Source of the DNA: Collinsella aerofaciens
GTDB lineage: Bacteria > Actinomycetota > Coriobacteriia > Coriobacteriales > Coriobacteriaceae
Reading direction: 5' to 3'
DNA: 64,000 nt
Assembly (NCBI RefSeq): GCF_015548375.1
Contig: NZ_JADMWW010000002.1
Coordinates: 1-64,000 of the forward strand
Part shown: piece by piece, positions 1 to 64,000 of the stretch
How the letters are laid out: each line of letters begins with the position of its first letter
How positions within the stretch are numbered: the first letter of the stretch is position 1
Program-made: the position numbers and the translations under genes
The notes under the pieces: generated by a model
What the model saw: only the letters and a program-made list of their open reading frames with translations
What the model was told of the DNA's origin: nothing
Databases searched by the model: none

Positions 1-144
1 CCTGCATTCCTCAAAGCATCGTTAGATTAATAATGACAGACCGAATGAAGATACGTGCGACGGGGGCGAGGCGAATGACTGAGCGGTATCGATATGCGGG
101 TTCAACGGTATCACATTGACCACATAGATTTTTAACTTGCATTT

Positions 145-894
145 CTACCCGCCCTTTTCGTAGAGTCGCCGATACGTGCTTAGCGCACCCTCGGCGCGTC
201 CGGCAGGCTTTGCGAAATGGGATCCAGGAGACTTCGGCGCAGCATCATCTTGCGGAATGCTTCTAATGAGCCTCCCATCCTTCAAAAACAGAATCTCATC
301 GCACAGCCTATCGACCGAATCCAAGATGTGGGATGACATGATGATGCACGTACCAGAATCGGCCAGCTTCCTGAGAATCTCGGAATGCAAGTCCACCCTG
401 CTGGGGTCGAGCGCGTTCATGGGCTCATCTAATAGAAGGTACCGCGCACCCGTCGCATACGCAATCGCCAGGGTAAGCTGCTGCTTCATGCCCTGGCTCA
501 GAGTGCGGATCCTCATCTTCGCGAACTCGCCTATCTGCGTTTGTTCCACTATCTCTTCGATATCGCGAGCATGCGGCCACATATCGCAAACCATCTTGAG
601 GTGATCTTCCGCACGCAATCCGGGATACAGCAGCGTCCCCTCACCAGGTGCATAGAAGATCATAGAACGGACCTCTCTCGCACCCGTACCCTGCACCTCA
701 TCCAGAACGATGCTCCCGTCCACGCGAGGACCCGGCAAACCTGCCATCGCACGCAGCAACGTCGTCTTTCCATGCCCGTTCGGAGCGACGAGACCGTAGA
801 CCGTACCCGGGGCAAACTCAGCGTCCACCGAATCTACGAGCACCTTCTTTCCATAAGAGATCGTCAGCGTTTGAAGGCCAATCATCGAGATCAT
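145..894 (-). CDS. ABC transporter ATP-binding protein
   Basis: ATPase subunit of an ABC exporter, 249 residues, cytoplasmic. Walker A (APNGHGKTT) is at about residues 37-45, the signature LSQGMKQQ at 132-139 and Walker B YLLLDEP at 152-158, followed by a switch His in SSHILD, so the protein looks active. Its start overlaps the stop of the permease gene (ATGA type), so the two are translationally coupled on the minus strand and should form one transporter. A second Met at 885 could also be the start. The length fits a single NBD of the bacteriocin-export or self-immunity class. The substrate is not readable from the sequence; the adjacent small secreted protein is the obvious candidate. Confidence 0.93.
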   Translation of the reverse strand: MISMIGLQTLTISYGKKVLVDSVDAEFAPGTVYGLVAPNGHGKTTLLRAMAGLPGPRVDGSIVLDEVQGTGAREVRSMIFYAPGEGTLLYPGLRAEDHLKMVCDMWPHARDIEEIVEQTQIGEFAKMRIRTLSQGMKQQLTLAIAYATGARYLLLDEPMNALDPSRVDLHSEILRKLADSGTCIIMSSHILDSVDRLCDEILFLKDGRLIRSIPQDDAAPKSPGSHFAKPAGRAEGALSTYRRLYEKGG

Positions 895-3131
895 CCCCTT
901 TCGATCTTTGGAACACTCAGGCGCACCATCAACGGAGATACGGCGCCCAAAACCACCAGCAGAGCGCCCGATGCGCCGACGACCTCTCCAAAAGGCATCG
1001 CGTTCGTCCCTCGCCCAAGGAACCCAATCGTCCCCACCTGGGAAGCGGGATCAAACGAGGCGAATGGAGCCAGCAGCGCGACGCCCATGCCCGCGCTTTC
1101 AACATGAGCGCTCAACGAACCCAACACCAGGAGAACCGCGCAAACCACTCCGGCGACAACGGGGTTGCGGCTAATCGCTGCTGTCAACGCAGCGACGACG
1201 GAAATCACGCCGTATGCCATGACCAGCAACGGAATACTGCACAACACCGCCTCCCCCACCATGGACGTTGTCGAAGCTCCCGCCCGAATGAGAGCGACGG
1301 GATACTCCGAACCACCCGCACCGTTCTTAATCAAGGACACAACCGCAGCGGGAACCATCGACACCAAAAGCAGCGCCAAGCCAAGCAGGAGAGACAGCGC
1401 AACAGCCGTCAGAAAACGCACATGCGCTGTTGCGGGGACTTGGAAAACCAGAAGGGAACGGCACCGCAGGTGGGTGCACGCAAGCGATGTGACAACCACG
1501 GGCAACAGCCAAAACAAGGAAGGAAGCGCTGCCTGGAGATAGGAAAGGAGGATTAATGGGGGCATCTTCGTACTTAACTCGTAAACCTTGGGGTCCGGCA
1601 AGCTCGCGATCGACTCGAGCAGAAGGGCGCGCGCCTCCACACGAGAAGGAGTCTCCGGCTCGATTCCGATCGATTGCAGGAGGGTCGCATCTGCCGCGCC
1701 CAGCTCGCCTCGAGCGCGCTCGTACGTCGCAAGGCTTCGAAACCCCTCCGCAGGCGTGGGCGCGTACACGAAACCCGAAAGAGCATCTCGCATGCCTTCC
1801 AGGGCCGCTTTGCCCTCGACGTCCATATTCGCAGCGTCCTGCTCTAGATACCGATCTATTGAACGGAGCTCCCCATCCCTATACCGAACAGCGGAAACGT
1901 CACCAGCGTCAGGAAACACCTCGACCAGAGCCGGGGCCAGCATCGCCGTCGACATTGCAATCGCGCATACGGCGAGGGCAGGAGAATGCAGGAGCAGCTT
2001 CCCCATCGTTCTTACGTATGCAACGGCGGAGGCACAAGCGCTCGAACGGGCTGTCGTTCTCGATGCGGTGAAGGAACCTCTCTCAAGACAAATCGGGGAC
2101 ATCGGGCGCGCGCAGCCGCTCTTTCCAGCAACGCAAAGCAGGCTAATTGCCAGCACCTCGATCCCGATTGCGCATACGAGGGTAATCGCGCCACGCTCGA
2201 AGCAAAGTCCAGGCAGATTCACTATCTGCGTTGTCGGGTACGGGCTATAGGCGCCGACGGTCAGCTCGGTGTTCGCATACGAAAGGGGATTCAACAGGGC
2301 GAACTCACGTAAAGCGATGGATCTTCCGTAATACCCGGGAACCATCGTCACCCCCATCAGGGCACATACGAACACGATTCCAAGCGTAGGGTTATTGGCA
2401 ATCTTCACGGCAAGGTGAACGACGAGCGAGATGAACGCCGCCACTAAGAATTGCAAGATGGCCGTCTGTGCGAACACCAGCCAAGCCGGTTTGATAACCG
2501 GAGTCGCATATTGAACGTAGCCTATCGGATAGAACAGCGAGCCCGGGCCATTCTTCACAAGTGCGGCGATTATCCCTGGAAGATTGACGGCGAAGACGGC
2601 AAGCATCGCAAAAACACTCGCCCATACGCTCGATGCAACAAGCCTGCCCAGCTCACCCATCGGTGCCTGGATGATGAGTTTTTCACGTTTGTTAAGACGC
2701 GCGGCAAGGAACGAAACGGCAACGGCCGTTGCGGCCCATAGCAAGTACTCCTTCGATCCGTCATAAAAGGAGTACGCTCCATCCGATACCTGCAGAAACG
2801 GAAGCAGAGGAGAGAGCGGCGCCAAGACAAGACGCCCCGCGGCAAGAGGGTACAGAAGCGCGGGCATGCTTGATGAAGAGGTATAGACGCCCTCCTCCCC
2901 CGCATTCACAAGCGCATCCGCATAGGATGCTGACAATTCCTGCTCAACACGGGTTATTCCCGACTCGAGGTATTCAACCCGTCCGTCGATGCCAGCCGCG
3001 CTCCTGAAGACGGGCAAAGCACAAAGAACCATCAACGCAACAACGGCAACACAGAGCGACCTGGAGGAGAGGAGCGACCTAAAGATTGCCTTCGAGATTT
3101 TGAGCATATTCATCGCCAACCTTGACCTCAT
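891..3131 (-). CDS. Large ABC transporter permease, two-half membrane protein
   Basis: A 746-residue membrane protein made of two similar halves. Each half has an N-terminal membrane helix, a long extracytoplasmic segment, then about five further helices; the second half starts near residue 380. This is the architecture of the bacteriocin-associated integral membrane proteins and FtsX-like exporters that pair with a separate ATPase. It lies between the secreted protein gene and the ATPase gene on the same strand. An internal Met at 3113 has a better-spaced AAGG upstream and may be the true start, removing six residues. The family assignment rests on topology and context only; no catalytic motif is expected. 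Confidence 0.82.
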   Translation of the reverse strand: MRSRLAMNMLKISKAIFRSLLSSRSLCVAVVALMVLCALPVFRSAAGIDGRVEYLESGITRVEQELSASYADALVNAGEEGVYTSSSSMPALLYPLAAGRLVLAPLSPLLPFLQVSDGAYSFYDGSKEYLLWAATAVAVSFLAARLNKREKLIIQAPMGELGRLVASSVWASVFAMLAVFAVNLPGIIAALVKNGPGSLFYPIGYVQYATPVIKPAWLVFAQTAILQFLVAAFISLVVHLAVKIANNPTLGIVFVCALMGVTMVPGYYGRSIALREFALLNPLSYANTELTVGAYSPYPTTQIVNLPGLCFERGAITLVCAIGIEVLAISLLCVAGKSGCARPMSPICLERGSFTASRTTARSSACASAVAYVRTMGKLLLHSPALAVCAIAMSTAMLAPALVEVFPDAGDVSAVRYRDGELRSIDRYLEQDAANMDVEGKAALEGMRDALSGFVYAPTPAEGFRSLATYERARGELGAADATLLQSIGIEPETPSRVEARALLLESIASLPDPKVYELSTKMPPLILLSYLQAALPSLFWLLPVVVTSLACTHLRCRSLLVFQVPATAHVRFLTAVALSLLLGLALLLVSMVPAAVVSLIKNGAGGSEYPVALIRAGASTTSMVGEAVLCSIPLLVMAYGVISVVAALTAAISRNPVVAGVVCAVLLVLGSLSAHVESAGMGVALLAPFASFDPASQVGTIGFLGRGTNAMPFGEVVGASGALLVVLGAVSPLMVRLSVPKIERG

Positions 3132-3178
3132 CCAGTCGGAACAGAGGGGCCGAACAAAATGCTCGGCCCTCCTCGCAT

Positions 3179-3544
3179 CTAGTAGGTGCTATAGACAAAT
3201 TGCCATTTATCAGTTGTGCCAAGAACACCACAGGAACACATTGCAGCGAGGCGGGATTCCCTATGATGCGCGGATCGGCGATAGCCATTTCGGTAGGAGA
3301 TCGTCTTGTAAGAGATGTTGAACATCGAGATGCTGTGCCCGCTTACGCCGCGAGGACAGCTGTAGCTCCAGTAGGTATCGACGACGTCGTCCGTATACCC
3401 GAGGGGCTCAACGAGGGCACACTGGCTGCTCTCCTGGGAAGGAGGCATCGGGGTATCCGCAAAAGCGGGGGCTCCCGGCAGCAACAGACAAAGAGCGAGG
3501 CCGAGGAAAACCAAGAGCTTACACGACTTAACAGTACTGAACAT
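3179..3544 (-). CDS. Small secreted protein, possible lactococcin 972-like bacteriocin
   Basis: A 121-residue protein with a clear Sec signal peptide: Lys-containing n-region, a hydrophobic core rich in Leu, and an AFA-D type cleavage site near residue 30. The mature part is about 90 residues, rich in Ser, Tyr, Arg and His, with Cys in CAL, SCP and MCSC and a Tyr-rich C-terminus (YSTY). The ATG at 3544 is chosen because GGAGAGG sits 3 bases upstream; an upstream in-frame TTG is less likely. It is followed 47 bp downstream by the permease gene and the ATPase gene. A small secreted protein with a roughly 700-residue permease and an ATPase is the lactococcin 972 gene arrangement, but the residue similarity I can see is weak, so the function is inference. 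Confidence 0.6.
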   Translation of the reverse strand: MFSTVKSCKLLVFLGLALCLLLPGAPAFADTPMPPSQESSQCALVEPLGYTDDVVDTYWSYSCPRGVSGHSISMFNISYKTISYRNGYRRSAHHRESRLAAMCSCGVLGTTDKWQFVYSTY

Positions 3545-3609
3545 AATCCTCTCCAATCTAGAGGGGTTTCGGTTGCAGCATGCTGTGATTACTTGCCGGC
3601 AAAGTCAAT

Positions 3610-3626
3610 TTAACATAAACTGTTAA
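3610..3626. promoter_or_regulatory. 17-bp inverted repeat, candidate operator
   Basis: The sequence reads TTAACA-N5-TGTTAA, a perfect 6-bp-arm dyad. It lies in the AT-rich gap between the divergent secreted-protein gene and the DUF2975 gene, about 40 bp before the latter's start. It could be the operator of the small HTH regulator encoded at 4187, which would be autoregulation. The site is seen; the regulator assignment is inferred. Confidence 0.4.
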
Positions 3627-3664
3627 AAAGTAACCTGAGTTTTTTAAATTCTTCGGAGGTTATT

Positions 3665-4177
3665 ATGAGTTCCGACAATCGCACTCCCCGGTTTCATTCC
3701 TTCCGCATCGCATGTGCGATAGCCTCTGCGGCCCTTTGCGTCACCGCCATCGCACAAGTGGCGTTCTCCTTAAAGCCAGCAATCGAAGTGCTCGACAACC
3801 CTGTAATTGCAGACTCCCCCGCGTATCCAGCCCTTGCGATCTCGACATTGGCCCCTGCCGTCATCGGTATCGCTACGACCATCCTCAGCGCCGTTCTCGT
3901 GTGGACGATCAAGAGCGGAGACCCCTTCAAGAAAGGGTCTGCGACATGCTTGAAGGTGCTCGGCATTCTCTTCGTTGTTCAAGCTGCCACCAGCCTCTAC
4001 GCCGGCTCACTCGAAACCTCCGTTTCGATGTTTGGCGGCGAGGGGGCCGTCGGCGCCCAAGAGATCGCTTCATCATTCGACTGGACCTCTCTGGTTCTCG
4101 GCATCGTCCTGTTCATGCTTTCCCAGCTCTTCTTATACGCCCGAGAGCTGTACCTCGACTCCGACGAGATTGCGTAA
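3665..4177 (+). CDS. DUF2975-like membrane protein
   Basis: A 170-residue protein with four predicted membrane segments, at about residues 12-34, 54-78, 93-114 and 135-158, and no enzyme motif. An excellent ribosome site (CGGAGG) lies 5 bases before the ATG. It is followed 9 bp later by a small XRE-type HTH gene. This membrane protein plus HTH pair is the common DUF2975/YozG-type arrangement found in many Gram-positive genomes, whose function is not established. It is an isolated accessory unit between the exporter locus and an integrase remnant. Confidence 0.8.
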   Translation: MSSDNRTPRFHSFRIACAIASAALCVTAIAQVAFSLKPAIEVLDNPVIADSPAYPALAISTLAPAVIGIATTILSAVLVWTIKSGDPFKKGSATCLKVLGILFVVQAATSLYAGSLETSVSMFGGEGAVGAQEIASSFDWTSLVLGIVLFMLSQLFLYARELYLDSDEIA

Positions 4178-4186
4178 GGAAACGCC

Positions 4187-4438
4187 ATGCCCATAATTGT
4201 TCGCCTCGACAAGATCATGGCCGAGCGAAAGATTTCCTCGAACGAACTTGCCGAAAGGATTGGAACCACGCCCGTGAACCTGTCCCGTATAAAAAAAGGG
4301 CATATTCGCGGCATTCGCTTCAACACACTCGAGCAGCTATGCCTCGCCCTTCGTTGCCAACCCGGAGACCTTCTCGAAGTCATGAGCGAAGAGGATGCCC
4401 GAAAGGAGTTCGGACTCGATTGGTCCGCCGAGGATTAG
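4187..4438 (+). CDS. Small XRE/Cro-type transcriptional regulator (YozG-like)
   Basis: An 83-residue DNA-binding protein made almost entirely of one HTH_XRE domain: helix 2 around SSNELAERIG, the recognition helix around TPVNLSRIKKG, and then the LCLALRCQPGDLLEV stretch typical of the YozG group. It starts 9 bp after the DUF2975 gene and surely shares its transcript. The reading frame stays open just past its TAG stop into an integrase fragment in the same frame, so the last few codons may mark a recombination junction. It likely regulates its own operon. Confidence 0.88.
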   Translation: MPIIVRLDKIMAERKISSNELAERIGTTPVNLSRIKKGHIRGIRFNTLEQLCLALRCQPGDLLEVMSEEDARKEFGLDWSAED

Positions 4439-5272
4439 AGGGCGGTCGTACTCGCCCTGCACACGGGGATGCGAATCGGCGAGGCCTGCGGCCTTCGGTG
4501 GTGCGATGTGGATTTCGAGACGGGCCTGATCTCGATCAGGCACTCGGTGGCGTACGCGAAGGGGATGGGTTCGTTCATCAAGGACACCAAGACCCATGAC
4601 GCCAGGGGCATCCCCATCGACCCGGTCGGCCTGCTCCCCTTCCTGAAGGAGATCCACGAGATCGACTGCAGAAAGCTGCGCTCGCGCGGCCTTACCGGGG
4701 CGGTCGAGATCGGGGACTGCTACATCCTGTCGGAACCGGGCGCAACCTTCGCGACGACCAGCTATATCCGCAGGGCGTTCAAGACGTTCTCTGAGACCAA
4801 CGGCCTCATGGGCACCAACGACGAGCTGATCACGTTCCACGGCCTGCGCCACACGTTCGCCACGCAGTGGATCCGCCAGGGCGGCGATATCAAGGCGCTC
4901 CAATCGATCCTCGGGCACAAGGACGCCATGGCGACGCTCAACGTCTACGCCGACATCGAGCCAATCTCCAAAATCCATAACATGCTGCGCGTCTCGCCGT
5001 GCCTCTGGCGCGGGTACCTCGGGCCGAGGGTCGATCCGGGACCCATGTTCCAGCAGAGAATCCAGGAGTCCATCGAGACGCTCCAGGCGTTCGGCTACGG
5101 CGTCACCGAGCCGGACGACCGAAATATCGTCATACGCGACGTGAAGACGATCAGTCGGCTCTACCCCACCGAGTACGCCGCGGTGCTGGGCCCATCCCAA
5201 CTGAGGTCACGGTGGTCCGATAGGGGCGCCGCCCGCGGCATGCGCCGCGGAGCGGTATCCCCTACCGAATAG
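4439..5272 (+). pseudogene. 5'-truncated phage/ICE tyrosine integrase
   Basis: The C-terminal catalytic domain of a tyrosine recombinase: box I Arg in TGMRIGEACGLRW, then HGLRHTFATQW (His-Leu-Arg), LGHKD and the nucleophile in NVYADIEP. The N-terminal arm-binding and SAM-like domains are missing. Coding sense begins directly after the TAG of the preceding HTH gene, in the same frame (AVVLALHTGM...), with no ribosome site; the first internal ATG is at 4469. About 100 residues follow the catalytic Tyr, which is longer than usual. This is best read as the scar of a departed element. A weak GC hairpin with a short T run (5275-5292) follows the stop. Confidence 0.8.
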
Positions 5273-5562
5273 TGGGGGATGCCCCCCGTTTTCAGTTTGG
5301 AATCAGCGGTCGGAGGCGTTCGGCTGACTGCGGGAACGGCCTATCCGCTCGATGTGTTCGGCTGAGTTCGGAAATCAACCCAACACGAGCTGGACGCGCG
5401 CCAGACGGCTCTTCCCCATGCGGCCTGCCCCCTCACGCTCATGTTGCAGACGTGTAACGCCGCAGCAAAGGTGCCCTTTTTTGCGCAGGACAGGTACAAT
5501 GATGAACACTGTACCGTAGCGGAGCGCGCCGCGCGCGCCGCAACCACGCGAAAGGGTTTCCC

Positions 5563-5850
5563 ATGGCCGAGATCTCGTCCTCCCGTATCGTCATCACCGT
5601 CCTTGGCAAGAACCGCCCCGGCATCGTCGCCGGCGTCACCCGTGTCCTAGGCGAGGCCAACGTCGACATCCGCGACATCACGCAGTCCATTATCGAGGAC
5701 ATCTTCACCATGACCATGCTGGCCGATACCGCCGAGTCCAAGCTCGACTTCGCCGAGCTGCAGAAGGCGCTGGCCGAGGCCGGCGAGCTTTCGGGCGTCA
5801 ACGTGTCCATCCAGCGCGAGGACGTCTTTAACTTTATGTACCGCCTGTAG
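5563..5850 (+). CDS. ACT domain-containing protein (UPF0237)
   Basis: A 95-residue protein consisting of one ACT domain: first strand ITVLGKNRPGIVAGV, an NVDIRDITQ turn, then TMTMLAD. ACT domains bind small ligands, often amino acids, and stand-alone UPF0237 members are probably regulatory. AAAGGG lies 7 bases before the ATG. Its usual partner, a PFL/DUF711 family protein, is not next door; citrate synthase follows after 77 bp. The preceding 290 bp (5273-5562) hold only the weak integrase-end hairpin and a possible promoter. Confidence 0.88.
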   Translation: MAEISSSRIVITVLGKNRPGIVAGVTRVLGEANVDIRDITQSIIEDIFTMTMLADTAESKLDFAELQKALAEAGELSGVNVSIQREDVFNFMYRL

Positions 5851-5927
5851 CGAACAAGCCGCCGGGGATTGCCTGACACGCGCATGCCCATGCAAGCCAC
5901 CCCGATGCGGCCCGGAGAGGAGCGCGC

Positions 5928-7346
5928 ATGGCCTACGACGCCAAGAAAATCTATTACCGCTTCGATGACCACTTGAGCCGACTGGTTCTGGATTACGAAG
6001 CAAGCCGCCAGATTTCGTCTGAAAGCGAAAGCCTCTACCACGGCCTGCCGACCGCCCCGTACGACGAGGACCTGTTTGTCGAGCACAATGTCAAGCGCGG
6101 CCTGCGCAATGCCGACGGCTCGGGCGTGGTCGCGGGCCTCACTCGTATCTCGGATGTGCACGGCTACAACAAGGTCGACGGAAAGGTCGTGCCCGATCAG
6201 GGCAAGCTCACGCTTCGCGGCTACAGCATCGAGGATCTGGTCAACAATGCCCAGGCCGAGAATCGCTACGGCTACGAGGAAGTCGCCTATCTGCTTATCA
6301 CGGGTTCGCTGCCCAACAAGGAAGAGCTCGACGGCTTTTGCGAGCGCCTGGGCGCCTTTAGGCACCTGAGCGACGAGTACGTCCGCGAGTTCCCCATGAC
6401 CACGGTGTCGTCGAGCATCATGAACGTGCTTCAGCGCGCCGTGCTGTTGCTCTACGCCTTCGACGCCGAGCCCGACGCCATTACACCCGAGCACGAAATC
6501 GACGTCGCCATCTCCATGCTCGCCCGTCTCCCCCGCATCGCCGCCTTCGCGCATATGGCGTCGGTCGCCAAGCGCCGCGGCTCCGAGGTTCATGTACCGC
6601 ACCCCACACCCGGCCTCTCCACCGCCGAGACCATCCTGCAGGTGTTGCGCGGCGGCATGGCATTCACCCACGACGAAGCCATGCTGCTCGACGTGATGCT
6701 CATGCTGCATGCCGAGCACGGCGGCGGCAACAACTCCACGTTTGCCTGCCGCGTGCTGTCCTCCTCGGCCACCGACCCGTATTCCGCCTACGCCGCGGCC
6801 ATCGGCTCGCTCAAGGGCCCGCGCCACGGCGGCGCCAACGCCAAGGTCGTGTCCATGCACGAGGACATCCGTGCGCATGTCTCCAATTGGGAGGACGAGG
6901 ACGAGGTCGCAGCCTACCTGGGCAAGATCCTCGACAAGCAGGCCTTCGACGGCACGGGTCTCATCTACGGCATGGGCCACGCCGTCTACACGCTGAGCGA
7001 CCCGCGCGCCGAGGTCTGCCGCCACTACGCACGCACGCTTGCCGCCAAGAAGGACCTGGGCGATGAGTTCGCGCTCATCGAGCGCATCGAGCGCCTGGCA
7101 CCGCAGGTGATGCGCGATCACGGCATGACCAAGCCCATCTGCGCCAACATTGACCTGTACACGGGCTTTATCTACAAGATGCTCGGCGTGCCCGAGACGC
7201 TCTTTACGCCGCTGTTCGCCGTCGCCCGCATGGCCGGCTGGTCGGCGCACCGCATGGAAGAGCTCTTCTGCGCGCACCGTATTATTCGCCCGGCCTATCG
7301 TCCAGTGATCGAGCCGCTGGAGTACAAGCCGCTCGCCGGCCGCTAG
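5928..7346 (+). CDS. gltA: Citrate synthase
   Basis: A citrate/2-methylcitrate synthase family enzyme, 472 residues, joining acetyl-CoA and oxaloacetate. The three catalytic regions are present: the His in LHAEHGGGNNS, the His in GMGHAVYTLSDPR, and the Asp in NIDLYTGF. The GPRHGGANAK substrate loop is also seen. An N-terminal extension of about 70 residues precedes the core, as in several anaerobe homologues. GGAGAGGAG lies just upstream of the ATG. No other TCA genes are nearby, so a biosynthetic role toward glutamate is more likely than a full cycle. A strong terminator follows at 7370. Confidence 0.95.
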   Translation: MAYDAKKIYYRFDDHLSRLVLDYEASRQISSESESLYHGLPTAPYDEDLFVEHNVKRGLRNADGSGVVAGLTRISDVHGYNKVDGKVVPDQGKLTLRGYSIEDLVNNAQAENRYGYEEVAYLLITGSLPNKEELDGFCERLGAFRHLSDEYVREFPMTTVSSSIMNVLQRAVLLLYAFDAEPDAITPEHEIDVAISMLARLPRIAAFAHMASVAKRRGSEVHVPHPTPGLSTAETILQVLRGGMAFTHDEAMLLDVMLMLHAEHGGGNNSTFACRVLSSSATDPYSAYAAAIGSLKGPRHGGANAKVVSMHEDIRAHVSNWEDEDEVAAYLGKILDKQAFDGTGLIYGMGHAVYTLSDPRAEVCRHYARTLAAKKDLGDEFALIERIERLAPQVMRDHGMTKPICANIDLYTGFIYKMLGVPETLFTPLFAVARMAGWSAHRMEELFCAHRIIRPAYRPVIEPLEYKPLAGR

Positions 7347-7369
7347 GACGCGGACCGTTATAGAACTCG

Positions 7370-7408
7370 AGCGTGGCCAGGGCATCGCCGCCCTCGGCCA
7401 CGCTTTTT
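7370..7408 (+). terminator. Rho-independent terminator after citrate synthase
   Basis: A perfect 9-bp stem (AGCGTGGCC / GGCCACGCT) around a 17-base loop, followed by TTTTT. It separates citrate synthase from the HAD gene that starts 26 bp later. Confidence 0.9.
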
Positions 7409-7433
7409 ATGCCAGCAGAAAGGGCTGCATCAT

Positions 7434-8276
7434 ATGATTGTGTTTTCGGATATGGATGGAACGCTGTTGACGAGCGATAAGCAGATGAGCGATGCCACCT
7501 GGGCGATGCTCGACGAACTCGCTCGACGCGGAATTGAATTTGTGCCCTGCACGGGGCGCCCGCTGTCGGGCATCTTTGAGCCCATCCTCGCCCATCCCGC
7601 CGTACACTACGCGGTCTGCGCCAACGGTGCCAGCGTCTGGCAGCTCGACGACGGTACGTCCACCGATACTTCACGTGCTACGCGCATTTTGAGCCGACCG
7701 CTCGACCGCGCCATCGCCCACCGCGTCCATAGCATTGCCGCCGGCCATGACGTCACCTTCGATATCTTCGCGGACGGGCAGTGCTTCCTCACCCGCTCGC
7801 TCTACACGCGCCTAGACGAATTCTGCGGCGGCGACCCCCACATCGCGGCTTCGCTCAAGCGCACACGAACACCGATCGACATGGATATCGACAGCAAGAT
7901 CGACGAGGTCGAGACGCTCGAACGCATCGCCATGTACTGGCACGACCCGGCCGATCGCGACACCATCGCGGCGGAGCTCGACACGCTCGAAGGCATTGAG
8001 GTCACGCGTTCGTACGCCATGAATATCGAGGTCATGGGCGAGGGCGCCACCAAGGGAACAGCCCTCACGTGGCTATGCGAGCACCTGGGCGAGTCTCTCG
8101 CCGACGCCTGGGCGTTCGGCGACAACATCAACGACATCCCCATGCTGCAGGCAGCGGGCCATGGCATGGCCATGATCAACGCCGAGCCCGAAGATCGCGA
8201 GGCCGCCGACGCCATCACCGAATACGACAACGACCACGACGGCATCGCCCGCACCATAATGGCTGCCCTCGCCTAG
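7434..8276 (+). CDS. HAD superfamily Cof-type phosphatase
   Basis: A 280-residue member of the Cof/YbhA-type HAD hydrolases, which dephosphorylate sugar phosphates, FMN or PLP. Motif I is DMDGTLL at residues 5-11, with the nucleophile Asp and the acid/base Asp. Motif II is the Thr/Ser region around PCTGR, the motif III Lys is in EGATKGTAL, and motif IV is AFGDNINDIPM. The large C2-type cap sits between motifs II and III. The exact substrate is not predictable. It is transcribed alone, ends 16 bp before a large hairpin, and converges with a second HAD gene. Confidence 0.9.
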   Translation: MIVFSDMDGTLLTSDKQMSDATWAMLDELARRGIEFVPCTGRPLSGIFEPILAHPAVHYAVCANGASVWQLDDGTSTDTSRATRILSRPLDRAIAHRVHSIAAGHDVTFDIFADGQCFLTRSLYTRLDEFCGGDPHIAASLKRTRTPIDMDIDSKIDEVETLERIAMYWHDPADRDTIAAELDTLEGIEVTRSYAMNIEVMGEGATKGTALTWLCEHLGESLADAWAFGDNINDIPMLQAAGHGMAMINAEPEDREAADAITEYDNDHDGIARTIMAALA

Positions 8277-8292
8277 CAGCATCAACCCGGCA

Positions 8293-8372
8293 GGGTAGCT
8301 AATTTGGGACGGGCTATTTTAGCTACCTAACAAGCGGGTAGCTAAAATAGCCCCGTCCCAAATTAGCTACCC
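8293..8372. terminator. 80-nt near-perfect hairpin between convergent HAD genes
   Basis: Two arms of about 35 bases, starting GGGTAGCTAATTTGGGACG and mirrored at the 3' side, enclose a loop of about 8 bases. It lies between two convergent genes and could terminate from both sides. The arm sequence and size are like a mobile hairpin repeat rather than a simple terminator. Confidence 0.7.
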
Positions 8373-8402
8373 CCGGAAAACCGCAAGGACTGTCCCCCGT
8401 TG

Positions 8403-8433
8403 CCGGCAGAAAAGGAACGTCCCCATCTGCCGG
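8403..8433 (-). terminator. Short hairpin abutting the stop of the second HAD gene
   Basis: CCGGCAGA / TCTGCCGG arms enclose a loop containing GGAACGTCCCC. It begins directly after the minus-strand stop at 8435. The loop motif recurs near 9412 and resembles the GGGGACG-type repeats associated with REP/RAYT elements; that link is inference. Confidence 0.45.
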
Positions 8434-8434
8434 A

Positions 8435-9229
8435 TTAAGCGAGACTCTCCAGCACGCGACGGAGCTCCTGCTGAACGGCGTGGTCGCGGTTGCAGCCTAC
8501 GACGCGATCGGCAACCGCCTTGAGCGCGGGGCGCGCGTTTTCCATCGCGCAGCCCGTGCCGACAAAGCGAATGATCTCGTAGTCGTTCATCGAGTCGCCA
8601 AACGCCATGACCTCGTCGCGTCCAATGCCGTAATGTTCCGCGAGCTGCGCGATGCCCGAGGCCTTCGACACACCGGGCTGCATGGCATCAATCCACGCGT
8701 TGCCCGAAGGCGCAAAGGTAAAGAGCTGACCAAGTTCGCGCTGTAGCACGTACGCACTGTCCATAACGGCACCGTCATCGCAAAAGATACTCGCCTTGAT
8801 GATATTTACACTGGGATCGGGCAGCTCCCAAATGCGCTCGGCATTGGGAAGGTCCTTATCGACCTCACGCACGAACTTGCACTCGTCATCGAGCAGGAAG
8901 GACTTGGTTCGGTCAAAGAGCGCAAGATGCAGATTGGGAAACGTCGCGACGGCCTGGGCGAGCTTTCGAATCGCCAGGTGCGAATACACCTCGCGGTCTA
9001 CCATCTTGCCGTCGGCGTAGACCTGGGCGCCGTTAGCGGCGACAAAGTCCATCTTGTCGCGAACGGGCGCAAAGAACTCGCACAGGCGATCGTAGCGACG
9101 ACCTGACGATGCGGCGAAATGCACGCCATGCTCGTGTAGCGCCAGAATCAGTTCGTAGGTCTCAGGAGGCACCTGGCCGTTTTCGTCAAGCAGTGTGCCG
9201 TCCATATCGGATGCAATCAGTTTAAACAT
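8435..9229 (-). CDS. HAD superfamily Cof-type phosphatase
   Basis: A 264-residue paralogue of the HAD protein at 7434, on the opposite strand. Motif I is SDMDGTLLDE at residues 7-16, motif II is in AASSGR, the motif III Lys is in GVSKASGI, and motif IV is MAFGDSMNDYEI. It should be a small-molecule phosphatase of the Cof class. Its ribosome site AGGGAG is buried in the 3' arm of a 62-nt hairpin (9235-9296), so translation may be controlled by RNA structure. The two HAD genes converge and are not an operon. Confidence 0.9.
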   Translation of the reverse strand: MFKLIASDMDGTLLDENGQVPPETYELILALHEHGVHFAASSGRRYDRLCEFFAPVRDKMDFVAANGAQVYADGKMVDREVYSHLAIRKLAQAVATFPNLHLALFDRTKSFLLDDECKFVREVDKDLPNAERIWELPDPSVNIIKASIFCDDGAVMDSAYVLQRELGQLFTFAPSGNAWIDAMQPGVSKASGIAQLAEHYGIGRDEVMAFGDSMNDYEIIRFVGTGCAMENARPALKAVADRVVGCNRDHAVQQELRRVLESLA

Positions 9230-9234
9230 AGAAA

Positions 9235-9296
9235 AGCTCCCTTCGGGCTTGTTGGAATCGAACGTGTATCCAATTCCAACGTACCCAAAGGGAGCT
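9235..9296 (-). promoter_or_regulatory. Leader hairpin sequestering the ribosome binding site
   Basis: On the minus strand this forms AGCTCCCTTTGGG pairing with CCCGAAGGGAGCT, with an inner GTTGGAAT / ATTCCAAC stem. The 3' arm carries the AGGGAG that serves the HAD gene start at 9229, and TTTTC follows, so the structure could act as a translational switch or a weak attenuator. No known riboswitch consensus was recognised. Confidence 0.5.
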
Positions 9297-9427
9297 CAAA
9301 TAAGACTCTGCGGGCGTAAACGTTACAAGGACCTAGCAAATAGCTCACACATGCCAGAGGTCTCACGGTCGCGGCGTCAGGCGACACGCCACCCCGACGA
9401 CTAGTCGTTTAAGAACGTCCCCGATGA

Positions 9428-11248
9428 CTAGTCGGCGTAGGTGAAGGTCGTGACGTCGAACATGCCCTCGGGGCGGATGCGGAGCGTCGGGATCACCGGC
9501 AGGGGCAGGAAAATGATGCCCATGATGGGGTCGAGCGGCGGCTCGATGCCCATGGCACGCGCCTTGACCATAAAGTCGTCGTGCTGCGCGGCGACATCCT
9601 CGGCCGTGCCCTCGCTCATCAGGCCACCGAGCGCCAGCGGAATGCGCGCCACGACCTCGCCGTTGCGCACCAGCACGTGACCGCCCTGGCCCACGGCATC
9701 AACGGCGGCCATCATATCGGCGGCGTTGTCGCCCACGACGCACACGTTGTGCGAGTCGTGTCCGATCGTCGAGGCGATGGCACCACCCGTGATGGTAAAG
9801 CCGCGCACCCAGCCGCGGCCGATATGCTTGCCAACGAGTCCCAGGCCAGCGGGGCCGTCACCGTCGGCGCCCTCGGCCTGCAGCGACACGCCGCGGCCGT
9901 GGCGCTCGATCAGCATAATACGGCGCAGGCCCTCGGCGCTCTCGGGACGAACCATGCCCGTGATGGCCTTGCCCGGCACCACGTCAATCACGGCCTCGCC
10001 CGGCTTAAAGGCATAGTCGAATACGTCGAGCGAAAGCTTCGGCAGCTTAACGGAGGCGCGCAGCTCATCGGCAAGGGCCGCAACCTCGGCCATCTCGGGT
10101 GCGATCTCGCCCACAAAGGTGCCGTCCTGCGCCACCAGGGCACCGGCGGCATATACACGATGCGGAGCCGTGGCAAACGTCAGGTCATTGAGCACCAGCA
10201 GGTCGGCACGCTTGCCCGGGGCAATCGCACCGCGGAGCTCGTGCGGGTCGCGGCAGCCGTGATCCAGGCCAAACGCCTCAGCCGTGGAGAGGGACGCCAT
10301 AGAGATGGCGACCACCGGGTCGATGCCGGCCTCGACAGCCACGCGGCAGGCGTTGTCGATCATACCGGTCGAAAGCGCATCGGAGGGAGCGCGGTCGTCG
10401 GTCGCAAAGCAGCAGCGGCGGGCACGGGCGGGGTTTTCCAGCAACATCGGAGACAGGTTGGCCAGGTCATGGCTGCACGTACCTTCGCGCAGCATCACGT
10501 ACATGCCGCGGGACAGCTTGTCGAGTGCCTCCTCGCGAATCGTCGACTCATGGTCAGCGATAATACCTGCTGCGGCATAGGCGTTGAGGTCCTTGCCGGC
10601 AACGAGCGGCGCGTGACCGTCAACCTGCTTGGACGGCGTCTGGTTGGCAGCGTCGATGCGAGCGCAGGTCTCGGGATCGGCCATAAAGACACCCGGCAGG
10701 TTCATCATCTCGCCGAGGCCAAATACGTCGCCCGGATGCTCGGCAAAAAACGCCTGCATATCAGCAGCGGTGATGACGGCACCGGCCTGCTCGTCGGGCA
10801 GCGCGGGCACGCACGAAGGCATCATGTACTTGATGGAAATAGGAGCGCGACGACCGTCCTCGATCATAAAGCGCAGGCCGTCCAAGCCAGAAACATTAGC
10901 GATCTCGTGGCTGTCGGCAATGGCGGTGGTGGTACCGCGCGTCGCCGCCATGCGCGCATACTCGGCAGGGCGGATGTTCGAGGACTCAATGTGCAGATGT
11001 CCGTCGATAAAGCCGGGGGCGATATAGCGACCCTGGCAGTCGATAACCTCGGCAGCCTCGTAGGTACCGGCGGCATCGTCGCGACCGTCGTAGAGCACGC
11101 CGACGATTACGCCGTCCTTGACGGCAACGCTACCGGGCGCCACGCGCTGACCGTACACGTCGACAATCTGCGCATTGGTAAACAGCGTGTCGACAGGCAC
11201 GCGACCCTCGGCGGCCTCGATCACAGACCTCATGACCTCAACGGACAT
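9428..11248 (-). CDS. ade: Adenine deaminase
   Basis: A 606-residue amidohydrolase that converts adenine to hypoxanthine plus ammonia in purine salvage. Metal ligands are visible as HLHIESS, DSHEIAN, DGHAPLV, DHEST and TDDRAP, in the family order, followed by the C-terminal adenine deaminase domain with GGAIASTIGHDSHN. The start at 11248 is chosen for AAAGGAG 5 bases upstream; a longer frame reaching 11290 has no such site. The length matches bacterial Ade (about 580-600). It suits the purine-catabolic character of the strain, since hypoxanthine feeds the xanthine dehydrogenase near 59.6 kb. Confidence 0.94.
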   Translation of the reverse strand: MSVEVMRSVIEAAEGRVPVDTLFTNAQIVDVYGQRVAPGSVAVKDGVIVGVLYDGRDDAAGTYEAAEVIDCQGRYIAPGFIDGHLHIESSNIRPAEYARMAATRGTTTAIADSHEIANVSGLDGLRFMIEDGRRAPISIKYMMPSCVPALPDEQAGAVITAADMQAFFAEHPGDVFGLGEMMNLPGVFMADPETCARIDAANQTPSKQVDGHAPLVAGKDLNAYAAAGIIADHESTIREEALDKLSRGMYVMLREGTCSHDLANLSPMLLENPARARRCCFATDDRAPSDALSTGMIDNACRVAVEAGIDPVVAISMASLSTAEAFGLDHGCRDPHELRGAIAPGKRADLLVLNDLTFATAPHRVYAAGALVAQDGTFVGEIAPEMAEVAALADELRASVKLPKLSLDVFDYAFKPGEAVIDVVPGKAITGMVRPESAEGLRRIMLIERHGRGVSLQAEGADGDGPAGLGLVGKHIGRGWVRGFTITGGAIASTIGHDSHNVCVVGDNAADMMAAVDAVGQGGHVLVRNGEVVARIPLALGGLMSEGTAEDVAAQHDDFMVKARAMGIEPPLDPIMGIIFLPLPVIPTLRIRPEGMFDVTTFTYAD

Positions 11249-11474
11249 ACATACTCCTTTAACCGTAGAAAAAAGCTGCGGAGCGGACAAGCCTTCACCG
11301 CAGCATGCTCATAGCCATTGTATGCCCAAACGATGGGCCAACAATACGCCCCTCCGCTTAACGGTACACGCCACTTGGTGCAATGGGGACTGCCGCTGAG
11401 CACCAATGACTACTCGACGACTACTAACTGCCGTCCCGACAACAAAAACGCCGATGTTTTGGCAACGACAGCGA

Positions 11475-11573
11475 GCGGGCCGCATTTGAGACAAGGTGAC
11501 GTGAAACGAAAGGGCGCTGACCTTCTGGTCGCGCCCTTGAAGTTGAACGTCAGATTGTCCAAATGCGGCCCGC
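11475..11573. ncRNA. 99-nt long structured hairpin, unknown role
   Basis: Outer arms GCGGGCCGCATTTG / CAAATGCGGCCCGC (14 bp) continue inward through GACAA/TTGTC, TGACGT/ACGTCA and AAGGGCGC/GCGCCCTT to a GACC-TTCT-GGTC tip, roughly 37 base pairs. It lies in the 364-bp gap 11249-11612 between ade and tyrS, where no gene is seen. It may be a terminator, a mobile hairpin repeat or a small RNA. Confidence 0.45.
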
Positions 11574-11588
11574 GCAGCGTCGGCCGGT

Positions 11589-11610
11589 CCGCCGTTCGTT
11601 AGAACGGCGG
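11589..11610 (-). terminator. Perfect hairpin after tyrS
   Basis: CCGCCGTTC / GAACGGCGG arms with a 4-base loop, beginning 2 bases after the tyrS stop. It lacks a clear U tract, so it may stabilise the mRNA end or act with the larger hairpin downstream. Confidence 0.5.
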
Positions 11611-11612
11611 AA

Positions 11613-12824
11613 CTAAATCAACTTAAAGCCCTTGCGCTTGCCTACGGAGAGGGTGTCGCCCAGCTTGAGGGCGCTGGGATCGATGTTATAGCTCTTGGGA
11701 GCCACCGCCTTGCCGTTGATCTTGACGCCGCCACCGTCAATGTCGCGACGGGCCTGGCCGGCGCTCGCCGAAAGGCCCAGGTCCTTAAGCAGGCCTGCGA
11801 GGTAGATCTGGCCCTCGTCGTTGACGGTCAGCTCAACGTGCTTCTCGGGGAAGTCGGCAAGCTGGCCCTCCTTGAACACGCGGTCGAACTCGGCCTGAGC
11901 CTCGTCGCCGGCACCGACGCCGTGGTAGGTGTCGCACAGGTCGCGGCCCAGGGCGCGCTTGAGCTCATAGGGATCGGCAGAGCCGTCGGCCAGAGCAGCG
12001 TCGATCTTGTCGACCTCGGCCGGGGTGAGGGAGCTCGCCAGACGATAGTACTTGCCGATCATCTCGTCAGGGATGGACATGGTCTTGCCGAACATATCCT
12101 TGGGAGCATCGGTCAGGCCGATGTAGTTACCGTAGGACTTGGACATCTTACGGACGCCATCGGTGCCCTCGAGCAGCGGCATGGTGAGGGCGATCTGGGG
12201 CTCCATGCCCATCTTCTCCATGAGCTCACGGCCGGCGAGCAGGTTGAAGAGCTGATCGGTGCCGCCCATCTCTACATCGGCCTTGATCTGCACGGAGTCG
12301 AAAGCCTGCATCACGGGATACAGGAACTCATGCAGGGCGATCGGCGTCTGAGACTGGTAGCGCTTGGTAAAGTCGTCGCGCTCGAGGATGCGGGCGACGG
12401 TGAACTTGGAGCACACCTGCAGCAGACCGGCCAGATCCATCGAAAGGATCCAGTCACCGTTGTGCACGATGGTGGTCTTCTCGGGATCCAGGATCTTCAT
12501 GGCCTGGCTCACGTAGGTCTCGGCATTGGCCTCGATCTGCTCCTGCGAAAGCTGCGGACGGGTGGAATTCTTGCCCGAAGGGTCGCCAATCAACGCGGTA
12601 CCGTTGCCGATGATGAGGGTGACGTTGTGGCCCAGGTCCTGGAACTGACGCATCTTGCGCAGCGGCACGGCGTGGCCCAGGTGCAGGTCGGGGCTGGTGG
12701 GGTCGACGCCGAGCTTGATGTTGAGGGGCTCGCCCTTCTCAAGCTTCTTGCGAAGGTCGGCCTCGGGAACGATCTGCGCGGCGCCCGAGGTGATGATACG
12801 CATTTGCTCGTCAACAGACAGCAT
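11613..12824 (-). CDS. tyrS: Tyrosyl-tRNA synthetase
   Basis: A 403-residue class I synthetase that charges tRNA-Tyr. The HIGH box appears as HLGH near residue 48 after GVDPTSPDL, and the KMSKS loop as RKMSKS near 232. The ALIGDPSGK and MGGTDQLFNLL signatures of TyrRS follow, and an S4 RNA-binding domain covers roughly 335-403. HLGH at the HIGH box suggests the TyrZ-like branch. The leader between the preceding U32 gene and this start is only 97 bp and shows no T-box. A compact hairpin follows the stop. Confidence 0.96.
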   Translation of the reverse strand: MLSVDEQMRIITSGAAQIVPEADLRKKLEKGEPLNIKLGVDPTSPDLHLGHAVPLRKMRQFQDLGHNVTLIIGNGTALIGDPSGKNSTRPQLSQEQIEANAETYVSQAMKILDPEKTTIVHNGDWILSMDLAGLLQVCSKFTVARILERDDFTKRYQSQTPIALHEFLYPVMQAFDSVQIKADVEMGGTDQLFNLLAGRELMEKMGMEPQIALTMPLLEGTDGVRKMSKSYGNYIGLTDAPKDMFGKTMSIPDEMIGKYYRLASSLTPAEVDKIDAALADGSADPYELKRALGRDLCDTYHGVGAGDEAQAEFDRVFKEGQLADFPEKHVELTVNDEGQIYLAGLLKDLGLSASAGQARRDIDGGGVKINGKAVAPKSYNIDPSALKLGDTLSVGKRKGFKLI

Positions 12825-12920
12825 TGGGTATCCTCCTTTTGCTATAGCACCCTCGCCGAAAACGGCGGTGCTGGAAGTCCATAAACTCTCTTATGATAAC
12901 AAACTGACGCGACGCGGCAC

Positions 12921-14879
12921 CTACGACAGGAAAATCCTCGTCCTGCCGCATGCGTCAATGGCAACTGGCAGACGTGTACCGTCACGCTCGACCAGATAGC
13001 GTACCTGCCGACGACGCAAGCAGTCGCGGCAACGAACCTGTCCCGTCGCATCGGTGGCGCAGACGCCCTCGGCGGTCAGCAGGCAGTGCTCGCACACCAT
13101 AAGCTCGGGACGGTCGGCGTCGACCGGACCCAAGACGCCGGGTTCAGCGGCCAGTTCGGCAATACGCTCCGCATCATTGCCGAGCAACTCCGCCGGCAAG
13201 CACACCCGCCCCGCACCGAGTCCGCGCAGCCAGGTAAGCGTGGCCCGATTCGCGCAGAACACCGGCGCCGCCACGTCAAACGTCACGCCCAGCTCGCGAG
13301 CGATCACCACCTGTCCCAGGTTGCGGCAGACGACGCGCCCGGCACGCTGTATCAGTGAGCGGGTCCAGTCAGCGTCACCCGTGCGGCACACCTCGTCAAG
13401 CACCACAACGGCGTCGGACAAATCAAGTTCTCCGCGCGGGTCGGCATCCATCAGCTGCCAAGCAAAAACCATGCGAGTGGGAACCGCGCACTCCACCAAC
13501 TCCGTGGACGCACCGCCATCCATCGCAACGACCTCAAAGGGCAGCACCTCAACGGCACGCGCAACGGGCGCAATCGCATCCGCCTCGGCCCGCATGCGCT
13601 CCAACACTGCCGCCGTCTGATCCAACACGCCGGCGCTGCGAATCAGGTACACCTCGCAGCCCACGTCCACTTTACGCTTACAATGCACGACGACGCGCTT
13701 CCCCGCTGCGGCATCCACCGGGCAGGGCACCTGCGGCCAGCGCTTGGGCACATCGGGACGCGCGTCGACACCCGGATAGAACCGAATCTCGAGCGTGTCA
13801 CCCGCCGCCACGGCGGCGTCGAGCTCAACGGTCACCTCTTCGTGGCCCACAGCGACCAAACGCCCCACGCGCACGCCCTGGTTAATTGCGCGCTCAAAGC
13901 TCATCAGCTCGGCACCCGAACGCCCTCGCAGGTACGTATCGGTAAACCCACGGTTAAACGACCTCCCCAGCTCGCGTTCAAGCTCTTCCACGGCATCGGG
14001 GTCCCACGCGCCGTCGCGCAGCATATCGAGTGCCCGGCGCCACACCCGCACCACGTTGAATACGTAATCGGGGTTCTTCATGCGCCCCTCGATCTTGAGC
14101 GACGCCACGCCGGCATCTACAAGCTCGGGCAGATGCGCAATACCCAGATAGTCGCGCGGGCACAACAGGCGATCCCCTTCGACGGCGACAACGCTCTGCC
14201 CCGCCTCGTCCACCAGGTCGTACGCCAGACGGCACGGCTGTGTGCAGTCGCCGCGCATCGCCGAGCGCCCACGCCGCAGGGCCGAGAACTCGCACGCCCC
14301 CGAATAGCCGATGCAAATCGCACCGTGGCAGAATACCTCGATGGGCACGCCCGTGGCACATAGCGCCGCAATCTCGTCGACCGTCAGCTCGCGTGCCGTC
14401 GTCACGCGCTCGACCCCCAGCTCATCGGCGGCAAGTCGCACGGCGCCTTCGCTATGAACGCCCGCCTGCGTGGACAGGTGAATCTCGACCCCGGGAATCG
14501 CCGCGCGCAGCGCGCAGGCCAGCCCGGCATCGGCGACAATCAGAGCATCGGCGCCCAGCTCCAGTGCATGAGCTCCCAACGCCACCGCGTCGGACAACTC
14601 ATCGTCAAACACGAACACGTTGAGCGTCACGTACACACGCACGCCATGGGCATGCGCCACGGCGCAGCCGCGCGCAAACTCGTCGTCGGTAAAACCGTGC
14701 GCACTCACACGGGCGTTAAAGCCGCCCAACCCCGCATAGATGGCATCGGCGCCCGCGGCGATGGCCGCAAACATCTGGTCGAGCCCGCCCGCCGGCGCCA
14801 GCAGCTCGGGCAGCGCCGCACCGGCAGCATCCAATCCAGTCTTGTGTTGTCCGCTCGGCCCCATCGCCCGAATCGCCAT
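12921..14879 (-). CDS. U32 family peptidase / tRNA-rRNA hydroxylation protein-like
   Basis: A 652-residue U32 protein. The N-terminal TIM-barrel-like part opens with ELLAPAGGLDQMFAAI and AGADAIYAGL; the conserved Cys segment (SGACEF, GDCTQPCR) follows, then SLKIEGRMKNPDYV. U32 members have been described both as collagenases and as Fe-S proteins for prephenate-dependent RNA hydroxylation (TrhP, RlhA); the Cys pattern favours the latter. A C-terminal extension ends with CEHC and CRDC pairs that look metal-binding. The start at 14879 has AAGGAG 7 bases upstream, nine codons inside the longest frame. tyrS follows on the same strand. Confidence 0.85.
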   Translation of the reverse strand: MAIRAMGPSGQHKTGLDAAGAALPELLAPAGGLDQMFAAIAAGADAIYAGLGGFNARVSAHGFTDDEFARGCAVAHAHGVRVYVTLNVFVFDDELSDAVALGAHALELGADALIVADAGLACALRAAIPGVEIHLSTQAGVHSEGAVRLAADELGVERVTTARELTVDEIAALCATGVPIEVFCHGAICIGYSGACEFSALRRGRSAMRGDCTQPCRLAYDLVDEAGQSVVAVEGDRLLCPRDYLGIAHLPELVDAGVASLKIEGRMKNPDYVFNVVRVWRRALDMLRDGAWDPDAVEELERELGRSFNRGFTDTYLRGRSGAELMSFERAINQGVRVGRLVAVGHEEVTVELDAAVAAGDTLEIRFYPGVDARPDVPKRWPQVPCPVDAAAGKRVVVHCKRKVDVGCEVYLIRSAGVLDQTAAVLERMRAEADAIAPVARAVEVLPFEVVAMDGGASTELVECAVPTRMVFAWQLMDADPRGELDLSDAVVVLDEVCRTGDADWTRSLIQRAGRVVCRNLGQVVIARELGVTFDVAAPVFCANRATLTWLRGLGAGRVCLPAELLGNDAERIAELAAEPGVLGPVDADRPELMVCEHCLLTAEGVCATDATGQVRCRDCLRRRQVRYLVERDGTRLPVAIDACGRTRIFLS

Positions 14880-15041
14880 CGGCAAACTCCTTACCAAGGT
14901 ATGCATTCACTCTGGAAAATGCCGTCTTCCAGCATACACGAGGCCTCGCGCGCCCCGTTTGGTTTATCGTGTAATAACTTATGTCCATCCTGCCCCGACG
15001 GCACATCCGCCGTCCGGCACGACATACCTGGAGGTCAATAT

Positions 15042-17234
15042 ATGGGTCCTCGCCAACGACAGGGACGCAGCCGTTCAAAGACGCATGCCCTGCCCATAAT
15101 CCTGCTCTCGTTTTTGGGCTTTTTGCTGATTGCGGGCGTGGCATTTGGCATCGGCATGGTCGGCAACGTCAACCGCTGGCTGTCCGATCTGCCCGACTAC
15201 ACCGACGCCAACGCGTATCTGGTGAGCGAGCCCACCGAGATCGTCGACTGCAACGGCAACAAGATCGCGAGCTTCTACACGCAAAACCGCAAGTCCATCA
15301 CCAAGGACAAGGTCTCCCCCTACGTGCTACAGGGCACCGTTGACGTCGAGGACGAGCGCTTCTACGAGCACGGCGGTATCGACCTGTGGGGTATCGCGCG
15401 TGCTGCGGTGGCAACCCTCGGCGGCGGGCACGAAGGCGCCTCGACTATCACCCAGCAGCTGGTGCGCAACACCATCCTGCAGGAGGAGCAGTTCGACTCG
15501 ACCATCGAGCGTAAGGTGCGCGAGGCCTACATCGCCGTAAAGATGGAGGACATGTACTCCAAAGACGAGATCCTCATGATGTACCTCAACACCATCTATT
15601 ACGGTCACGGCGCCTACGGTATTGAGGCCGCCGCCGAGACCTACCTGTCCAAGAGCGCCGCAGACCTCACCCTGAGCGAGGCCGCGCTGTTGATCGGCCT
15701 TCCCAACTCGCCCTCGCAGTACGACCCCACGGTCAACCCCGACCTGGCGCTGTCCCGTCGCAACAAGGTCCTCGACAACATGCTGCGCCTGGGCCACATT
15801 ACGCAGGAGGAGCACGATGCCGCACAGGCCGAGCCCATCACCCTCAACGTGACCGAAATCTCGGGCAGCGGCGTTGACGTATACTCGCAGCCCTACTTTG
15901 TCGCCTATGTTAAGCAGCTGCTGGAGCAGGAGTTCTCGACCGACGTGCTCTTTAAGGGCGGCCTGACCGTCAAGACCACCATCGACCCCACGATGCAGCA
16001 GGTGGCAGAGAATGCCGTTCGCGAGCAGCTCGACACGCTCTCGCTCGACGGCCTGGACATGGGCATGGTCGTCGTCGACCCCAAGACCGGCTACATCAAG
16101 TGCATGGTGGGCGGCTACGATTACAACGCCGACGAGAACCACGTAAACCATGCCACGGCCAAGCGTCCCGTCGGCTCCACCTTTAAGGCCTTTACGCTGG
16201 CAACTGCCATCCAAAACGGCATGAACCCCAACGTCACCCTCAACTGCAACTCGCCGCTCAAGGCCAAGGGCACCACGACCGAGGTCCAAAACTACGCCAA
16301 CCATAGCTATGGCAACATCACGCTTAAGCAGGCGACGGCATACTCCTCCAACACCGGCTACATCCAGGTGGCGGAAGCCGTCGGCAACAGCAAGATCATC
16401 TCGCTCGTCAAAAAGCTCGGCATCGATCCCGCCAAGGACAACATCGAGGACGTTCCCGTCATGACCCTCGGCACCGGCTCGATCTCGCCGCTCGAGATGG
16501 CCGCCGCCTACGCGACGTTTGCCAACGGCGGCTACTATCGCCAGCCGATCGCCATCACCGAGATTGACTCTCGTACCGGTTCGGTGCTGTACCAGCACAC
16601 CGACAATCCCTCACAGGTACTTACCGAGGGCGAGGCCGCCGCGGTCACCGATGTTCTGTCCGGCGTCATGAAGGGCGGCGGTACGGGTGCTGCCGGCGCC
16701 CTGAGCGTCAACCAGCCCTATGCCGGCAAGACGGGCACCACCGACAACACCACCAACCTGTGGTTCTGCGGCTATACCCCGCAGCTGGCGTGCGCCCTGT
16801 GGACCGGCTATTCCGCGGGCGAGATTCCCATCCAAAAATACGGCACAGACCTGCTGGGCGACAGCACCAACCTGCCTGTCTTTAAGCGGTTTATGAACAC
16901 CGTTCTGACCGGTACCGAGCGCGAGGAGTTTGCGACCGGAACGGCGCCCACATACAAGAACAACAGCGTCTGGAAGTTCTACGGCACCAACAACACCAAG
17001 AAGACGGAGAACGACGACAAGGACGAGAACGAAGACGAAGAGGAAACCACCACGACGACGACCACGACGACCACGACGACCGAGACCACGGGCGGCGACA
17101 CCACCGGCGGCACCGGTACGACCGGTGGCTCGACGGGCGGCTCCACTGGTGGTTCGACCGGCGGCGATGGCGGCACGCCTACGCCTACGCCCACTCCCGA
17201 CCCCTCGCCCACGCCTGACGATACGGTCGGCTAG
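15042..17234 (+). CDS. Class A penicillin-binding protein (transglycosylase/transpeptidase)
   Basis: A 730-residue bifunctional peptidoglycan synthase of the PBP1A type. It has a short basic N-terminus, one membrane helix (about residues 17-40), a GT51 domain with the catalytic Glu in VEDERFYEHGG and the GASTITQQL motif, then a transpeptidase domain with STFK near 379, SSN, and KTGTT near 562. Beyond about residue 640 there is a low-complexity tail: an acidic stretch, a Thr run, TGGS repeats and a Pro-Thr end, probably crossing the wall. The ATG at 15042 has CTGGAGG 7 bases upstream; the frame stays open for 196 codons before it, over the divergent U32 gene, and that part is not coding. Confidence 0.94.
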   Translation: MGPRQRQGRSRSKTHALPIILLSFLGFLLIAGVAFGIGMVGNVNRWLSDLPDYTDANAYLVSEPTEIVDCNGNKIASFYTQNRKSITKDKVSPYVLQGTVDVEDERFYEHGGIDLWGIARAAVATLGGGHEGASTITQQLVRNTILQEEQFDSTIERKVREAYIAVKMEDMYSKDEILMMYLNTIYYGHGAYGIEAAAETYLSKSAADLTLSEAALLIGLPNSPSQYDPTVNPDLALSRRNKVLDNMLRLGHITQEEHDAAQAEPITLNVTEISGSGVDVYSQPYFVAYVKQLLEQEFSTDVLFKGGLTVKTTIDPTMQQVAENAVREQLDTLSLDGLDMGMVVVDPKTGYIKCMVGGYDYNADENHVNHATAKRPVGSTFKAFTLATAIQNGMNPNVTLNCNSPLKAKGTTTEVQNYANHSYGNITLKQATAYSSNTGYIQVAEAVGNSKIISLVKKLGIDPAKDNIEDVPVMTLGTGSISPLEMAAAYATFANGGYYRQPIAITEIDSRTGSVLYQHTDNPSQVLTEGEAAAVTDVLSGVMKGGGTGAAGALSVNQPYAGKTGTTDNTTNLWFCGYTPQLACALWTGYSAGEIPIQKYGTDLLGDSTNLPVFKRFMNTVLTGTEREEFATGTAPTYKNNSVWKFYGTNNTKKTENDDKDENEDEEETTTTTTTTTTTTETTGGDTTGGTGTTGGSTGGSTGGSTGGDGGTPTPTPTPDPSPTPDDTVG

Positions 17235-17257
17235 AAATCATCCGGCCATAAGCAACA

Positions 17258-17297
17258 AGGCCCCCGAGCAGCTTATTGAACTGCTCGGGGGCCTTTT
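17258..17297 (+). terminator. Rho-independent terminator after the PBP gene
   Basis: A perfect 14-bp stem, AGGCCCCCGAGCAG with its complement, around a 9-base loop, followed by TTTT. Confidence 0.95.
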
Positions 17298-17339
17298 TAG
17301 TTTAAAGCGACCTGATGGGCGGTCTTTATACCGGCAGAC

Positions 17340-17373
17340 AAAAAAGGGGGGCACCGACCAACGTCGATACCCC
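17340..17373 (-). terminator. Terminator after argR
   Basis: Read on the minus strand: GGGG, TCGAC / GTCGG and CCCC pair with one internal mismatch, followed by a run of T (A at 17340-17345 on the plus strand). It sits between the convergent PBP and argR genes. Confidence 0.7.
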
Positions 17374-17424
17374 TTACAAGCCACTATGTCAGCGCGCACG
17401 GTGCCGAGCGCACGACCCGCACGC

Positions 17425-17862
17425 CTACTTGCGAGAATTGCTCAGCTTATTGATCAGCGCCTCAAGACGCTCGCCGTCCTCGGCCGTCTGGGCAATAACC
17501 AAAATCGTATCGTTGCCGGCAAGCGAGCCAAGCACATCGGGCAGCTCTGCCGCATCAACGGCGGCGGCGATGCCGGAAGCCGTGCCAGGCTGAGCCTTAA
17601 TCATAACCAGATTATCGGTGCGCAGAACGCCCGTTACGAGCTCGGAAACCATACGCTGCAGGTGCAGGTCCTCTGCCAGAACATAGATGCCCTCAGGGAG
17701 CTTACGCAGCCCCATATCGGCAATATCGCGAGAGACAGTCGCCTGCGTGCAATCAAAGCCCATAGCGCGGAGCTCATCAACCAGCACGCGCTGCGTGCGG
17801 ACGTCCTTATTGCGCACAATATCTCTAATGGCATCCTGGCGCCCATTGCGTTTTTTAGCCAT
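17425..17862 (-). CDS. argR: Arginine repressor
   Basis: A 145-residue ArgR/AhrC family regulator that controls arginine metabolism as a hexamer with L-Arg as corepressor. The N-terminal winged helix carries the diagnostic CTQATVSRDIADMG near residues 37-50. The C-terminal oligomerisation and Arg-binding part has GTASGIAAAVD and LAGNDTILVI. The start at 17862 is chosen because GGAGAGAGG precedes it; the frame opens 11 codons earlier. It is not beside arg biosynthetic genes here. The upstream region has AT-rich imperfect dyads that could be ARG boxes. Confidence 0.94.
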   Translation of the reverse strand: MAKKRNGRQDAIRDIVRNKDVRTQRVLVDELRAMGFDCTQATVSRDIADMGLRKLPEGIYVLAEDLHLQRMVSELVTGVLRTDNLVMIKAQPGTASGIAAAVDAAELPDVLGSLAGNDTILVIAQTAEDGERLEALINKLSNSRK

Positions 17863-17950
17863 ACAAACCCTCTCTCCAAAAGATGGCGGAGACAATCAAT
17901 CAGTGATTGAATAGTTTAACGCTATTTGAAGGCTTTTGTGTATAAGAACG

Positions 17951-17988
17951 CATTTCGAAACAATTCTATGCAAATTTGTTTCGAAATG
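17951..17988 (-). terminator. Inverted repeat after the glycosyltransferase gene
   Basis: Perfect 13-bp arms CATTTCGAAACAA / TTGTTTCGAAATG around a 12-base spacer, beginning 7 bp after the minus-strand stop at 17995. It is probably a terminator, though the AT-rich dyad upstream of argR could also be an operator. Confidence 0.6.
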
Positions 17989-17994
17989 AGCCGT

Positions 17995-19035
17995 TTAGGC
18001 GGTTTTTGCACCCGTCCGGTTAAGAAAAGCTGCCAGATGCGTACACATCACGCAGCGCGTGGGCTTGGCGCTGGCGATCGGCCCAAACAACAGACCGAGT
18101 CCCCGATGGTTGTCCTTGAGCGCGGCGACCATCTGACGGGTTCGAGGCGCCTCGAGCATATCACGCATGCGGGCGGAACGCTCAATTGACGACACCCCAT
18201 GCGGGCTCAGACACAAATTCTCGATGCAGGCGACCAGTCCGGCAAAGTAGAACTTTTGGCTTGCCAGCTTGAGCCGACCACCGCTATCTGCTTCCGAGAG
18301 TGAGTCCGCAAGCTCGTCGAGCGCTCGAGTGTCATCGGATATCCTGGCATACATGGTGGGATCAAAGGCATCTGTAAGCTTAGGTGCCACCGCGTGGAAA
18401 CAAGCGTCGCCGCAGCCGGACACGAATCGTGCCTGCGAGAGCGCATAAGCCATAAACTCAACCGTACGGTACGCCTTGCCGCGCGACAGGCATGCCTCAA
18501 ACAGCGGACGGCTATACATCACGCCAGAGGTCTGAGCGACTAGGCCGCCCAAAATCAACTGCGGCAGCCCAGTCACCATAGAAGACTCGTCTTCTATGGC
18601 AATAGAGGCAGCATCCAAGACGCGCGAATGGCGTTCTCGATGTGCATCATAGCGGTCGAGCGACACCGTGGGGAACACTATGTCTGCCGCAGTATCGCAC
18701 GCGATATCGACCATCTTGGAAAGGGACTGCGGAGCAAACCACTCATCGGCGTTCATAGCGATGATTTGAGAGCCGCGCGAGACAGCAAAACCGGCACGAA
18801 GGCAAGCGCCGCGCTTCGCGTCCTCGACGTCAATCAAATCAATATGGATGTCCCTGTCGGCAGCAACTTGAAGCGAATGGCGCACACCGGGCGCAGCATC
18901 GCGGCAAACAACGACAATCTGCAAATCGTAGAGGTCTTGGTTCTGGATACTCTCGAGCGCACGCATCGCATAGCTGGGCGAACCTTCTACCACAAGGATC
19001 ACCGAAAGTCGCGGATGCGAGCCACGTCGAACCAA
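17995..19035 (-). CDS. Family 2 glycosyltransferase
   Basis: A 346-residue protein with a GT-A fold N-terminus: LSVILVVEGSPSYAMRALESI, the nucleotide-binding strand, then AMNADEWFAP at about 93-102 in place of the usual DxD loop. The altered DxD (A-D-E) makes the donor uncertain. The C-terminal half is helical and unassigned. The apparent start is TTG with GAGAGGA about 8 bases upstream; no ATG is better placed. It follows truA by 161 bp on the same strand. The acceptor is unknown; surface polysaccharide is a guess. Confidence 0.72.
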   Translation of the reverse strand: MVRRGSHPRLSVILVVEGSPSYAMRALESIQNQDLYDLQIVVVCRDAAPGVRHSLQVAADRDIHIDLIDVEDAKRGACLRAGFAVSRGSQIIAMNADEWFAPQSLSKMVDIACDTAADIVFPTVSLDRYDAHRERHSRVLDAASIAIEDESSMVTGLPQLILGGLVAQTSGVMYSRPLFEACLSRGKAYRTVEFMAYALSQARFVSGCGDACFHAVAPKLTDAFDPTMYARISDDTRALDELADSLSEADSGGRLKLASQKFYFAGLVACIENLCLSPHGVSSIERSARMRDMLEAPRTRQMVAALKDNHRGLGLLFGPIASAKPTRCVMCTHLAAFLNRTGAKTA

Positions 19036-19196
19036 GTTATCCGTCCTCTCGACAGCAATGAATCAAACCGTGGTTCATGGTACACCCCGGCAATAAAAGC
19101 AATGAGACACCGGTTGTATTGCACGCCAAGAACAGATGTTGCACACGCGCAGCCCACAGATAATGGGTGTCGACGCACGACGCGTCGAGCCCTCCC

Positions 19197-20021
19197 CTAG
19201 TCGAGCACGACGAGCTCGGCGGGATCGTAATCCACGCCCATAAACGTAAGGCCGCAGGCAGGAGCCGTGGGGCCCGCAGCGGTACGGTCGCAAGCATCGA
19301 TGACCTCGCGCATCCACTCGGGTTCACGGCGATGCATGCCAATCGCGACAAGCGTGCCAACGATCGTACGGACCATCGAATGCAGAAACGCATTGCCCTC
19401 GATGGTAAACGTCAGGATGTCCTCGCCAAACGCAACCTCATGGCCAAACTCGGCGCGCATTACGCAGCGGTGCGTAGGTTTGCCCACGGCAGAAGCAACC
19501 TTGCAAAAGCTTTTAAAGTCCTGCTCGCCCAGCAGCGCGGGGCAGGCAGCAGACATAGCCTCAACATCCAAGGGATAGCGATGCCACCACACCGCACCGC
19601 GGGACAGCACGGGGCGCGCATCTCGATCGGCAATACGGTACGTATACGTACGGGAACGCGCGTCAAAACGTGCAGAAAAGCCTTTACGGGCCTTGTAGAC
19701 CTCGTTGATGGCGATATCTTTGGGCAGCAGGGCATCCATAGCCCGCAGCCACCTACGGCGCGTTAGGGCGAGCTCAGCGTCCGTTACGGGCACGCTGATG
19801 TACTGAGCCACGGCATGCACGCCGGCATCGGTGCGACCCGCGCACGTCAGATCGATCGGACGGCGAAGCAGCGTCTCGATGGCTCGACGCAGCTCACCCG
19901 CAACCGTCGTCTGTCCCGGCTGCTCGGCAAAGCCGCTATAGGACGAGCCATCGTATGCCACGCGGAAAACGAGCGTGGCATCGAGCTCTGGAATCGAATT
20001 GAAATCAGACGGCGCGGTCAT
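19197..20021 (-). CDS. truA: tRNA pseudouridine synthase A
   Basis: A 274-residue TruA that isomerises U38-40 in the tRNA anticodon stem. The catalytic Asp is in CAGRTDAGVHA, and FRVAYDGSSYSGFAEQPGQ, FSARFDARSRTYTYRI and FLHSMVRTIVGTLVAIG are the family blocks. The ATG at 20021 has TGGGAG 5 bases upstream. In many bacteria truA trails rplQ; here it does too, but a strong terminator (20056-20087) lies between them, so it probably has its own promoter. Confidence 0.95.
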   Translation of the reverse strand: MTAPSDFNSIPELDATLVFRVAYDGSSYSGFAEQPGQTTVAGELRRAIETLLRRPIDLTCAGRTDAGVHAVAQYISVPVTDAELALTRRRWLRAMDALLPKDIAINEVYKARKGFSARFDARSRTYTYRIADRDARPVLSRGAVWWHRYPLDVEAMSAACPALLGEQDFKSFCKVASAVGKPTHRCVMRAEFGHEVAFGEDILTFTIEGNAFLHSMVRTIVGTLVAIGMHRREPEWMREVIDACDRTAAGPTAPACGLTFMGVDYDPAELVVLD

Positions 20022-20055
20022 GAACGCTCCCAACAAACAGGCAATGGCATTTCGA

Positions 20056-20087
20056 CAAAAAAAGAGGGGTACGCGAACGTACCCCTC
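20056..20087 (-). terminator. Rho-independent terminator of the alpha operon
   Basis: A perfect 10-bp stem GAGGGGTACG / CGTACCCCTC with a 4-base loop, followed on the minus strand by eight T. It lies 27 bp after the rplQ stop. Confidence 0.95.
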
Positions 20088-20113
20088 GAATATAGCCTAT
20101 GCAGACGGATTGT

Positions 20114-20581
20114 CTACTCAGCGGTCTCCTCAGCAGGAGCCTCCTCGGCAGCCTCGACCTTCTTGGGAGCAGCGGCCTTCTTGGGGGCCGGAGCAGCCTT
20201 CTTAGCCTTAGGCGTGCAAGGCTCGGTGACGAGCTCCATGATAACGATGGGAGCGTTGTCGCCCTTGCGGTTACCGAGCTTCATGATGCGGGTGTAACCG
20301 CCGTTGCGGTCCTGCCACATGCCCTGAGCAGCCTTGTCGAAGATCTCGGCAACGAGCTGCTTATCGCCGAGCTTGGCGATAGCCAGACGACGAGAGTGCA
20401 GGTCGCCCTTCTTGGCCCAGGTGATGATCGGATCGACGACCGAACGCAGCGCCTTAGCGCGGGTCTCGGTGGTCTTGATGCGGTCGTTCTCGAAGAGGGC
20501 CTTAGCAAGGCTCTTCTTCATGGCCTTGGTGTGGCTCGCATCGGTGCCGAGCTTCAGGCCCTTCTTAACGTTATGACGCAT
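20114..20581 (-). CDS. rplQ: 50S ribosomal protein L17
   Basis: A 155-residue bL17 of the large subunit. The N-terminus MRHNVKKGLKLG and the ENDRIKTTETRAKALR block are diagnostic. A C-terminal Ala/Lys/Glu-rich tail of about 35 residues extends beyond the usual 120-residue core, as in other actinobacteria. It is the last gene of the alpha operon, 30 bp after rpoA. Confidence 0.97.
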   Translation of the reverse strand: MRHNVKKGLKLGTDASHTKAMKKSLAKALFENDRIKTTETRAKALRSVVDPIITWAKKGDLHSRRLAIAKLGDKQLVAEIFDKAAQGMWQDRNGGYTRIMKLGNRKGDNAPIVIMELVTEPCTPKAKKAAPAPKKAAAPKKVEAAEEAPAEETAE

Positions 20582-20611
20582 GGTCTAGTTTCTCCTCAAA
20601 TATGCGAAGCA

Positions 20612-21553
20612 TTAAGCCTTCAGGCTCAGGCCCATGGACTCAAGCTTGTCCTTCACTTCCTCGATCGACTTAACACCGAAGTTACGGATGTTGAGCAGAT
20701 CGTTCTCCGAGAACTCAACGAGCTGACGGACCGAGTGAATGCTGGCGCGCTTAAGGCAGTTGTAAGAACGGACGGAAAGGTCCAGATCCTCGATCTGCTT
20801 GTCCAGCTCAGCGTTGTCGTTGGTGACCTCGGGAGCGAAGATCGAAGCCTCCTCCTCGACCTCGGGGGTCTCGGCAAGGTTCATAAAGGCAGCCATATGC
20901 TGGTTAATGATATTGGCAGCCTGGACCACGGCGTCGCGCGGGGCGATGGAGCCGTTGGTCTCGATCTCGAGGACAAGGCGGTCGTAGTCGGTGTGCTGAC
21001 CGACACGGCAAGCCTCAACGAGCTTGGCGCAACGGGAAACCGGCGAGTACAGCGAGTCGACGTGGATCACACCGATGGGATCGTTGTCGCGTTTGTTGGC
21101 CTCGCCAGAAACATAGCCGCGGCCATAGCCGATGCGCATGCTCATGGTGAGATGGCCACCCTCGGTGAGCGTAGCGATGTGCTGCTCGGGGTTGACCAGC
21201 TCAAACTCGGACGGAATAAAGAAGTCCGCACCGGTGACCTCGCAGGGGCCGTCAACCGAAATGGTGGCGGTCGCCTCGTCGGTCGTGCCGAGAGCCCTGA
21301 AGACAAGACCCTTGACATTCAGGACGATGTCGGTGACATCCTCGACCATGTTAGGGATGGTCATGAACTCGTGCTGCGCGCCATCGATCTGAATAGCCTC
21401 GACGGCGGCACCCTCGAGCGAGGACAGAAGAACGCGACGAAGGGAGTTACCCAGCGTATCGCCGTAGCCACGCTCGAGCGGCTCAACGGAGACACGAGCA
21501 GACGTCTCGTTAATCTCTTCGACCTGAACCTGAGGCCTAATGAATTCTGACAT
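20612..21553 (-). CDS. rpoA: RNA polymerase alpha subunit
   Basis: A 313-residue alpha subunit. The N-terminal dimerisation domain has EPLERGYGDTLGNSLRRVLL. A linker at about 225-245 is acidic. The C-terminal domain (RSYNCLKRASIHSVRQLVE, LLNIRNFGVKSIEEV) contacts UP elements and activators. Its place between rpsD and rplQ is the conserved alpha-operon order. Confidence 0.97.
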   Translation of the reverse strand: MSEFIRPQVQVEEINETSARVSVEPLERGYGDTLGNSLRRVLLSSLEGAAVEAIQIDGAQHEFMTIPNMVEDVTDIVLNVKGLVFRALGTTDEATATISVDGPCEVTGADFFIPSEFELVNPEQHIATLTEGGHLTMSMRIGYGRGYVSGEANKRDNDPIGVIHVDSLYSPVSRCAKLVEACRVGQHTDYDRLVLEIETNGSIAPRDAVVQAANIINQHMAAFMNLAETPEVEEEASIFAPEVTNDNAELDKQIEDLDLSVRSYNCLKRASIHSVRQLVEFSENDLLNIRNFGVKSIEEVKDKLESMGLSLKA

Positions 21554-21585
21554 GTATTACCTCCAGCCTCAGCAGCCCGGATGGA

Positions 21586-22182
21586 CTACTTAGAGTAGAG
21601 CTCGACGATGAGCTGCTCGTTGATATCACCGCTGATCTGCTCACGCGTCGGCAGAGCGAGCACGTTACCAGACAGCTTCTCGATATCGACCTCGAGCCAG
21701 CCAGGGACCTCAAAGCGCTCGGAGGAAATCAGGGCCTCCTTGATGGGGAGGAGGTCACGGAACTTCTCGCCGACAGCGACGACGTCGCCGGCCTTGACGC
21801 GGTAGGACGGGATGTCCACGCGCTTGCCGTTCACGGTGAAGTGACCGTGACGGACGGACTGACGAGCCTCTTTGCGGGTGCGGGCGAAGCCAAGACGGAA
21901 GACGACGTTGTCGAGGCGAGACTCAAGGATGATCATGAGGTTCTCACCGGTGACGCCGTTCATCTTGCGGGCCTTGTTGAAGTAGCCGTGGAACTGCTTC
22001 TCCAGAACGCCATAGATGAACTTGACCTTCTGCTTCTCGCGCAGCTGCATGCCGTACTCAGATTCCTTGCGACGGCGCTTGGGCTGACGGATAGATTCCT
22101 TCTTGCTGCTGTAACCGAGCTCAGCGGGATCGATCCCGAGCTGACGGCAGCGCTTAAGAACAGGAGTCCTGTCGATTGCCAT
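21586..22182 (-). CDS. rpsD: 30S ribosomal protein S4
   Basis: A 198-residue uS4, a primary 16S binder and, in many bacteria, the translational repressor of this operon. The S4 domain is at LESRLDNVVFRLGFARTR and SVRHGHFTVNGKRVDIPSY. Only one Cys is near the N-terminus, so it is the zinc-free (C-) form. Spacing to rpoA is 32 bp. Confidence 0.97.
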   Translation of the reverse strand: MAIDRTPVLKRCRQLGIDPAELGYSSKKESIRQPKRRRKESEYGMQLREKQKVKFIYGVLEKQFHGYFNKARKMNGVTGENLMIILESRLDNVVFRLGFARTRKEARQSVRHGHFTVNGKRVDIPSYRVKAGDVVAVGEKFRDLLPIKEALISSERFEVPGWLEVDIEKLSGNVLALPTREQISGDINEQLIVELYSK

Positions 22183-22201
22183 ATTGATACGATCCTTTCA
22201 G

Positions 22202-22606
22202 TTACACGCGGCGACGCTTCTTGGGGCGGCAGCCGTTGTGCGGAATGGGGGTCTTGTCCTGGATGCTCGAGACCTCGAGGCCAGCAGCCTGGAGGGAGCG
22301 GATGGCGGTCTCACGACCGGAGCCGGGGCCCTTGACGAAGACGGAAACCTTCTTCATACCGTGCTCCATGGCCTGCTTGGCAGCAGCCTCGGCAGCCATC
22401 TGGGCAGCGAACGGCGTGGACTTACGGGAGCCCTTGAAGCCCACCTGGCCAGCCGACTTCCAGGAAATGACGTTGCCCTGGGGATCGGTGATCGAAACGA
22501 TCGTGTTGTTGAACGTAGAACGAATGTGAGCCTGGCCCACGGAAATGTTCTTACGGTCCGCGCGCTTCAGACGGGCAGCGCGAACGTTCTTCTTAGCAGT
22601 AGCCAT
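22202..22606 (-). CDS. rpsK: 30S ribosomal protein S11
   Basis: A 134-residue uS11 of the small-subunit platform. Hallmarks are [28 protein letters not shown], the VKGPGSGRE loop and the [17 protein letters not shown] end. It sits in the conserved rpsM-rpsK-rpsD order with a 14-bp gap after rpsM. Confidence 0.98.
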
Positions 22607-22620
22607 CTATCTAGCGCTCC

Positions 22621-22995
22621 TTATTTCTTCTTCTTAGCACCGATCTGACGCTTCGGGCCCTTGCGGGTACGAGCGTTAGTGTGGGTGCGCTGGCCGCGGA
22701 CCGGGAGGCCCTTGCGGTGACGAAGGCCGCGGTTGCAGCCGATGTCCATAAGGCGCTTGACGTTCTGGTTGCGCTCACGGCGGAGGTCGCCCTCAACCAT
22801 GATCTGGTTCTTATCGATATAATCGCGGATGGCGTTAACCTCATCCTCGGTGAGGTCCTTAACGCGCGTATCCACGTTAACGTTGCACTCGACGCAAATC
22901 TTCGTCGCAGTGGTGCGGCCGATGCCGTAAATGTAGGTCAGACCGATCTCAACGCGCTTCTCACGCGGGAGGTCGACACCATTAATACGGGCCAA
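22621..22995 (-). CDS. rpsM: 30S ribosomal protein S13
   Basis: A 124-residue uS13 of the 30S head. [21 protein letters not shown] and the [19 protein letters not shown] block are diagnostic, followed by the Lys-rich tail. It lies 14 bp downstream of rpmJ. Confidence 0.98.
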
Positions 22996-23009
22996 CGTAG
23001 TCTCCTCTC

Positions 23010-23123
23010 TTAACCCTGACGCTGCTTATGACGGGGGTTCTCGCAAATGACGAGGACCTTGCCATGGCGCCTAATGATTTTGCACTTATCGCACATCTTC
23101 TTGACCGAAGGACGTACCTTCAT
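23010..23123 (-). CDS. rpmJ: 50S ribosomal protein L36
   Basis: A 37-residue bL36, easily missed because of its size. It begins [15 protein letters not shown] and ends RHKQRQG, with the zinc ligands C-x2-C, a third Cys in VICEN and the His near the end, so it is the zinc-binding form. GAAAGGAAG lies upstream of the ATG. The 150 bp between infA and this gene include a CCGAC...GTCGG hairpin and may hold a promoter or attenuator. Confidence 0.96.
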
Positions 23124-23273
23124 CGTTCTTCCTTTCGGTAGCGCTCAAACTACTTCCCTACTATCTACTCGCCCAGCCGCAGGCGTTTAAAACTATGGCT
23201 GGTCTTCACACACAATCCGACCGTAGGTTGAGCTAAGCCTGCAGTCGGAAATGGAGTGCGTGTATGCGTGCCG

Positions 23274-23498
23274 CTATTTGTAGCGATAGGTGATGCGGCC
23301 GCGGGTCAGGTCGTACGGGGAAAGCTCCACGACAACCCTGTCACCGGGGAGAATACGGATGTAATTCATTCGGATCTTGCCAGAAATGTTGCACAGAACC
23401 GAATGACCGTTCTCGAGCTCAACCTTAAACATGGCGTTGGGCAGCGGCTCCTTTACCGTACCCTCGAGCTCAATTGCGTCTTCCTTCTTCACAAGCAA
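23274..23498 (-). CDS. infA: Translation initiation factor IF-1
   Basis: An S1/OB-fold factor of about 73 residues. The blocks [39 protein letters not shown] and [17 protein letters not shown] are diagnostic. No ATG is available; it starts with TTG at 23498 or GTG at 23492. The GTG aligns better with other IF-1 proteins (xKKEDAIE), while the TTG has the better distance to AGAAAG. Non-AUG starts are known for this kind of gene. Confidence 0.96.
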
Positions 23499-23531
23499 TC
23501 ATCTTTCTCTAGAAAACGACAGCGATTGAGT

Positions 23532-23560
23532 ATTCTACAACACGTATGCACGCATCGTAA
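23532..23560 (-). promoter_or_regulatory. Candidate promoter for infA and the alpha operon
   Basis: On the minus strand: TTACGA, a 17-bp spacer, then TAGAAT, in the 98-bp gap between map and infA. The -10 matches at five of six positions, the -35 only at three. Confidence 0.4.
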
Positions 23561-23596
23561 TAACTTCGTAATGGCTCCACAACTAAGTGGAACTTG

Positions 23597-24385
23597 TTAC
23601 ATTTCTCCGCCTTGGAGCGAACACCAAGCACCTTGCGCATCCTTGGTGAGAATCACCGGACCGTCATTGGTAATGGCGACGGTGTTCTCGTAGTGCGCGG
23701 CGGGCAGGCGGTCGTTGGTCGTGACGATCCAACCGTCGGAGCCTGTGCTCACATGGTTGGAACCCATCGTAACCATCGGCTCGATGGCAATGACCATGCC
23801 GGCCTGGAGGCGAACGCCCCTCCCCTTCTTTCCATAGTTAGGAACGTTGGGGTCCTCGTGCATCACGCGGCCGATGCCATGTCCCACATAATCACGAAGC
23901 ACGCCGTAACCGTGAGACTCGGCGAGGGACTGAACGGCATAACCAACGTCCCCGATATGGTTACCGGGAACAGCCTGCTCGATGGCAGCCTTAAGACAAT
24001 CGCGCGTGACCTCGCACAAAGCCTTGGCTTCGGGCGTGGGGGTGCCGACGAAAAACGTCCAAGCGTTATCGCCGACCCAACCGTCGACAACGGCTCCCGT
24101 ATCGATGGAGATGATATCGCCATCGCGCAGGATCATGTCGGGGTTGGGAATACCGTGGACCACGGCATCGTTGATCGATGCGCAAATGGTCCCCGGGAAC
24201 CCGCCGTAACCCTTAAAGGCCGGGGTGCCGCCATGCATGCGGATAATCTGCTCCGCGAGCTGATCGAGCTCAAAAGTCGAAACGCCGGGACGCACCATGG
24301 CTCCAACGTGGCGGAGCGCCATCTTAGATAGCGCTCCTGCCTTCTTCATCTGCTCGATTTGCGTTGCAGACTTAATCTTGATCAT
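23597..24385 (-). CDS. map: Methionine aminopeptidase, type I
   Basis: A 262-residue MetAP that removes the initiator Met. The five metal ligands are visible: the first Asp in SIDTGAVVDGWVGDNAW, the second in the same block, the His in GHGIGRVMHEDP, the Glu of AIEPMVTMG, and the last Glu in YENTVAIT. It has no N-terminal zinc finger, as usual for type Ia. Its ATG overlaps the adk stop by 4 bases, so the two are translationally coupled. Confidence 0.97.
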   Translation of the reverse strand: MIKIKSATQIEQMKKAGALSKMALRHVGAMVRPGVSTFELDQLAEQIIRMHGGTPAFKGYGGFPGTICASINDAVVHGIPNPDMILRDGDIISIDTGAVVDGWVGDNAWTFFVGTPTPEAKALCEVTRDCLKAAIEQAVPGNHIGDVGYAVQSLAESHGYGVLRDYVGHGIGRVMHEDPNVPNYGKKGRGVRLQAGMVIAIEPMVTMGSNHVSTGSDGWIVTTNDRLPAAHYENTVAITNDGPVILTKDAQGAWCSLQGGEM

Positions 24386-25008
24386 AGACCGAGAGCCTCT
24401 TTGACATCCCCGTACACGGTCTCGCGAGCCTGGTCACCGTTGACCGACTTGAGCAGACCCTGGCCACGATAGTAGTCGACGAGCGGGCTCGTGGACTTCT
24501 CGTAGACGTCGAGACGGTTCTTGATGGTCTCGGGCTTGTCGTCGTCGCGCTGATACATCTCGCCGCCACACTTGGGGCAGGTAGCATCGGCAGCGGTGCC
24601 GGTGTAACCGCAGGCGCGGCAGGTGCGACGCGAAGACAGACGATCGATAATGACCTCGGGGGCCACATCGACCAGAAGGGCACAGTCGATCTCGCGACCC
24701 ATGGCGGAGAGCTCGGAATCGAGCGTCACGGCCTGGGCGGTGTTGCGCGGGAAGCCGTCGAGGATGAAGCCCTGCTGGGCGTCATCGGCGGCAAGGCGCT
24801 CCTTGACAAGGTCGATCACGAGCTGATCGGGAACGAGCTCGCCAGCGTCCATGTACTTCTTAGCCTGAATACCAAGCTCGGTGCCACCCTTGACGGCAGC
24901 ACGCAGCAGGTCGCCCGTGGAAATATGGGCGACGCCAAACTCGGCGACGAGCTCCTGTGCGACGGTGCCCTTACCGGCACCCGGAGCTCCGAGCAATACG
25001 AGGTTCAT
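24382..25008 (-). CDS. adk: Adenylate kinase
   Basis: A 208-residue kinase (AMP + ATP to 2 ADP). The P-loop is GAPGAGKGT at residues 7-15, the AMP site is in HISTGDLLR, and DGFPRN follows. The LID carries a Cys4 zinc site (C-x2-C...C-x2-C), typical of Gram-positive long-form enzymes. The ATG at 25008 has AGGAGG about 8 bases upstream and is preferred to an in-frame TTG at 25014. It is embedded between secY and map as usual. Confidence 0.97.
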   Translation of the reverse strand: MNLVLLGAPGAGKGTVAQELVAEFGVAHISTGDLLRAAVKGGTELGIQAKKYMDAGELVPDQLVIDLVKERLAADDAQQGFILDGFPRNTAQAVTLDSELSAMGREIDCALLVDVAPEVIIDRLSSRRTCRACGYTGTAADATCPKCGGEMYQRDDDKPETIKNRLDVYEKSTSPLVDYYRGQGLLKSVNGDQARETVYGDVKEALGL

Positions 25009-25026
25009 GAGCAATCCTCCTCTAGC

Positions 25027-26313
25027 CTATTTAAAGAATCCATCGTAATCATACATCTTGATCTGGCCTTCGAGCTTATCGACCGTGTCGAGCACGACGC
25101 CGACCATGATGAGGATGGACGTGCCGCCAAATGCCTGGATCAGCTGGTTACCCGTGAAGGAGAAGATGATCGAAGGCACGATGGCGATGAGCGCCAAAAA
25201 GACAGCGCTGGGAAGCGTGATCTTGTTGAGCGCGTTCTTGATGTAGGCCGCGGTAGCCCTACCCGGACGCACGCCCGGAATAAAGCCGCCCTGCTTCTTA
25301 AGGTTGTCGGCCGTGTCATCGGGGTTGAACACCATGGAGGTGTAGAAGTACGCGAAGAACACGATGAGGACAACGTTAAGCACCCAGTTGAGCCAGCCGC
25401 GCGAAAGCGCAGAGGCAACTGCCTGGATCCAGCCGATGCCGGGGAAGAACACGGCAATCTGAGCCGGGAAGTACAGCAGCGCCGAAGCGAAGATGATCGG
25501 CACGACACCCGCGGTGTTGACCTTGATGGGCAGGTAGGTGGTCTGGCCACCCATCATGCGACGGCCCACGACGCGCTTAGCGTAGGAGACCGGAATGCGG
25601 CGCTGGCCGCGCTCAAGGAAAACAATCAACGGGATAACCAGCAGGATGATGGCGCAGATGATCACCATGGTGATGATGCCACCGGCATTGCCCTCGGTGC
25701 TGGAGAAGATAGCCTGCGGCAGACCGGCCATGATGTTCGCAAAGATAATCAGCGACATGCCATTGCCGATACCGCGCTGGGTGATGAGCTCACCAATCCA
25801 CATGATCAGCATGGCGCCCGCGGTGAGCGTGCCGACAATCATGAGGTCGAAGATGATCTCGGGAGCGCCGGCACCATTAAAGCTGATGCCGAAGCTCTTA
25901 AAGAGGAAGAGGTAACCCACGGAGTTGAGGATTGCCAGAGCCAGGGTGAGGTAACGCGAATACTGCGTAATCTTGGTCTGACCGACCTCGCCCTCGCGGG
26001 CAAGCTCATGCAGGGAAGGCACAACGGCCTGGAGCATCTGGAGGATGATCGAGCTGGTGATGTAAGGCATGATGCCCAGCGAAAACACCGACACATAGCT
26101 CAACGCGCCGCCAGAGAAAAGATTCAGGAGGGCCATAGCACCTGCGGCGACCGAATTGTTATCGGTCGAGAAAAGGCCCAGCATCCCCTGGAAGGGAATG
26201 CCGGGCACAGGAACGTGCGCACCAATGCGGTACACGACGAGCATAGCTATGGTAAAAAGAATCTTTTCGCGCAATTCTTTGATGCGGAAAGCATTCTTAA
26301 GACCATTTAGCAC
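25027..26313 (-). CDS. secY: Protein translocase subunit SecY
   Basis: A 428-residue SecYEG channel subunit of the inner membrane with ten predicted helices. Diagnostic blocks are [11 protein letters not shown], the TM5 region [14 protein letters not shown], and [28 protein letters not shown]. The 5' end overlaps rplO by 7 bp. adk follows 18 bp downstream. Confidence 0.97.
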
Positions 26314-26756
26314 GGCAGCTCGACCTTTCCGCCGGCGGCCTCGATCTTGGCCTGCGCAGAAGCGCTGACCTTGTCGACCTTGACCGTGAACTTCTTGGTG
26401 AGCTCACCATTGCCGAGCACCTTGACGGGCTCGAACTCGCTCTTGGTGATGCGAGCGGCCTTAAGAGCGGCACCGTCGATCACAGCGCCGTCCTCGAACT
26501 TACGCTCGAGACGCTCAACGTTAACGGCGGTGTACTCGATACGACGGGGGTTGCGGAAGCCCGGAAGCTTGGGCAGGCGCATAGCCAGCGGAGTCTGGCC
26601 ACCCTCGAAGCCGGCACCCTTGGTGCCGCCAGAGCGGGAACCCTGGCCCTTCTGGCCGCGGCCAGAAGTGGTGCCGTGACCCGAAGAATTGCCACGGCCG
26701 ACGCGCTTGCGGTTCTTGGTGGAACCGGGCGCGGGAGTAAGATCGTGAAGCTGCAT
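26307..26756 (-). CDS. rplO: 50S ribosomal protein L15
   Basis: A 149-residue uL15. The Gly-rich N-terminal extension ([18 protein letters not shown]) and [14 protein letters not shown] are diagnostic; the C-terminal [18 protein letters not shown] block is also present. It lies between rpmD (3-bp gap) and secY (7-bp overlap). Confidence 0.97.
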
Positions 26757-26759
26757 TTG

Positions 26760-26942
26760 CTACTCCTCTACAATCTCGACAAGGTGCTTGACCTTGAAGA
26801 TCATGCCGCGGACGGACTCGTTGTCAGCAATCTCGCGAACCTCGCGGATCCTGTGGAGACCGAGGGCACGGACAGTACGGACCTGGTCCTGCTTGCAACC
26901 GTTGGTGCTGCGGACCTGCTTGATCTTGATGGTGTCAGCCAT
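26760..26942 (-). CDS. rpmD: 50S ribosomal protein L30
   Basis: A 60-residue bacterial uL30 (short form). IKQVRSTNGCKQDQVRTVRALGL and NESVRGMIFKVKHLVEI cover the whole fold. It is packed between rpsE and rplO with 2-3 bp gaps. Confidence 0.97.
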   Translation of the reverse strand: MADTIKIKQVRSTNGCKQDQVRTVRALGLHRIREVREIADNESVRGMIFKVKHLVEIVEE

Positions 26943-26944
26943 GC

Positions 26945-27469
26945 TTAGTTCTCCTTACCGACGAACATCTCGGAGACCGTCAGGCCACGGCGAGCCGCGA
27001 CGTCCTCAGGGCTGGAGAGCTCCTTGAGGCCCTCGACGGCAGCCTTGATGATGTTGAGGCCGTTGTCGGTACCGAGGGACTTGGACAGGACGTTCTTGAT
27101 GCCAGCAAGCTCGAAGAGGGGACGCACAGCGCCGCCGGCGATAACGCCGGTACCCTCGACAGCGGGCTTGATGATGATGCGGCCGGCACCAAAGTGACCG
27201 AGAACCTCGTGCGGAATGGTGCCCTGATCGGTCACCGGCACGTGGAACATGTTCTTCTTGGCATCGAGAGACGCCTTGGAGATGGCCATGGGCACCTCAG
27301 CGGACTTGCCCATGCCAACGCCGACGTTGCCCTTGCCGTCACCAACGACGACGAGAGCGACGAGGCTCATGCGACGACCACCCTTGACGGTCTTCGACAC
27401 GCGGTTGATGTAAACGACGCGCTCCTCGAACTCGGAGGCCTCGCGCTGCTGCTTCTGATTACGAGCCAT
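26945..27469 (-). CDS. rpsE: 30S ribosomal protein S5
   Basis: A 174-residue uS5. The N-terminal dsRBD-like part reads [20 protein letters not shown] and [19 protein letters not shown], and the C-terminal part [20 protein letters not shown]. It contributes to the mRNA entry site. The gene is followed by rpmD after 2 bp. Confidence 0.97.
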
Positions 27470-27483
27470 GTGCTACATACCTC

Positions 27484-27852
27484 CTAGAACTCGAGACCGG
27501 CGGCACGAGCACCGTCGGCGAGGGCCTTGACGCGGCCATGGTAGATACGGCCACCGCGATCGAAGGCGACCTTGGTGATGCCGGCCTCGATGGCGCGCTT
27601 GCCAACGAGCTGACCGACCTTCTCCGCAGCCTCCTTGTTCGAGGTGTGGGTGCCCTTGAACTCGGCCTCGAGGGTCGAGGCAGAGACGAGCGTCAGGCTG
27701 GAGCCCTTGCTGTCGTCGATGATCTGGGCATAGATGTTGGCGTTAGTACGGGTCACGCGAAGACGCGGACGCTCGGAGGTACCCGAGACCTTGCCGCGAA
27801 CACGACGCTGACGACGCTTGAGGCCTTCCAGCTTCGCCTTATGCTTGTTCAT
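27484..27852 (-). CDS. rplR: 50S ribosomal protein L18
   Basis: A 122-residue uL18, a 5S rRNA binder. [28 protein letters not shown] and the C-terminal [20 protein letters not shown] block are diagnostic. An 8-bp-arm hairpin (CCAGCACC / GGTGCTGG, 27878-27899) lies in the 75-bp gap between rplF and this gene and may be an mRNA processing or attenuation site. Confidence 0.97.
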
Positions 27853-27927
27853 ACGTAAACTCCTAAAAAGGTTGATCTTGCCAGCACCTGACGGGGTGCT
27901 GGTCTTATGCGAGTGAGTCGGTTACGA

Positions 27928-28464
27928 CTACTTGGCGGCCTTACCCAGCTTGCGGCGGATGTGCTCGCCAACGTAGTGGATACCCTTGCCCTTGTAAGGC
28001 TCGGGAGGACGATGGCCGCGGATCTCAGCGGCGATCTGACCGACCTGCTGCTTGTTGATACCCTTGACGTTCACGTGGGTGTTGTCGGGAACCTCGAAGG
28101 TGATGCCCTCGGGAGCCTCGACGATCACGGGGTGCGAGAAGCCCAGGGAGAACTCGAGGTTCTTGCCCTTCTGCTGCACGCGGTAACCGACGCCGGCGAG
28201 CTCGAGCTTCTTCTCGAAGCCCTCGGAAACGCCAACAACCATGTTGTGGATGAGGGCGCGGGTGAGGCCGTGGCGGGCACGGGTCTCACGCTCGTCGTCG
28301 GGACGGGAAACGGTGAGGACGTTGTCCTCGACGTTGATAGCGAGCTTCTCAAAGACATCGAGCTCGAGCTGGCCCTTGGGGCCCTTGACGACAACGTTGT
28401 TGCCGTTGACTGCCACTTCGACTCCGGCGGGAATCTGGACAGGCTTATTACCGATACGAGACAC
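27928..28464 (-). CDS. rplF: 50S ribosomal protein L6
   Basis: A 178-residue uL6 with two repeated domains. [17 protein letters not shown] starts the first; the second ends with the [12 protein letters not shown]-like segment [18 protein letters not shown]. It lies 33 bp after rpsH. Confidence 0.98.
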
Positions 28465-28497
28465 GGTGATCTCCTTTCCTTCTACCTACCGAGCGAA

Positions 28498-28896
28498 TTA
28501 CCAGACGTAAGCGATGATCTCGCCGCCGACGTTGTGCTTGCGAGCATCGCGGTCGGTCATGACGCCATGGCTGGTGGAAATAATGGCGGTACCAAGGCCA
28601 CCGCGGACGCGGGGCATGTCGGCAACGCCGGTGTACTTACGCAGGCCCGGCTTGGAAATGCGGCGGATGCCGTTGATGACCTTAGCCTTCTTGGGACCAT
28701 ACTTAAGCGTGATGTGCAGAGTCTTCTGGGGAACGGTGTCCTCGACATCGTAGCCCTCGATGTAGCCCTCCTCGTGCAGAACACGAGCGATCTCGACGAG
28801 CTTCTTGCTGCTCGGCATGGAGACCGTGGCCTTGTTCACAGAGTTAGCGTTACGGATGCGCGTAAGCATATCTGCGATCGGGTCTGTAAGGTTCAT
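28498..28896 (-). CDS. rpsH: 30S ribosomal protein S8
   Basis: A 132-residue uS8. [14 protein letters not shown] at the N-terminus and [19 protein letters not shown] at the C-terminus are diagnostic. S8 is the usual translational repressor of the spc operon, acting at the rplE region. The gap to rpsZ is 119 bp, long for this operon. Confidence 0.98.
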
Positions 28897-29015
28897 ACAG
28901 ATTCTCCTTCGTTCTTGATGAACACGTGCTCTTGGTTCTTCACCGCCCTTAACGGCAAAGCCTTTTTAGCGCGTTTTCCCTGTTCCAAACGGATGCTTGA
29001 AACGCTGGTAGTGAC

Positions 29016-29201
29016 TTACCAGCTGGCCTTCTTAACGCCGGGAAGCTCGCCCTTGAGTGCAAGCTCACGGAAGCAGACACGGCACAGGCCGAACTTGCGG
29101 TACACAGAGTGCGGACGGCCGCAGCGCTGGCAGCGCGTGTACTCACGAGTAGAGAACTTCTGCTTGCGATTGCACTTGACGATCATCGATGTCTTAGCCA
29201 C
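29016..29201 (-). CDS. rpsZ: 30S ribosomal protein S14, zinc-binding type Z
   Basis: A 61-residue uS14 of the short zinc type. Ligands are C-x2-C in CQRCGRPH and C-x2-C in CRVCFREL. It starts [16 protein letters not shown]. This is the chromosomal main-operon form in Gram-positives; a zinc-free rpsN paralogue may exist elsewhere. Confidence 0.98.
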
Positions 29202-29235
29202 TTATATCCTCCTCACATAGAGTATTGTTCGCCCC

Positions 29236-29265
29236 AAGCGCCGCTCCCTTGTGGGAACGGCGCTT
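29236..29265 (-). other. Intercistronic hairpin between rplE and rpsZ
   Basis: AAGCGCCG...CGGCGCTT arms extended by CTCCC/GGGA around a short loop. There is no U tract, so it is more likely an RNA-stability, processing or S8-recognition structure than a full terminator. Confidence 0.45.
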
Positions 29266-29280
29266 ATAGGGCAGGTGAAC

Positions 29281-29838
29281 CTATTTCTTGAACGGGAAAC
29301 CGAAGGCGTCCAGAAGGGCCTTGGCCTCCTCATCGGTGTTGGCGGTGGTCACGAAAGTGATGTCCATACCACGCTGGTGATCGACGGAGTCGAAGTCGAT
29401 CTCGGGGAAGATGAGCTGCTCGGTGACGCCCATGGAGAAGTTACCACGGCCGTCGAAGCTCTTGGCGGAGATGCCGCGGAAGTCGCGGATACGGGGGATC
29501 GCGACGGAGGTCAGACGATCGAAGAACTCCCACATACGGTCGCCACGCAGGGTAACCTTGCAGCCGATCGGCATACCAGCGCGCAGGCGGAAGGTAGCGA
29601 TGGACTTGCGGGCACGGGTGATCATCGGCTGCTGGCCGGTGATGGCGCGCAGGTCGCGCACGGCACCGTCGATGGCCTTGGAATCGGTAGCGGCCTCGCC
29701 GACACCCATGTTCACGACGATCTTCTCAAACTTGGGGATCATCATGACGTTCTCGTACTGGAACTTGTCCTGAAGCTGCTGCTTGACCTCGTTGTTGTAC
29801 TTGGTCTTCAGACGCGGCACATACTTCTCTTCTGCCAT
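29281..29838 (-). CDS. rplE: 50S ribosomal protein L5
   Basis: A 185-residue uL5, a 5S rRNA binder. [37 protein letters not shown] and [19 protein letters not shown] are diagnostic. It is the first gene of the ribosomal run in this window. No rplX or rplN precedes it; instead there is a 311-bp gene-free stretch with a candidate promoter, and then the xdhC gene. Confidence 0.98.
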
Positions 29839-29975
29839 TGTTCACTCCTTCTTGGGGTTTTAAGCACGGGGCGTGGCCACGATGGGTTGTCCTCGTGCCT
29901 CCTGGCTGCATCCGCGCCGCTCATGGCATTTCGCGGTTTGGACTCGACGCAGCAGGAGCCGACAAAACAATCGGT

Positions 29976-30004
29976 ACTATACGCGCATCGGGAGCGTATT
30001 TCCA
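29976..30004 (-). promoter_or_regulatory. Candidate promoter of the rplE-led operon
   Basis: On the minus strand: TGGAAA, a 17-bp spacer, TATAGT, about 140 bp before rplE. Four and five positions match the sigma-A consensus. It would explain how the distal spc genes are transcribed without the usual upstream S10/spc genes. Confidence 0.5.
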
Positions 30005-30066
30005 GAAAAACCTCTTCTGCCTGCACAACTCCACAACTCCCCCGCACAAATGGGTCCCAAAAAGCA

Positions 30067-30131
30067 GTTACGGTGAAATAGGGACTGTTTGGCGGCCTAA
30101 CAGGCTTAAACAGTCCGTATTTCACCGCAAC
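30067..30131. repeat. Long hairpin repeat, copy 1 (GGTGAAATA...GACTGTTT type)
   Basis: Arms of about 24 bases (GGTGAAATAGGGACTGTTT and its near-complement) around a 17-base centre. The same arm sequence recurs at 32847-32923. It lies downstream of xdhC and may act as its terminator. Confidence 0.7.
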
Positions 30132-30149
30132 TTATTGGTGGGGATGCGA

Positions 30150-31193
30150 TTAGCGCTTGCGGGGGACGAGTTTGGTGCGGCGCAGGTGGATCATCTCGGC
30201 GGCGATGGAGATGGCGATCTCCTCGGGGTCCTCGGCCTCGATGGCAACGCCGATCGGAAGGTGCAGCTCGTCGATCTGGTCCTGCGTAAAACCTTCCTGC
30301 TCCAGGCGGGCACGCACAAAGGCCGTCTTGCGGCGCGAACCCAGACAGCCCAGGTAGGCAGGCTTGGCACGCATGGCCTGAATCACCACGTCGATATCGG
30401 ACTTGTGACCCGCCGTGGCGACGACCACCAAGTCGCGCGGACCGATGGGACACAGCTCGCTCAGGTTCTTGTAATCGACCAGGCGACGATCGTAGACACC
30501 GGGCACCCATTCGGGCGTCAACGTGCCGGGGCGGTCATCGCAGGCCACGACGGCAAAGCCCGCCGCCGTGAGCACGCGCGCCGTCGCGGCGCCCACGTGT
30601 CCGCAGCCAAAGATGTAGGTCAGGCCCTCGGGGCAGAGCGTCTCGATGTGCGCCGCGGGAATCTCAGAGGCAGCGTTGGTGTAGGTGACGTTACTCCCCT
30701 CCTCCACCAGTGAAAGCCCGGGGCAGCCCGCAATGGTATGGCGCGATGCCTCGCCATGGTACTCGGCCACATCGCCCTCGAGCGCGCTCGCGATAAACGG
30801 CTCAAAGTCGATGACGAAGTCGCCGATGCGCCGATAGACCAAGACGTCGGCAATTTCCTGGAACAACGGTGCCTGGGTCGCATCCAGATGCAGATAGCAC
30901 AGGCAAATGGCTCCGCCGCAGATCATGCCGGTATCGGAGTTCTCGCCGCCCATGGTGTAGCGGACCAGACGCGACTGTCCCGCGCTCAGGAGTTCGCGCG
31001 CCTCATCCAGCGCAAAGAGCTCAATCTTGCCGCCGCCGATAGTGCCCGCCTGGCTGCCGTCGGCAAAGACGGCCATCCATGCGCCCACACCGCGCGGTGA
31101 CGACCCCGCCGTGCCGGCCACGACCACGAGCTCGCACGTCTCGCCAGCACGCAGGGCGGCAAGCGCCGCATTCACAACATCGAGCTTTTCCAT
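30150..31193 (-). CDS. xdhC: XdhC family molybdenum cofactor maturation protein
   Basis: A 347-residue XdhC/CoxI protein that delivers sulfurated or selenated cofactor to molybdenum hydroxylases. The N-terminal half has GSSPRGVGAWM and GTIGGGKIE; the C-terminal Rossmann half has IFGCGHVGAATARVL and YLGCLGSRRK, then HLPIGVAIEAEDPEEIAISI. It is 9 bp downstream of yqeB on the same strand. Its client is probably the selenium-dependent xanthine dehydrogenase at 59608. Confidence 0.93.
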   Translation of the reverse strand: MEKLDVVNAALAALRAGETCELVVVAGTAGSSPRGVGAWMAVFADGSQAGTIGGGKIELFALDEARELLSAGQSRLVRYTMGGENSDTGMICGGAICLCYLHLDATQAPLFQEIADVLVYRRIGDFVIDFEPFIASALEGDVAEYHGEASRHTIAGCPGLSLVEEGSNVTYTNAASEIPAAHIETLCPEGLTYIFGCGHVGAATARVLTAAGFAVVACDDRPGTLTPEWVPGVYDRRLVDYKNLSELCPIGPRDLVVVATAGHKSDIDVVIQAMRAKPAYLGCLGSRRKTAFVRARLEQEGFTQDQIDELHLPIGVAIEAEDPEEIAISIAAEMIHLRRTKLVPRKR

Positions 31194-31202
31194 TGCCGCC
31201 TT

Positions 31203-31997
31203 CTATCCTCTAAAGATATCGGTGAGCATAGCGAGTGCCTCGAGCACGCCGCCGCCGACCGACGTCGCCTTGTCCGAAATGTAGTTGATATAGCTGGCAT
31301 CGCCGCGCGGATCGACATCGGCGCATTTAAAGCCCTCAGTCACCTGCACGCCGTTCGCCAAAAGCCCGCGCAGGCAGCCATCGATCTGTGTGCACATGGG
31401 CGTAGCGTCCGCGTAGCCAATCACGTCTCCGGCGCTCACGATGTCGCCGATTGCGCGGTCGGACCGAAACACGCCGGCGGCGGGGCTGTGGATAACGCGC
31501 TCCTTGCCATAGCCGGCGATCACGCCCGGCACGCCCGTGTTGGGCTGGGGCGAGCCCTGGGTAATGACACGGCCCAAAAAATGCCCGCGCATGGTCTCGA
31601 CCACGGCGTCGCAATCGACCGGCGCGGTAAAGCCCGGCCCCACGGCGATGACGGTAGGCGCCATGTCGCGCGTGGTGCCCAGGTTGCGCTTGGCCAGAAT
31701 CGCGTCGACCACAGCCGCGGGTTTAAGCTCATCGAGCATCTTGGCCTGAGGGTCCACCACGACGGCAACATCCCCCGCTTGGGTAATCTCGAGCGCCTCT
31801 GCCGGCGTCTGCGCCAAGCGAGCGCGAATGCCCTCGACCTCGACCTCGCCCAGGCGAATAGCCTCGCAAAAACTGATTGTGCGGCGGATGCACGTGGGAA
31901 CCGCGATATCGGCCATGACGACCGACACGCCGGCGCGCACCAAGCGAGCGGCGACACCCGTGGCGATATCGCCGGCGCCGCGAACATAAACGAGCAT
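31203..31997 (-). CDS. yqeB: Selenium-dependent molybdenum hydroxylase maturation protein YqeB
   Basis: A 264-residue protein with the EF2563/YqeB pattern: VRGAGDIATGVAARLVRAG at the start (Rossmann-like), VDPQAKMLDELKPAAVVDAI, then VIAVGPGFTAPVDCDAVVET. YqeB is a marker of the labile-selenium hydroxylase system, with a biochemical role not settled. GGAGGTG precedes the ATG. The gene is divergent from yqeC over 102 bp that contain an AT-rich promoter-like stretch. Confidence 0.9.
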   Translation of the reverse strand: MLVYVRGAGDIATGVAARLVRAGVSVVMADIAVPTCIRRTISFCEAIRLGEVEVEGIRARLAQTPAEALEITQAGDVAVVVDPQAKMLDELKPAAVVDAILAKRNLGTTRDMAPTVIAVGPGFTAPVDCDAVVETMRGHFLGRVITQGSPQPNTGVPGVIAGYGKERVIHSPAAGVFRSDRAIGDIVSAGDVIGYADATPMCTQIDGCLRGLLANGVQVTEGFKCADVDPRGDASYINYISDKATSVGGGVLEALAMLTDIFRG

Positions 31998-32099
31998 TCC
32001 CGGGGCACCTCCCTGTGCTACGGTTTGAGCAGAGCAAAAGCGGTTCGACCGCTACTCTGATGATTATTTATTATCACAGTATTATACGGCGGTGAACAG

Positions 32100-32834
32100 A
32101 TGGAAACGGTTAGCGGCAATCTTGCCTCGGCGCTCAGGATCGAGCCGGGCATTACCGCGATTATCGGCAGCGGCGGCAAGTCGACGTTGCTCAAAACGCT
32201 GGGTCTTGAGCTCATGCGCGCTGGCGGCCGCGTGCTCCTCTGCACCACCACGCATATGCTTCCCGTTGCCGGCGTGCCATGGGACGGGTCGAATCGTCGC
32301 CTGGACGCCGCGCCTTGGAAGCCGGGCGCCTCGCATGTCCCCGGTTGCACCTGCGAGGCATGCGCGGGCATGAGCCGCGGAAGTATCTGCCAGGTGGGTG
32401 TTTTGGACCCGGAGACAGGCAAGCTCTCCGCCCCCGCCGAGCCACTCGGCGGGCTGGCACAGCGCTTTGACTATGTGTTGGCCGAGGCAGACGGTAGCAA
32501 GCGACTCCCGCTCAAGGCGCATGCCCCGTGGGAGCCGGTCGTTCCCGCCGGCACGGCAAACGTTGTCTGGGTCGTCGGCGCCTCGGGACTCAGCAAGCCC
32601 ATCAACGAAGCCGTCCACCGCCCCGAGCTCTTTTGCGAGCGTTGCGGCTGCGAGCTCACCGACATCGCCACGCCCGAGCGCGTCGCCCAGGTGCTCAATG
32701 CCGAGATGCAGGCACTGAAACTCAGCACCGCACGCGTCATGCTCAACCAAGTCGACACGCTCAGCGACCCCACGATGGCCGACCGCTTCGAGGCAGCTCT
32801 CGACCGCCCCGTCGTCGCCAGCAGCCTCAAGTAG
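32100..32834 (+). CDS. yqeC: Selenium cofactor biosynthesis protein YqeC
   Basis: A 244-residue putative NTPase of the YqeC family. A P-loop-like GSGGKST lies at residues 23-29, followed by TTTHMLPV and VLAEADGSKRLPLKAHA, the family's Asp-Gly-Ser-Lys motif. A Cys-rich insert (CTCEAC, CERCGC) is present. With YqeB it marks selenium-dependent molybdenum hydroxylases. It reads divergently from yqeB and converges on the dihydropyrimidinase gene, with a bidirectional hairpin between them. Confidence 0.9.
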   Translation: METVSGNLASALRIEPGITAIIGSGGKSTLLKTLGLELMRAGGRVLLCTTTHMLPVAGVPWDGSNRRLDAAPWKPGASHVPGCTCEACAGMSRGSICQVGVLDPETGKLSAPAEPLGGLAQRFDYVLAEADGSKRLPLKAHAPWEPVVPAGTANVVWVVGASGLSKPINEAVHRPELFCERCGCELTDIATPERVAQVLNAEMQALKLSTARVMLNQVDTLSDPTMADRFEAALDRPVVASSLK

Positions 32835-32846
32835 CCGGCCCCATCT

Positions 32847-32923
32847 CCTCAGTTGCGGTGAAATACGGACTGTTTGGCCGCCCGACGGCCGCAAACAGTC
32901 CGTATTTCACCGCAACTGAGGAG
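32847..32923. repeat. Long hairpin repeat, copy 2, between convergent genes
   Basis: A 77-nt near-perfect hairpin. Each arm contains GCGGTGAAATACGGACTGTT or its complement. It lies 13 bp after the yqeC stop and 20 bp before the end of the oppositely oriented dihydropyrimidinase gene, so it can terminate both. It is related to the copy at 30067. Confidence 0.75.
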
Positions 32924-32943
32924 GGGACACGGCATCTTTGCTG

Positions 32944-34311
32944 CTAGCGGGGCACGTAGCGACCGGGCTGGGCTCCGGTGGGCTCGCCATCGCGCGCCAC
33001 CAGCACGCCGTTCACAAACACGACCTTGGCGCGGCCATGTGCCTCAAAGCCTTCGAGCGGCGTGTAGTCCACAGCCTGATGCTGTGTCGCGGCGCGAATG
33101 GTCCAGCGCGCCTGGGGATCCCACACGCACACGTCGGCATCGGCACCCTCGGCAAGACAGCCCTTGCGTGGATACATGCCAAAAACGCGCGCCGGGTTCT
33201 CGCTCATCAAGCGGCAGAGGTCCTCGGGGCCCAGCTGGCCCTCAAAGCTCGTGGCAATCGCGACGGGACGATGCTCCACGCCGGGCCCGCCGTTGGGAAT
33301 CGCGCGGAAATCGTCGCGCCCGCGGTCCTTTTGCCCGTGCAGGTTAAAGCTGCAGTGGTCGGTGGCGATAGTATCGATCTCGCCGGCCACAAGCGCCTCG
33401 CGCAGCGCGGCACGGTCACCGGCATGGCGCAGCGGCGGGCTCATCACATACTTGGCGCCCGCAAAGCCGTCCTCGCCCTGCTCCAGATAACAGGTGTCGT
33501 CGAGCATCAGATACTGGGGGCAGGTCTCGACATAGATATTCTTCTGCCCGCGCGCTTTGGCAGCACGGATGGCCTCGAGCCCCAGCTTGGTCGAAAGGTG
33601 CACCACGTTGACCGGTGCGTCGCCGGCCAGGTGCGCCAGATATAGCAGACGGCTCACTGCCTCGGCCTCGCACACGTCCGGACGGCTGAGCGCGTGGCCC
33701 TCGGGCCCGTGGATACCCTGCTCGTACACGCGCTTCTGCAGTTCATTCACCAACGTGCCGTTCTCGCAATGCACGCACAGGATACCGCCCAGGCGCTTGA
33801 GCTCCTCCAACACCTCGAGCGTCTCGGCATCGTCCAAGCGCAGGTGGTCATAGGCAAAGTAGGTCTTAAACGACGACACGCCCGCCTCGCGCATGGCCGA
33901 AAGATCGGCGCGGTTGCGCTCATTCCACTCGGCGAGTGCCATATGAAAGGCGTAGTTGGCCGTGCAGGTGCCGTCAGCGCGGCGATGCCACTCGGCCAAG
34001 GCATCGGGCATGGTCACGCCGCGATCGGCCGTCGCGTAGTCGACGATGGTCGTGGTACCGCCGCAGGCAGCCGCGCGCGTGCCGGTCTCAAAGCTATCGG
34101 CCGTCCAATCCATGCCAGTCCAGCACTGCATGTGCGTGTGGCCGTCGATAAAGCCGGGAAACACCCAGCAGCCCGCGGCATCCTCGACGGTATCGTCGGC
34201 GCCCGGCTCGATTGCCGCGGCAATCCGCACAATCTTGTCGCCCTCCATGGCAAGATCGGCGCGGCGAAGCCCCTGGGGCGTCACGAGCGCGCCGTTTTTG
34301 ATGATGATCAT
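32944..34311 (-). CDS. Dihydropyrimidinase / D-hydantoinase family amidohydrolase
   Basis: A 455-residue cyclic amidohydrolase that opens hydantoin or dihydropyrimidine rings. The metal site is complete: DGHTHM near residue 57, the carboxylated Lys in SSFKTYFAYD, His in CVHCENG and VVHLSTK, and the Asp in ATDHCSF. It ends with the usual small beta domain. In Se-hydroxylase clusters the homologue is called hydA or ygeZ. It lies 8 bp after the MobA-like gene and shares its operon. Confidence 0.9.
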   Translation of the reverse strand: MIIIKNGALVTPQGLRRADLAMEGDKIVRIAAAIEPGADDTVEDAAGCWVFPGFIDGHTHMQCWTGMDWTADSFETGTRAAACGGTTTIVDYATADRGVTMPDALAEWHRRADGTCTANYAFHMALAEWNERNRADLSAMREAGVSSFKTYFAYDHLRLDDAETLEVLEELKRLGGILCVHCENGTLVNELQKRVYEQGIHGPEGHALSRPDVCEAEAVSRLLYLAHLAGDAPVNVVHLSTKLGLEAIRAAKARGQKNIYVETCPQYLMLDDTCYLEQGEDGFAGAKYVMSPPLRHAGDRAALREALVAGEIDTIATDHCSFNLHGQKDRGRDDFRAIPNGGPGVEHRPVAIATSFEGQLGPEDLCRLMSENPARVFGMYPRKGCLAEGADADVCVWDPQARWTIRAATQHQAVDYTPLEGFEAHGRAKVVFVNGVLVARDGEPTGAQPGRYVPR

Positions 34312-34319
34312 GTTGCTCC

Positions 34320-34934
34320 TTATTGATTAATACAGTTGGCCACGCGATCAAAATACGAGCAGGCCGCGATATGCTCCGTTATGCGTCGCTGTCCCTCTGC
34401 GGTATCGACATCCCACAGCTCGTAGGCACGCGCCTCGACCAGCACCACGTCGGTACGGTCCTTGAGAATCGAGCCCCCGCCGTCCTTGCCCTCAAGACGC
34501 ATGAGTGCATCGAATAGTTCCGCCGGAAAGAGCACCGGGCTCGAAGGCTCACCGTTGCACGCCAAGCGCACCGGATGTTTGCGGCCACGCTCGTCAAACG
34601 CGCGAACCATGGCCTCAAAAGAGTCCGTGCTCACAAGCGGCTGGTCGCCCGGCAAAAAGAGGCAACCTTTCCAGTTGCGTTCGACTCCCCACGAAAGGCC
34701 CGCACGGACGCTTTCGCTGCGCAGCTCGCCATCGTGCAGAACGCACGGGCAATGCTTGTCCTCGCAAATCTGAGCGACCTCGGGCCAACGCGTCGAAACC
34801 ACGACGTCAAAGCCCCGGGGAACCGAATCGATGGCCCGGGCAATCAGCGGCTCGCCATAGATATCGGCAAGCATCTTGTTAGAGCCAAACCGCTTGCCCT
34901 CGCCCGAAGCCATAATGACGCATCCAAGTCTCAT
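34320..34934 (-). CDS. MobA-like NTP transferase (molybdenum cofactor cytidylyltransferase type)
   Basis: A 204-residue nucleotidyltransferase with a GT-A-like fold. MASGEGKRFGSNKMLADI is the nucleotide-binding N-terminal loop and LPGDQPLVS the metal Asp motif. In this setting it resembles MocA/YgfJ, which links CMP to molybdopterin for hydroxylases. The ATG at 34934 has GGGAGG about 7 bases upstream; a longer frame to 35033 has no such signal. It is followed closely by the dihydropyrimidinase gene. Confidence 0.85.
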   Translation of the reverse strand: MRLGCVIMASGEGKRFGSNKMLADIYGEPLIARAIDSVPRGFDVVVSTRWPEVAQICEDKHCPCVLHDGELRSESVRAGLSWGVERNWKGCLFLPGDQPLVSTDSFEAMVRAFDERGRKHPVRLACNGEPSSPVLFPAELFDALMRLEGKDGGGSILKDRTDVVLVEARAYELWDVDTAEGQRRITEHIAACSYFDRVANCINQ

Positions 34935-35083
34935 GGTGATACCTCCCCCGAAACCATCGTACCCATAACTCGCGCCGCGGGCATCCACATCGAAAGCGCT
35001 TATCCCGCACGCCCGCGATGCAAAAAAGGGCACCCCGCCGGTTGGCAGAGCGCCCCCTTTACATGGCTTACCTCAACCCGGCT

Positions 35084-36286
35084 TTAGGCCTGGAGCCAAC
35101 GGGCGGTGTTGCGCTCGTCGAGGGCCTTGAGGGTAGCGGCGGGATCGGCAACCTTCTGCAGGAACATCATGGCTGCGATGGCGTACGGCTTGTAGCTGGC
35201 CTCCTTGTACATGCCCACGCGGTGCATGTCGAAGACGTCGGCGTTGACCTCGCCGTGCTCGCAGGAGACACCGGAGATGTCGGCGGGCAGCGGGTGCATA
35301 AAGATGGTGTCCTGGCCGTTGGCAGTCTTCTCCATGAGCTCAGTCGTGGAGCACCAGTCCTGATGGGTGGCGTTCTGGGCGAGCAGCTCCTTCTCGAGCG
35401 CAGCGATGCCGGCGTCGTCGCCCTCGGCGTACAGGTTGGTGCGCTTCTCCATGGCGGCAAACGGAGCCCAACTCTTGGGGATCACGATGTCGGCGCCCTC
35501 GAAGGCCTCGGCCATGGTGTTGACCTGCTTAAAGGTGGTGCCGGACTCGGCGGCATAGCCCTTGGCGCGCTCGACGACCTCGGGCATGAGGTCGTAGCCC
35601 TCGGGGTGAGCCAGGGTGACGTCCATGCCAAAGCGGGGCAGCAGGCTGATCAGCGACTGCGGGCAGGACAGCGGCTTGCCGTAAGAGGGCGAATAGGCCC
35701 AGGTGACGGCAACCTTCTTGCCCTTGAGGTTCTCGAGGCCGCCAAACTCGTTGATAAGGTAGAGCATGTCGGCAGAGGACTGCGTGGGATGATCGGAGTC
35801 GGACTGCAGGGAGATGAGCGTGGGACGGTGATCCAGAACGCCATCCTCGTAAGCCTGCTGGACAGACTCGGAGACCTCAGCCATGTAGGCGTCGCCCTTG
35901 CCGATGTACATGTCATCGCGGATGCCGATGACGTCGGCCATGAAGGAGATCATGGTAGCGGTCTCGCGGACGGTCTCGCCGTGAGCGATCTGGGACTTCT
36001 TCTCGTCCAGGTCCTGCAGCTCAAGGCCGAGCAGGTTGGCGGCCTTAGAGAAGGAGAAGCGCGTACGGGTGGAGTTGTCGCGGAACAGCGAGACGGCCAG
36101 GCCCGAATCGAAGATCTTGGACGAAACGTTGTTCTCGCGCAGCTCGCGCAGAGCGTCGGCGACGATGTAGAGCGCCTTGAGCTCATCGGTGGTCTTATCC
36201 CAGGTGTGCAGGAAGTCGCTGCCGTACATACCCTTAAAGTCGAGGCCGTTCAGCTGCTCGACGAGCTCGGTAAACTTGGCGTCCAT
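35084..36286 (-). CDS. ygeW: Knotted carbamoyltransferase YgeW
   Basis: A 400-residue aspartate/ornithine carbamoyltransferase superfamily member of the YgeW type. The carbamoyl-phosphate site is FRDNSTRTRFSF, followed by QSDSDHPTQSSADML and MHPLPADISGVSCEHGEV. YgeW's acceptor is unknown; it occurs with selenium-dependent purine catabolism. The ATG at 36286 has AAGGA 7 bases upstream; the frame runs open to 36472 without a better start. A weak stem with AAAGGG/CCCTTT and a T run (35022-35060) follows on the minus strand. Confidence 0.92.
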   Translation of the reverse strand: MDAKFTELVEQLNGLDFKGMYGSDFLHTWDKTTDELKALYIVADALRELRENNVSSKIFDSGLAVSLFRDNSTRTRFSFSKAANLLGLELQDLDEKKSQIAHGETVRETATMISFMADVIGIRDDMYIGKGDAYMAEVSESVQQAYEDGVLDHRPTLISLQSDSDHPTQSSADMLYLINEFGGLENLKGKKVAVTWAYSPSYGKPLSCPQSLISLLPRFGMDVTLAHPEGYDLMPEVVERAKGYAAESGTTFKQVNTMAEAFEGADIVIPKSWAPFAAMEKRTNLYAEGDDAGIAALEKELLAQNATHQDWCSTTELMEKTANGQDTIFMHPLPADISGVSCEHGEVNADVFDMHRVGMYKEASYKPYAIAAMMFLQKVADPAATLKALDERNTARWLQA

Positions 36287-36466
36287 GGAAATGTCCTTTC
36301 TAAAGATGAAACGATCGCAATGAGTAGATGTGCTCCGGCATGCGCGTGTGGCTAGAACATGCAGAGCACCATGACGAGGACCCGCTACCGTTGAGGAAGC
36401 ATGGGAGATAACGACCGCGGGCCCCAAGTCAACAGGGGGTGCCGGGGGCATAAACTGTCCCTGGCT

Positions 36467-36503
36467 CAACAAGATCGAGGAATGGGACTAGTCGATCTTG
36501 TTG
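36467..36503 (-). terminator. Inverted repeat spanning the ygeY stop
   Basis: Perfect 12-bp arms CAACAAGATCGA / TCGATCTTGTTG around the TAG of ygeY. Without a U run it may act as a processing site between ygeY and ygeW, which are about 200 bp apart. The rest of that gap shows nothing else I can name. Confidence 0.45.
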
Positions 36504-37873
36504 TTGGTCAGACCGGCGCGGAACACGGTGGCATCGCCATCGGCCTGGCTCGGATCGTAGAGGTTCAGGGCAGCCACATACATGGCGGCAGCGGTGACCA
36601 GGTCGTCCTTGTAGGTGACCTCGTTGGGAGCGTGAGCCTGAGACTCGGCACCCGGGCCAAAGCCGACGCAGGGGATGCCGTAGCGGCCCTGGATGGAAAC
36701 GCAGTTCGTGGAGAAGGTCCACTTGTCGCACAGCGGACGACCGGTGCGCTTGTCCATGCTGGGCTCGCAGCCGATGCGCTCGTCACCGAACATAGCCTTA
36801 TGGGCGTCGACGAGGGCCTTGACGTGCGGAGCGGTCTCCTTGTTGATCCACGTGGGGAAGTAAGCCTCGGTCTCGTAGACCTCACCGGTCCAGGACGGAC
36901 GGTCGTACATGTACATGGAGACCTTCACGTCGTCGCCGTACTTCTTGGCTGCCGGCAGGTTACGGATCTCGTCCAGGCAGGACTCCCAGGTCTCACCGGC
37001 GGTCATGCGACGGTCGATGGAGATGGCGCAGGAGTCAGCGACAGCGCAACGGCTGGGGCTGGTGTAGAAGATCTGGCTGACGGTGCAGGTGCCGCGGCCC
37101 AGGAAGCGGGCGTCCTCGAAGTGCTCGGGGTTGTACTTGGGATCGAGCATCTTGACGAGGCCCTTGATGTCGGTCGACTCGTCGCAGCCGTTGTTGTTGA
37201 GAGCGCGAACGTCGGCGATGATGTCGGCCATCTTGTAGATGGCATTGTCGCCGCGGTCGGGAGCAGAGCCGTGGCAGGAGGTGCCGTGAACGTCGACGCG
37301 GATCTCCATGCGGCCGCGGTGACCGCGATAGATGCCGCCGTCGGTGGGCTCGGTGGAAATGACGAATTCGGGCTTAATGCCGTCCTTGTTGTAGATGTAC
37401 TGCCAGCACATGCCGTCGCAGTCCTCTTCCTGGACGGTGCCGACGACCATGATCTTGTAGCCCTCGGGGATGAGGCCCATGTCCTTCATCATCTTGGCAG
37501 CGTAGGTAGCAGAAGCCATGCCACCCTCCTGGTCGGAGCCGCCGCGGCCATAGATGATCTCGTCGGTCTCGTAGCCCTCATAAGGATCGGCATCCCAGTT
37601 ATCGATGTTGCCGATGCCGACGGTGTCGATGTGAGAGTCGATGGCGATGATCTTGTCGCCCTCGCCCATAAAGCCCATGACGTTACCCAGGCCGTCGACC
37701 TTGACCTCGTCATAGCCAAGGCTCTCCATCTCGGCCTTAATGCAAGCGACGACCTCACCCTCCTCGCAGGACTCAGAGGGGTGAGAGATCATGGCGCGCA
37801 GGAAGCGAGTCATATCAGCACGATGGGACTCAGCAGCAGCCTTGATAGCGTCGAAATCGAGTTCTTTAGCCAT
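36488..37873 (-). CDS. ygeY: YgeY family selenium metabolism-linked hydrolase
   Basis: A 461-residue M20-type metallopeptidase/deacylase of the YgeY subgroup. Ligands are seen in [10 protein letters not shown] (first His and Asp), GGSDQEGG (bridging Asp), VQEEDCDGM (Glu pair), and the late His in [10 protein letters not shown]. The dimerisation insert begins near [14 protein letters not shown]. It probably deacylates or cleaves a purine-derived amide, but the substrate is not established. It sits between dpaL and ygeW on the same strand. Confidence 0.92.
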
Positions 37874-37947
37874 TGTTCATAACCTTTCAAACTAAGGAAT
37901 CTACCTGTGAGGTGGCGGAGCGATACCTATTTACTCCGCCCCAACGA

Positions 37948-39162
37948 TTAGCAAGTGGGGTATTCGCCTTCCCAGACGATGCGACGGTACTGATCCGGAT
38001 CGGTGTCACCTTCCGTGGAGAAGCAGAGCACGGAGCTCGTCTTATCCAGGCCGATGAGCTCTTTGAGCTCGGCGTACTCAGGATCGAGCATGAGGGTCTC
38101 GACCAGGCCAGTGGTCACCGCGCCGGACTCGCCGGAGATGACGCGCGGGTCGCCCTTCTCGGGGGCGCCCAGGGTGCGCATGCCGCGAGCGGTGACCCAG
38201 TCGGGGCAGGACACGAAGGCGGTGGCATGGTTGCGCAGGATATCCCAGCCCAGGATGTTGGGCTCGCCGCAGCACAGACCGGCCATGATGGAGGGCATGT
38301 CACCGTCCACGATACGCGGATCGCCGTCGCCGGCGGCAGCGCCCTTGTACAGGCAGGCGGCCGGAGCGCACTCGACCACGACGAAGGTGGGCGGGTTATC
38401 GGGATACAGGTTGGTGAAGTAGCCCACCACGGCGCCGGCGAGCGAACCCACGCCAGCCTGGACAAACACGTGCGTCGGGCGGTTGATGGCCATCTCGCGC
38501 AGCTGCTCGGCAGCCTCGGAAGCCATGGTGCCGTAGCCCTCCATGATCCAAGACGGGATCTTCTCGTAGCCCTCCCAGGCGGTGTCCTGAACGATGACGC
38601 CGCGCTCGCAGGCGTCGGCCTCGGCGGCGGCCATGCGCACGCACTCGTCGTAGTTGACCTCTTCGATGGTCACCGTTGCGCCCTCGGCGGCGATGTTATC
38701 AAAGCGGGGCTTGGTGGAACCCTTGGGCATGTGCACGACGGCCTTCTGGCCCAGCTTGTTGGCAGCCCATGCCACACCGCGGCCATGGTTGCCGTCGGTG
38801 GCGGTAAAGAAGGTAGCCTGGCCAAAGTCCTTGACCAGCTGATCGGAAGTCAGGTAATCGAAGGTGCACTCGGCAACGTCCTTGCCGGTCTCGTCGGCAA
38901 TGTAGTTGGCCATGGCAAACGAACCGCCCAGAACCTTAAAGGCGTTGAGGCCAAAGCGATAGCTCTCGTCCTTAACGCACAGGTTGGACAGACCCAGGCG
39001 CGCAGCCTGGCCGTCCAGGCGGGCAAGCGGAGTGACGGTGTACTGGGGGAACGACTGGTGGAAGGCGCGGGCCTTCTTCACGTGGTCGAGACTCATGATT
39101 CCCAAGTGCTTGTCATCGCTCTTGGGCATCGTGTTGCCCGCCCACTGGATCTTATCGGCCAT
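37948..39162 (-). CDS. dpaL: Diaminopropionate ammonia-lyase
   Basis: A 404-residue PLP fold-type II lyase that converts 2,3-diaminopropionate to pyruvate and ammonia (YgeX). The PLP Lys is in KDESYRFGLNAFKVLGG, the substrate loop TATDGNHGRGVAWAA and the phosphate-binding Gly-rich loop VQAGVGSLAGAVVGYF. It is the first gene of the dpaL-ygeY-ygeW set. AAGGAG precedes the ATG. Its promoter must lie in the 277-bp gap shared with the divergent regulator. Confidence 0.93.
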   Translation of the reverse strand: MADKIQWAGNTMPKSDDKHLGIMSLDHVKKARAFHQSFPQYTVTPLARLDGQAARLGLSNLCVKDESYRFGLNAFKVLGGSFAMANYIADETGKDVAECTFDYLTSDQLVKDFGQATFFTATDGNHGRGVAWAANKLGQKAVVHMPKGSTKPRFDNIAAEGATVTIEEVNYDECVRMAAAEADACERGVIVQDTAWEGYEKIPSWIMEGYGTMASEAAEQLREMAINRPTHVFVQAGVGSLAGAVVGYFTNLYPDNPPTFVVVECAPAACLYKGAAAGDGDPRIVDGDMPSIMAGLCCGEPNILGWDILRNHATAFVSCPDWVTARGMRTLGAPEKGDPRVISGESGAVTTGLVETLMLDPEYAELKELIGLDKTSSVLCFSTEGDTDPDQYRRIVWEGEYPTC

Positions 39163-39254
39163 ACGGTGAACTCCTTAAGTCCTCTCTTGCCGGCTCCCGC
39201 ATACGCGTTTCAGCCCATTCCCATTCATGCGACTGAACTTTTATGTGGATGCCA

Positions 39255-39320
39255 AACAAAAAGTTTGTTAGCACTGTTCTATCACACTTTTTGATTGGCA
39301 AACCTAACAAATTGTTTGTT
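39255..39320. promoter_or_regulatory. Pair of 15-bp palindromes, candidate operator
   Basis: AACAAAAAGTTTGTT (39255-39269) and AACAAATTGTTTGTT (39306-39320) have centres 51 bp apart, close to five helical turns. They lie between dpaL and the divergent YheO-type regulator. This is the arrangement expected for a dimeric regulator controlling both directions. Confidence 0.6.
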
Positions 39321-39439
39321 GCCGTAATCGGTACTTTTTCGCCGCCGAACGGTCATGAATTGCCTTGTTGATGGATTTGTTTGCGAACAGATGTGGTTTA
39401 TGGCAAAGTGTGCCCAAACTAATTTTTAGGAAGGCACCC

Positions 39440-40093
39440 ATGACCCCCGCACAGATTGAGTTTTACAAGCGCCTCGCACACGGCCTGGCGCTCCAATTTG
39501 GCCCCAACTGCGAAGTCGTCGTCCACGATCTGGAGACCGAGGACGTGGACCACTCCATCGTAGTGATCGAAAACGGCCACGTCAGCGGGCGCAAACTGGG
39601 TGACGGCCCCAGCCATATTGTGTTTGAGTCCATGCACGAGGGCAGCACCGACGTACACGACCGCGAGCCGTACCTCACTAAAACCACCGATGGCAAGCTG
39701 CTCAAGTCCTCGACCATCTTTATCCGCAACGACGAAGGCAAGCCCGTCGGCATTTTGGGCATCAACTTTGACATTACGCTTATGAAGGCTTTTGAGCGTT
39801 CGCTCGACGCCTTTACCGGCACCGGCGGCACGGGCTATACCGAGCCCGAGCCCATTACCAAGAACATCGGCGACCTGCTCGAGGACCTGCTGCACGAGTG
39901 CGAGCAGTTTGTGGGCAAGCCCGCGGCACTCATGACCAAAGACGAGCGCATTCGTGCCATTGGCTACCTCGACCGTCGCGGCGCCTTCCTCATTTCCAAG
40001 TCGAGCGAGCGCGCCTGCGAGTTCTTTGGCATCTCCAAGTACAGCTTCTATAGCTACCTCAATGAGGCCAAGGCGGCGGCCGGCGACAAGTAG
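39440..40093 (+). CDS. YheO-like PAS/HTH transcriptional regulator
   Basis: A 217-residue regulator. The N-terminal two thirds match the YheO PAS-like domain (LALQFGPNCEVVVHDLE, SSTIFIRNDEGKPVGILGIN), which senses small ligands. The C-terminal about 60 residues carry a HTH (YLDRRGAFLISKSSERACEFFGISKYSFYSYLNEA). The ATG at 39440 has AGGAAGG upstream; a frame 25 codons longer lacks a ribosome site. Divergent placement from dpaL suggests it controls the selenium/amino-acid operon, like DauR-type regulators. Confidence 0.88.
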   Translation: MTPAQIEFYKRLAHGLALQFGPNCEVVVHDLETEDVDHSIVVIENGHVSGRKLGDGPSHIVFESMHEGSTDVHDREPYLTKTTDGKLLKSSTIFIRNDEGKPVGILGINFDITLMKAFERSLDAFTGTGGTGYTEPEPITKNIGDLLEDLLHECEQFVGKPAALMTKDERIRAIGYLDRRGAFLISKSSERACEFFGISKYSFYSYLNEAKAAAGDK

Positions 40094-40216
40094 GCACTCG
40101 CCTGGATTGCCCCTCCCCTTTTGGGTGCGAGTTCTGGAAAGCACGAATCCAAGACCGGGCCGCTTGGGAAGTTCCATATAATCGATGTCATTAGTATTTC
40201 GAAAGGATGGAACAGA

Positions 40217-41203
40217 ATGGCGTTGAGCAAGGCATCATGCACCGGTCGCGGATTGATTCCGGCAATTGGTGGACATGTGCACCGCATGTTCGATGAGGGT
40301 GAAGACGACCTGTTTTCGCTAAGCCTTGACGACGTGATGGATGATCGCCCGTGGACCGCCGACGAACTCATGGGCGGCGGGGCTCGCCCGTCAAACCCCA
40401 ATCCCGCACTTGCGCCTAAGCCCGCATCTGCGCCGACTCCTGCGCAGTCGCCCGTTTCGACGCCCGCGCCTACGCCCGCACCCACTTCGGCGCCCACGCC
40501 CGCTCCCCGCCCCGCAAGCGACCCGTCCGAGACGGCGGCATTTCTCGCTGCAGCGACGCAGGGCAAATCGGCCGACAGCACCGTTATGTACAACGCCCAG
40601 CAGTTACCTGTTCCTGCGGCACGCAAGCTTCCGGTCACAAGGCTCGATGAGCCCGTTGCCCATCAGGTTGCCCACGATTCCTGGGCTGCAGCCGATCTGG
40701 ATGAGACCTCTACCGGCATGCCGGCGCTCGATGTTCCAGTTAACCCGCTTTTTGCCGCCAACACGGGCGCCGCGGACTATGAGGGCGGTGCGGCATATTC
40801 CGATTATTCCGATGACTATGCTGGCAACGGTCGCATCGAGACAGAGGATTATGGCACCGCATCGAGCGATTATCTCAACGATCCGTACGCTGCCACGCCT
40901 GCACCGGAATATGACCCGGAGGCCGCGTCCGCACCGGCGTATACCAAAAGCACGGGCGAAGAGCGCTTCGCCGATTATTACGCCAAGGAAAAGGCGCTGC
41001 GTTTCTCGGAATTTCCGCAGGCAGTCAAGGTTGCCTTTATCGCCATTGTCATTGCCCTGCTCGGCGTCATTGCGTTTGAGGGATTCCAGCTGTTCCGCGG
41101 CCCCACCCAAGCGGAGTCGGAGACCCAGCAAAAAGAGGACGATAACCAGTACCTGGACATCAACACCCTCAAGGGCGACCCCAACGACGAGGACGACGAG
41201 TAG
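40217..41203 (+). CDS. Hypothetical single-pass membrane protein with Pro/Ala-rich linker
   Basis: A 328-residue protein I do not recognise. It has a folded-looking acidic N-terminus (about 1-55), a Pro-Ala-Thr linker of PAPTP-type repeats (60-110), a Tyr/Asp-rich low-complexity middle, and one membrane helix near 276-298 (VAFIAIVIALLGVIAFEGF), followed by a short acidic tail. No signal peptide precedes it, so the long N-terminal part is probably cytoplasmic. GAAAGGA precedes the ATG at 40217. It stands alone between the regulator and an oppositely oriented ATPase. Confidence 0.75.
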   Translation: MALSKASCTGRGLIPAIGGHVHRMFDEGEDDLFSLSLDDVMDDRPWTADELMGGGARPSNPNPALAPKPASAPTPAQSPVSTPAPTPAPTSAPTPAPRPASDPSETAAFLAAATQGKSADSTVMYNAQQLPVPAARKLPVTRLDEPVAHQVAHDSWAAADLDETSTGMPALDVPVNPLFAANTGAADYEGGAAYSDYSDDYAGNGRIETEDYGTASSDYLNDPYAATPAPEYDPEAASAPAYTKSTGEERFADYYAKEKALRFSEFPQAVKVAFIAIVIALLGVIAFEGFQLFRGPTQAESETQQKEDDNQYLDINTLKGDPNDEDDE

Positions 41204-41240
41204 CGAGGGTTAAGGGAGGGCCGGAAGAGCCGGCGGCACA

Positions 41241-42563
41241 TTACGGCTCCAAAAGCCCTGTCATAAAGATGGGTAGATACAGCACGTCACCATCGCGGTG
41301 AAGATTACATTCCGCAAGTACCAGGGCGCGATCGATTCCGTAGCCCTTCGTTGCCAGTGCGTTATCGAGCGCCGCGTGGGACTTAAAGCTCTTGCCCGAT
41401 TTGACCTCGATAGCAAGCACTTCCCCATCGAGCGTCTCCTCAACAAAATCGAGCTCGCCGACCTTTTTAGACGTAAAGTAGCGCAATCTGAATCCGTGGG
41501 CCTTGAGCTCTTGCGCGACAAAGCCCTCGAATGCCGCCCCCATATTCATGCCAAAGGGGCCTTCTGCCTCTCCATCAAAAACTCCTTGGGCAACCTTCTT
41601 GGAATATGAGGACATGAGCATTCCGGTGTCCAAGTAAAACAGCTTAAACAGATTTCGCTGCTCCCCCATTAAAAGAGGCGCTACCGGAGCTGTCACGTTA
41701 TACACGGGAAGCGCAACACCCGCCTCCGAAAGCCAAAGAAAATGGTCTGTCACCTGCGAAAAACGCTTAACACCGCTAATCGACGACAGCTTGAATCGCT
41801 TGTTTTTTGAACCGGCCTCGCTGGGAATCAAATCATAGATATCGCGAATAACCAAGCGTAGCTCGGGCGGAGCGTACTTTGCGATGTCATCGCGATACAG
41901 GGCGTGAAGATCGCGGTGGATGTTTCGAACCTCGTCGACGTTGCGCGTCGCCAAGAAGGAATTGACCGCGTCGGGCATGCCTCCCACCACCACATACTGA
42001 TGGAACAGATCGAGCAAGCGGTCATACAGGTAGCCGGGGAGCTCCTCCTCATCCTTTAGACAGCCCCTGAGCATGTCAAACACGCTGGCACCAACGCCAT
42101 TTGCCCAGCAAAACTCTTCAAAGTCGAGCGGGTACATCTGGACCTGCTCGACATACCCCACCGGCAGGGAATCGATGCCCTCGAGCTCAACGCCAAGGAG
42201 CGATCCGGTAAGGATGTATCGAAAGTCGCCGCGCTGGACCAGGTATTTGATAAACGTCACCACGTTGGGGCATCGCTGCACCTCGTCGATAACCACGACG
42301 GTCTTGTTCGCAACCATCGGCTGCGTCGCAGCGATAGACATGCGCATAAGCAGGTCATCCGCACTTTTCGCCGCCAAAAACGAATCACGCACGGACGCGT
42401 CGGCGATAAGGTCGAACGTCACGACATTTTCGAACGATTCGTTTGCAAAGACGTTGACCAGATATGACTTTCCTACCTGTCGGGCGCCCTTGACCAAAAG
42501 AGCCTTGTTAGGCGACGAGGCAAGCCAAGATTCAAACTGTGCTTTCGCTTTTCTCTGCAGCAT
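41241..42563 (-). CDS. AAA ATPase with DUF4143-type PD-(D/E)XK domain, copy 1
   Basis: A 440-residue member of the AAA_14/DUF4143 family. Walker A is KGARQVGKS near residues 27-35, Walker B VVVIDEVQR near 90, and a sensor-type LTGS follows. The C-terminal part contains GELDFV...LAIEVKSGKS, the D...ExK signature of restriction-endonuclease-like folds. The ATG at 42563 has AAGGGA 7 bases upstream; an ATG 11 codons earlier is less likely. The leader has a GTGCT/AGCAC hairpin and a four-unit 33-bp repeat array starting right behind it. The family's role is unsettled. Confidence 0.85.
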   Translation of the reverse strand: MLQRKAKAQFESWLASSPNKALLVKGARQVGKSYLVNVFANESFENVVTFDLIADASVRDSFLAAKSADDLLMRMSIAATQPMVANKTVVVIDEVQRCPNVVTFIKYLVQRGDFRYILTGSLLGVELEGIDSLPVGYVEQVQMYPLDFEEFCWANGVGASVFDMLRGCLKDEEELPGYLYDRLLDLFHQYVVVGGMPDAVNSFLATRNVDEVRNIHRDLHALYRDDIAKYAPPELRLVIRDIYDLIPSEAGSKNKRFKLSSISGVKRFSQVTDHFLWLSEAGVALPVYNVTAPVAPLLMGEQRNLFKLFYLDTGMLMSSYSKKVAQGVFDGEAEGPFGMNMGAAFEGFVAQELKAHGFRLRYFTSKKVGELDFVEETLDGEVLAIEVKSGKSFKSHAALDNALATKGYGIDRALVLAECNLHRDGDVLYLPIFMTGLLEP

Positions 42564-42596
42564 AAGTGCATCCCTTATTACGTGCTGTTTTAGCAC

Positions 42597-42728
42597 TAGG
42601 ATACACTTTTCCGCGGTTGTTAGGTGCTCATTTCGACACTTTTTCGAAGTTCTAAAGTGTGCATTACGACACTTTTCCGTACTTTTACACGGGATATTTC
42701 GACACTTCTTCGAATTTAAGCCTAACAG
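42597..42728 (-). repeat. Tandem array, 33-bp period, upstream of ATPase copy 1
   Basis: Units start at 42597 (degenerate), 42630, 42663 and 42696, exactly 33 bp apart. Core ATTWCGACACTTNTYCG; the first unit keeps only ACACTTTT. It lies 33 bp behind the ATPase start and overlaps where its promoter must be. An IR with 15-bp arms (GAAATCAAGCGCCGC, 42737-42784) follows. Confidence 0.85.
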
Positions 42729-42736
42729 CAGCCGGC

Positions 42737-42784
42737 GAAATCAAGCGCCGCTTGCACGTCATTTCGCAGGCGGCGCTTGATTTC
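42737..42784. terminator. Strong inverted repeat, possible terminator
   Basis: Perfect 15-bp arms GAAATCAAGCGCCGC / GCGGCGCTTGATTTC around an 18-base spacer. It is in the 335-bp gap between ATPase copy 1 and the 42932 gene, where no gene was seen. Confidence 0.5.
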
Positions 42785-42931
42785 TGTCCGTACACGTTGA
42801 TAGACTTTCTCTTGCCCGCAAGGAGCGGGCGCGTTTTATCCAGAGTCGGGGTAGAGAGTTGGCTCCACGATCCCGACGCCAACCGGCCAAGAGGCACGGT
42901 GGCCCTGCCAACATCGATGAAAGGAGTCCGT

Positions 42932-43360
42932 ATGGACAATTTCTCCGTGCGCAGTGAGCGCAACTTCCACAACCTGGCAACCAAGCCAAAACGAATGCAT
43001 CTTCTGGACGAGCCGAGCGGCTATGCCTCGGCCATGGTCAAGAGCAGTCTCTCCCACCAGATGCGCTTTACGGTGCAGGTGCTCGAGGAAGAGCTCTGTG
43101 CTGCTGGCGGCCCGCACGTACTACAGATTAAGCTGCCCAGAAACGACTCGCGTGAGCCGTCCAGCTGGAAACTCTTCGCCGACGGCGTGTGCGCTGCGGA
43201 CGGATCCGGCACCTTTGTTATGGATGCTATCGACCAGGGCATGATACAAGCCTGTAAGACATGGGGAGATCACGACGTATTTGCCGACATCGCAGAGGCA
43301 ATCGTTCTAAGCAAAGCTGCATTTGATATCAAGGAGCGCGCTTGTCAGACGCTTTCATAA
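42932..43360 (+). CDS. Hypothetical protein
   Basis: A 142-residue soluble protein with no motif I recognise. Translation is credible: AAAGGAG lies 5 bases before the ATG at 42932 and codon use is like its neighbours. It is rich in Ser, Ala and acidic residues, with helical segments around ASAMVKSSLSHQM and DIAEAIVLSKAAF. The frame is open well upstream, but without a ribosome site. The sequence after its stop carries in-frame coding-like residues, so the C-terminus may have been changed by a rearrangement. Confidence 0.6.
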   Translation: MDNFSVRSERNFHNLATKPKRMHLLDEPSGYASAMVKSSLSHQMRFTVQVLEEELCAAGGPHVLQIKLPRNDSREPSSWKLFADGVCAADGSGTFVMDAIDQGMIQACKTWGDHDVFADIAEAIVLSKAAFDIKERACQTLS

Positions 43361-43465
43361 ATCGCATGGACAGTTGGTCGGTTCCACGCCCAGCACCTGA
43401 TCGAGGGCATGGTCGCCGCCGGGGTAGACCCGATGCTGGAAGATCTTCTCAGCGCTCCCGCGTAG
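43361..43465 (+). pseudogene. C-terminal gene scrap, unidentified
   Basis: A 34-codon stretch directly behind the previous stop and in the same frame reads like real protein (GRFHAQHLIEGMVAAGVDP...), ending in TAG, but has no start. It is probably the tail of a deleted gene. The following 421 bp (43466-43886) contain no gene I can support; a minus-strand frame there (43498-43872) has no clear ribosome site. Confidence 0.35.
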
Positions 43466-43886
43466 ATTAATCGAGCGCTCTATCGACAAAGATGCATCTA
43501 CCATAACGGCATGGGGCGTGCTCGCCTTGTACCGACCCCAACCAATCCCGTCGGCGCGACTGCAGTCTCAAACAACCACCGGCACCATCCATCCGCACAC
43601 GAGAGGCGATGGGCACAGGCGAACCCCTCAACCTCGCTATTCGTAAACTTCATCAGTGTTTCCACATCCCCATCAAAAGAATCCGAAAGACATCCCCCGC
43701 TAAGAAAACGCTTCTGAACATCTCGCTTTGCAGGCAAAGCCGCACCGGAGTGATGCAGAGGCCTGCGCAGGGTTTCACGGGTCCCCTTGACGCTGCCTAG
43801 CGGAAGTGCCACCCGGCATCCCTTCCATAACGCACGGGTAAACAAAGGGAAATAGCGCCACCCACCGCGCAAGGAAGGACGCCACC

Positions 43887-44870
43887 ATGGATCTCACGAA
43901 AACGGCTAGAGAAATTACCCGCCTCATGCTCCCCTACCTGACCACGCAGCAGAACCGCCAGCTCAAAAAGGTTTTATCGCACTGCCTTTTCGATGAAAAC
44001 CAGTTAGCTGAGAACAGCGGCGACAGTGACAACAAATCATTCCTCGATCTTTTTCTGTCCGCGAAACGCCTCGAAGGTTGCTCGGATAGGACTGTCGCCT
44101 ACTACGAAGCAACCATTAATAAACTGCTTGAATCGTTCGACACGCCAGCCTGCGACCTGGGAACCGAAGAGATTAGGTCCTATCTTTCCGACTATCAGCA
44201 AAAAGCCGGCGTCAGTCGCGTCACCGTCGACAATGTCCGAAGAATCATCTCAAGCTTCTACTCATGGCTCGAAGATGAAGACCATATCATCAAGAGTCCG
44301 GTTAGACGCATTAAAAGGGTCAAGGCCCCACAACCCATTAAGGAAACGTATAGCGATGAAGTCGTTGAGATTCTTTGTGATAACTGCGGGTCGCCCCGAA
44401 ACCTTGCCCTGATCGACCTGTTGCGCTCCACGGGCATGCGTGTGGGCGAACTTGTCTCGTTGGACAGGAGCTCTGTCGACACCATCAATCGTGAGTGCAT
44501 CGTACACGGCAAGGGAAATAAGGACCGCATCGTCTATTTTGACGCAAAGACTAAAGTCCATATCGAGAATTACCTGTCAACCCGAATGGACAGCTCGGAA
44601 GCACTCTTCGTGTCGAGCAAGGCGCCACACGAGAGGCTACAAATTGGCGGCGTCGAGGCGCTGCTTAGAAAACTGGGGCGCGAGCTTGATTTAGGAAGGG
44701 TCCACCCTCATAAGTTCAGAAGAACGCTTGCCACAAAGGCAATCGACAAAGGAATGCCCATCGAACAAGTCCAGGTGCTCCTTGGCCATAAAAAAATAGA
44801 CACCACATTAAGGTACGCAATGGTCGACCAGCGCAATGTCAAAGCATCCCACCGCAGGTACCTAACTTAA
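43887..44870 (+). CDS. Tyrosine recombinase, probable hsdS cassette invertase
   Basis: A 327-residue Xer-like recombinase. The SAM-like N-terminal domain covers about 50-145 (DRTVAYYEATINKLL). Catalytic residues are visible: Arg in STGMRVGELVSLD, Lys in GKGNKDRIVYF, HPHKFRRT (His-x2-Arg), LGHKK and Tyr in TTLRYAMVD. GGAAGGA precedes the ATG. Its last codons overlap one of the 17-bp repeats that bound the silent HsdS cassette, and the cassette converges on it. This is the arrangement of recombinases that shuffle type I specificity genes, so that role is likely. Confidence 0.88.
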   Translation: MDLTKTAREITRLMLPYLTTQQNRQLKKVLSHCLFDENQLAENSGDSDNKSFLDLFLSAKRLEGCSDRTVAYYEATINKLLESFDTPACDLGTEEIRSYLSDYQQKAGVSRVTVDNVRRIISSFYSWLEDEDHIIKSPVRRIKRVKAPQPIKETYSDEVVEILCDNCGSPRNLALIDLLRSTGMRVGELVSLDRSSVDTINRECIVHGKGNKDRIVYFDAKTKVHIENYLSTRMDSSEALFVSSKAPHERLQIGGVEALLRKLGRELDLGRVHPHKFRRTLATKAIDKGMPIEQVQVLLGHKKIDTTLRYAMVDQRNVKASHRRYLT

Positions 44871-44885
44871 ATTTCGATTTGTCGA
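44869..44885 (-). repeat. 17-bp recombination repeat, site R (silent copy)
   Basis: AAATTTCGATTTGTCGA on the plus strand, overlapping the recombinase stop codon. Its inverted partner is at 50095-50111. Confidence 0.8.
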
Positions 44886-45400
44886 CCTGGGCGACGAAGT
44901 CGGCGAACTCCTGTTGGAGCTCGAGCGGAGGAACCGGAACCGGCAGCCTTGCCAGCTGAGTTTTAGGGATGTTGACCATGGATTTTGCCGATCCGTGGGC
45001 CATGCCTTGAATTAAATCGAGGCCACGGTCACTTCTCATGTACGCAAGTAAATACAGCGCGTTGACATCCTTCGGTTTCATACGAAAGACGAGATCGGGA
45101 AACATAAGGCCCCTCACTTCGTTTGGAACATAAACGGTTGTGCCAACTAGCTCAGGCGTATTTTTGCGTGCAAACAAGAGGTCACCCTTTTCGACCTCTT
45201 TTATAGACATGAAGTTGTCTTTAGAAATCACTTTGTTTTCGGAGGCGACAAAAGTACCTGAAGATAGCGCGCTCAGCTTAAGGACCCCAAAACCACCAAC
45301 TCCTCGTGGGCCTTCTCCGCAATTCATACTTTTACCGGTATCAATGGAATCAACGCACTCCGATAGGGGCTTGAAACCCCATTTCTCATCCCCAAACATT

Positions 45401-45417
45401 TCGACAAATTGTGATTT
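45401..45417 (-). repeat. 17-bp recombination repeat, site L (silent copy)
   Basis: TCGACAAATTGTGATTT on the plus strand; the inverted partner is at 49563-49579, with five further bases matching except one. Confidence 0.8.
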
Positions 45418-45480
45418 ACAGACGCAGGATGTCTGAATGGGCGGCGATGCTCAGCTCATTTATCTCGGCAAATATGACGG

Positions 45481-45486
45481 TATAAT
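45481..45486 (+). promoter_or_regulatory. Candidate -10 element of the hsd operon
   Basis: A perfect TATAAT 44 bp before hsdM1; no good -35 box at the right spacing was found. It lies between the silent cassette and the first hsdM gene, inside the segment that would invert. Confidence 0.4.
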
Positions 45487-45529
45487 CACAAGGGCTGTAA
45501 TTTGTATTTTTGAGCTCATAGGTACCTGA

Positions 45530-47029
45530 ATGACTGAAGAACCGATAAGTAAATCCGAGCTGGGAAACCACTTACTCGGAGCCTGCGATATCCTGCGTGG
45601 CCCCATCAACCAGGACGAGTACAAGAGCTACATCACACCGTTGCTCTTCTTCAAGCGCATCTCCGACGTCTACGACGAGGAGACCACCGAAGCTCTAGAG
45701 ATGTCGGACGGAGACGAAGACTACGCCGCCCTGCCCGAAAACCACAGCTTCGCGGTGCCGGACGGCTGCCATTGGCAGGACGTGCGCAACACCGGCGCAA
45801 ACGTCGGCAAGGCAATCGTAGACGCCATGGTAGGAATCGAACGAGCCAACCCCGATACCCTCAGCGGCCTCTTCAGTAGCTTCGACGATGCGAGCTGGAC
45901 AGACAAAGGCAAGCTCTCCGACGAGCGCCTGAAGGACCTCGTCGAGCACTTCTCAGCAAAGAAGTTCGGCAACAGAAACTACAGCGCCGACATGATGGGC
46001 GACGCCTACGAATACCTGATCAAGAAGTTCGCCGACATGCAGAAGAAGAACGCCGGCGAGTTCTACACCCCGCGCGAAATCGTCAAGATGATGGTCTCCC
46101 TGCTTGAGCCGAAACCTGGCGAGACCGTCTATGACCCCGCCTGCGGCACGGGCGGTATGCTCATCGAAGCCGTGCGGCAGATGGACAACTCCAAGCTAGC
46201 TTACGGAAAGCTCTATGGCCAAGAGAAGAACCTCAGCACGTCCGCCATAGCGCGAATGAACCTGTATCTCCACGGCGCGAAGGACTTCCGCATCGCCCAG
46301 GGCGACACCCTGCGCGAGCCCGCCTTCCTTGCCGGGAACACCCTCAGGTCGTTCGACTGCGTCCTCGCCAATCCACCCTTCTCCCTTAAGAACTGGGGAT
46401 CCGCAGAGTTCTCCTCGGACCCATGGGGCCGCAACATCTGGGGTGTCCCCACCGACAAGTCGGCGGACTTCGCATGGGTGCAGCATATGGTCTGCTCCAT
46501 GGACGAGAAGAGCGGTCGCTGCGCCGTAGTGCTGCCCCAGGGCGCACTGTTCCACGGCGGCAAGGAGGGTGCCATCCGCAAGGAGTTGCTCAAGTCAGAC
46601 AAGGTCGAGGCAGTGATCTCGCTCGCGAGCGGCGTCTTCTACAGCACCGGCGTCTCCGCCTGCGTGCTGTTCCTCCGGAATGACAAGCCTCCGGCGCATC
46701 GGGGCCGCGTCTGCATCATCGACGGTACCGAGATCTTCACCGCCCAGCGCGCGCAGAACATGATCACGGAGGAGAACGCTCAGGAGATGCTCTCCCTCTA
46801 TCAATCCTACGAACCCGTCGTAGAGAAGTGCGCCATCGCGACGCTCGATGATATAGAGCGCGAGGGTTACGTGCTCTCGGCGAACAATTACGTCGAAAGA
46901 AGGCGCGAGGAGATCGAGCCGCCGGCGGAAACCAGGAAACGTTTCTACGACCTCCTTCGCCAGACGAGGAAGTCCGAGGAGAAGCTCCTTGAGCTGCTCT
47001 CAAAGGGAGGCTATGTCGATGGAGAGTAG
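45530..47029 (+). CDS. hsdM: Type I restriction-modification DNA methyltransferase HsdM, first copy
   Basis: A 499-residue N6-adenine methyltransferase subunit. The helical HsdM N-terminal domain (PLLFFKRISDVYDEE) is followed by GEFYTPREIVKMM, SAM motif I DPACGTGGM and catalytic motif IV NPPF. It methylates host DNA with HsdS and cooperates with HsdR. The ribosome site is weak. It overlaps by 17 bp a second, clearly homologous but diverged hsdM, which is unusual for a single type I operon. Confidence 0.95.
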   Translation: MTEEPISKSELGNHLLGACDILRGPINQDEYKSYITPLLFFKRISDVYDEETTEALEMSDGDEDYAALPENHSFAVPDGCHWQDVRNTGANVGKAIVDAMVGIERANPDTLSGLFSSFDDASWTDKGKLSDERLKDLVEHFSAKKFGNRNYSADMMGDAYEYLIKKFADMQKKNAGEFYTPREIVKMMVSLLEPKPGETVYDPACGTGGMLIEAVRQMDNSKLAYGKLYGQEKNLSTSAIARMNLYLHGAKDFRIAQGDTLREPAFLAGNTLRSFDCVLANPPFSLKNWGSAEFSSDPWGRNIWGVPTDKSADFAWVQHMVCSMDEKSGRCAVVLPQGALFHGGKEGAIRKELLKSDKVEAVISLASGVFYSTGVSACVLFLRNDKPPAHRGRVCIIDGTEIFTAQRAQNMITEENAQEMLSLYQSYEPVVEKCAIATLDDIEREGYVLSANNYVERRREEIEPPAETRKRFYDLLRQTRKSEEKLLELLSKGGYVDGE

Positions 47030-48509
47030 AATCCCCCAGGAAGAGCTGAACAACCATCTATGGAACGCGGCGGTTCTGCTGCGCACCTACATCGATGCCG
47101 GCTCGTACAAGCAGTACATATTCCCGCTGCTATTCTTCAAGCGCCTCTCAGATGTTTACGACGAGGAGACCGCCGAGGCATTGGAAGCCTCTGACGGAGA
47201 TGCGGAGTTCGCCGCCCTTCCCGAGAATCACAGCTTCGCAATCCCGGACGGCGCCCACTGGTGCGATGTCCGCGAGGCCACGGAAAACATCGGTAAGGCC
47301 ATCGTGGGCGCCTTCCGCGCCATCGAGACGGCCAACGGTTCCAAGCTGCGTGGTATCTTCGGCGACGCCGCCTGGACTAACAAGAAACGACTTCCCGACC
47401 GCCTGCTCAAGGACCTCATCGAGCACTTCAGCGCTATAACGCTCTCCATCGCCAATTGCCCCGAGGACGAGCTCGGCCAGGGCTACGAGTACCTCATCAA
47501 GAAGTTTGCGGACGATTCTGGACACACCGCTCAAGAGTTCTACACCAATCGCACGGTCGTCCACCTAATGACCGAAATCCTCCAGCCCAGGCCCGGCGAG
47601 TCCATCTACGACCCCACCTGCGGCAGCGCCGGCATGCTCATCTCCTCCATTGCCCACCTCAAACAGCACGGAGAGGAATGGCGCAATGTTCACGCCTACG
47701 GACAGGAGATCAACCAGCTATCCTCCGCCATCGGACGCATGAACCTATTCCTGCACGGCGTCGAGGACTTCGAAATCGCAAACGACGACACGCTACGGCA
47801 CCCAGCCTTCCTCGAGGCGGGAAAGCTGCGCACCTTCGATATGGTACTCGCTAACCCTCCCTACTCGATCAAACAATGGGACCGCGAGGCGTTCGCGTCG
47901 GACCCCTACGGCCGCAACTTCCTCGGCACCCCGCCGCAGGGACGAGCAGACTACGCCTTCATACAGCACATCCTCAAGAGTATGGACCCACACACAGGCA
48001 GGTGCTCCATTCTCCTCCCCCATGGCGTACTCTTCCGCAACGAGGAATCGGAGATGCGCGAAAGGCTCGTGAGAAGCGATCTCGTTGAGGCGGTCATCGG
48101 ACTCGGCGCAAACCTCTTCTTCAACTCGCCCATGGAGGCCTGCATCCTCATCTGCCGCAGCGAGAAAGCGCCGAATCGAAGCAAGAAAATACTGTTCGTA
48201 GATGCCTCTGCCGAGGTAACCCGCAAGAACGCGCAAAGCTACCTTGAGCCTCAACACATCAAGAGAATCGTCGATGCCTACCGATCTGACGAGGACATCG
48301 AAGGGTTCTCATCCCACGCATCGTTTAGTGAGCTCGAGGGCAACGCCTTCTCGCTCTCCATCCCTCTGTACGTGAAGCCCTCCAATGATGAAAATGCTGA
48401 CGACAGAAGCATCGAGGAGACGGTAGAAAGCTGGAGAGCCGCCTCCACAGAGGCCGCGTCCCTGCTCGATATTATTGCTGCGAAATTGCATGAAAACGAT
48501 GGTGAGTAA
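47013..48509 (+). CDS. hsdM: Type I restriction-modification DNA methyltransferase HsdM, second copy
   Basis: A 498-residue HsdM, similar to the first copy over the whole length (shared PLLFFKR-SDVYDEE and ALPENHSFA blocks) but well diverged. It has AQEFYTNRTVVHLM, motif I DPTCGSAGM and motif IV NPPY, so both copies look catalytic. AAAGGGAGG lies 3 bases before the ATG at 47013, inside the end of the first hsdM. The motif IV difference (NPPF against NPPY) also sets them apart. The half hsdS starts 2 bp after its stop. Confidence 0.94.
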   Translation: MSMESRIPQEELNNHLWNAAVLLRTYIDAGSYKQYIFPLLFFKRLSDVYDEETAEALEASDGDAEFAALPENHSFAIPDGAHWCDVREATENIGKAIVGAFRAIETANGSKLRGIFGDAAWTNKKRLPDRLLKDLIEHFSAITLSIANCPEDELGQGYEYLIKKFADDSGHTAQEFYTNRTVVHLMTEILQPRPGESIYDPTCGSAGMLISSIAHLKQHGEEWRNVHAYGQEINQLSSAIGRMNLFLHGVEDFEIANDDTLRHPAFLEAGKLRTFDMVLANPPYSIKQWDREAFASDPYGRNFLGTPPQGRADYAFIQHILKSMDPHTGRCSILLPHGVLFRNEESEMRERLVRSDLVEAVIGLGANLFFNSPMEACILICRSEKAPNRSKKILFVDASAEVTRKNAQSYLEPQHIKRIVDAYRSDEDIEGFSSHASFSELEGNAFSLSIPLYVKPSNDENADDRSIEETVESWRAASTEAASLLDIIAAKLHENDGE

Positions 48510-48510
48510 C

Positions 48511-49050
48511 ATGACCCACGTTTGCCTGGGCGATGTGGCCCGCGAAATCAAACAGAAGGTCCCTGTAGACCAAGAACTGCCGACGGTCGGCCTTGAGCAT
48601 CTGGACCCCGGCGAAGTCGAACTCGCCCATTGGGACGAAGGTGTCGAGACCACCTTCACTAAGGCTTTCTCAAAGGGGCAGGTGCTGTTCGGGCGTCGCA
48701 GGGCCTACCTGCGCAAAGCGGCCGTCGCCCCATTCGACGGAATCTGCTCTGGAGACATCACCGTCATCGCCCCCAAGGACAACCTCTCTCCGAGGCTGCT
48801 CCCGTTCATCATCCAGAACGACGCCCTATTCGAGCACGCCGTCACCAATTCGGCAGGCTCCCTCTCGCCAAGAGTCAAGTGGCAGAGCCTTTCGCAATTT
48901 GAATTCGAGCTTCCCAGCATCGCTAAGCAAGAAGATCTTGCCGACATACTCTGGACCGCACAAGAAACGAGGTCTCACTACAGGCAGCTGCTTACAGCCT
49001 GCGATGACGTCGTCAAATCACAATTTAGCGGCCGGAGGTGCGCAGCGTGA
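48511..49050 (+). CDS. hsdS: Half-size HsdS, single target-recognition domain
   Basis: A 179-residue protein equal to one half of a type I specificity subunit: one TRD (GLEHLDPGEVELAHW, FGRRRAYLRKAAVAPFDGI, SAGSLSPRVKW) and one helical spacer ending LLTACDDVVKSQF. It stops five codons past the AAATCACAATTT site. It resembles the N-terminal half of the next gene. Either it works as a half subunit that dimerises or pairs with the full HsdS, or it is a truncated product of cassette exchange. The ATG at 48511 directly follows hsdM2; one at 48499 is also possible. Confidence 0.85.
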   Translation: MTHVCLGDVAREIKQKVPVDQELPTVGLEHLDPGEVELAHWDEGVETTFTKAFSKGQVLFGRRRAYLRKAAVAPFDGICSGDITVIAPKDNLSPRLLPFIIQNDALFEHAVTNSAGSLSPRVKWQSLSQFEFELPSIAKQEDLADILWTAQETRSHYRQLLTACDDVVKSQFSGRRCAA

Positions 49051-50192
49051 CAAGGTATAGGTTCGACCAAATAGCAGAGAACAGCACCGCGAAGAAGAAA
49101 CCCGAGGACAGCGACCGCGAGCGATATGTCGGCCTCGAGCACCTAGACCCCGGCACGCTCGAAGTGACCCGCTGGGGTGCCGAGGTGACGCCGAAGGGCG
49201 ACAAGCTCCTCATGGAGAGGGGCGACGTGTTGTTCGGTCGTCGCAGGGCCTACCAGAAGAAGGTCGGCATCGCCCCGTTCGACGGCATCTTCTCGGCGCA
49301 TGGCATGGTGCTGCGCCCGAGAACCGACGTTGTCGATCCGGACTTCTTCCCGTTCTTCATTAGCTCGGACGTGTTTCTCGATGAGGCCATCCGCGTCTCC
49401 GTGGGCTCGCTCTCGCCGACGGCGAACTGGAAGGACCTCAGGGTCCTGGAGTTCAGCCTGCCGACGTTGGATAAGCAACGCGAGCTTGCCGGCATCCTCT
49501 CTGAGGCCGAGCAGCTCAAGGGGTGTTACCGCGGCTTGCTTGCCACCTGCGACGACATCGTCAAATCACAATTTGTCGAGATGTTCGATAAGCCTGGCAT
49601 TCCGATAAAACATCTTGAAGACATAGCTGATATTCAGGGCGGGATTACAAAGAACAAAAAACGAGAAGCCATGAAGTTGCAGCTTCCATACCTTCGTGTC
49701 GCCAATATTCTCCCCAATGAACTTGACCTAACGGAAGTGAAGACCATTGGACTGACGGAACAGGAGTATGAAGCTGTTAGGCTAATATCCGGCGACTTGT
49801 TAATTGTTGAGGGTAATGGCAGCGATACACAAATAGGAAGATCGGCAATTTGGAATGGTCAAATTGATCCTTGCGTCCATCAGAATCACCTAATCCGAGT
49901 TCGCCTAAGAGACGAGGCCCTCCCGCTTTATGTTCAAACTTTCTTGTCGTCCTCCGAAGGAAGGAGACAAATCATGGCTAAAGCGGTCAATACCTCAGGT
50001 TTACACACCTTAAGTACCAGGAAAATTCGATCAATTGAGATTCCTGTGCCTCCGTTTTCCCTCCAGAGAGAATTCGCTGACTTCGCCACTTCGATCGACA
50101 AATCGAAATTTGCCGTACAAAAGGCCCTCGATGAGCTAAACGCCACGACGAAGAAAATCTTGAACCAGGAGTTAGGGCTCGGAAATGTTTAA
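49047..50192 (+). CDS. hsdS: Type I restriction specificity subunit HsdS
   Basis: A 381-residue HsdS with two TRDs. TRD1 covers about 1-160 and is related to the preceding half HsdS. The central spacer ends GLLATCDDIVKSQF; TRD2 covers about 185-335, and the distal spacer has REFADFATSIDKSKF and a terminal helix. The start is GTG at 49047, overlapping the previous stop, with GGAGG 8 bases upstream. TRD2 lies between two 17-bp repeats shared in inverted form with the silent cassette at 44869-45417, so the second half of the recognition site is probably exchangeable. Confidence 0.94.
   Translation: MTRYRFDQIAENSTAKKKPEDSDRERYVGLEHLDPGTLEVTRWGAEVTPKGDKLLMERGDVLFGRRRAYQKKVGIAPFDGIFSAHGMVLRPRTDVVDPDFFPFFISSDVFLDEAIRVSVGSLSPTANWKDLRVLEFSLPTLDKQRELAGILSEAEQLKGCYRGLLATCDDIVKSQFVEMFDKPGIPIKHLEDIADIQGGITKNKKREAMKLQLPYLRVANILPNELDLTEVKTIGLTEQEYEAVRLISGDLLIVEGNGSDTQIGRSAIWNGQIDPCVHQNHLIRVRLRDEALPLYVQTFLSSSEGRRQIMAKAVNTSGLHTLSTRKIRSIEIPVPPFSLQREFADFATSIDKSKFAVQKALDELNATTKKILNQELGLGNV
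49563..49579 (+). repeat. 17-bp recombination repeat, site L (expressed copy)
   Basis: AAATCACAATTTGTCGA within the central conserved region of hsdS. The half hsdS has a shorter copy of the site (GTCAAATCACAATTT, 49012-49026). Confidence 0.8.
50095..50111 (+). repeat. 17-bp recombination repeat, site R (expressed copy)
   Basis: TCGACAAATCGAAATTT encoding the DKSKF part of the distal HsdS spacer. Its inverted partner is at 44869-44885. Confidence 0.8.
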
Positions 50193-53097
50193 CGAGGACA
50201 ACACCATCGAGCAAATGAGCGTCGAGGCGCTTGCCAGCCTTGGCTGGAGATACGTGGCTGCCGAAGACCTCCCGCGCCGCCATGCCGACGTCATGGTCGA
50301 GCCCATGGTCAAGGACGCCCTCATCAGGCTTAACCCGGAGATTGCAGAAGACCCCGATCGCGCCGACGAGATCATCTACCGACTCAGGGCCCTCATTCAG
50401 TCCACAAGTCCGCAGAACCTGGTCTCCACCAACGAGCGGTTCAAAAAGCTCGTCATCGAGGAGAACTCATTCCCCTACGGCAAAGACGGCCGCATGGTCC
50501 CCATCCGCTTCTTTGGCACGGCGGCGGACGGCGATCTTGACAAAAACGAGTACATCGTCACCAACCAGTGGGTCTACCCCCAGGAACAGGGCGGCAAGCG
50601 CCTCGACCTCGTCCTTCTTGTCAATGGATTTCCGCTCGTCATCGGCGAGCTCAAGACGCCGGTGCGCGATTCGATAACCTGGCTCGACGGCGCTGGCGAC
50701 ATCGCTAAATATGAGAAGAGCATCCCGCAGATGTTCGTCTGTAGCGCCATCAACTTCGCCAGCGAAGGAAAATGCTATCGCTACGGGTCGGTGAACATGC
50801 CTCCCGAGATGTGGGGACCCTGGCATGAGGGCGACAAGAAGAGCGAGGGCACACTTGCCGACGTCAAGAGAAGCATGGCATCCATGCTCACCCCCTCGAA
50901 CGTCATGGACATCTTCCAGTTCTTCACGCTCTTCGCCACCGACAAGAAGCATCGACGCATCAAGCTGATCTGTCGCTACCAACAGTTCGAGGGCGCGAAC
51001 CTCATCGTGGACCGCGTCCGCGCAGGATACCCGAAGTGTGGCCTCATTTGGCATTTCCAGGGCTCAGGAAAGTCACTGCTCATGGTATTCGCCGCCCAGA
51101 AGCTGCGCATGGTCCCCGAACTCAAGAACCCGACCGTCGTCATCGTGGATGACCGAATCGACCTCGAGACCCAGATCACAGGGACCTTCAACGCATCCGA
51201 TATCCCCAACCTCGCAAGCGCCGGCAGCAAGGAGGAGCTTGAGTCCTTCTTCAAGCAGGACATGAGAAAGGTCCTCATCACCACCATCTTCAAATTCGGC
51301 GAGGTTGCGGGGACGCTCAACGAGCGCGAGAACATCATCCTCATGGTCGACGAGGCGCACCGCACCCAAGAGGGCGACCTCGGCGAGAAGATGCGACTCG
51401 CCTTGCCAAACGCCTTCTTCTTCGGCTTGACCGGCACGCCCATCAACCGAACCGACAAGAACACGTTCCACACCTTCGGTGCCAAAGAGGACAAGTCCGG
51501 CTACATGAGCCGCTATTCCTTCGCCGACTCCATCCGCGACCACGCCACATTGCCGCTCCATTTTGAAACCGTTCCCGTCGAGCTCCACGTCAACCAAGAG
51601 GTCGTGAACGCCGCCTTTGACGAAATGACCCGAGACCTCAGCAAAGAGGACAAGGCGGAACTCACCAGGCGCGTCAAGATCGAAGCCGTCATGAAGGCCC
51701 CCGACCGCATTCACAAGGTGTGTGAACACATTGCCAAACACTTCAAATCGAAGGTTGAGCCCGACGGCTTCAAGGCGCAGGTAGTCTGCTACGACCGAGA
51801 GTGCTGCCTGCTGTATAAGGAGGAGCTCGACAAGCTCTTGGGCGCTGATGCAGTCACCATCGTCATGGACACGAACAACGACAAGGAGGACCGGTACAAG
51901 GCATATCGTCGCGATCGCGATGCCGAAGAAAAGCTCCTTGACCGTTTCCGCGACCCGGACGATCCACTCAAGATTCTCATCGTCACTGCAAAGCTGCTCA
52001 CGGGGTTCGATGCGCCCATCCTGCAAGCTCAGTACCTTGACAAGCCCTTGCGCGACCACACGCTGTTGCAGGCAATCTGTCGAACCAACCGCGTCTACAA
52101 CGACAAGAAGACATTCGGTCTCATTGTCGACTATATCGGCCTCTTCGACAACGTCGCCAAGTCTCTGCACTTCGACGAGGCCGAGGTGCAGAAGGTTATA
52201 ACCAACATCGACGAGGTAAAGGCCGAGCTACCCGGGCTTATGCATTGCTGTCTTGAGTACTTCTCAACGGTCAGAGACCGCCGCAGCGCGGATTGGGAGT
52301 CCCTTCTCGAAGCTCAACAATGCCTGCCAACGACAAAGGTGAAAGACCAGTTTGGGGCCGACTTCTCGGTCTTGAACAGAGCGTGGGAAGCCCTTTCGCC
52401 CGACGCATGTCTCAATCCCTACAAGCCCGATTTCATCTGGCTCTCGCAGGTCTACGATTCCGTGAGACCGGTAGACAATCGCGGGAAGCTCATCTGGGCA
52501 GCGCTCGGGCCCAAGACAATCGAGCTCGTGCACGAGAACATCACCGTCGAGAGAGTCCGAGACGATGACGACATCCTTGAGCTCGACGAGGACATGATCG
52601 AGCACTTCATCAACGACAAGAGCAATACCGAGAAGATCACGCGTAAGCTGGAGATAGATCTCGTCGCCCGAATCCGCAGGCACGATAAGAATGGCAAGTT
52701 CCAGAAGCTCGGCGAGCGCCTGGAGGACCTGAGGGAACGTCACGAGCAAGGTCTCATCAACAGCGTCGAGTTCCTCAAGATGCTCATCGACCTCGCCAAA
52801 GAAGCACGAGCCGCCGAAAAGGAAGTCGTGCCCGAGGAAGAGGAGGACAAGGGAAAGGCTGCTCTCACTGAGCTCTTTAACGGCATCAAGAACGGCGACA
52901 CGCCTATCATCGTCGAGAACATCGTCAATGACATTGACGAGATCGTTAAGATAACTCGCTTCGACGGCTGGCAAGCTACCACGGCTGGCGTGAAAGAGGT
53001 TAAAAAACAGCTCCGTGCCATTCTGTGGATGCGCTATAAGCTCAAAGACCAGGCTCTTTTTGATAAGGCGTATTCGTATATCGAACTCTACTATTAG
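50185..53097 (+). CDS. hsdR: Type I restriction enzyme subunit HsdR
   Basis: A 970-residue restriction and translocation subunit. The N-terminal nuclease domain has LDLVLLVNGFPLVIGELKT (D...ExK). The SF2 motor follows with HFQGSGKS (Walker A), DEAHR, GLTGTP and motif VI in LLQAICRTNRVY. The C-terminal helical domain is acidic and binds the methyltransferase. It overlaps hsdS by 8 bp and closes the five-gene operon. All catalytic motifs are intact. A hairpin at 53119 follows. Confidence 0.95.
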   Translation: MFNEDNTIEQMSVEALASLGWRYVAAEDLPRRHADVMVEPMVKDALIRLNPEIAEDPDRADEIIYRLRALIQSTSPQNLVSTNERFKKLVIEENSFPYGKDGRMVPIRFFGTAADGDLDKNEYIVTNQWVYPQEQGGKRLDLVLLVNGFPLVIGELKTPVRDSITWLDGAGDIAKYEKSIPQMFVCSAINFASEGKCYRYGSVNMPPEMWGPWHEGDKKSEGTLADVKRSMASMLTPSNVMDIFQFFTLFATDKKHRRIKLICRYQQFEGANLIVDRVRAGYPKCGLIWHFQGSGKSLLMVFAAQKLRMVPELKNPTVVIVDDRIDLETQITGTFNASDIPNLASAGSKEELESFFKQDMRKVLITTIFKFGEVAGTLNERENIILMVDEAHRTQEGDLGEKMRLALPNAFFFGLTGTPINRTDKNTFHTFGAKEDKSGYMSRYSFADSIRDHATLPLHFETVPVELHVNQEVVNAAFDEMTRDLSKEDKAELTRRVKIEAVMKAPDRIHKVCEHIAKHFKSKVEPDGFKAQVVCYDRECCLLYKEELDKLLGADAVTIVMDTNNDKEDRYKAYRRDRDAEEKLLDRFRDPDDPLKILIVTAKLLTGFDAPILQAQYLDKPLRDHTLLQAICRTNRVYNDKKTFGLIVDYIGLFDNVAKSLHFDEAEVQKVITNIDEVKAELPGLMHCCLEYFSTVRDRRSADWESLLEAQQCLPTTKVKDQFGADFSVLNRAWEALSPDACLNPYKPDFIWLSQVYDSVRPVDNRGKLIWAALGPKTIELVHENITVERVRDDDDILELDEDMIEHFINDKSNTEKITRKLEIDLVARIRRHDKNGKFQKLGERLEDLRERHEQGLINSVEFLKMLIDLAKEARAAEKEVVPEEEEDKGKAALTELFNGIKNGDTPIIVENIVNDIDEIVKITRFDGWQATTAGVKEVKKQLRAILWMRYKLKDQALFDKAYSYIELYY

Positions 53098-53118
53098 GTA
53101 ACAGAAGACAGAGTTCTA

Positions 53119-53161
53119 GGGACGCTCCGCATTAACCATTTCATAGGATGTGGAGCGTCCC
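53119..53161 (+). terminator. Hairpin after hsdR
   Basis: Arms GGGACGCTCC / GGAGCGTCCC extend by four more pairs (14 bp) around a 15-base loop. No clear U run. The GGGACG arm resembles the hairpin motifs near 8.4 kb. Confidence 0.6.
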
Positions 53162-53322
53162 AATTTGAACGAGTAACGTCTTGCGATGGGCGAATGCTGC
53201 GGTCCCAATGGCTCGATAACCTTTTCTTAGTCTGGTGTTTAAGTCTTCACTAGAAGCCATCCACACTTTGTAGTTAATTGGTTCCTTCTTCACAGGCGAA
53301 ACGACAATATTGTCTGCCCCGC

Positions 53323-54056
53323 CTACCTCCCCTCCGCCTTCAGCCTCAGCAGCAGGTCTCTCAGCTCGGGGCACTTGCTGGAAAGGCGCGTCTGGGGTCG
53401 CTCGCCCATCCCCCAACGCTGGCGGACTTCCTGGGCGTGCGGACTCACGCGGTAGTCCCCATCCATCATCTGCTTGAGCAGCTTGGCGGTCACGCGCGCA
53501 TCGGCTAGGGCGCTGTGGGCGTGGCCCGTCGACTCGTCGAACTCGATACCAAACCACGTCGCCGCGTCACTCAAAGAGACGCACCCGTGGCTGCCCACGT
53601 CCATGATCGAGGTGTAAAACGCCTGCAGGTCGGCCCAGTCCGTAGGAAATGCGGCAAGGTCGATGTGTTTTGCCTGGCACTCGGTCAAAAGCTGTCGACG
53701 ATCCGCCCCGCTCCAACGACCACCTGGGCGGAGTAGCGACCGATCCAATCGCTGAGCCTTTTGATCACCGCATAGAGCGGGTCGGCCATCGCGGTGTCCA
53801 CGGCCGATATCCCCGTGAGCTCGCGGACGGGAAACGCAACGCCTTCGGTAAATTCTGTCTGCACAAACTGCGAGAACTCGCCTATAACGTTGCCGCGGTT
53901 ATCGAGCTTGACGGCGCCGACCTCGATAATCTCATTGCGCAGTCCACGGCGCTGGCGCTGCTTTGGCACCGGCGCAAACTCAAAGTCCAGCACAATCTGG
54001 CGCGCAAAGTTCGTCGTATCGATAGCCGAGATACGCGGCGTCTTTTCAGCTGACAC
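53323..54056 (-). pseudogene. DEDDh 3'-5' exonuclease, frameshifted
   Basis: Two overlapping frames on the minus strand together give a complete DnaQ-like exonuclease. The 5' part (53685-54056) starts MSAEKTPRISAID and has LDFEF (first Asp/Glu) and LTGISAVDT. The 3' part (ending 53323) has WSGADRRQLLTECQ (third acidic residue) and GHAHSALADARVTAKL (His and last Asp). The switch occurs near 53705-53730, where one base seems missing before TGGAGCGGGGCGGAT. It is either a true pseudogene or a sequencing error. The 225 bp before it (53098-53322) hold only the hsdR hairpin. Confidence 0.8.
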
Positions 54057-54074
54057 GGTTATGGCCTTTCTCCG

Positions 54075-54203
54075 TCAAATGCCGCTTACTACATAGGCGG
54101 CTACATTGCCGTAAGGATAGGTGGCCGCGCGGACATGAAAGCTGGGCGCAATACCATGCGCCAGGCACACGTCATGCAGACGGCCCCAAGAGAGTTGCCC
54201 GCT
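54075..54203 (-). pseudogene. C-terminal gene scrap, unidentified
   Basis: A 42-residue open stretch without a start reads like real protein (WGRLHDVCLAHGIAPSFHV...YPYGNVAAYVVSG) and ends with a normal stop just upstream of the exonuclease start. I cannot name the family. The rest of the gap to 54511 holds a GCCCGG hairpin (54231-54263) and a tiny frame of 29 codons near 54266-54355 with no ribosome site. Confidence 0.35.
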
Positions 54204-54511
54204 CTATTCAAATGCATGAAAAAGATTTAGGCCCGGTGACTTGAATCAGCGGTCATCCCGGGCCCATCAGAGCTCGTAGAGCTCTTGGTTGCTTTGGTCT
54301 CGCTCTTCACGGCGCTTATCGAACTTTCCGAGGCACTCAAGCAGCATTCGAAGCATAACAAGTCGCTGCCATTAAGGCACTGACCTCTTGACCAAGCAAC
54401 GGCGCTGCCCAGCTATCACCCTTGGGCTGCCGTCAACTTTATTCTATCCGCGAGCATCTGGTTTACCAAATGGATTTTCGGTAAAGGAAGCACGGCACGC
54501 CCGCAAAACCA

Positions 54512-55807
54512 CTACGCCCCAAGTGCCGCCATGGGAATCACCGCCACGCCGTCGTCGCGTGTATAGGCAATGCTCCCCTTTCCAACCACGACCGCCAAAA
54601 ACGCCGGCGCGGCATTCTGGGCGGCAGGATTGGAGAGCACTTTCCTCTCCAGCGCCTTGAGATTTCTCGCTCCATCGTCTGCTTTCGCATCACTCAGCTT
54701 GACCTCGATGGCTCCCCAGCGCCCGTCGTGCTCAACGATCAGATCGACCTCAAGGCCCTTCTCATCTCGGAAATAATGGACACTGTTGTCGACACCGCCG
54801 TAGGTGGAAAGGAACACGCGCACGTCGCGCAGGACGAGATTCTCAAAGAGCATCCCCAGCGTTTGCATATCGCCAAGCAGCCGCTCAGGGGTAGCCCCCA
54901 GCAACGCCGCCGCAAGTGACGGGTCACAGAAGTAGCGCTTGGGGCGCACGCGAACGCGGGCCTTCGAGCGCATGGGCGGCTCCCATCCGCACAGGTCCTC
55001 GGTCAGCTTGAGCCTGTTGAAGAGGTCCAAGTACGCAGCGATGGTCCTCTCGTCGGGGCCCGCCTCACCGTACGAGGCGTCCTTTACGAGCGTCTTGTAC
55101 GTGACAGCCTGGCTCTCGTTCATGGCAAGAGCTCGCAAAAGGCCGTGTGCAAGCTCGGGCGACATGCCCTCGTCCAGCACGTTGACGTCGAGCACCGAGT
55201 GCACGTACTGGCTTGCCGTCTCTCGCGCAAGATCTTCCGAAAGCCCAAGATTTGCAGGCCAACCGCCCCTGCAGCACCAGCGGGCGACGTCATCCACCGT
55301 GCTCTCGCGACGCTGAGGGGCAAAATCCTCGCCCTTAAAGAGGCTTGCCAGTGACACGAGCGGCTCGCCGTCGCCCGACTCACACAGGGCCATGGGGCGC
55401 ATTGACAGACGGGCGATCCTACCCGTGCCGGAATGACGAACATGGCTGCGCTCCTCGCTTTTGAGCGCGGTCGAGCCCGTGAGCAAAAGTGTCCCCCGTT
55501 CGTTGCCGCTCGCGTCCACGAAACGCCGGGCGGCATCCCAAACCTCGGGCACCTCCTGCCATTCATCGACCAGGTGTGGCGCATCGCCGATGAGCGCCAG
55601 GCTTGGGTCGACCTCTGCCGCCGCACGCTGCGCAGGCTCATCGAGCCTGGAGACGCTCGCCGAGCGAGAGAGCGCCGTCCAGGTCTTGCCGCACCATTTG
55701 GGGCCGTTGATCTCCACACAGCCAAACGCCCGCATAAGGGTGTCGAGGCGCTCCTCTATGAGCCGGGGCCTATATCCCTTTTGGGTCAATCTCTTTGGTG
55801 CATCCAT
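54512..55807 (-). CDS. AAA ATPase with DUF4143-type PD-(D/E)XK domain, copy 2
   Basis: A 431-residue relative of the ATPase at 41241, clearly diverged. Walker A is INGPKWCGKTW near residues 33-43, Walker B LVDEWQEVPEVW near 79-90, followed by LLLTGSTA. The C-terminal domain has EVDLIVEHDGRWGAIEVKLSD, the D...ExK signature. GAGAGGGACGG precedes the ATG. A six-unit 23-bp array starts 38 bp upstream. It lies downstream of ATPase copy 3 on the same strand. The function is not established for the family. Confidence 0.85.
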   Translation of the reverse strand: MDAPKRLTQKGYRPRLIEERLDTLMRAFGCVEINGPKWCGKTWTALSRSASVSRLDEPAQRAAAEVDPSLALIGDAPHLVDEWQEVPEVWDAARRFVDASGNERGTLLLTGSTALKSEERSHVRHSGTGRIARLSMRPMALCESGDGEPLVSLASLFKGEDFAPQRRESTVDDVARWCCRGGWPANLGLSEDLARETASQYVHSVLDVNVLDEGMSPELAHGLLRALAMNESQAVTYKTLVKDASYGEAGPDERTIAAYLDLFNRLKLTEDLCGWEPPMRSKARVRVRPKRYFCDPSLAAALLGATPERLLGDMQTLGMLFENLVLRDVRVFLSTYGGVDNSVHYFRDEKGLEVDLIVEHDGRWGAIEVKLSDAKADDGARNLKALERKVLSNPAAQNAAPAFLAVVVGKGSIAYTRDDGVAVIPMAALGA

Positions 55808-55844
55808 AGACGACCGTCCCTCTCTATCACGCGATATGCGAAAT

Positions 55845-55982
55845 TACGCCATTCTCAATGCTGATTTTACGCTACTTTCAATGTAGTTTTTACGCCATGA
55901 CAGATGTAGTTTTTACGCCATGACAGATGTAGTTTTTACGCCATTTTCATTGAAGGTTTTACGCTTGGCATCCTTAGCGCGA
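55845..55982 (-). repeat. Tandem array, 23-bp period, upstream of ATPase copy 2
   Basis: TACGC recurs at 55845, 55868, 55891, 55914, 55937 and 55960, exactly 23 bp apart. Two units are identical (TACGCCATGACAGATGTAGT plus TTT), the outer ones diverged. It fills the space between ATPase copies 2 and 3 and covers the promoter zone of copy 2. Confidence 0.9.
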
Positions 55983-56015
55983 CCCATTCCGAGCATCACA
56001 TCAGAGCGTGCTTGG

Positions 56016-57407
56016 TTATCTCCGCTCGCACATCTCGGCAAACGAAATCAGCTTGGCATCTCCCCTGCTCGCCGCAGCTTCCTGACATCCTTGCGTAAAG
56101 CCTCGCTTCGAGAAGATCGCATAGCTTTTGTGCTGCCGCCTAAAGAGCTCGCTTCGATGCACGAGCTTTTGCAGCACGTCTTCGCCCACCGGTTCATTGC
56201 GCCATTTGCATTCCGCAAACAGCGCAGTGCCCTCGCCATCGTCAACAATCAAGTCGATTTCTTCCTGCGTATGCGTGCGATTATCCGTCCCCCACCAGCG
56301 CCCAACGCTTGCCGGAACCACATCAAGCTGGCCCGCCCGCGCGAGTTCGTACACGTATTGTCTGCATATAAGCTCAAAGACCGTACCCATGTAATCCGAT
56401 ACGTGCGGCTCAATGCGCTCATACGCCATCTCGGCCATATCGTTTTGAATCAGCCCGATGTTCTGCGGAACAAACTTGTACCAGAACCTAAACATCTGAT
56501 CGCTCAGCAGATACACGGCTCGCTTATTGCTCGTCTCGTTTAGGGGCAGCTCGCGCTCGACAATCCCAAGCGACGCCAGCTTATCCACATAGCTCTTTAC
56601 GTTGCTCGCAGGGATTCCCGTAGAGCTCGCAATCTCCGAGATCTTCGAGCGCCCCTGGGCAATTGCTTGCACGATCGCATCATATTGCTCGGGATTGCGG
56701 CACTCCTGCAATAGCAGGTTACTCGGCTCCTCAAAGAGATAGCCCGTAGGAGTAAGAAAAAGACGTTTGATGTTGTCCTTGAGCGGTGCGGCAGGATCGA
56801 CTTTCTCGATATATGCAGGAATGCCACCCGTCATGCCATAGCAAACTGCAGCGTCTTCGCGACCCATGCTCTGCCACAGGCCGAGGGTCGTCATAAAATC
56901 GAGCGGCATGATCTTAAACTGGGCCGTACGCCTACCGTATAGTGGGCTCTCGTAGCCCAACACCTGTTCCTCCATAAACGAAAGAGACGAGCCGCATAGG
57001 ATCAGCATTAGCCTGGTCTCTTTGTATAAGTGGTCGATCTTGTCTTGCAGCAACGAGCTGATCTCGGGATTCGATTGGGCGAGATAGGGATACTCGTCAA
57101 TCACGACAATCAAACGCTCCGTTCGAGCCATGGTGACCAATGCATCGAACGCCTCGTCAAAACTACGAAACGACACGCCTGCAGCACCAACCGAGCCTGC
57201 AAGTATCGCCTGGCTAAAGCCGTGCAGGTTTGCCTCCGCATTGGTACGACGAGCTTGAAAGTAAATAGCCTTCTTGCCTTGGATGAACTCTGTGATAAGG
57301 CGCGTTTTACCCACACGACGGCGGCCGTAAATCACAGGCATCTCAAAGGAGTCCGTGCCATACAGTCGATTGAGCTCGGACATTTCCGCTGTTCTTCCGA
57401 CAAACAT
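56016..57407 (-). CDS. AAA ATPase of the DUF234/archaeal-type family with PD-(D/E)XK domain, copy 3
   Basis: A 463-residue ATPase. It starts MFVGRTAEMSELNRLY, with Walker A in YGRRRVGKTRLI near residues 29-38 and Walker B LIVVIDEYPYL near 108-118. A winged-helix part follows (SKISEIASSTGIPASNVKSY), then the C-terminal DUF234 region with EIDLIVDDGEGTALFAECKW, again a D...ExK pattern. The ATG at 57407 has GGAAGGA 5 bases upstream; the frame is open for 76 more codons through the repeats but that part is not credible as protein. A 25-bp-arm palindrome lies 14 bp behind the start. Confidence 0.86.
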   Translation of the reverse strand: MFVGRTAEMSELNRLYGTDSFEMPVIYGRRRVGKTRLITEFIQGKKAIYFQARRTNAEANLHGFSQAILAGSVGAAGVSFRSFDEAFDALVTMARTERLIVVIDEYPYLAQSNPEISSLLQDKIDHLYKETRLMLILCGSSLSFMEEQVLGYESPLYGRRTAQFKIMPLDFMTTLGLWQSMGREDAAVCYGMTGGIPAYIEKVDPAAPLKDNIKRLFLTPTGYLFEEPSNLLLQECRNPEQYDAIVQAIAQGRSKISEIASSTGIPASNVKSYVDKLASLGIVERELPLNETSNKRAVYLLSDQMFRFWYKFVPQNIGLIQNDMAEMAYERIEPHVSDYMGTVFELICRQYVYELARAGQLDVVPASVGRWWGTDNRTHTQEEIDLIVDDGEGTALFAECKWRNEPVGEDVLQKLVHRSELFRRQHKSYAIFSKRGFTQGCQEAAASRGDAKLISFAEMCERR

Positions 57408-57421
57408 AGACCATCCTTCCT

Positions 57422-57477
57422 TTACGTTATAGCTAGCTATATTATACCTTCCTATAATATAGCTAGCTATAACGTAA
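57422..57477 (-). repeat. Perfect 25-bp-arm palindrome upstream of ATPase copy 3
   Basis: Two perfect 25-bp arms around a 6-base centre CCTTCC. Each arm contains the self-palindrome TATAGCTAGCTATA. It lies 14 bp before the start codon, where an operator or promoter would be, and is much more AT-rich than its surroundings. Confidence 0.9.
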
Positions 57478-57530
57478 TTCGACAAGCGGCGCACACGAAA
57501 GGGGCGGTACACCACCGCACGTGGACCGTT

Positions 57531-57891
57531 CCGGAAAATGCATCCCGTTCTGGAGCCAAAAACTGGGCCGTAGTTTCCGCCAAGCATCCCATCCGGAAAG
57601 CGTGTCCCGTTCTGAGCCTGAATTCTGGGATGCACTTTCCGCTGAAGCTTCTACCGGAAAATGCATCCCATTCCGAGCGCTCATTCCGGGACACAGCTTC
57701 CGCATGCGGCCCCGTTGGGAAAGTTCATCCCGCTCTGAGGGCTCGTTCCGAGATGCAATTTCCGCTTGAGGCCCGATCCGGAAACGGTATCCCACTCTGG
57801 AGCCGAAATCTGGGACACAGTTTCCGCTTGAGGGCTGTTCCGGAAAGCGCGTCCCGTTCCGAGCGGCAATTCCGGGTCACGGTTTCCTCAG
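57531..57891. repeat. Degenerate ~62-bp repeat array, six units
   Basis: Units start near 57531, 57593, 57654, 57715, 57778 and 57840 (spacing 61-63). Each unit has a left arm like GGAAARYGYRTCCC and a right arm like GGGAYRCASTTTCC, so it is an imperfect hairpin with about 20 bases between arms and a variable spacer. It lies between ATPase copy 3 and the 332-residue gene. The remaining 292 bp to 58183 show two TTTTGGTCAGC direct repeats but no gene. Confidence 0.88.
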
Positions 57892-58183
57892 GTACAAGAC
57901 GACGATCCTCCGCCCTTATCACATGCCTTCAAATATGCGATCCAGAAACACAAAACAGCAGATAGAATGCTCTTTTTCAAAAAGTACACGTCCCGAAACT
58001 TACCAAGACTTCATATCCAGCTACCGTTCACGGTCGCCGATTACCGCCCACCGATTCAAACAAGAAATATGTCGCCAAAAGCAGGTCATCTACCTGCATG
58101 GTTAGATTTTGGTCAGCTTTTGGTCAGCTGAGCGGCAAGTTCCAGCTGATACGTTTTTGCTACCCAAAAGGAGGCGGTAGCTC

Positions 58184-59182
58184 ATGACCCATTGTAATGA
58201 CCAGCTCATCGACCAACTGCTCACTCAAGCCGAACAAGAGGGGCGCTGTCTGATTCCCCCGAGCGCGGCGATCCGAAAAGCGCTCCTTCGGCGCATCGGC
58301 AGCGCGGTCGTCTCTCCCATGCCGGGTTTGTTCGCGCGCAAAATGCGCTGGGATGAGCTCAACCGGGCGCAGCGTCATTGCGAGATTATTCGCGCCCTTG
58401 CGATCATCCACCCCGATTGGACGTTCTGCTCGTTTTCGGCAGCTTGCCTGCTGAGGCTCGAGGTCTCGTGGCGACACCTGAATGTCGTGCATGTTTGCAG
58501 CTCGACAAAGCCGTCGGCTCGTCCGGGCGCACATATTCAGCGACACCAGATTGAGCCGGCCGGAGCAATACGCAGAGCCGGCATATCGGTGACGCCGCCC
58601 ATCCAAACGGCCACAGATTGCCTGCTGCAAACTGGTTTTGCCGACGGCATGCCCATTGCCGATTCGGCGATCTCAAAGCTCGGCCTTGCGCCGGAACAGC
58701 TGATGGAGGCCGTTGAGCAACGAGCGGCTGCCCGCAATGGTCGCGCGATCCACACCGCCCTCGCAACGCTTCGATATGCCGACGCCCGCGCCGAGAGCGG
58801 CGGGGAATCGGTCGCCCGAGCCGTCATGATCGAGACGGGCTTTGCGCCCGACTGGCTTCAATACGAGCTGACGGACCCCTTCGATTCGGCCAAGCCCATA
58901 CGAACGGACTTTGCCTGGGAGCGCCAGGCGCGGGAACTCACGCTGGGCGAGCTCGACGGGCTCATCAAATATACCGACCAGACCATGCTGGCCGGACGCA
59001 CCACCGCCGAGGCGCTCGTTGCCGAACGACAGCGCGAGGCACACCTATCGCTCTACGGTCACCCTCTGCTGCGCTTTACCATGAGCGAAGTCCGCTCGGC
59101 AGGACTGCTCGCGAAAAAGCTGCAGACGGCAGGCATCCGGCAGACCGCGCTGCCGACATGGCTCAACGACGTGGAGCTGTAG
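58184..59182 (+). CDS. Hypothetical protein, AbiEi-like N-terminus and ExDGxxKY C-terminal domain
   Basis: A 332-residue protein. The N-terminal two thirds resemble the wHTH plus fold of AbiEi-type antitoxins or regulators (helical start, then CSFSAACLLRLEV, and TATDCLLQTGF). The C-terminal third has SGGESVARAVMIETGF, IRTDFAWERQ and GELDGLIKYTD, the Ser-Glu...Asp...Glu-x-Asp-Gly-x2-Lys-Tyr pattern of DUF559/Vsr-like nuclease folds. AGGAGG precedes the ATG. Arrays of the same ~62-bp repeat lie on both sides. No toxin partner is adjacent. Family and function are inferred. Confidence 0.7.
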   Translation: MTHCNDQLIDQLLTQAEQEGRCLIPPSAAIRKALLRRIGSAVVSPMPGLFARKMRWDELNRAQRHCEIIRALAIIHPDWTFCSFSAACLLRLEVSWRHLNVVHVCSSTKPSARPGAHIQRHQIEPAGAIRRAGISVTPPIQTATDCLLQTGFADGMPIADSAISKLGLAPEQLMEAVEQRAAARNGRAIHTALATLRYADARAESGGESVARAVMIETGFAPDWLQYELTDPFDSAKPIRTDFAWERQARELTLGELDGLIKYTDQTMLAGRTTAEALVAERQREAHLSLYGHPLLRFTMSEVRSAGLLAKKLQTAGIRQTALPTWLNDVEL

Positions 59183-59218
59183 GGGCCGCTGAACGGCGAC
59201 TCGCCGCGTCGCATCTTG

Positions 59219-59489
59219 CCAATCTGGGACATGCTTTCCCAGCAGCCACGCTGGCGGAAAGTGCGTCCCAGTCTGGACGCTCAAAACGGGATGCACTTTC
59301 CGGATGGTAGGCCTAACGGAAAGCGTGTCCCAGAATGAACGCTCAAACTGGGATGCAGTTTCCAAGTGAACGACAACCGGAAAGTGTGTCCCATTCCAGG
59401 CGCGGATTCCGGGATGCACTTTCCGTTTGAAGCTCCAACCGGAAAGCGCATCCCATTCTGGAGCCGAAATCTGGGACGCAGTTTCCGTA
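59219..59489. repeat. Degenerate ~62-bp repeat array, four units plus a half
   Basis: The same unit as at 57531. A right half-unit (GGGACATGCTTTCC) comes first, then full units starting near 59255, 59317, 59377 and 59439. Arms read GGAAAGYGYRTCCC and GGGAYGCASTTTCC. It lies between the 332-residue gene and the xanthine dehydrogenase terminator. Confidence 0.88.
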
Positions 59490-59506
59490 TGCGGAGGTGC
59501 TTCAAG

Positions 59507-59539
59507 CAAAAGGCCCCGGCTCACGATGGAGCTGGGGCC
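59507..59539 (-). terminator. Terminator after the xanthine dehydrogenase gene
   Basis: Read on the minus strand: GGCCCCAGCT pairs with AGCCGGGGCC (one mismatch), then TTTT. It lies about 70 bp past the stop at 59608. Confidence 0.75.
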
Positions 59540-59607
59540 AAAGGCGCAGCTTATACAGTTGATGGCAAGCGCAGGCGGCAGTCAGCAATGGCTGTCCGCG
59601 CTCTACT

Positions 59608-62385
59608 CTACCCGCGGTGACGAGCGCGGCTGTACGGCGTATCCACCATGGGCAGATCCGGACGCAGCTTGCCGTCGAATGCGTGGTAGGCGTTCTGCAC
59701 GGCGGGCGCCGTGGGGATCGTTGCGATCTCGCCGATGCCCTTACCGCCGTATGCCACGGGCAACAGCTCGTCCTTCTCCACGTAAATGGCGTGGATATCC
59801 GGAATCTCGGGCGCACGGAACAGCCCGAGCGTGCCGTACCTTGCCTGGGGTACGCAGTCCTTGAGCGGCCAGTCCTCGGTAAGCGCATAGCCCATACCCA
59901 TGAGCACGCCGCCTTCGATCTGACCCTGGATGGAGATGGGGTTGACCACCTTGCCGGAATCGTGCGCGGCATAGACCTCGCTCACGCGGCCGTCATCATC
60001 CAAAATGACCACATGCGTGGCAAAGCCGTAGCAGATGTGGCTCTTGGGGTTGGGAACATCCGCACCCAGCTTGTCGGTCGGCTCCAGGTACACGTAGCCA
60101 AACTCGCATCCCTCGAGTGCCTTGATGGCGGCCGCGGGATCCTGAGGATGCATACCCTGGCCGGCGACGAGTTCCTGTGTACGCAGCTGATAGGCGTGAC
60201 CGTCGTCGTACTCGATCTTGACGCCGTCGCCATGCGCACTCACGGGAGCATCGGGCGCGGGCTTGCCGGCCTCGATGTCAAGCATGGCATCGCGCAGCAG
60301 GAAGGCGGCGCCGCGCACGGCCTCGCCGGTCACGACCGTCTGACGCGAACCAGACGTGGTGCCGGAGTCGGGAGCGTTCTCGGTGGAGCACTCGCCGTTG
60401 GCGATGCAGCTCAGCGGCAGGCCGCATGCCTCGGCAACGTCCTGCAAAAAGACGGTGTTGCAGCCCTGGCCGATGTCGGACGTGGCGGCATAGACCACGG
60501 CCACGCCGTTCTCGATGCGGATCTTGCAGCGGCCGGCATCGGGCAGGCCCACGCCCACGCCGGCGTTCTTCATGGCGCAGGCGATACCGGCGTGTCCGGG
60601 ATGCGCATAGTAGGCATCCTTGACCTCGAGCAGCGTCTCCTTCAGCGCCGTGGAGCAATCGGCGATCTGGCCGTTGGGCAAAACCTCACCCGGCTCGATG
60701 GCATTACGGTAACGAATCTCCCACGGATCCAGGCCGACCTTCTCTGCCAGCAGGTCGATCAGGCTCTCGAGCGCAAACTCGGACTGGCAAACGCCAAAGC
60801 CGCGGTACGCGCCGGCGGGCGGGTTGTTGGTGTAGTAGCCAAAACCGCGAATGTCGGTGTTCTGGTACTTGTAGGGGCCGACGGCATGCGTGCAGGCGCG
60901 CTCGAGCACCGGGCCGCACAGCGACGCGTAGGCGCCGGTGTCAAAGTTGATCTCGCAGTCCAGACCGGTAAAGTTGCCCTCGGCGTCGCAGCCCAGCGTA
61001 AAGGTGCCGTCCATGGCGTGGCGCTTGGGATGGAACGCGAGCGACTCGGCACGTGTGAGCTTGCACTTCACAGGACGCTGGAGCTTATAGGCAGCAAGCG
61101 CGGCCAGGTGCTGGATCGAAACGTCCTCCTTGCCGCCAAAACCGCCGCCCACAAGCATGGTCTCGACAACCACACGCTCGGGCTCGTTGTCCCAGCCAAA
61201 CATGTGGGCGCACTCTTTGCGCGTATCGTAGGCACCCTGGTCGGTCGACTGCACCTTGACGCCGTTCTTGTACGGGAAGGCGACGGCGCACTCGGGCTCC
61301 AAGAAGGCATGCTCGGTAAAGGGCGTGGTAAAGCGCTGCGTCACGGTGAACGCGCTCTCCGCTAGCGCCTTGGCGGCGTCGCCGCGCGTCACGTGACGGC
61401 TCTGGCACACGTTGTCCTTGAGTTCCACCGTGTTGCCAAAGGCAAAGAAACTGTCATGCAGGCGCGGGGCGTCGGCAGCCCTAGCCTCGACAATGTTGCG
61501 CACGGGCTCCAGCGGCTCGTAATCAATCTTTACGAGCTTCTTAGCCTTCTCGAGCGTCGCCTCGTCCTCGGCAACCACCAGCACGATGGCGTCACCCACG
61601 CAGCGGGTGATATCGCCCTGGGCGATCATGACATCCCAGTCCTGGATAAGGTGGCCGACCTGGTTGACCGGCACGTCCTCGGCGCGCAGGATGCCCACCA
61701 CACCGGGCAGGGCCTCGGCCTTGGAGGTATCAATGGAGAGCACGCGGGCGCGCGGATACTTGGAGCGCACGGCGCTAGCATAGGTCAGGCCCGGCTGATC
61801 GAGCTCGTCGATGTCGTCGGGATACTTGCCCTCGCCGAGCACCTTCTTGCGCACGTCGATGCGGAAGGCGCGCTTGCCCACACCGTAGTCGTCGCCGCGC
61901 TCCAGGTCCTCGTCGATCTGCTTTTCGCCGCGGAGCACCGCAGCTGCCAGCGAAATGCCCTCGATGATCTTCTTGTAGCCGGTGCAGCGGCAGACGTTAC
62001 CGCGAATGGCGTACTTGATCTGCTCCTCGGTGGGCTCGGGGTCCTCAGCAATGAGCGCCGCGCCCGCCATGACCATGCCGGGGATGCAAAAACCGCACTG
62101 CACGGCGCCCACGGCACCAAAGGCGTACACAAAGGCCTCGCGCACGTCCTCGGGCAGGCCCTCGACGGTCACGATGTTGCGACCGGCGGCAAGAGCGGTG
62201 GTCAGTACGCACGCCTTGACGGCCGCACCGTCCACATGGATGGTGCAGGTGCCGCAAGCGCCTTCGGAGCAGCCATCCTTGGCGGAATGGATATGCAGGT
62301 CGTCGCGCAGGTAGCGCAGCAGCGGTTTATTCTCCGTCGTCGTGCGCTCGACGCCGTTAACGGTAAAAGTGAATTCCTGTGCCAT
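59608..62385 (-). CDS. xdh: Selenium-dependent xanthine dehydrogenase, fused Fe-S and molybdenum subunits
   Basis: A 925-residue molybdenum hydroxylase. The N-terminal [2Fe-2S] part has GCSEGACGTCTIHVDG near 37-52, followed by QCGFCIPGMVM and NVCRCTGY for the second cluster. The large molybdopterin part starts near 170 and includes GGGFGGKED, PPAGAYRGFG and the active-site loop GGKGIGEI near the C-terminus. No FAD domain is present. This matches the selenium-dependent xanthine dehydrogenase type, which uses a labile selenide ligand, not selenocysteine. It follows the ferredoxin gene by 12 bp. Confidence 0.93.
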   Translation of the reverse strand: MAQEFTFTVNGVERTTTENKPLLRYLRDDLHIHSAKDGCSEGACGTCTIHVDGAAVKACVLTTALAAGRNIVTVEGLPEDVREAFVYAFGAVGAVQCGFCIPGMVMAGAALIAEDPEPTEEQIKYAIRGNVCRCTGYKKIIEGISLAAAVLRGEKQIDEDLERGDDYGVGKRAFRIDVRKKVLGEGKYPDDIDELDQPGLTYASAVRSKYPRARVLSIDTSKAEALPGVVGILRAEDVPVNQVGHLIQDWDVMIAQGDITRCVGDAIVLVVAEDEATLEKAKKLVKIDYEPLEPVRNIVEARAADAPRLHDSFFAFGNTVELKDNVCQSRHVTRGDAAKALAESAFTVTQRFTTPFTEHAFLEPECAVAFPYKNGVKVQSTDQGAYDTRKECAHMFGWDNEPERVVVETMLVGGGFGGKEDVSIQHLAALAAYKLQRPVKCKLTRAESLAFHPKRHAMDGTFTLGCDAEGNFTGLDCEINFDTGAYASLCGPVLERACTHAVGPYKYQNTDIRGFGYYTNNPPAGAYRGFGVCQSEFALESLIDLLAEKVGLDPWEIRYRNAIEPGEVLPNGQIADCSTALKETLLEVKDAYYAHPGHAGIACAMKNAGVGVGLPDAGRCKIRIENGVAVVYAATSDIGQGCNTVFLQDVAEACGLPLSCIANGECSTENAPDSGTTSGSRQTVVTGEAVRGAAFLLRDAMLDIEAGKPAPDAPVSAHGDGVKIEYDDGHAYQLRTQELVAGQGMHPQDPAAAIKALEGCEFGYVYLEPTDKLGADVPNPKSHICYGFATHVVILDDDGRVSEVYAAHDSGKVVNPISIQGQIEGGVLMGMGYALTEDWPLKDCVPQARYGTLGLFRAPEIPDIHAIYVEKDELLPVAYGGKGIGEIATIPTAPAVQNAYHAFDGKLRPDLPMVDTPYSRARHRG

Positions 62386-62397
62386 GGTGATTCCCTT

Positions 62398-62877
62398 CTA
62401 CACGCCGGCGGCGATGCCGGTGCGGTCGTGGATGGCGCCATGCGGGCAGACGACGGCGCACATGCCGCACGACAGGCAGTCCACGCCGTCGATATGGGCG
62501 CAGTTGTCCTCGATGCGGATAGCGCCGGCAGGGCACTTTTTAGCGCACATGCCGCAACCGATGCAGCTCGTGTCGCAGATCTTGCGAGCGATGGCGCCCT
62601 TATCGGTGTTGTTGCAGCGCACCAGAATGTTCTGGTAGCCGGGAACGAAGGCAATCACGCGCTGCGGGCACGCCATGCCGCACAGGCCACAGCCCGTGCA
62701 CTTGGAGCGATCCACGCGGGCGATGCCATCGACCAGCGCAATGGCGCCGTAGGGGCAGGCCGTGACGCAGGCGCCACAGCCAATGCAGCCTTCGCTGCAG
62801 CGGGCGTCGCCGCCTGCGGAAGCGCAACCACTTCCGCAGGCAACGTAGGCCACGTTATGTTGAATGGATTTGGCCAT
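62398..62877 (-). CDS. Polyferredoxin, four [4Fe-4S] motifs
   Basis: A 159-residue ferredoxin-like protein. Four C-x2-C-x2-C-x3-C motifs are visible: CIGCGACVTACP, CTGCGLCGMACP, CIGCGMCAKKCP and CLSCGMCAVVCP; extra Cys lie at the N-terminus. It likely passes electrons between the xanthine dehydrogenase and YgfK. It lies 11 bp after the ygfK stop and 12 bp before xdh, a tight operon. Confidence 0.92.
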   Translation of the reverse strand: MAKSIQHNVAYVACGSGCASAGGDARCSEGCIGCGACVTACPYGAIALVDGIARVDRSKCTGCGLCGMACPQRVIAFVPGYQNILVRCNNTDKGAIARKICDTSCIGCGMCAKKCPAGAIRIEDNCAHIDGVDCLSCGMCAVVCPHGAIHDRTGIAAGV

Positions 62878-62888
62878 AAGAGACTCGC

Positions 62889-63998
62889 CTATTTCTTAAG
62901 AAGGTACGAATAGTTGTCGCGCACGGCCCTGATGGTCAGGCGGACGGCCTCGGGAAGACCGGTGTTGACGGCATCGACCGAGACGGTGCGGACCGTGCCG
63001 GCGACGCGAACCTTAAAGTGGTCCTCGTCCACGGCCAGGAAGCCCTCGTTCTCGGAGTTCTCCATGTCCTGCTCGCTCCAGAACAGGGTGAGCTTGTCCT
63101 TGTAGGGACGACCCTCCTGGTAGGGGCAGAACACGGCGCAGTTACCGCATTCGTTGCACATGCCGTCGACATGGACGACCTGATGCTTGGCCAGGCCCGG
63201 CACCTTAATTGCCACGTTGGCGCGGTTGGGGCACACATCGCAGCAGACCTCGCACACCAAGCCGCAGCCCAGGCAGCGGGTCTTGGTGCAGTTGCGCTTG
63301 TCGCGGCACAGCGACCCCTTGCGCTCGTAGCAGGTGTCCTCGCGGCCGGCCTGCTCGTTGCAGTCGGCGTACTTGTTAAAGTCCACGCCGGCGATGGCGC
63401 GGGCGACCTCGGCGGCGTCGGCGATAGCCTCGACCACGGTGGCCGGACCGCGACGGCAGTCACCGGCAGCCCAAACGCCCTCGACGCCGGTGGAGGTGGC
63501 GGCAAGGCGGCCGCGACGGTCGTGCTCGACGCCCGCGGCGTCGTACAGGCTGGCATCGATGCCCTCGCCCACGGCGCAGATCACCGTGGTGGCGGGAAGC
63601 TCGACGGTCTCGCCCGTGGCGACGGGGCTGCGGCGGCCGCTTGCATCCGGCTCGCCAAGCCCCATAACGTCGCAGGTCAGCACGGCGCCGTTGAGTGCCT
63701 TGGGCGCCAGCAGCTCGCAGAACTCAACGCCGTCGGCAAGAGCAAGATCAAGCTCTTCCTCGTCGGCGGGCATCTGCTTCTTGGTGCGACGATACACCAG
63801 ACGCACGTTCTTCACACCAGCCAGGCGCTTGGCCACGCGAGCCGCATCCATAGCGGTGTTACCGGCGCCAATGACTACGACATCCTCGCCCAGCTCGAGC
63901 TTCTCGCCCTTCTTGGCGGCCTCGAGGAACTCCAGCACGTCGAGCTCGGCACCCTCGCCCAAGCCCGCAGAGCCGGGCATCCAGGCACCGGTGGCCAC
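62889..63998 (-). CDS. ygfK: Putative selenate reductase subunit YgfK, C-terminal part (runs off the window)
   Basis: The C-terminal 369 residues of an FAD/NAD-dependent oxidoreductase of the YgfK type; the full protein is about 1000 residues, so its start lies beyond the window. The NAD-binding GAGNTAMDAARVAKRL, the Rossmann end GVEGVWAAGDCRRGPATVVEA, and a Cys-rich ferredoxin-like segment (CLGCGLVCEVCCDVCP, CNECGNCAVFCPY) are present. In E. coli ygfK sits with the selenium-linked xdhD set. It leads the ygfK-ferredoxin-xdh operon. Confidence 0.88.
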   Translation of the reverse strand: MATGAWMPGSAGLGEGAELDVLEFLEAAKKGEKLELGEDVVVIGAGNTAMDAARVAKRLAGVKNVRLVYRRTKKQMPADEEELDLALADGVEFCELLAPKALNGAVLTCDVMGLGEPDASGRRSPVATGETVELPATTVICAVGEGIDASLYDAAGVEHDRRGRLAATSTGVEGVWAAGDCRRGPATVVEAIADAAEVARAIAGVDFNKYADCNEQAGREDTCYERKGSLCRDKRNCTKTRCLGCGLVCEVCCDVCPNRANVAIKVPGLAKHQVVHVDGMCNECGNCAVFCPYQEGRPYKDKLTLFWSEQDMENSENEGFLAVDEDHFKVRVAGTVRTVSVDAVNTGLPEAVRLTIRAVRDNYSYLLKK

Positions 63999-64000
63999 GA

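Follow-up and report, generated by a model that had tools for sequence, protein, structure and literature searches.

A probable two-site specificity switch in a dual-hsdM type I restriction-modification locus of Collinsella aerofaciens

The window analysed here, a 64,000-nucleotide stretch of Collinsella aerofaciens DNA, carries a type I restriction-modification locus with hsdM, hsdS and hsdR genes encoding the expected domains. At its left end lies an intact tyrosine recombinase gene (43887-44870, plus strand, 327 aa), which matches Pfam Phage_integrase (1.3e-32) and Phage_int_SAM_4, scores above the cut-off of an NCBIfam XerA-like model and on inspection retains the R, HxxR, H and Y residues. 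It is followed by a silent, promoterless C-terminal TRD cassette on the minus strand (44869-45417) and by a 112-bp intergenic region (45418-45529, plus strand), which is assigned as the promoter region of the hsd operon from its sequence and from comparison with an orthologous locus, L104. The TATAAT at 45481-45486, also conserved in L104, is a putative -10 element; a sigma-70 consensus scan of 45418-45529 found no complete match. The operon itself lies on the plus strand and comprises hsdM1 (45530-47029; Pfam N6_Mtase, 6.7e-94, and HsdM_N), hsdM2 (47016-48509; N6_Mtase, 9e-87; about 48% identical to hsdM1), a half-length hsdS1 with one N-terminal TRD (48511-49050; 179 aa; PADLOC Specificity_I, 8.5e-62), hsdS2 (49047-50192; 381 aa; Pfam Methylase_S in two stretches; Specificity_I, 1.8e-93) and hsdR (50185-53097; Pfam HSDR_N and SWI2_SNF2; NCBIfam TIGR00348 above cut-off). 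hsdS2 starts with a GTG at 49047, overlapping hsdS1. The start of hsdR overlaps the end of hsdS2 by 8 bp, and hsdR therefore probably lacks a promoter of its own.

The original prediction for this DNA held that the silent cassette and the expressed TRD2 (49563-50111, plus strand) are invertible 549-bp units with different cores and shared 17-bp ends. Repeat comparison and Pfam bear this out: both cassettes measure 549 bp, compared ungapped on opposite strands they share 36% identity, and exactly 17 bases are identical, in inverted orientation, at each end. The silent cassette matches Pfam Methylase_S (8.5e-8) and corresponds to an in-frame, stop-free reading frame (44839-45399, minus strand, 186 aa), whose TRD has 53-56% identical counterparts in hsdS genes of other Coriobacteriia. 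On the expressed side, hsdS consists of two genes, and hsdS2 runs from TRD1' through site 1R, the expressed TRD2 and site 2R to a C-terminal tail.

Site 1 denotes the exact inverted pair TCGACAAATTGTGATTT, with copies at 45401-45417 (1L, minus strand) and 49563-49579 (1R, AAATCACAATTTGTCGA, plus strand); site 2 denotes the pair AAATTTCGATTTGTCGA, with copies at 44869-44885 (2L, minus strand) and 50095-50111 (2R, TCGACAAATCGAAATTT, plus strand). These are the sole exact inverted repeats of at least 17 bp between 40,000 and 54,000, and the stop codon of the recombinase gene (44868-44870) overlaps site 2L, as had been noted. Both have the dyad with a variable spacer that is expected of tyrosine recombinase sites. 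Site 1 reads AAAT-CACA-ATTT and falls in mid-hsdS, whereas site 2 reads AAAT-CGAA-ATTT and falls close to the 3' end of hsdS; 1L has the spacer CACA and 2L, read on the minus strand, CGAA. The degenerate pattern AAATCNNAATTTGNCG, with one mismatch allowed, has four matches in the window against 0.09 expected, and CAAATCNNAATTTG is confined in the 2.46-Mb genome to 49562 and 50099, which are sites 1R and 2R. The outer arms of 1L and 2L are degenerate, so that their activity could be reduced. The sites fall on conserved HsdS motifs of the KSQF/KSKF type (VKSQF and DKSKF); given such a shared motif and the codon usage of the operon, two copies would be identical by chance with probabilities of about 0.03 and 0.09, and repeat identity by itself is only mildly to moderately improbable. 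The codons used at the sites are rare for this 60% G+C operon (P about 3e-4 and 9e-4 per copy), and it is these rare codons together with the comparative data, the latter much the stronger, that give the repeats their weight. Equal cassette length was dropped as evidence, the cassettes of L104 being of unequal length (567 and 540 bp) with the reading frame alone kept.

L104 was found through its HsdM1 (92% identical): among the 398 genomes of the class, one besides the window's own has a close counterpart, and it belongs to the same order but to another family. The recombinase, HsdM2 and HsdR proteins of L104 are 85%, 91% and 97% identical to those of the window, and its DNA matches from the recombinase gene through hsdR (window 43866-53096) and nothing beyond. 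The gene order is the same, with an inverted silent cassette between the recombinase gene and hsdM1, and exact inverted pairs occupy the same four places (7372-7392/12054-12074, 21 bp; 7915-7939/11534-11558, 25 bp) and contain the window's 17-mers, all 17 bases of site 2L included. The TRD bodies in both of its cassettes are unrelated to those of the window, and its silent cassette is likewise in frame and free of stops. DNA identity, about 73-100% per 30-bp step outside 2L/2R and upstream of the site-1 copy in hsdS1, sinks to background within the cassettes. Sites, recombinase and layout have thus been conserved while the cassette contents have changed, as expected of an exchange system. The operon is oriented alike, linked to hsdR, in both genomes. 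At an HsdM1 threshold of 1e-100 the operon occurs in one of the 45 genomes of the genus, the window's own; its absence from the 44 others fits acquisition by horizontal transfer and makes same-genus homologues unusable for testing switching. No further members of the locus were found in the family of L104, and the closest annotated plasmid relatives of HsdM1 are only 41-53% identical.

Relatives of the recombinase, mostly 55-61% identical, are spread over many phyla and adjoin hsd genes in most of the fetched loci. In 26 related loci of the KSQF/KSKF type, 5-nt spacers were read by pattern and compared. Site-1 spacers agree within the locus in all 22 pairs, with six variants overall, and site-2 spacers in all 16, neither concordance being reached in any of 20,000 shuffles; the same spacer is never found at site 1 and site 2 of one locus. 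Spacers are therefore identical within loci yet differ between them, and every copy retains the rare codons. Common ancestry of the copies in a locus could contribute to this agreement, but the TRD bodies that lie between the spacer-matched sites differ. Tyrosine recombinases generally require spacer homology for strand exchange, and on the simplest reading the same requirement would apply here, with two spacers holding the cassette in register.

Taken together, these observations are best explained by a recombinase-driven, two-site exchange of TRD2 with the silent cassette, which we hold with high confidence, and the locus is very probably a real and functional specificity switch. The neighbouring tyrosine recombinase would recombine like with like at two short kinds of site, each having an inverted partner that bounds the silent TRD upstream of hsdM1. 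Because the spacers of site 1 and site 2 differ, a cassette would enter only in register and in frame. One crossover would invert the segment that bears the promoter, both hsdM genes and hsdS, over 4.2 kb at site 1 or 5.2 kb at site 2. Another, at the other type of site, would restore orientation with TRD2 exchanged, and the enzyme would then recognise a new bipartite target. Sites of this length have precedent, as PsrA acts on 15-bp repeats (PMC7096588) and TvrR on short core repeats (PMC6265443). That the neighbouring recombinase is the catalyst, that inversion takes place in cells and that hsdR expression is lost in the single-inversion state are steps that we infer.

Recombination in silico is consistent with this model. 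A double crossover yields a 381-aa HsdS2 that carries the silent TRD and the normal C-terminus, with hsdR in place; together with L104 and the spacer concordance, such in-frame products strongly support the predicted exchange of TRD2 by crossover at both ends. The further prediction that one crossover would flip the operon relative to hsdR was also reproduced: crossover at site 1 only or site 2 only inverts the promoter, hsdM1, hsdM2, hsdS1 and hsdS2, leaves hsdR behind and gives a 364-aa HsdS2 ending in DKSKFKLGTCGGML and a stop, with the new TRD2 in the first case and the old one in the second. The recombinase gene and hsdR lie outside both invertible segments.

Such single inversions could themselves be the main product, making the locus an on/off switch that uncouples hsdR from hsdM-hsdS and brings on a phase of methylation alone, carried out with a changed HsdS, instead of a device for TRD exchange. 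Each of them does part the promoter, hsdM1, hsdM2 and hsdS from hsdR and leaves the 364-aa HsdS (ending in KSKFKLGTCGGML and a stop), and the same is expected of L104 from its gene arrangement. However, only exchange calls for two orthogonal sites and for a second TRD in frame, both genomes show the hsdR-linked orientation, and the HsdS of a single inversion lacks the normal C-terminal tail; we therefore judge this account unlikely as the principal one, while noting that it is compatible with two-site exchange. It is clearly less probable still that the silent TRD is the defunct remnant of an earlier hsdS copy whose repeats reflect the protein motif alone, with no present recombination. The repeats do encode conserved HsdS residues, identity of two copies is not very rare on that ground, and neither a swapped nor an inverted state was observed, but the silent cassette is open throughout and recurs in that state in L104 with an unrelated TRD, and the rare codons at all copies, the spacer agreement within loci and the intact recombinase all speak against decay. 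Least probable of all is an exchange independent of the recombinase, in which RecA homologous recombination or gene conversion would act on the repeats, for although longer pneumococcal repeats shuffle without a recombinase (PMC6620402, PMC6265443), 17 bp is short, inversion at the pneumococcal 15-bp repeat requires PsrA (PMC7096588), and a dyad with a variable spacer fits a tyrosine recombinase.

Two-site exchange of C-terminal cassettes may be accompanied by modularity at the N-terminal side. At the hsdS1/hsdS2 junction, hsdS1 terminates (...VKSQF-SGRRCAA, stop) at a partial site-1 copy, AAATCACAATTT followed by AGCGG (49015-49026, plus strand), which the original prediction did not include. 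The copies at 49015 and 49563 form the sole direct-orientation pair among the sites and bracket TRD1'. Joining the 49015 copy to site 1R in silico deletes 548 bp and gives a 377-aa HsdS with TRD1 and TRD2, which is the hsdS organisation of L104, and crossover between site 1L and the 49015 copy fuses the silent TRD to hsdS1 (360 aa). The same succession of a half-hsdS and a full hsdS is found again in the dual-hsdM loci L062, L087 and L053, with a similar tail (RRCA, stop) of the half-hsdS in L062 and L087, and in L076 a module starting MAKYRFDQIAIN, which resembles the start of the full hsdS of L062, sits downstream of the recombinase gene. These arrangements indicate that N-terminal TRDs are also modular in these loci. 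Half-length S subunits are able to act as homodimers (PMC3874165; NgoAV, PMC9577141), and half-HsdS1 may be such a subunit, or it may have arisen incidentally when two N-terminal modules were stacked. We also observed a CAAACCCCGGTTTAGCGGGGAGG-like motif, combining a site with a ribosome-binding site, just past the recombinase stop codon in L106, L109, L113, L132 and others; it precedes a module, resembles AATTTAGCGGCCGGAGGTG at window 49022-49040 and probably serves N-terminal TRD modules as their 5' site.

Among inverting phase-variable type I systems, to which the locus conforms in its silent TRD sharing inverted repeats with the expressed hsdS (also in L104), its locus-encoded tyrosine recombinase and its recombinant hsdS, in frame in silico, a near counterpart is the pneumococcal SpnIII/ivr/cod locus (PsrA or CreX), where a recombinase of the locus, short inverted repeats in hsdS and expressed and silent TRDs bring about specificity change (PMC4948785, PMC7096588). 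The invertible part of SpnIII/ivr, however, includes the recombinase gene, which is set among hsdS genes, while hsdR and hsdM are fixed; in the window the recombinase and hsdR genes lie beyond the invertible segments, and the promoter and both hsdM genes within them. The pneumococcal tvr system (SpnIV; TvrR) also has two repeat types, separating the N- and C-terminal TRDs and at the tail, with a common core (PMC6265443), and the 49015 copy with site 1R makes such a direct pair around TRD1'. All tvr repeats are direct and act by circle excision and reintegration, whereas the C-terminal cassettes of the window, through 1L and 2L, are inverted, and toxin-antitoxin genes like tvrAT are absent between them. 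In Mycoplasma pulmonis, reportedly from the work of Dybvig and of Sitaraman and Dybvig, two hsdS genes flank hsdM and hsdR; text confirming this order was not found in the literature open to reading. Inversion between the hsdS genes of hsd1/hsd2 (HvsR) alters specificity there, but the hsdS genes are complete, the recombinase is encoded elsewhere (PMC2824730) and each locus has one hsdM (PMC9465063), whereas the window has a single-TRD cassette in place of a second complete, opposed hsdS, and its hsdR lies outside the repeats.

The placement of the operon between the cassettes, singled out as unusual in the original prediction, is supported as such by comparison with other loci. Among 95 recombinase loci, some of which end at contig ends so that layouts could be missed, 31 have inverted repeats around the recombinase gene only, 28 direct repeats only and 14 both, and in 20 none were found; in the remaining two, the window and L104, inverted repeats enclose hsdM and leave the recombinase gene outside. 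L111 and L133, considered as further cases of an inverted cassette beside the recombinase stop codon, have the usual order hsdM-hsdS-recombinase-inverted cassette. Three loci of other Actinomycetota (L144, L145 and L146) share the order hsdM1-hsdM2-hsdS-hsdR, with HsdR 50-55% and HsdM2 60-62% identical, and neither a recombinase nor a silent cassette was detected in these operons; they are possibly the static, ancestral form. Dual-hsdM loci elsewhere have direct-repeat cassettes downstream, and the window and L104 thus seem to represent a third version of this operon.

The most interesting aspect of the switch is its predicted restriction-off intermediate, for phase-variable type I systems face the open problem of changing specificity without cutting their own unmethylated genome. 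We raise tentatively, as possible but not probable, that the placement of the operon between the cassettes makes every specificity change pass through a single-inversion state, with the promoter, hsdM1, hsdM2 and hsdS pointing away from hsdR and restriction off, methylation coming first and restriction being regained after the second crossover, as a guard against self-restriction. If true, methylation by the new or altered enzyme would go on in cells whose restriction stayed off until the second site recombined; the order of crossovers and any silence of hsdR between them are directly testable in this system. The two-spacer rule, which extends across many phyla, gives searches for such loci a simple signature in the sequence. 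In one REBASE survey inverted repeats had to be at least 20 bp long (PMC7394358), and the window's 17-bp pairs would escape it.

Several minor observations concern the surroundings of such loci. Exact direct duplications spanning the recombinase gene and its neighbours in L031 (3421/5094), L057 (3564/5838) and L072 (4215/7833), of 1.7, 2.3 and 3.6 kb, suggest that the switching module has been amplified in tandem. Two genomes of the genus have their recombinase gene divided between contigs (L098 11956-12336 with L097 127-720; L099 4775-5479 with L100 9466-9729), as if assemblies break at shuffling loci. In the window, AAA_14-DUF4143 ATPase genes flank the module on both sides (41241-42596 and 54512-55807); they match the PADLOC candidate defence family PDC-S01, and the module may thus belong to a defence island. 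At 42603-42717, immediately upstream of the DUF4143 ATPase gene on the minus strand, there are three to four degenerate tandem repeats of 33 bp (ACACTTTTTCGAAGTT...).
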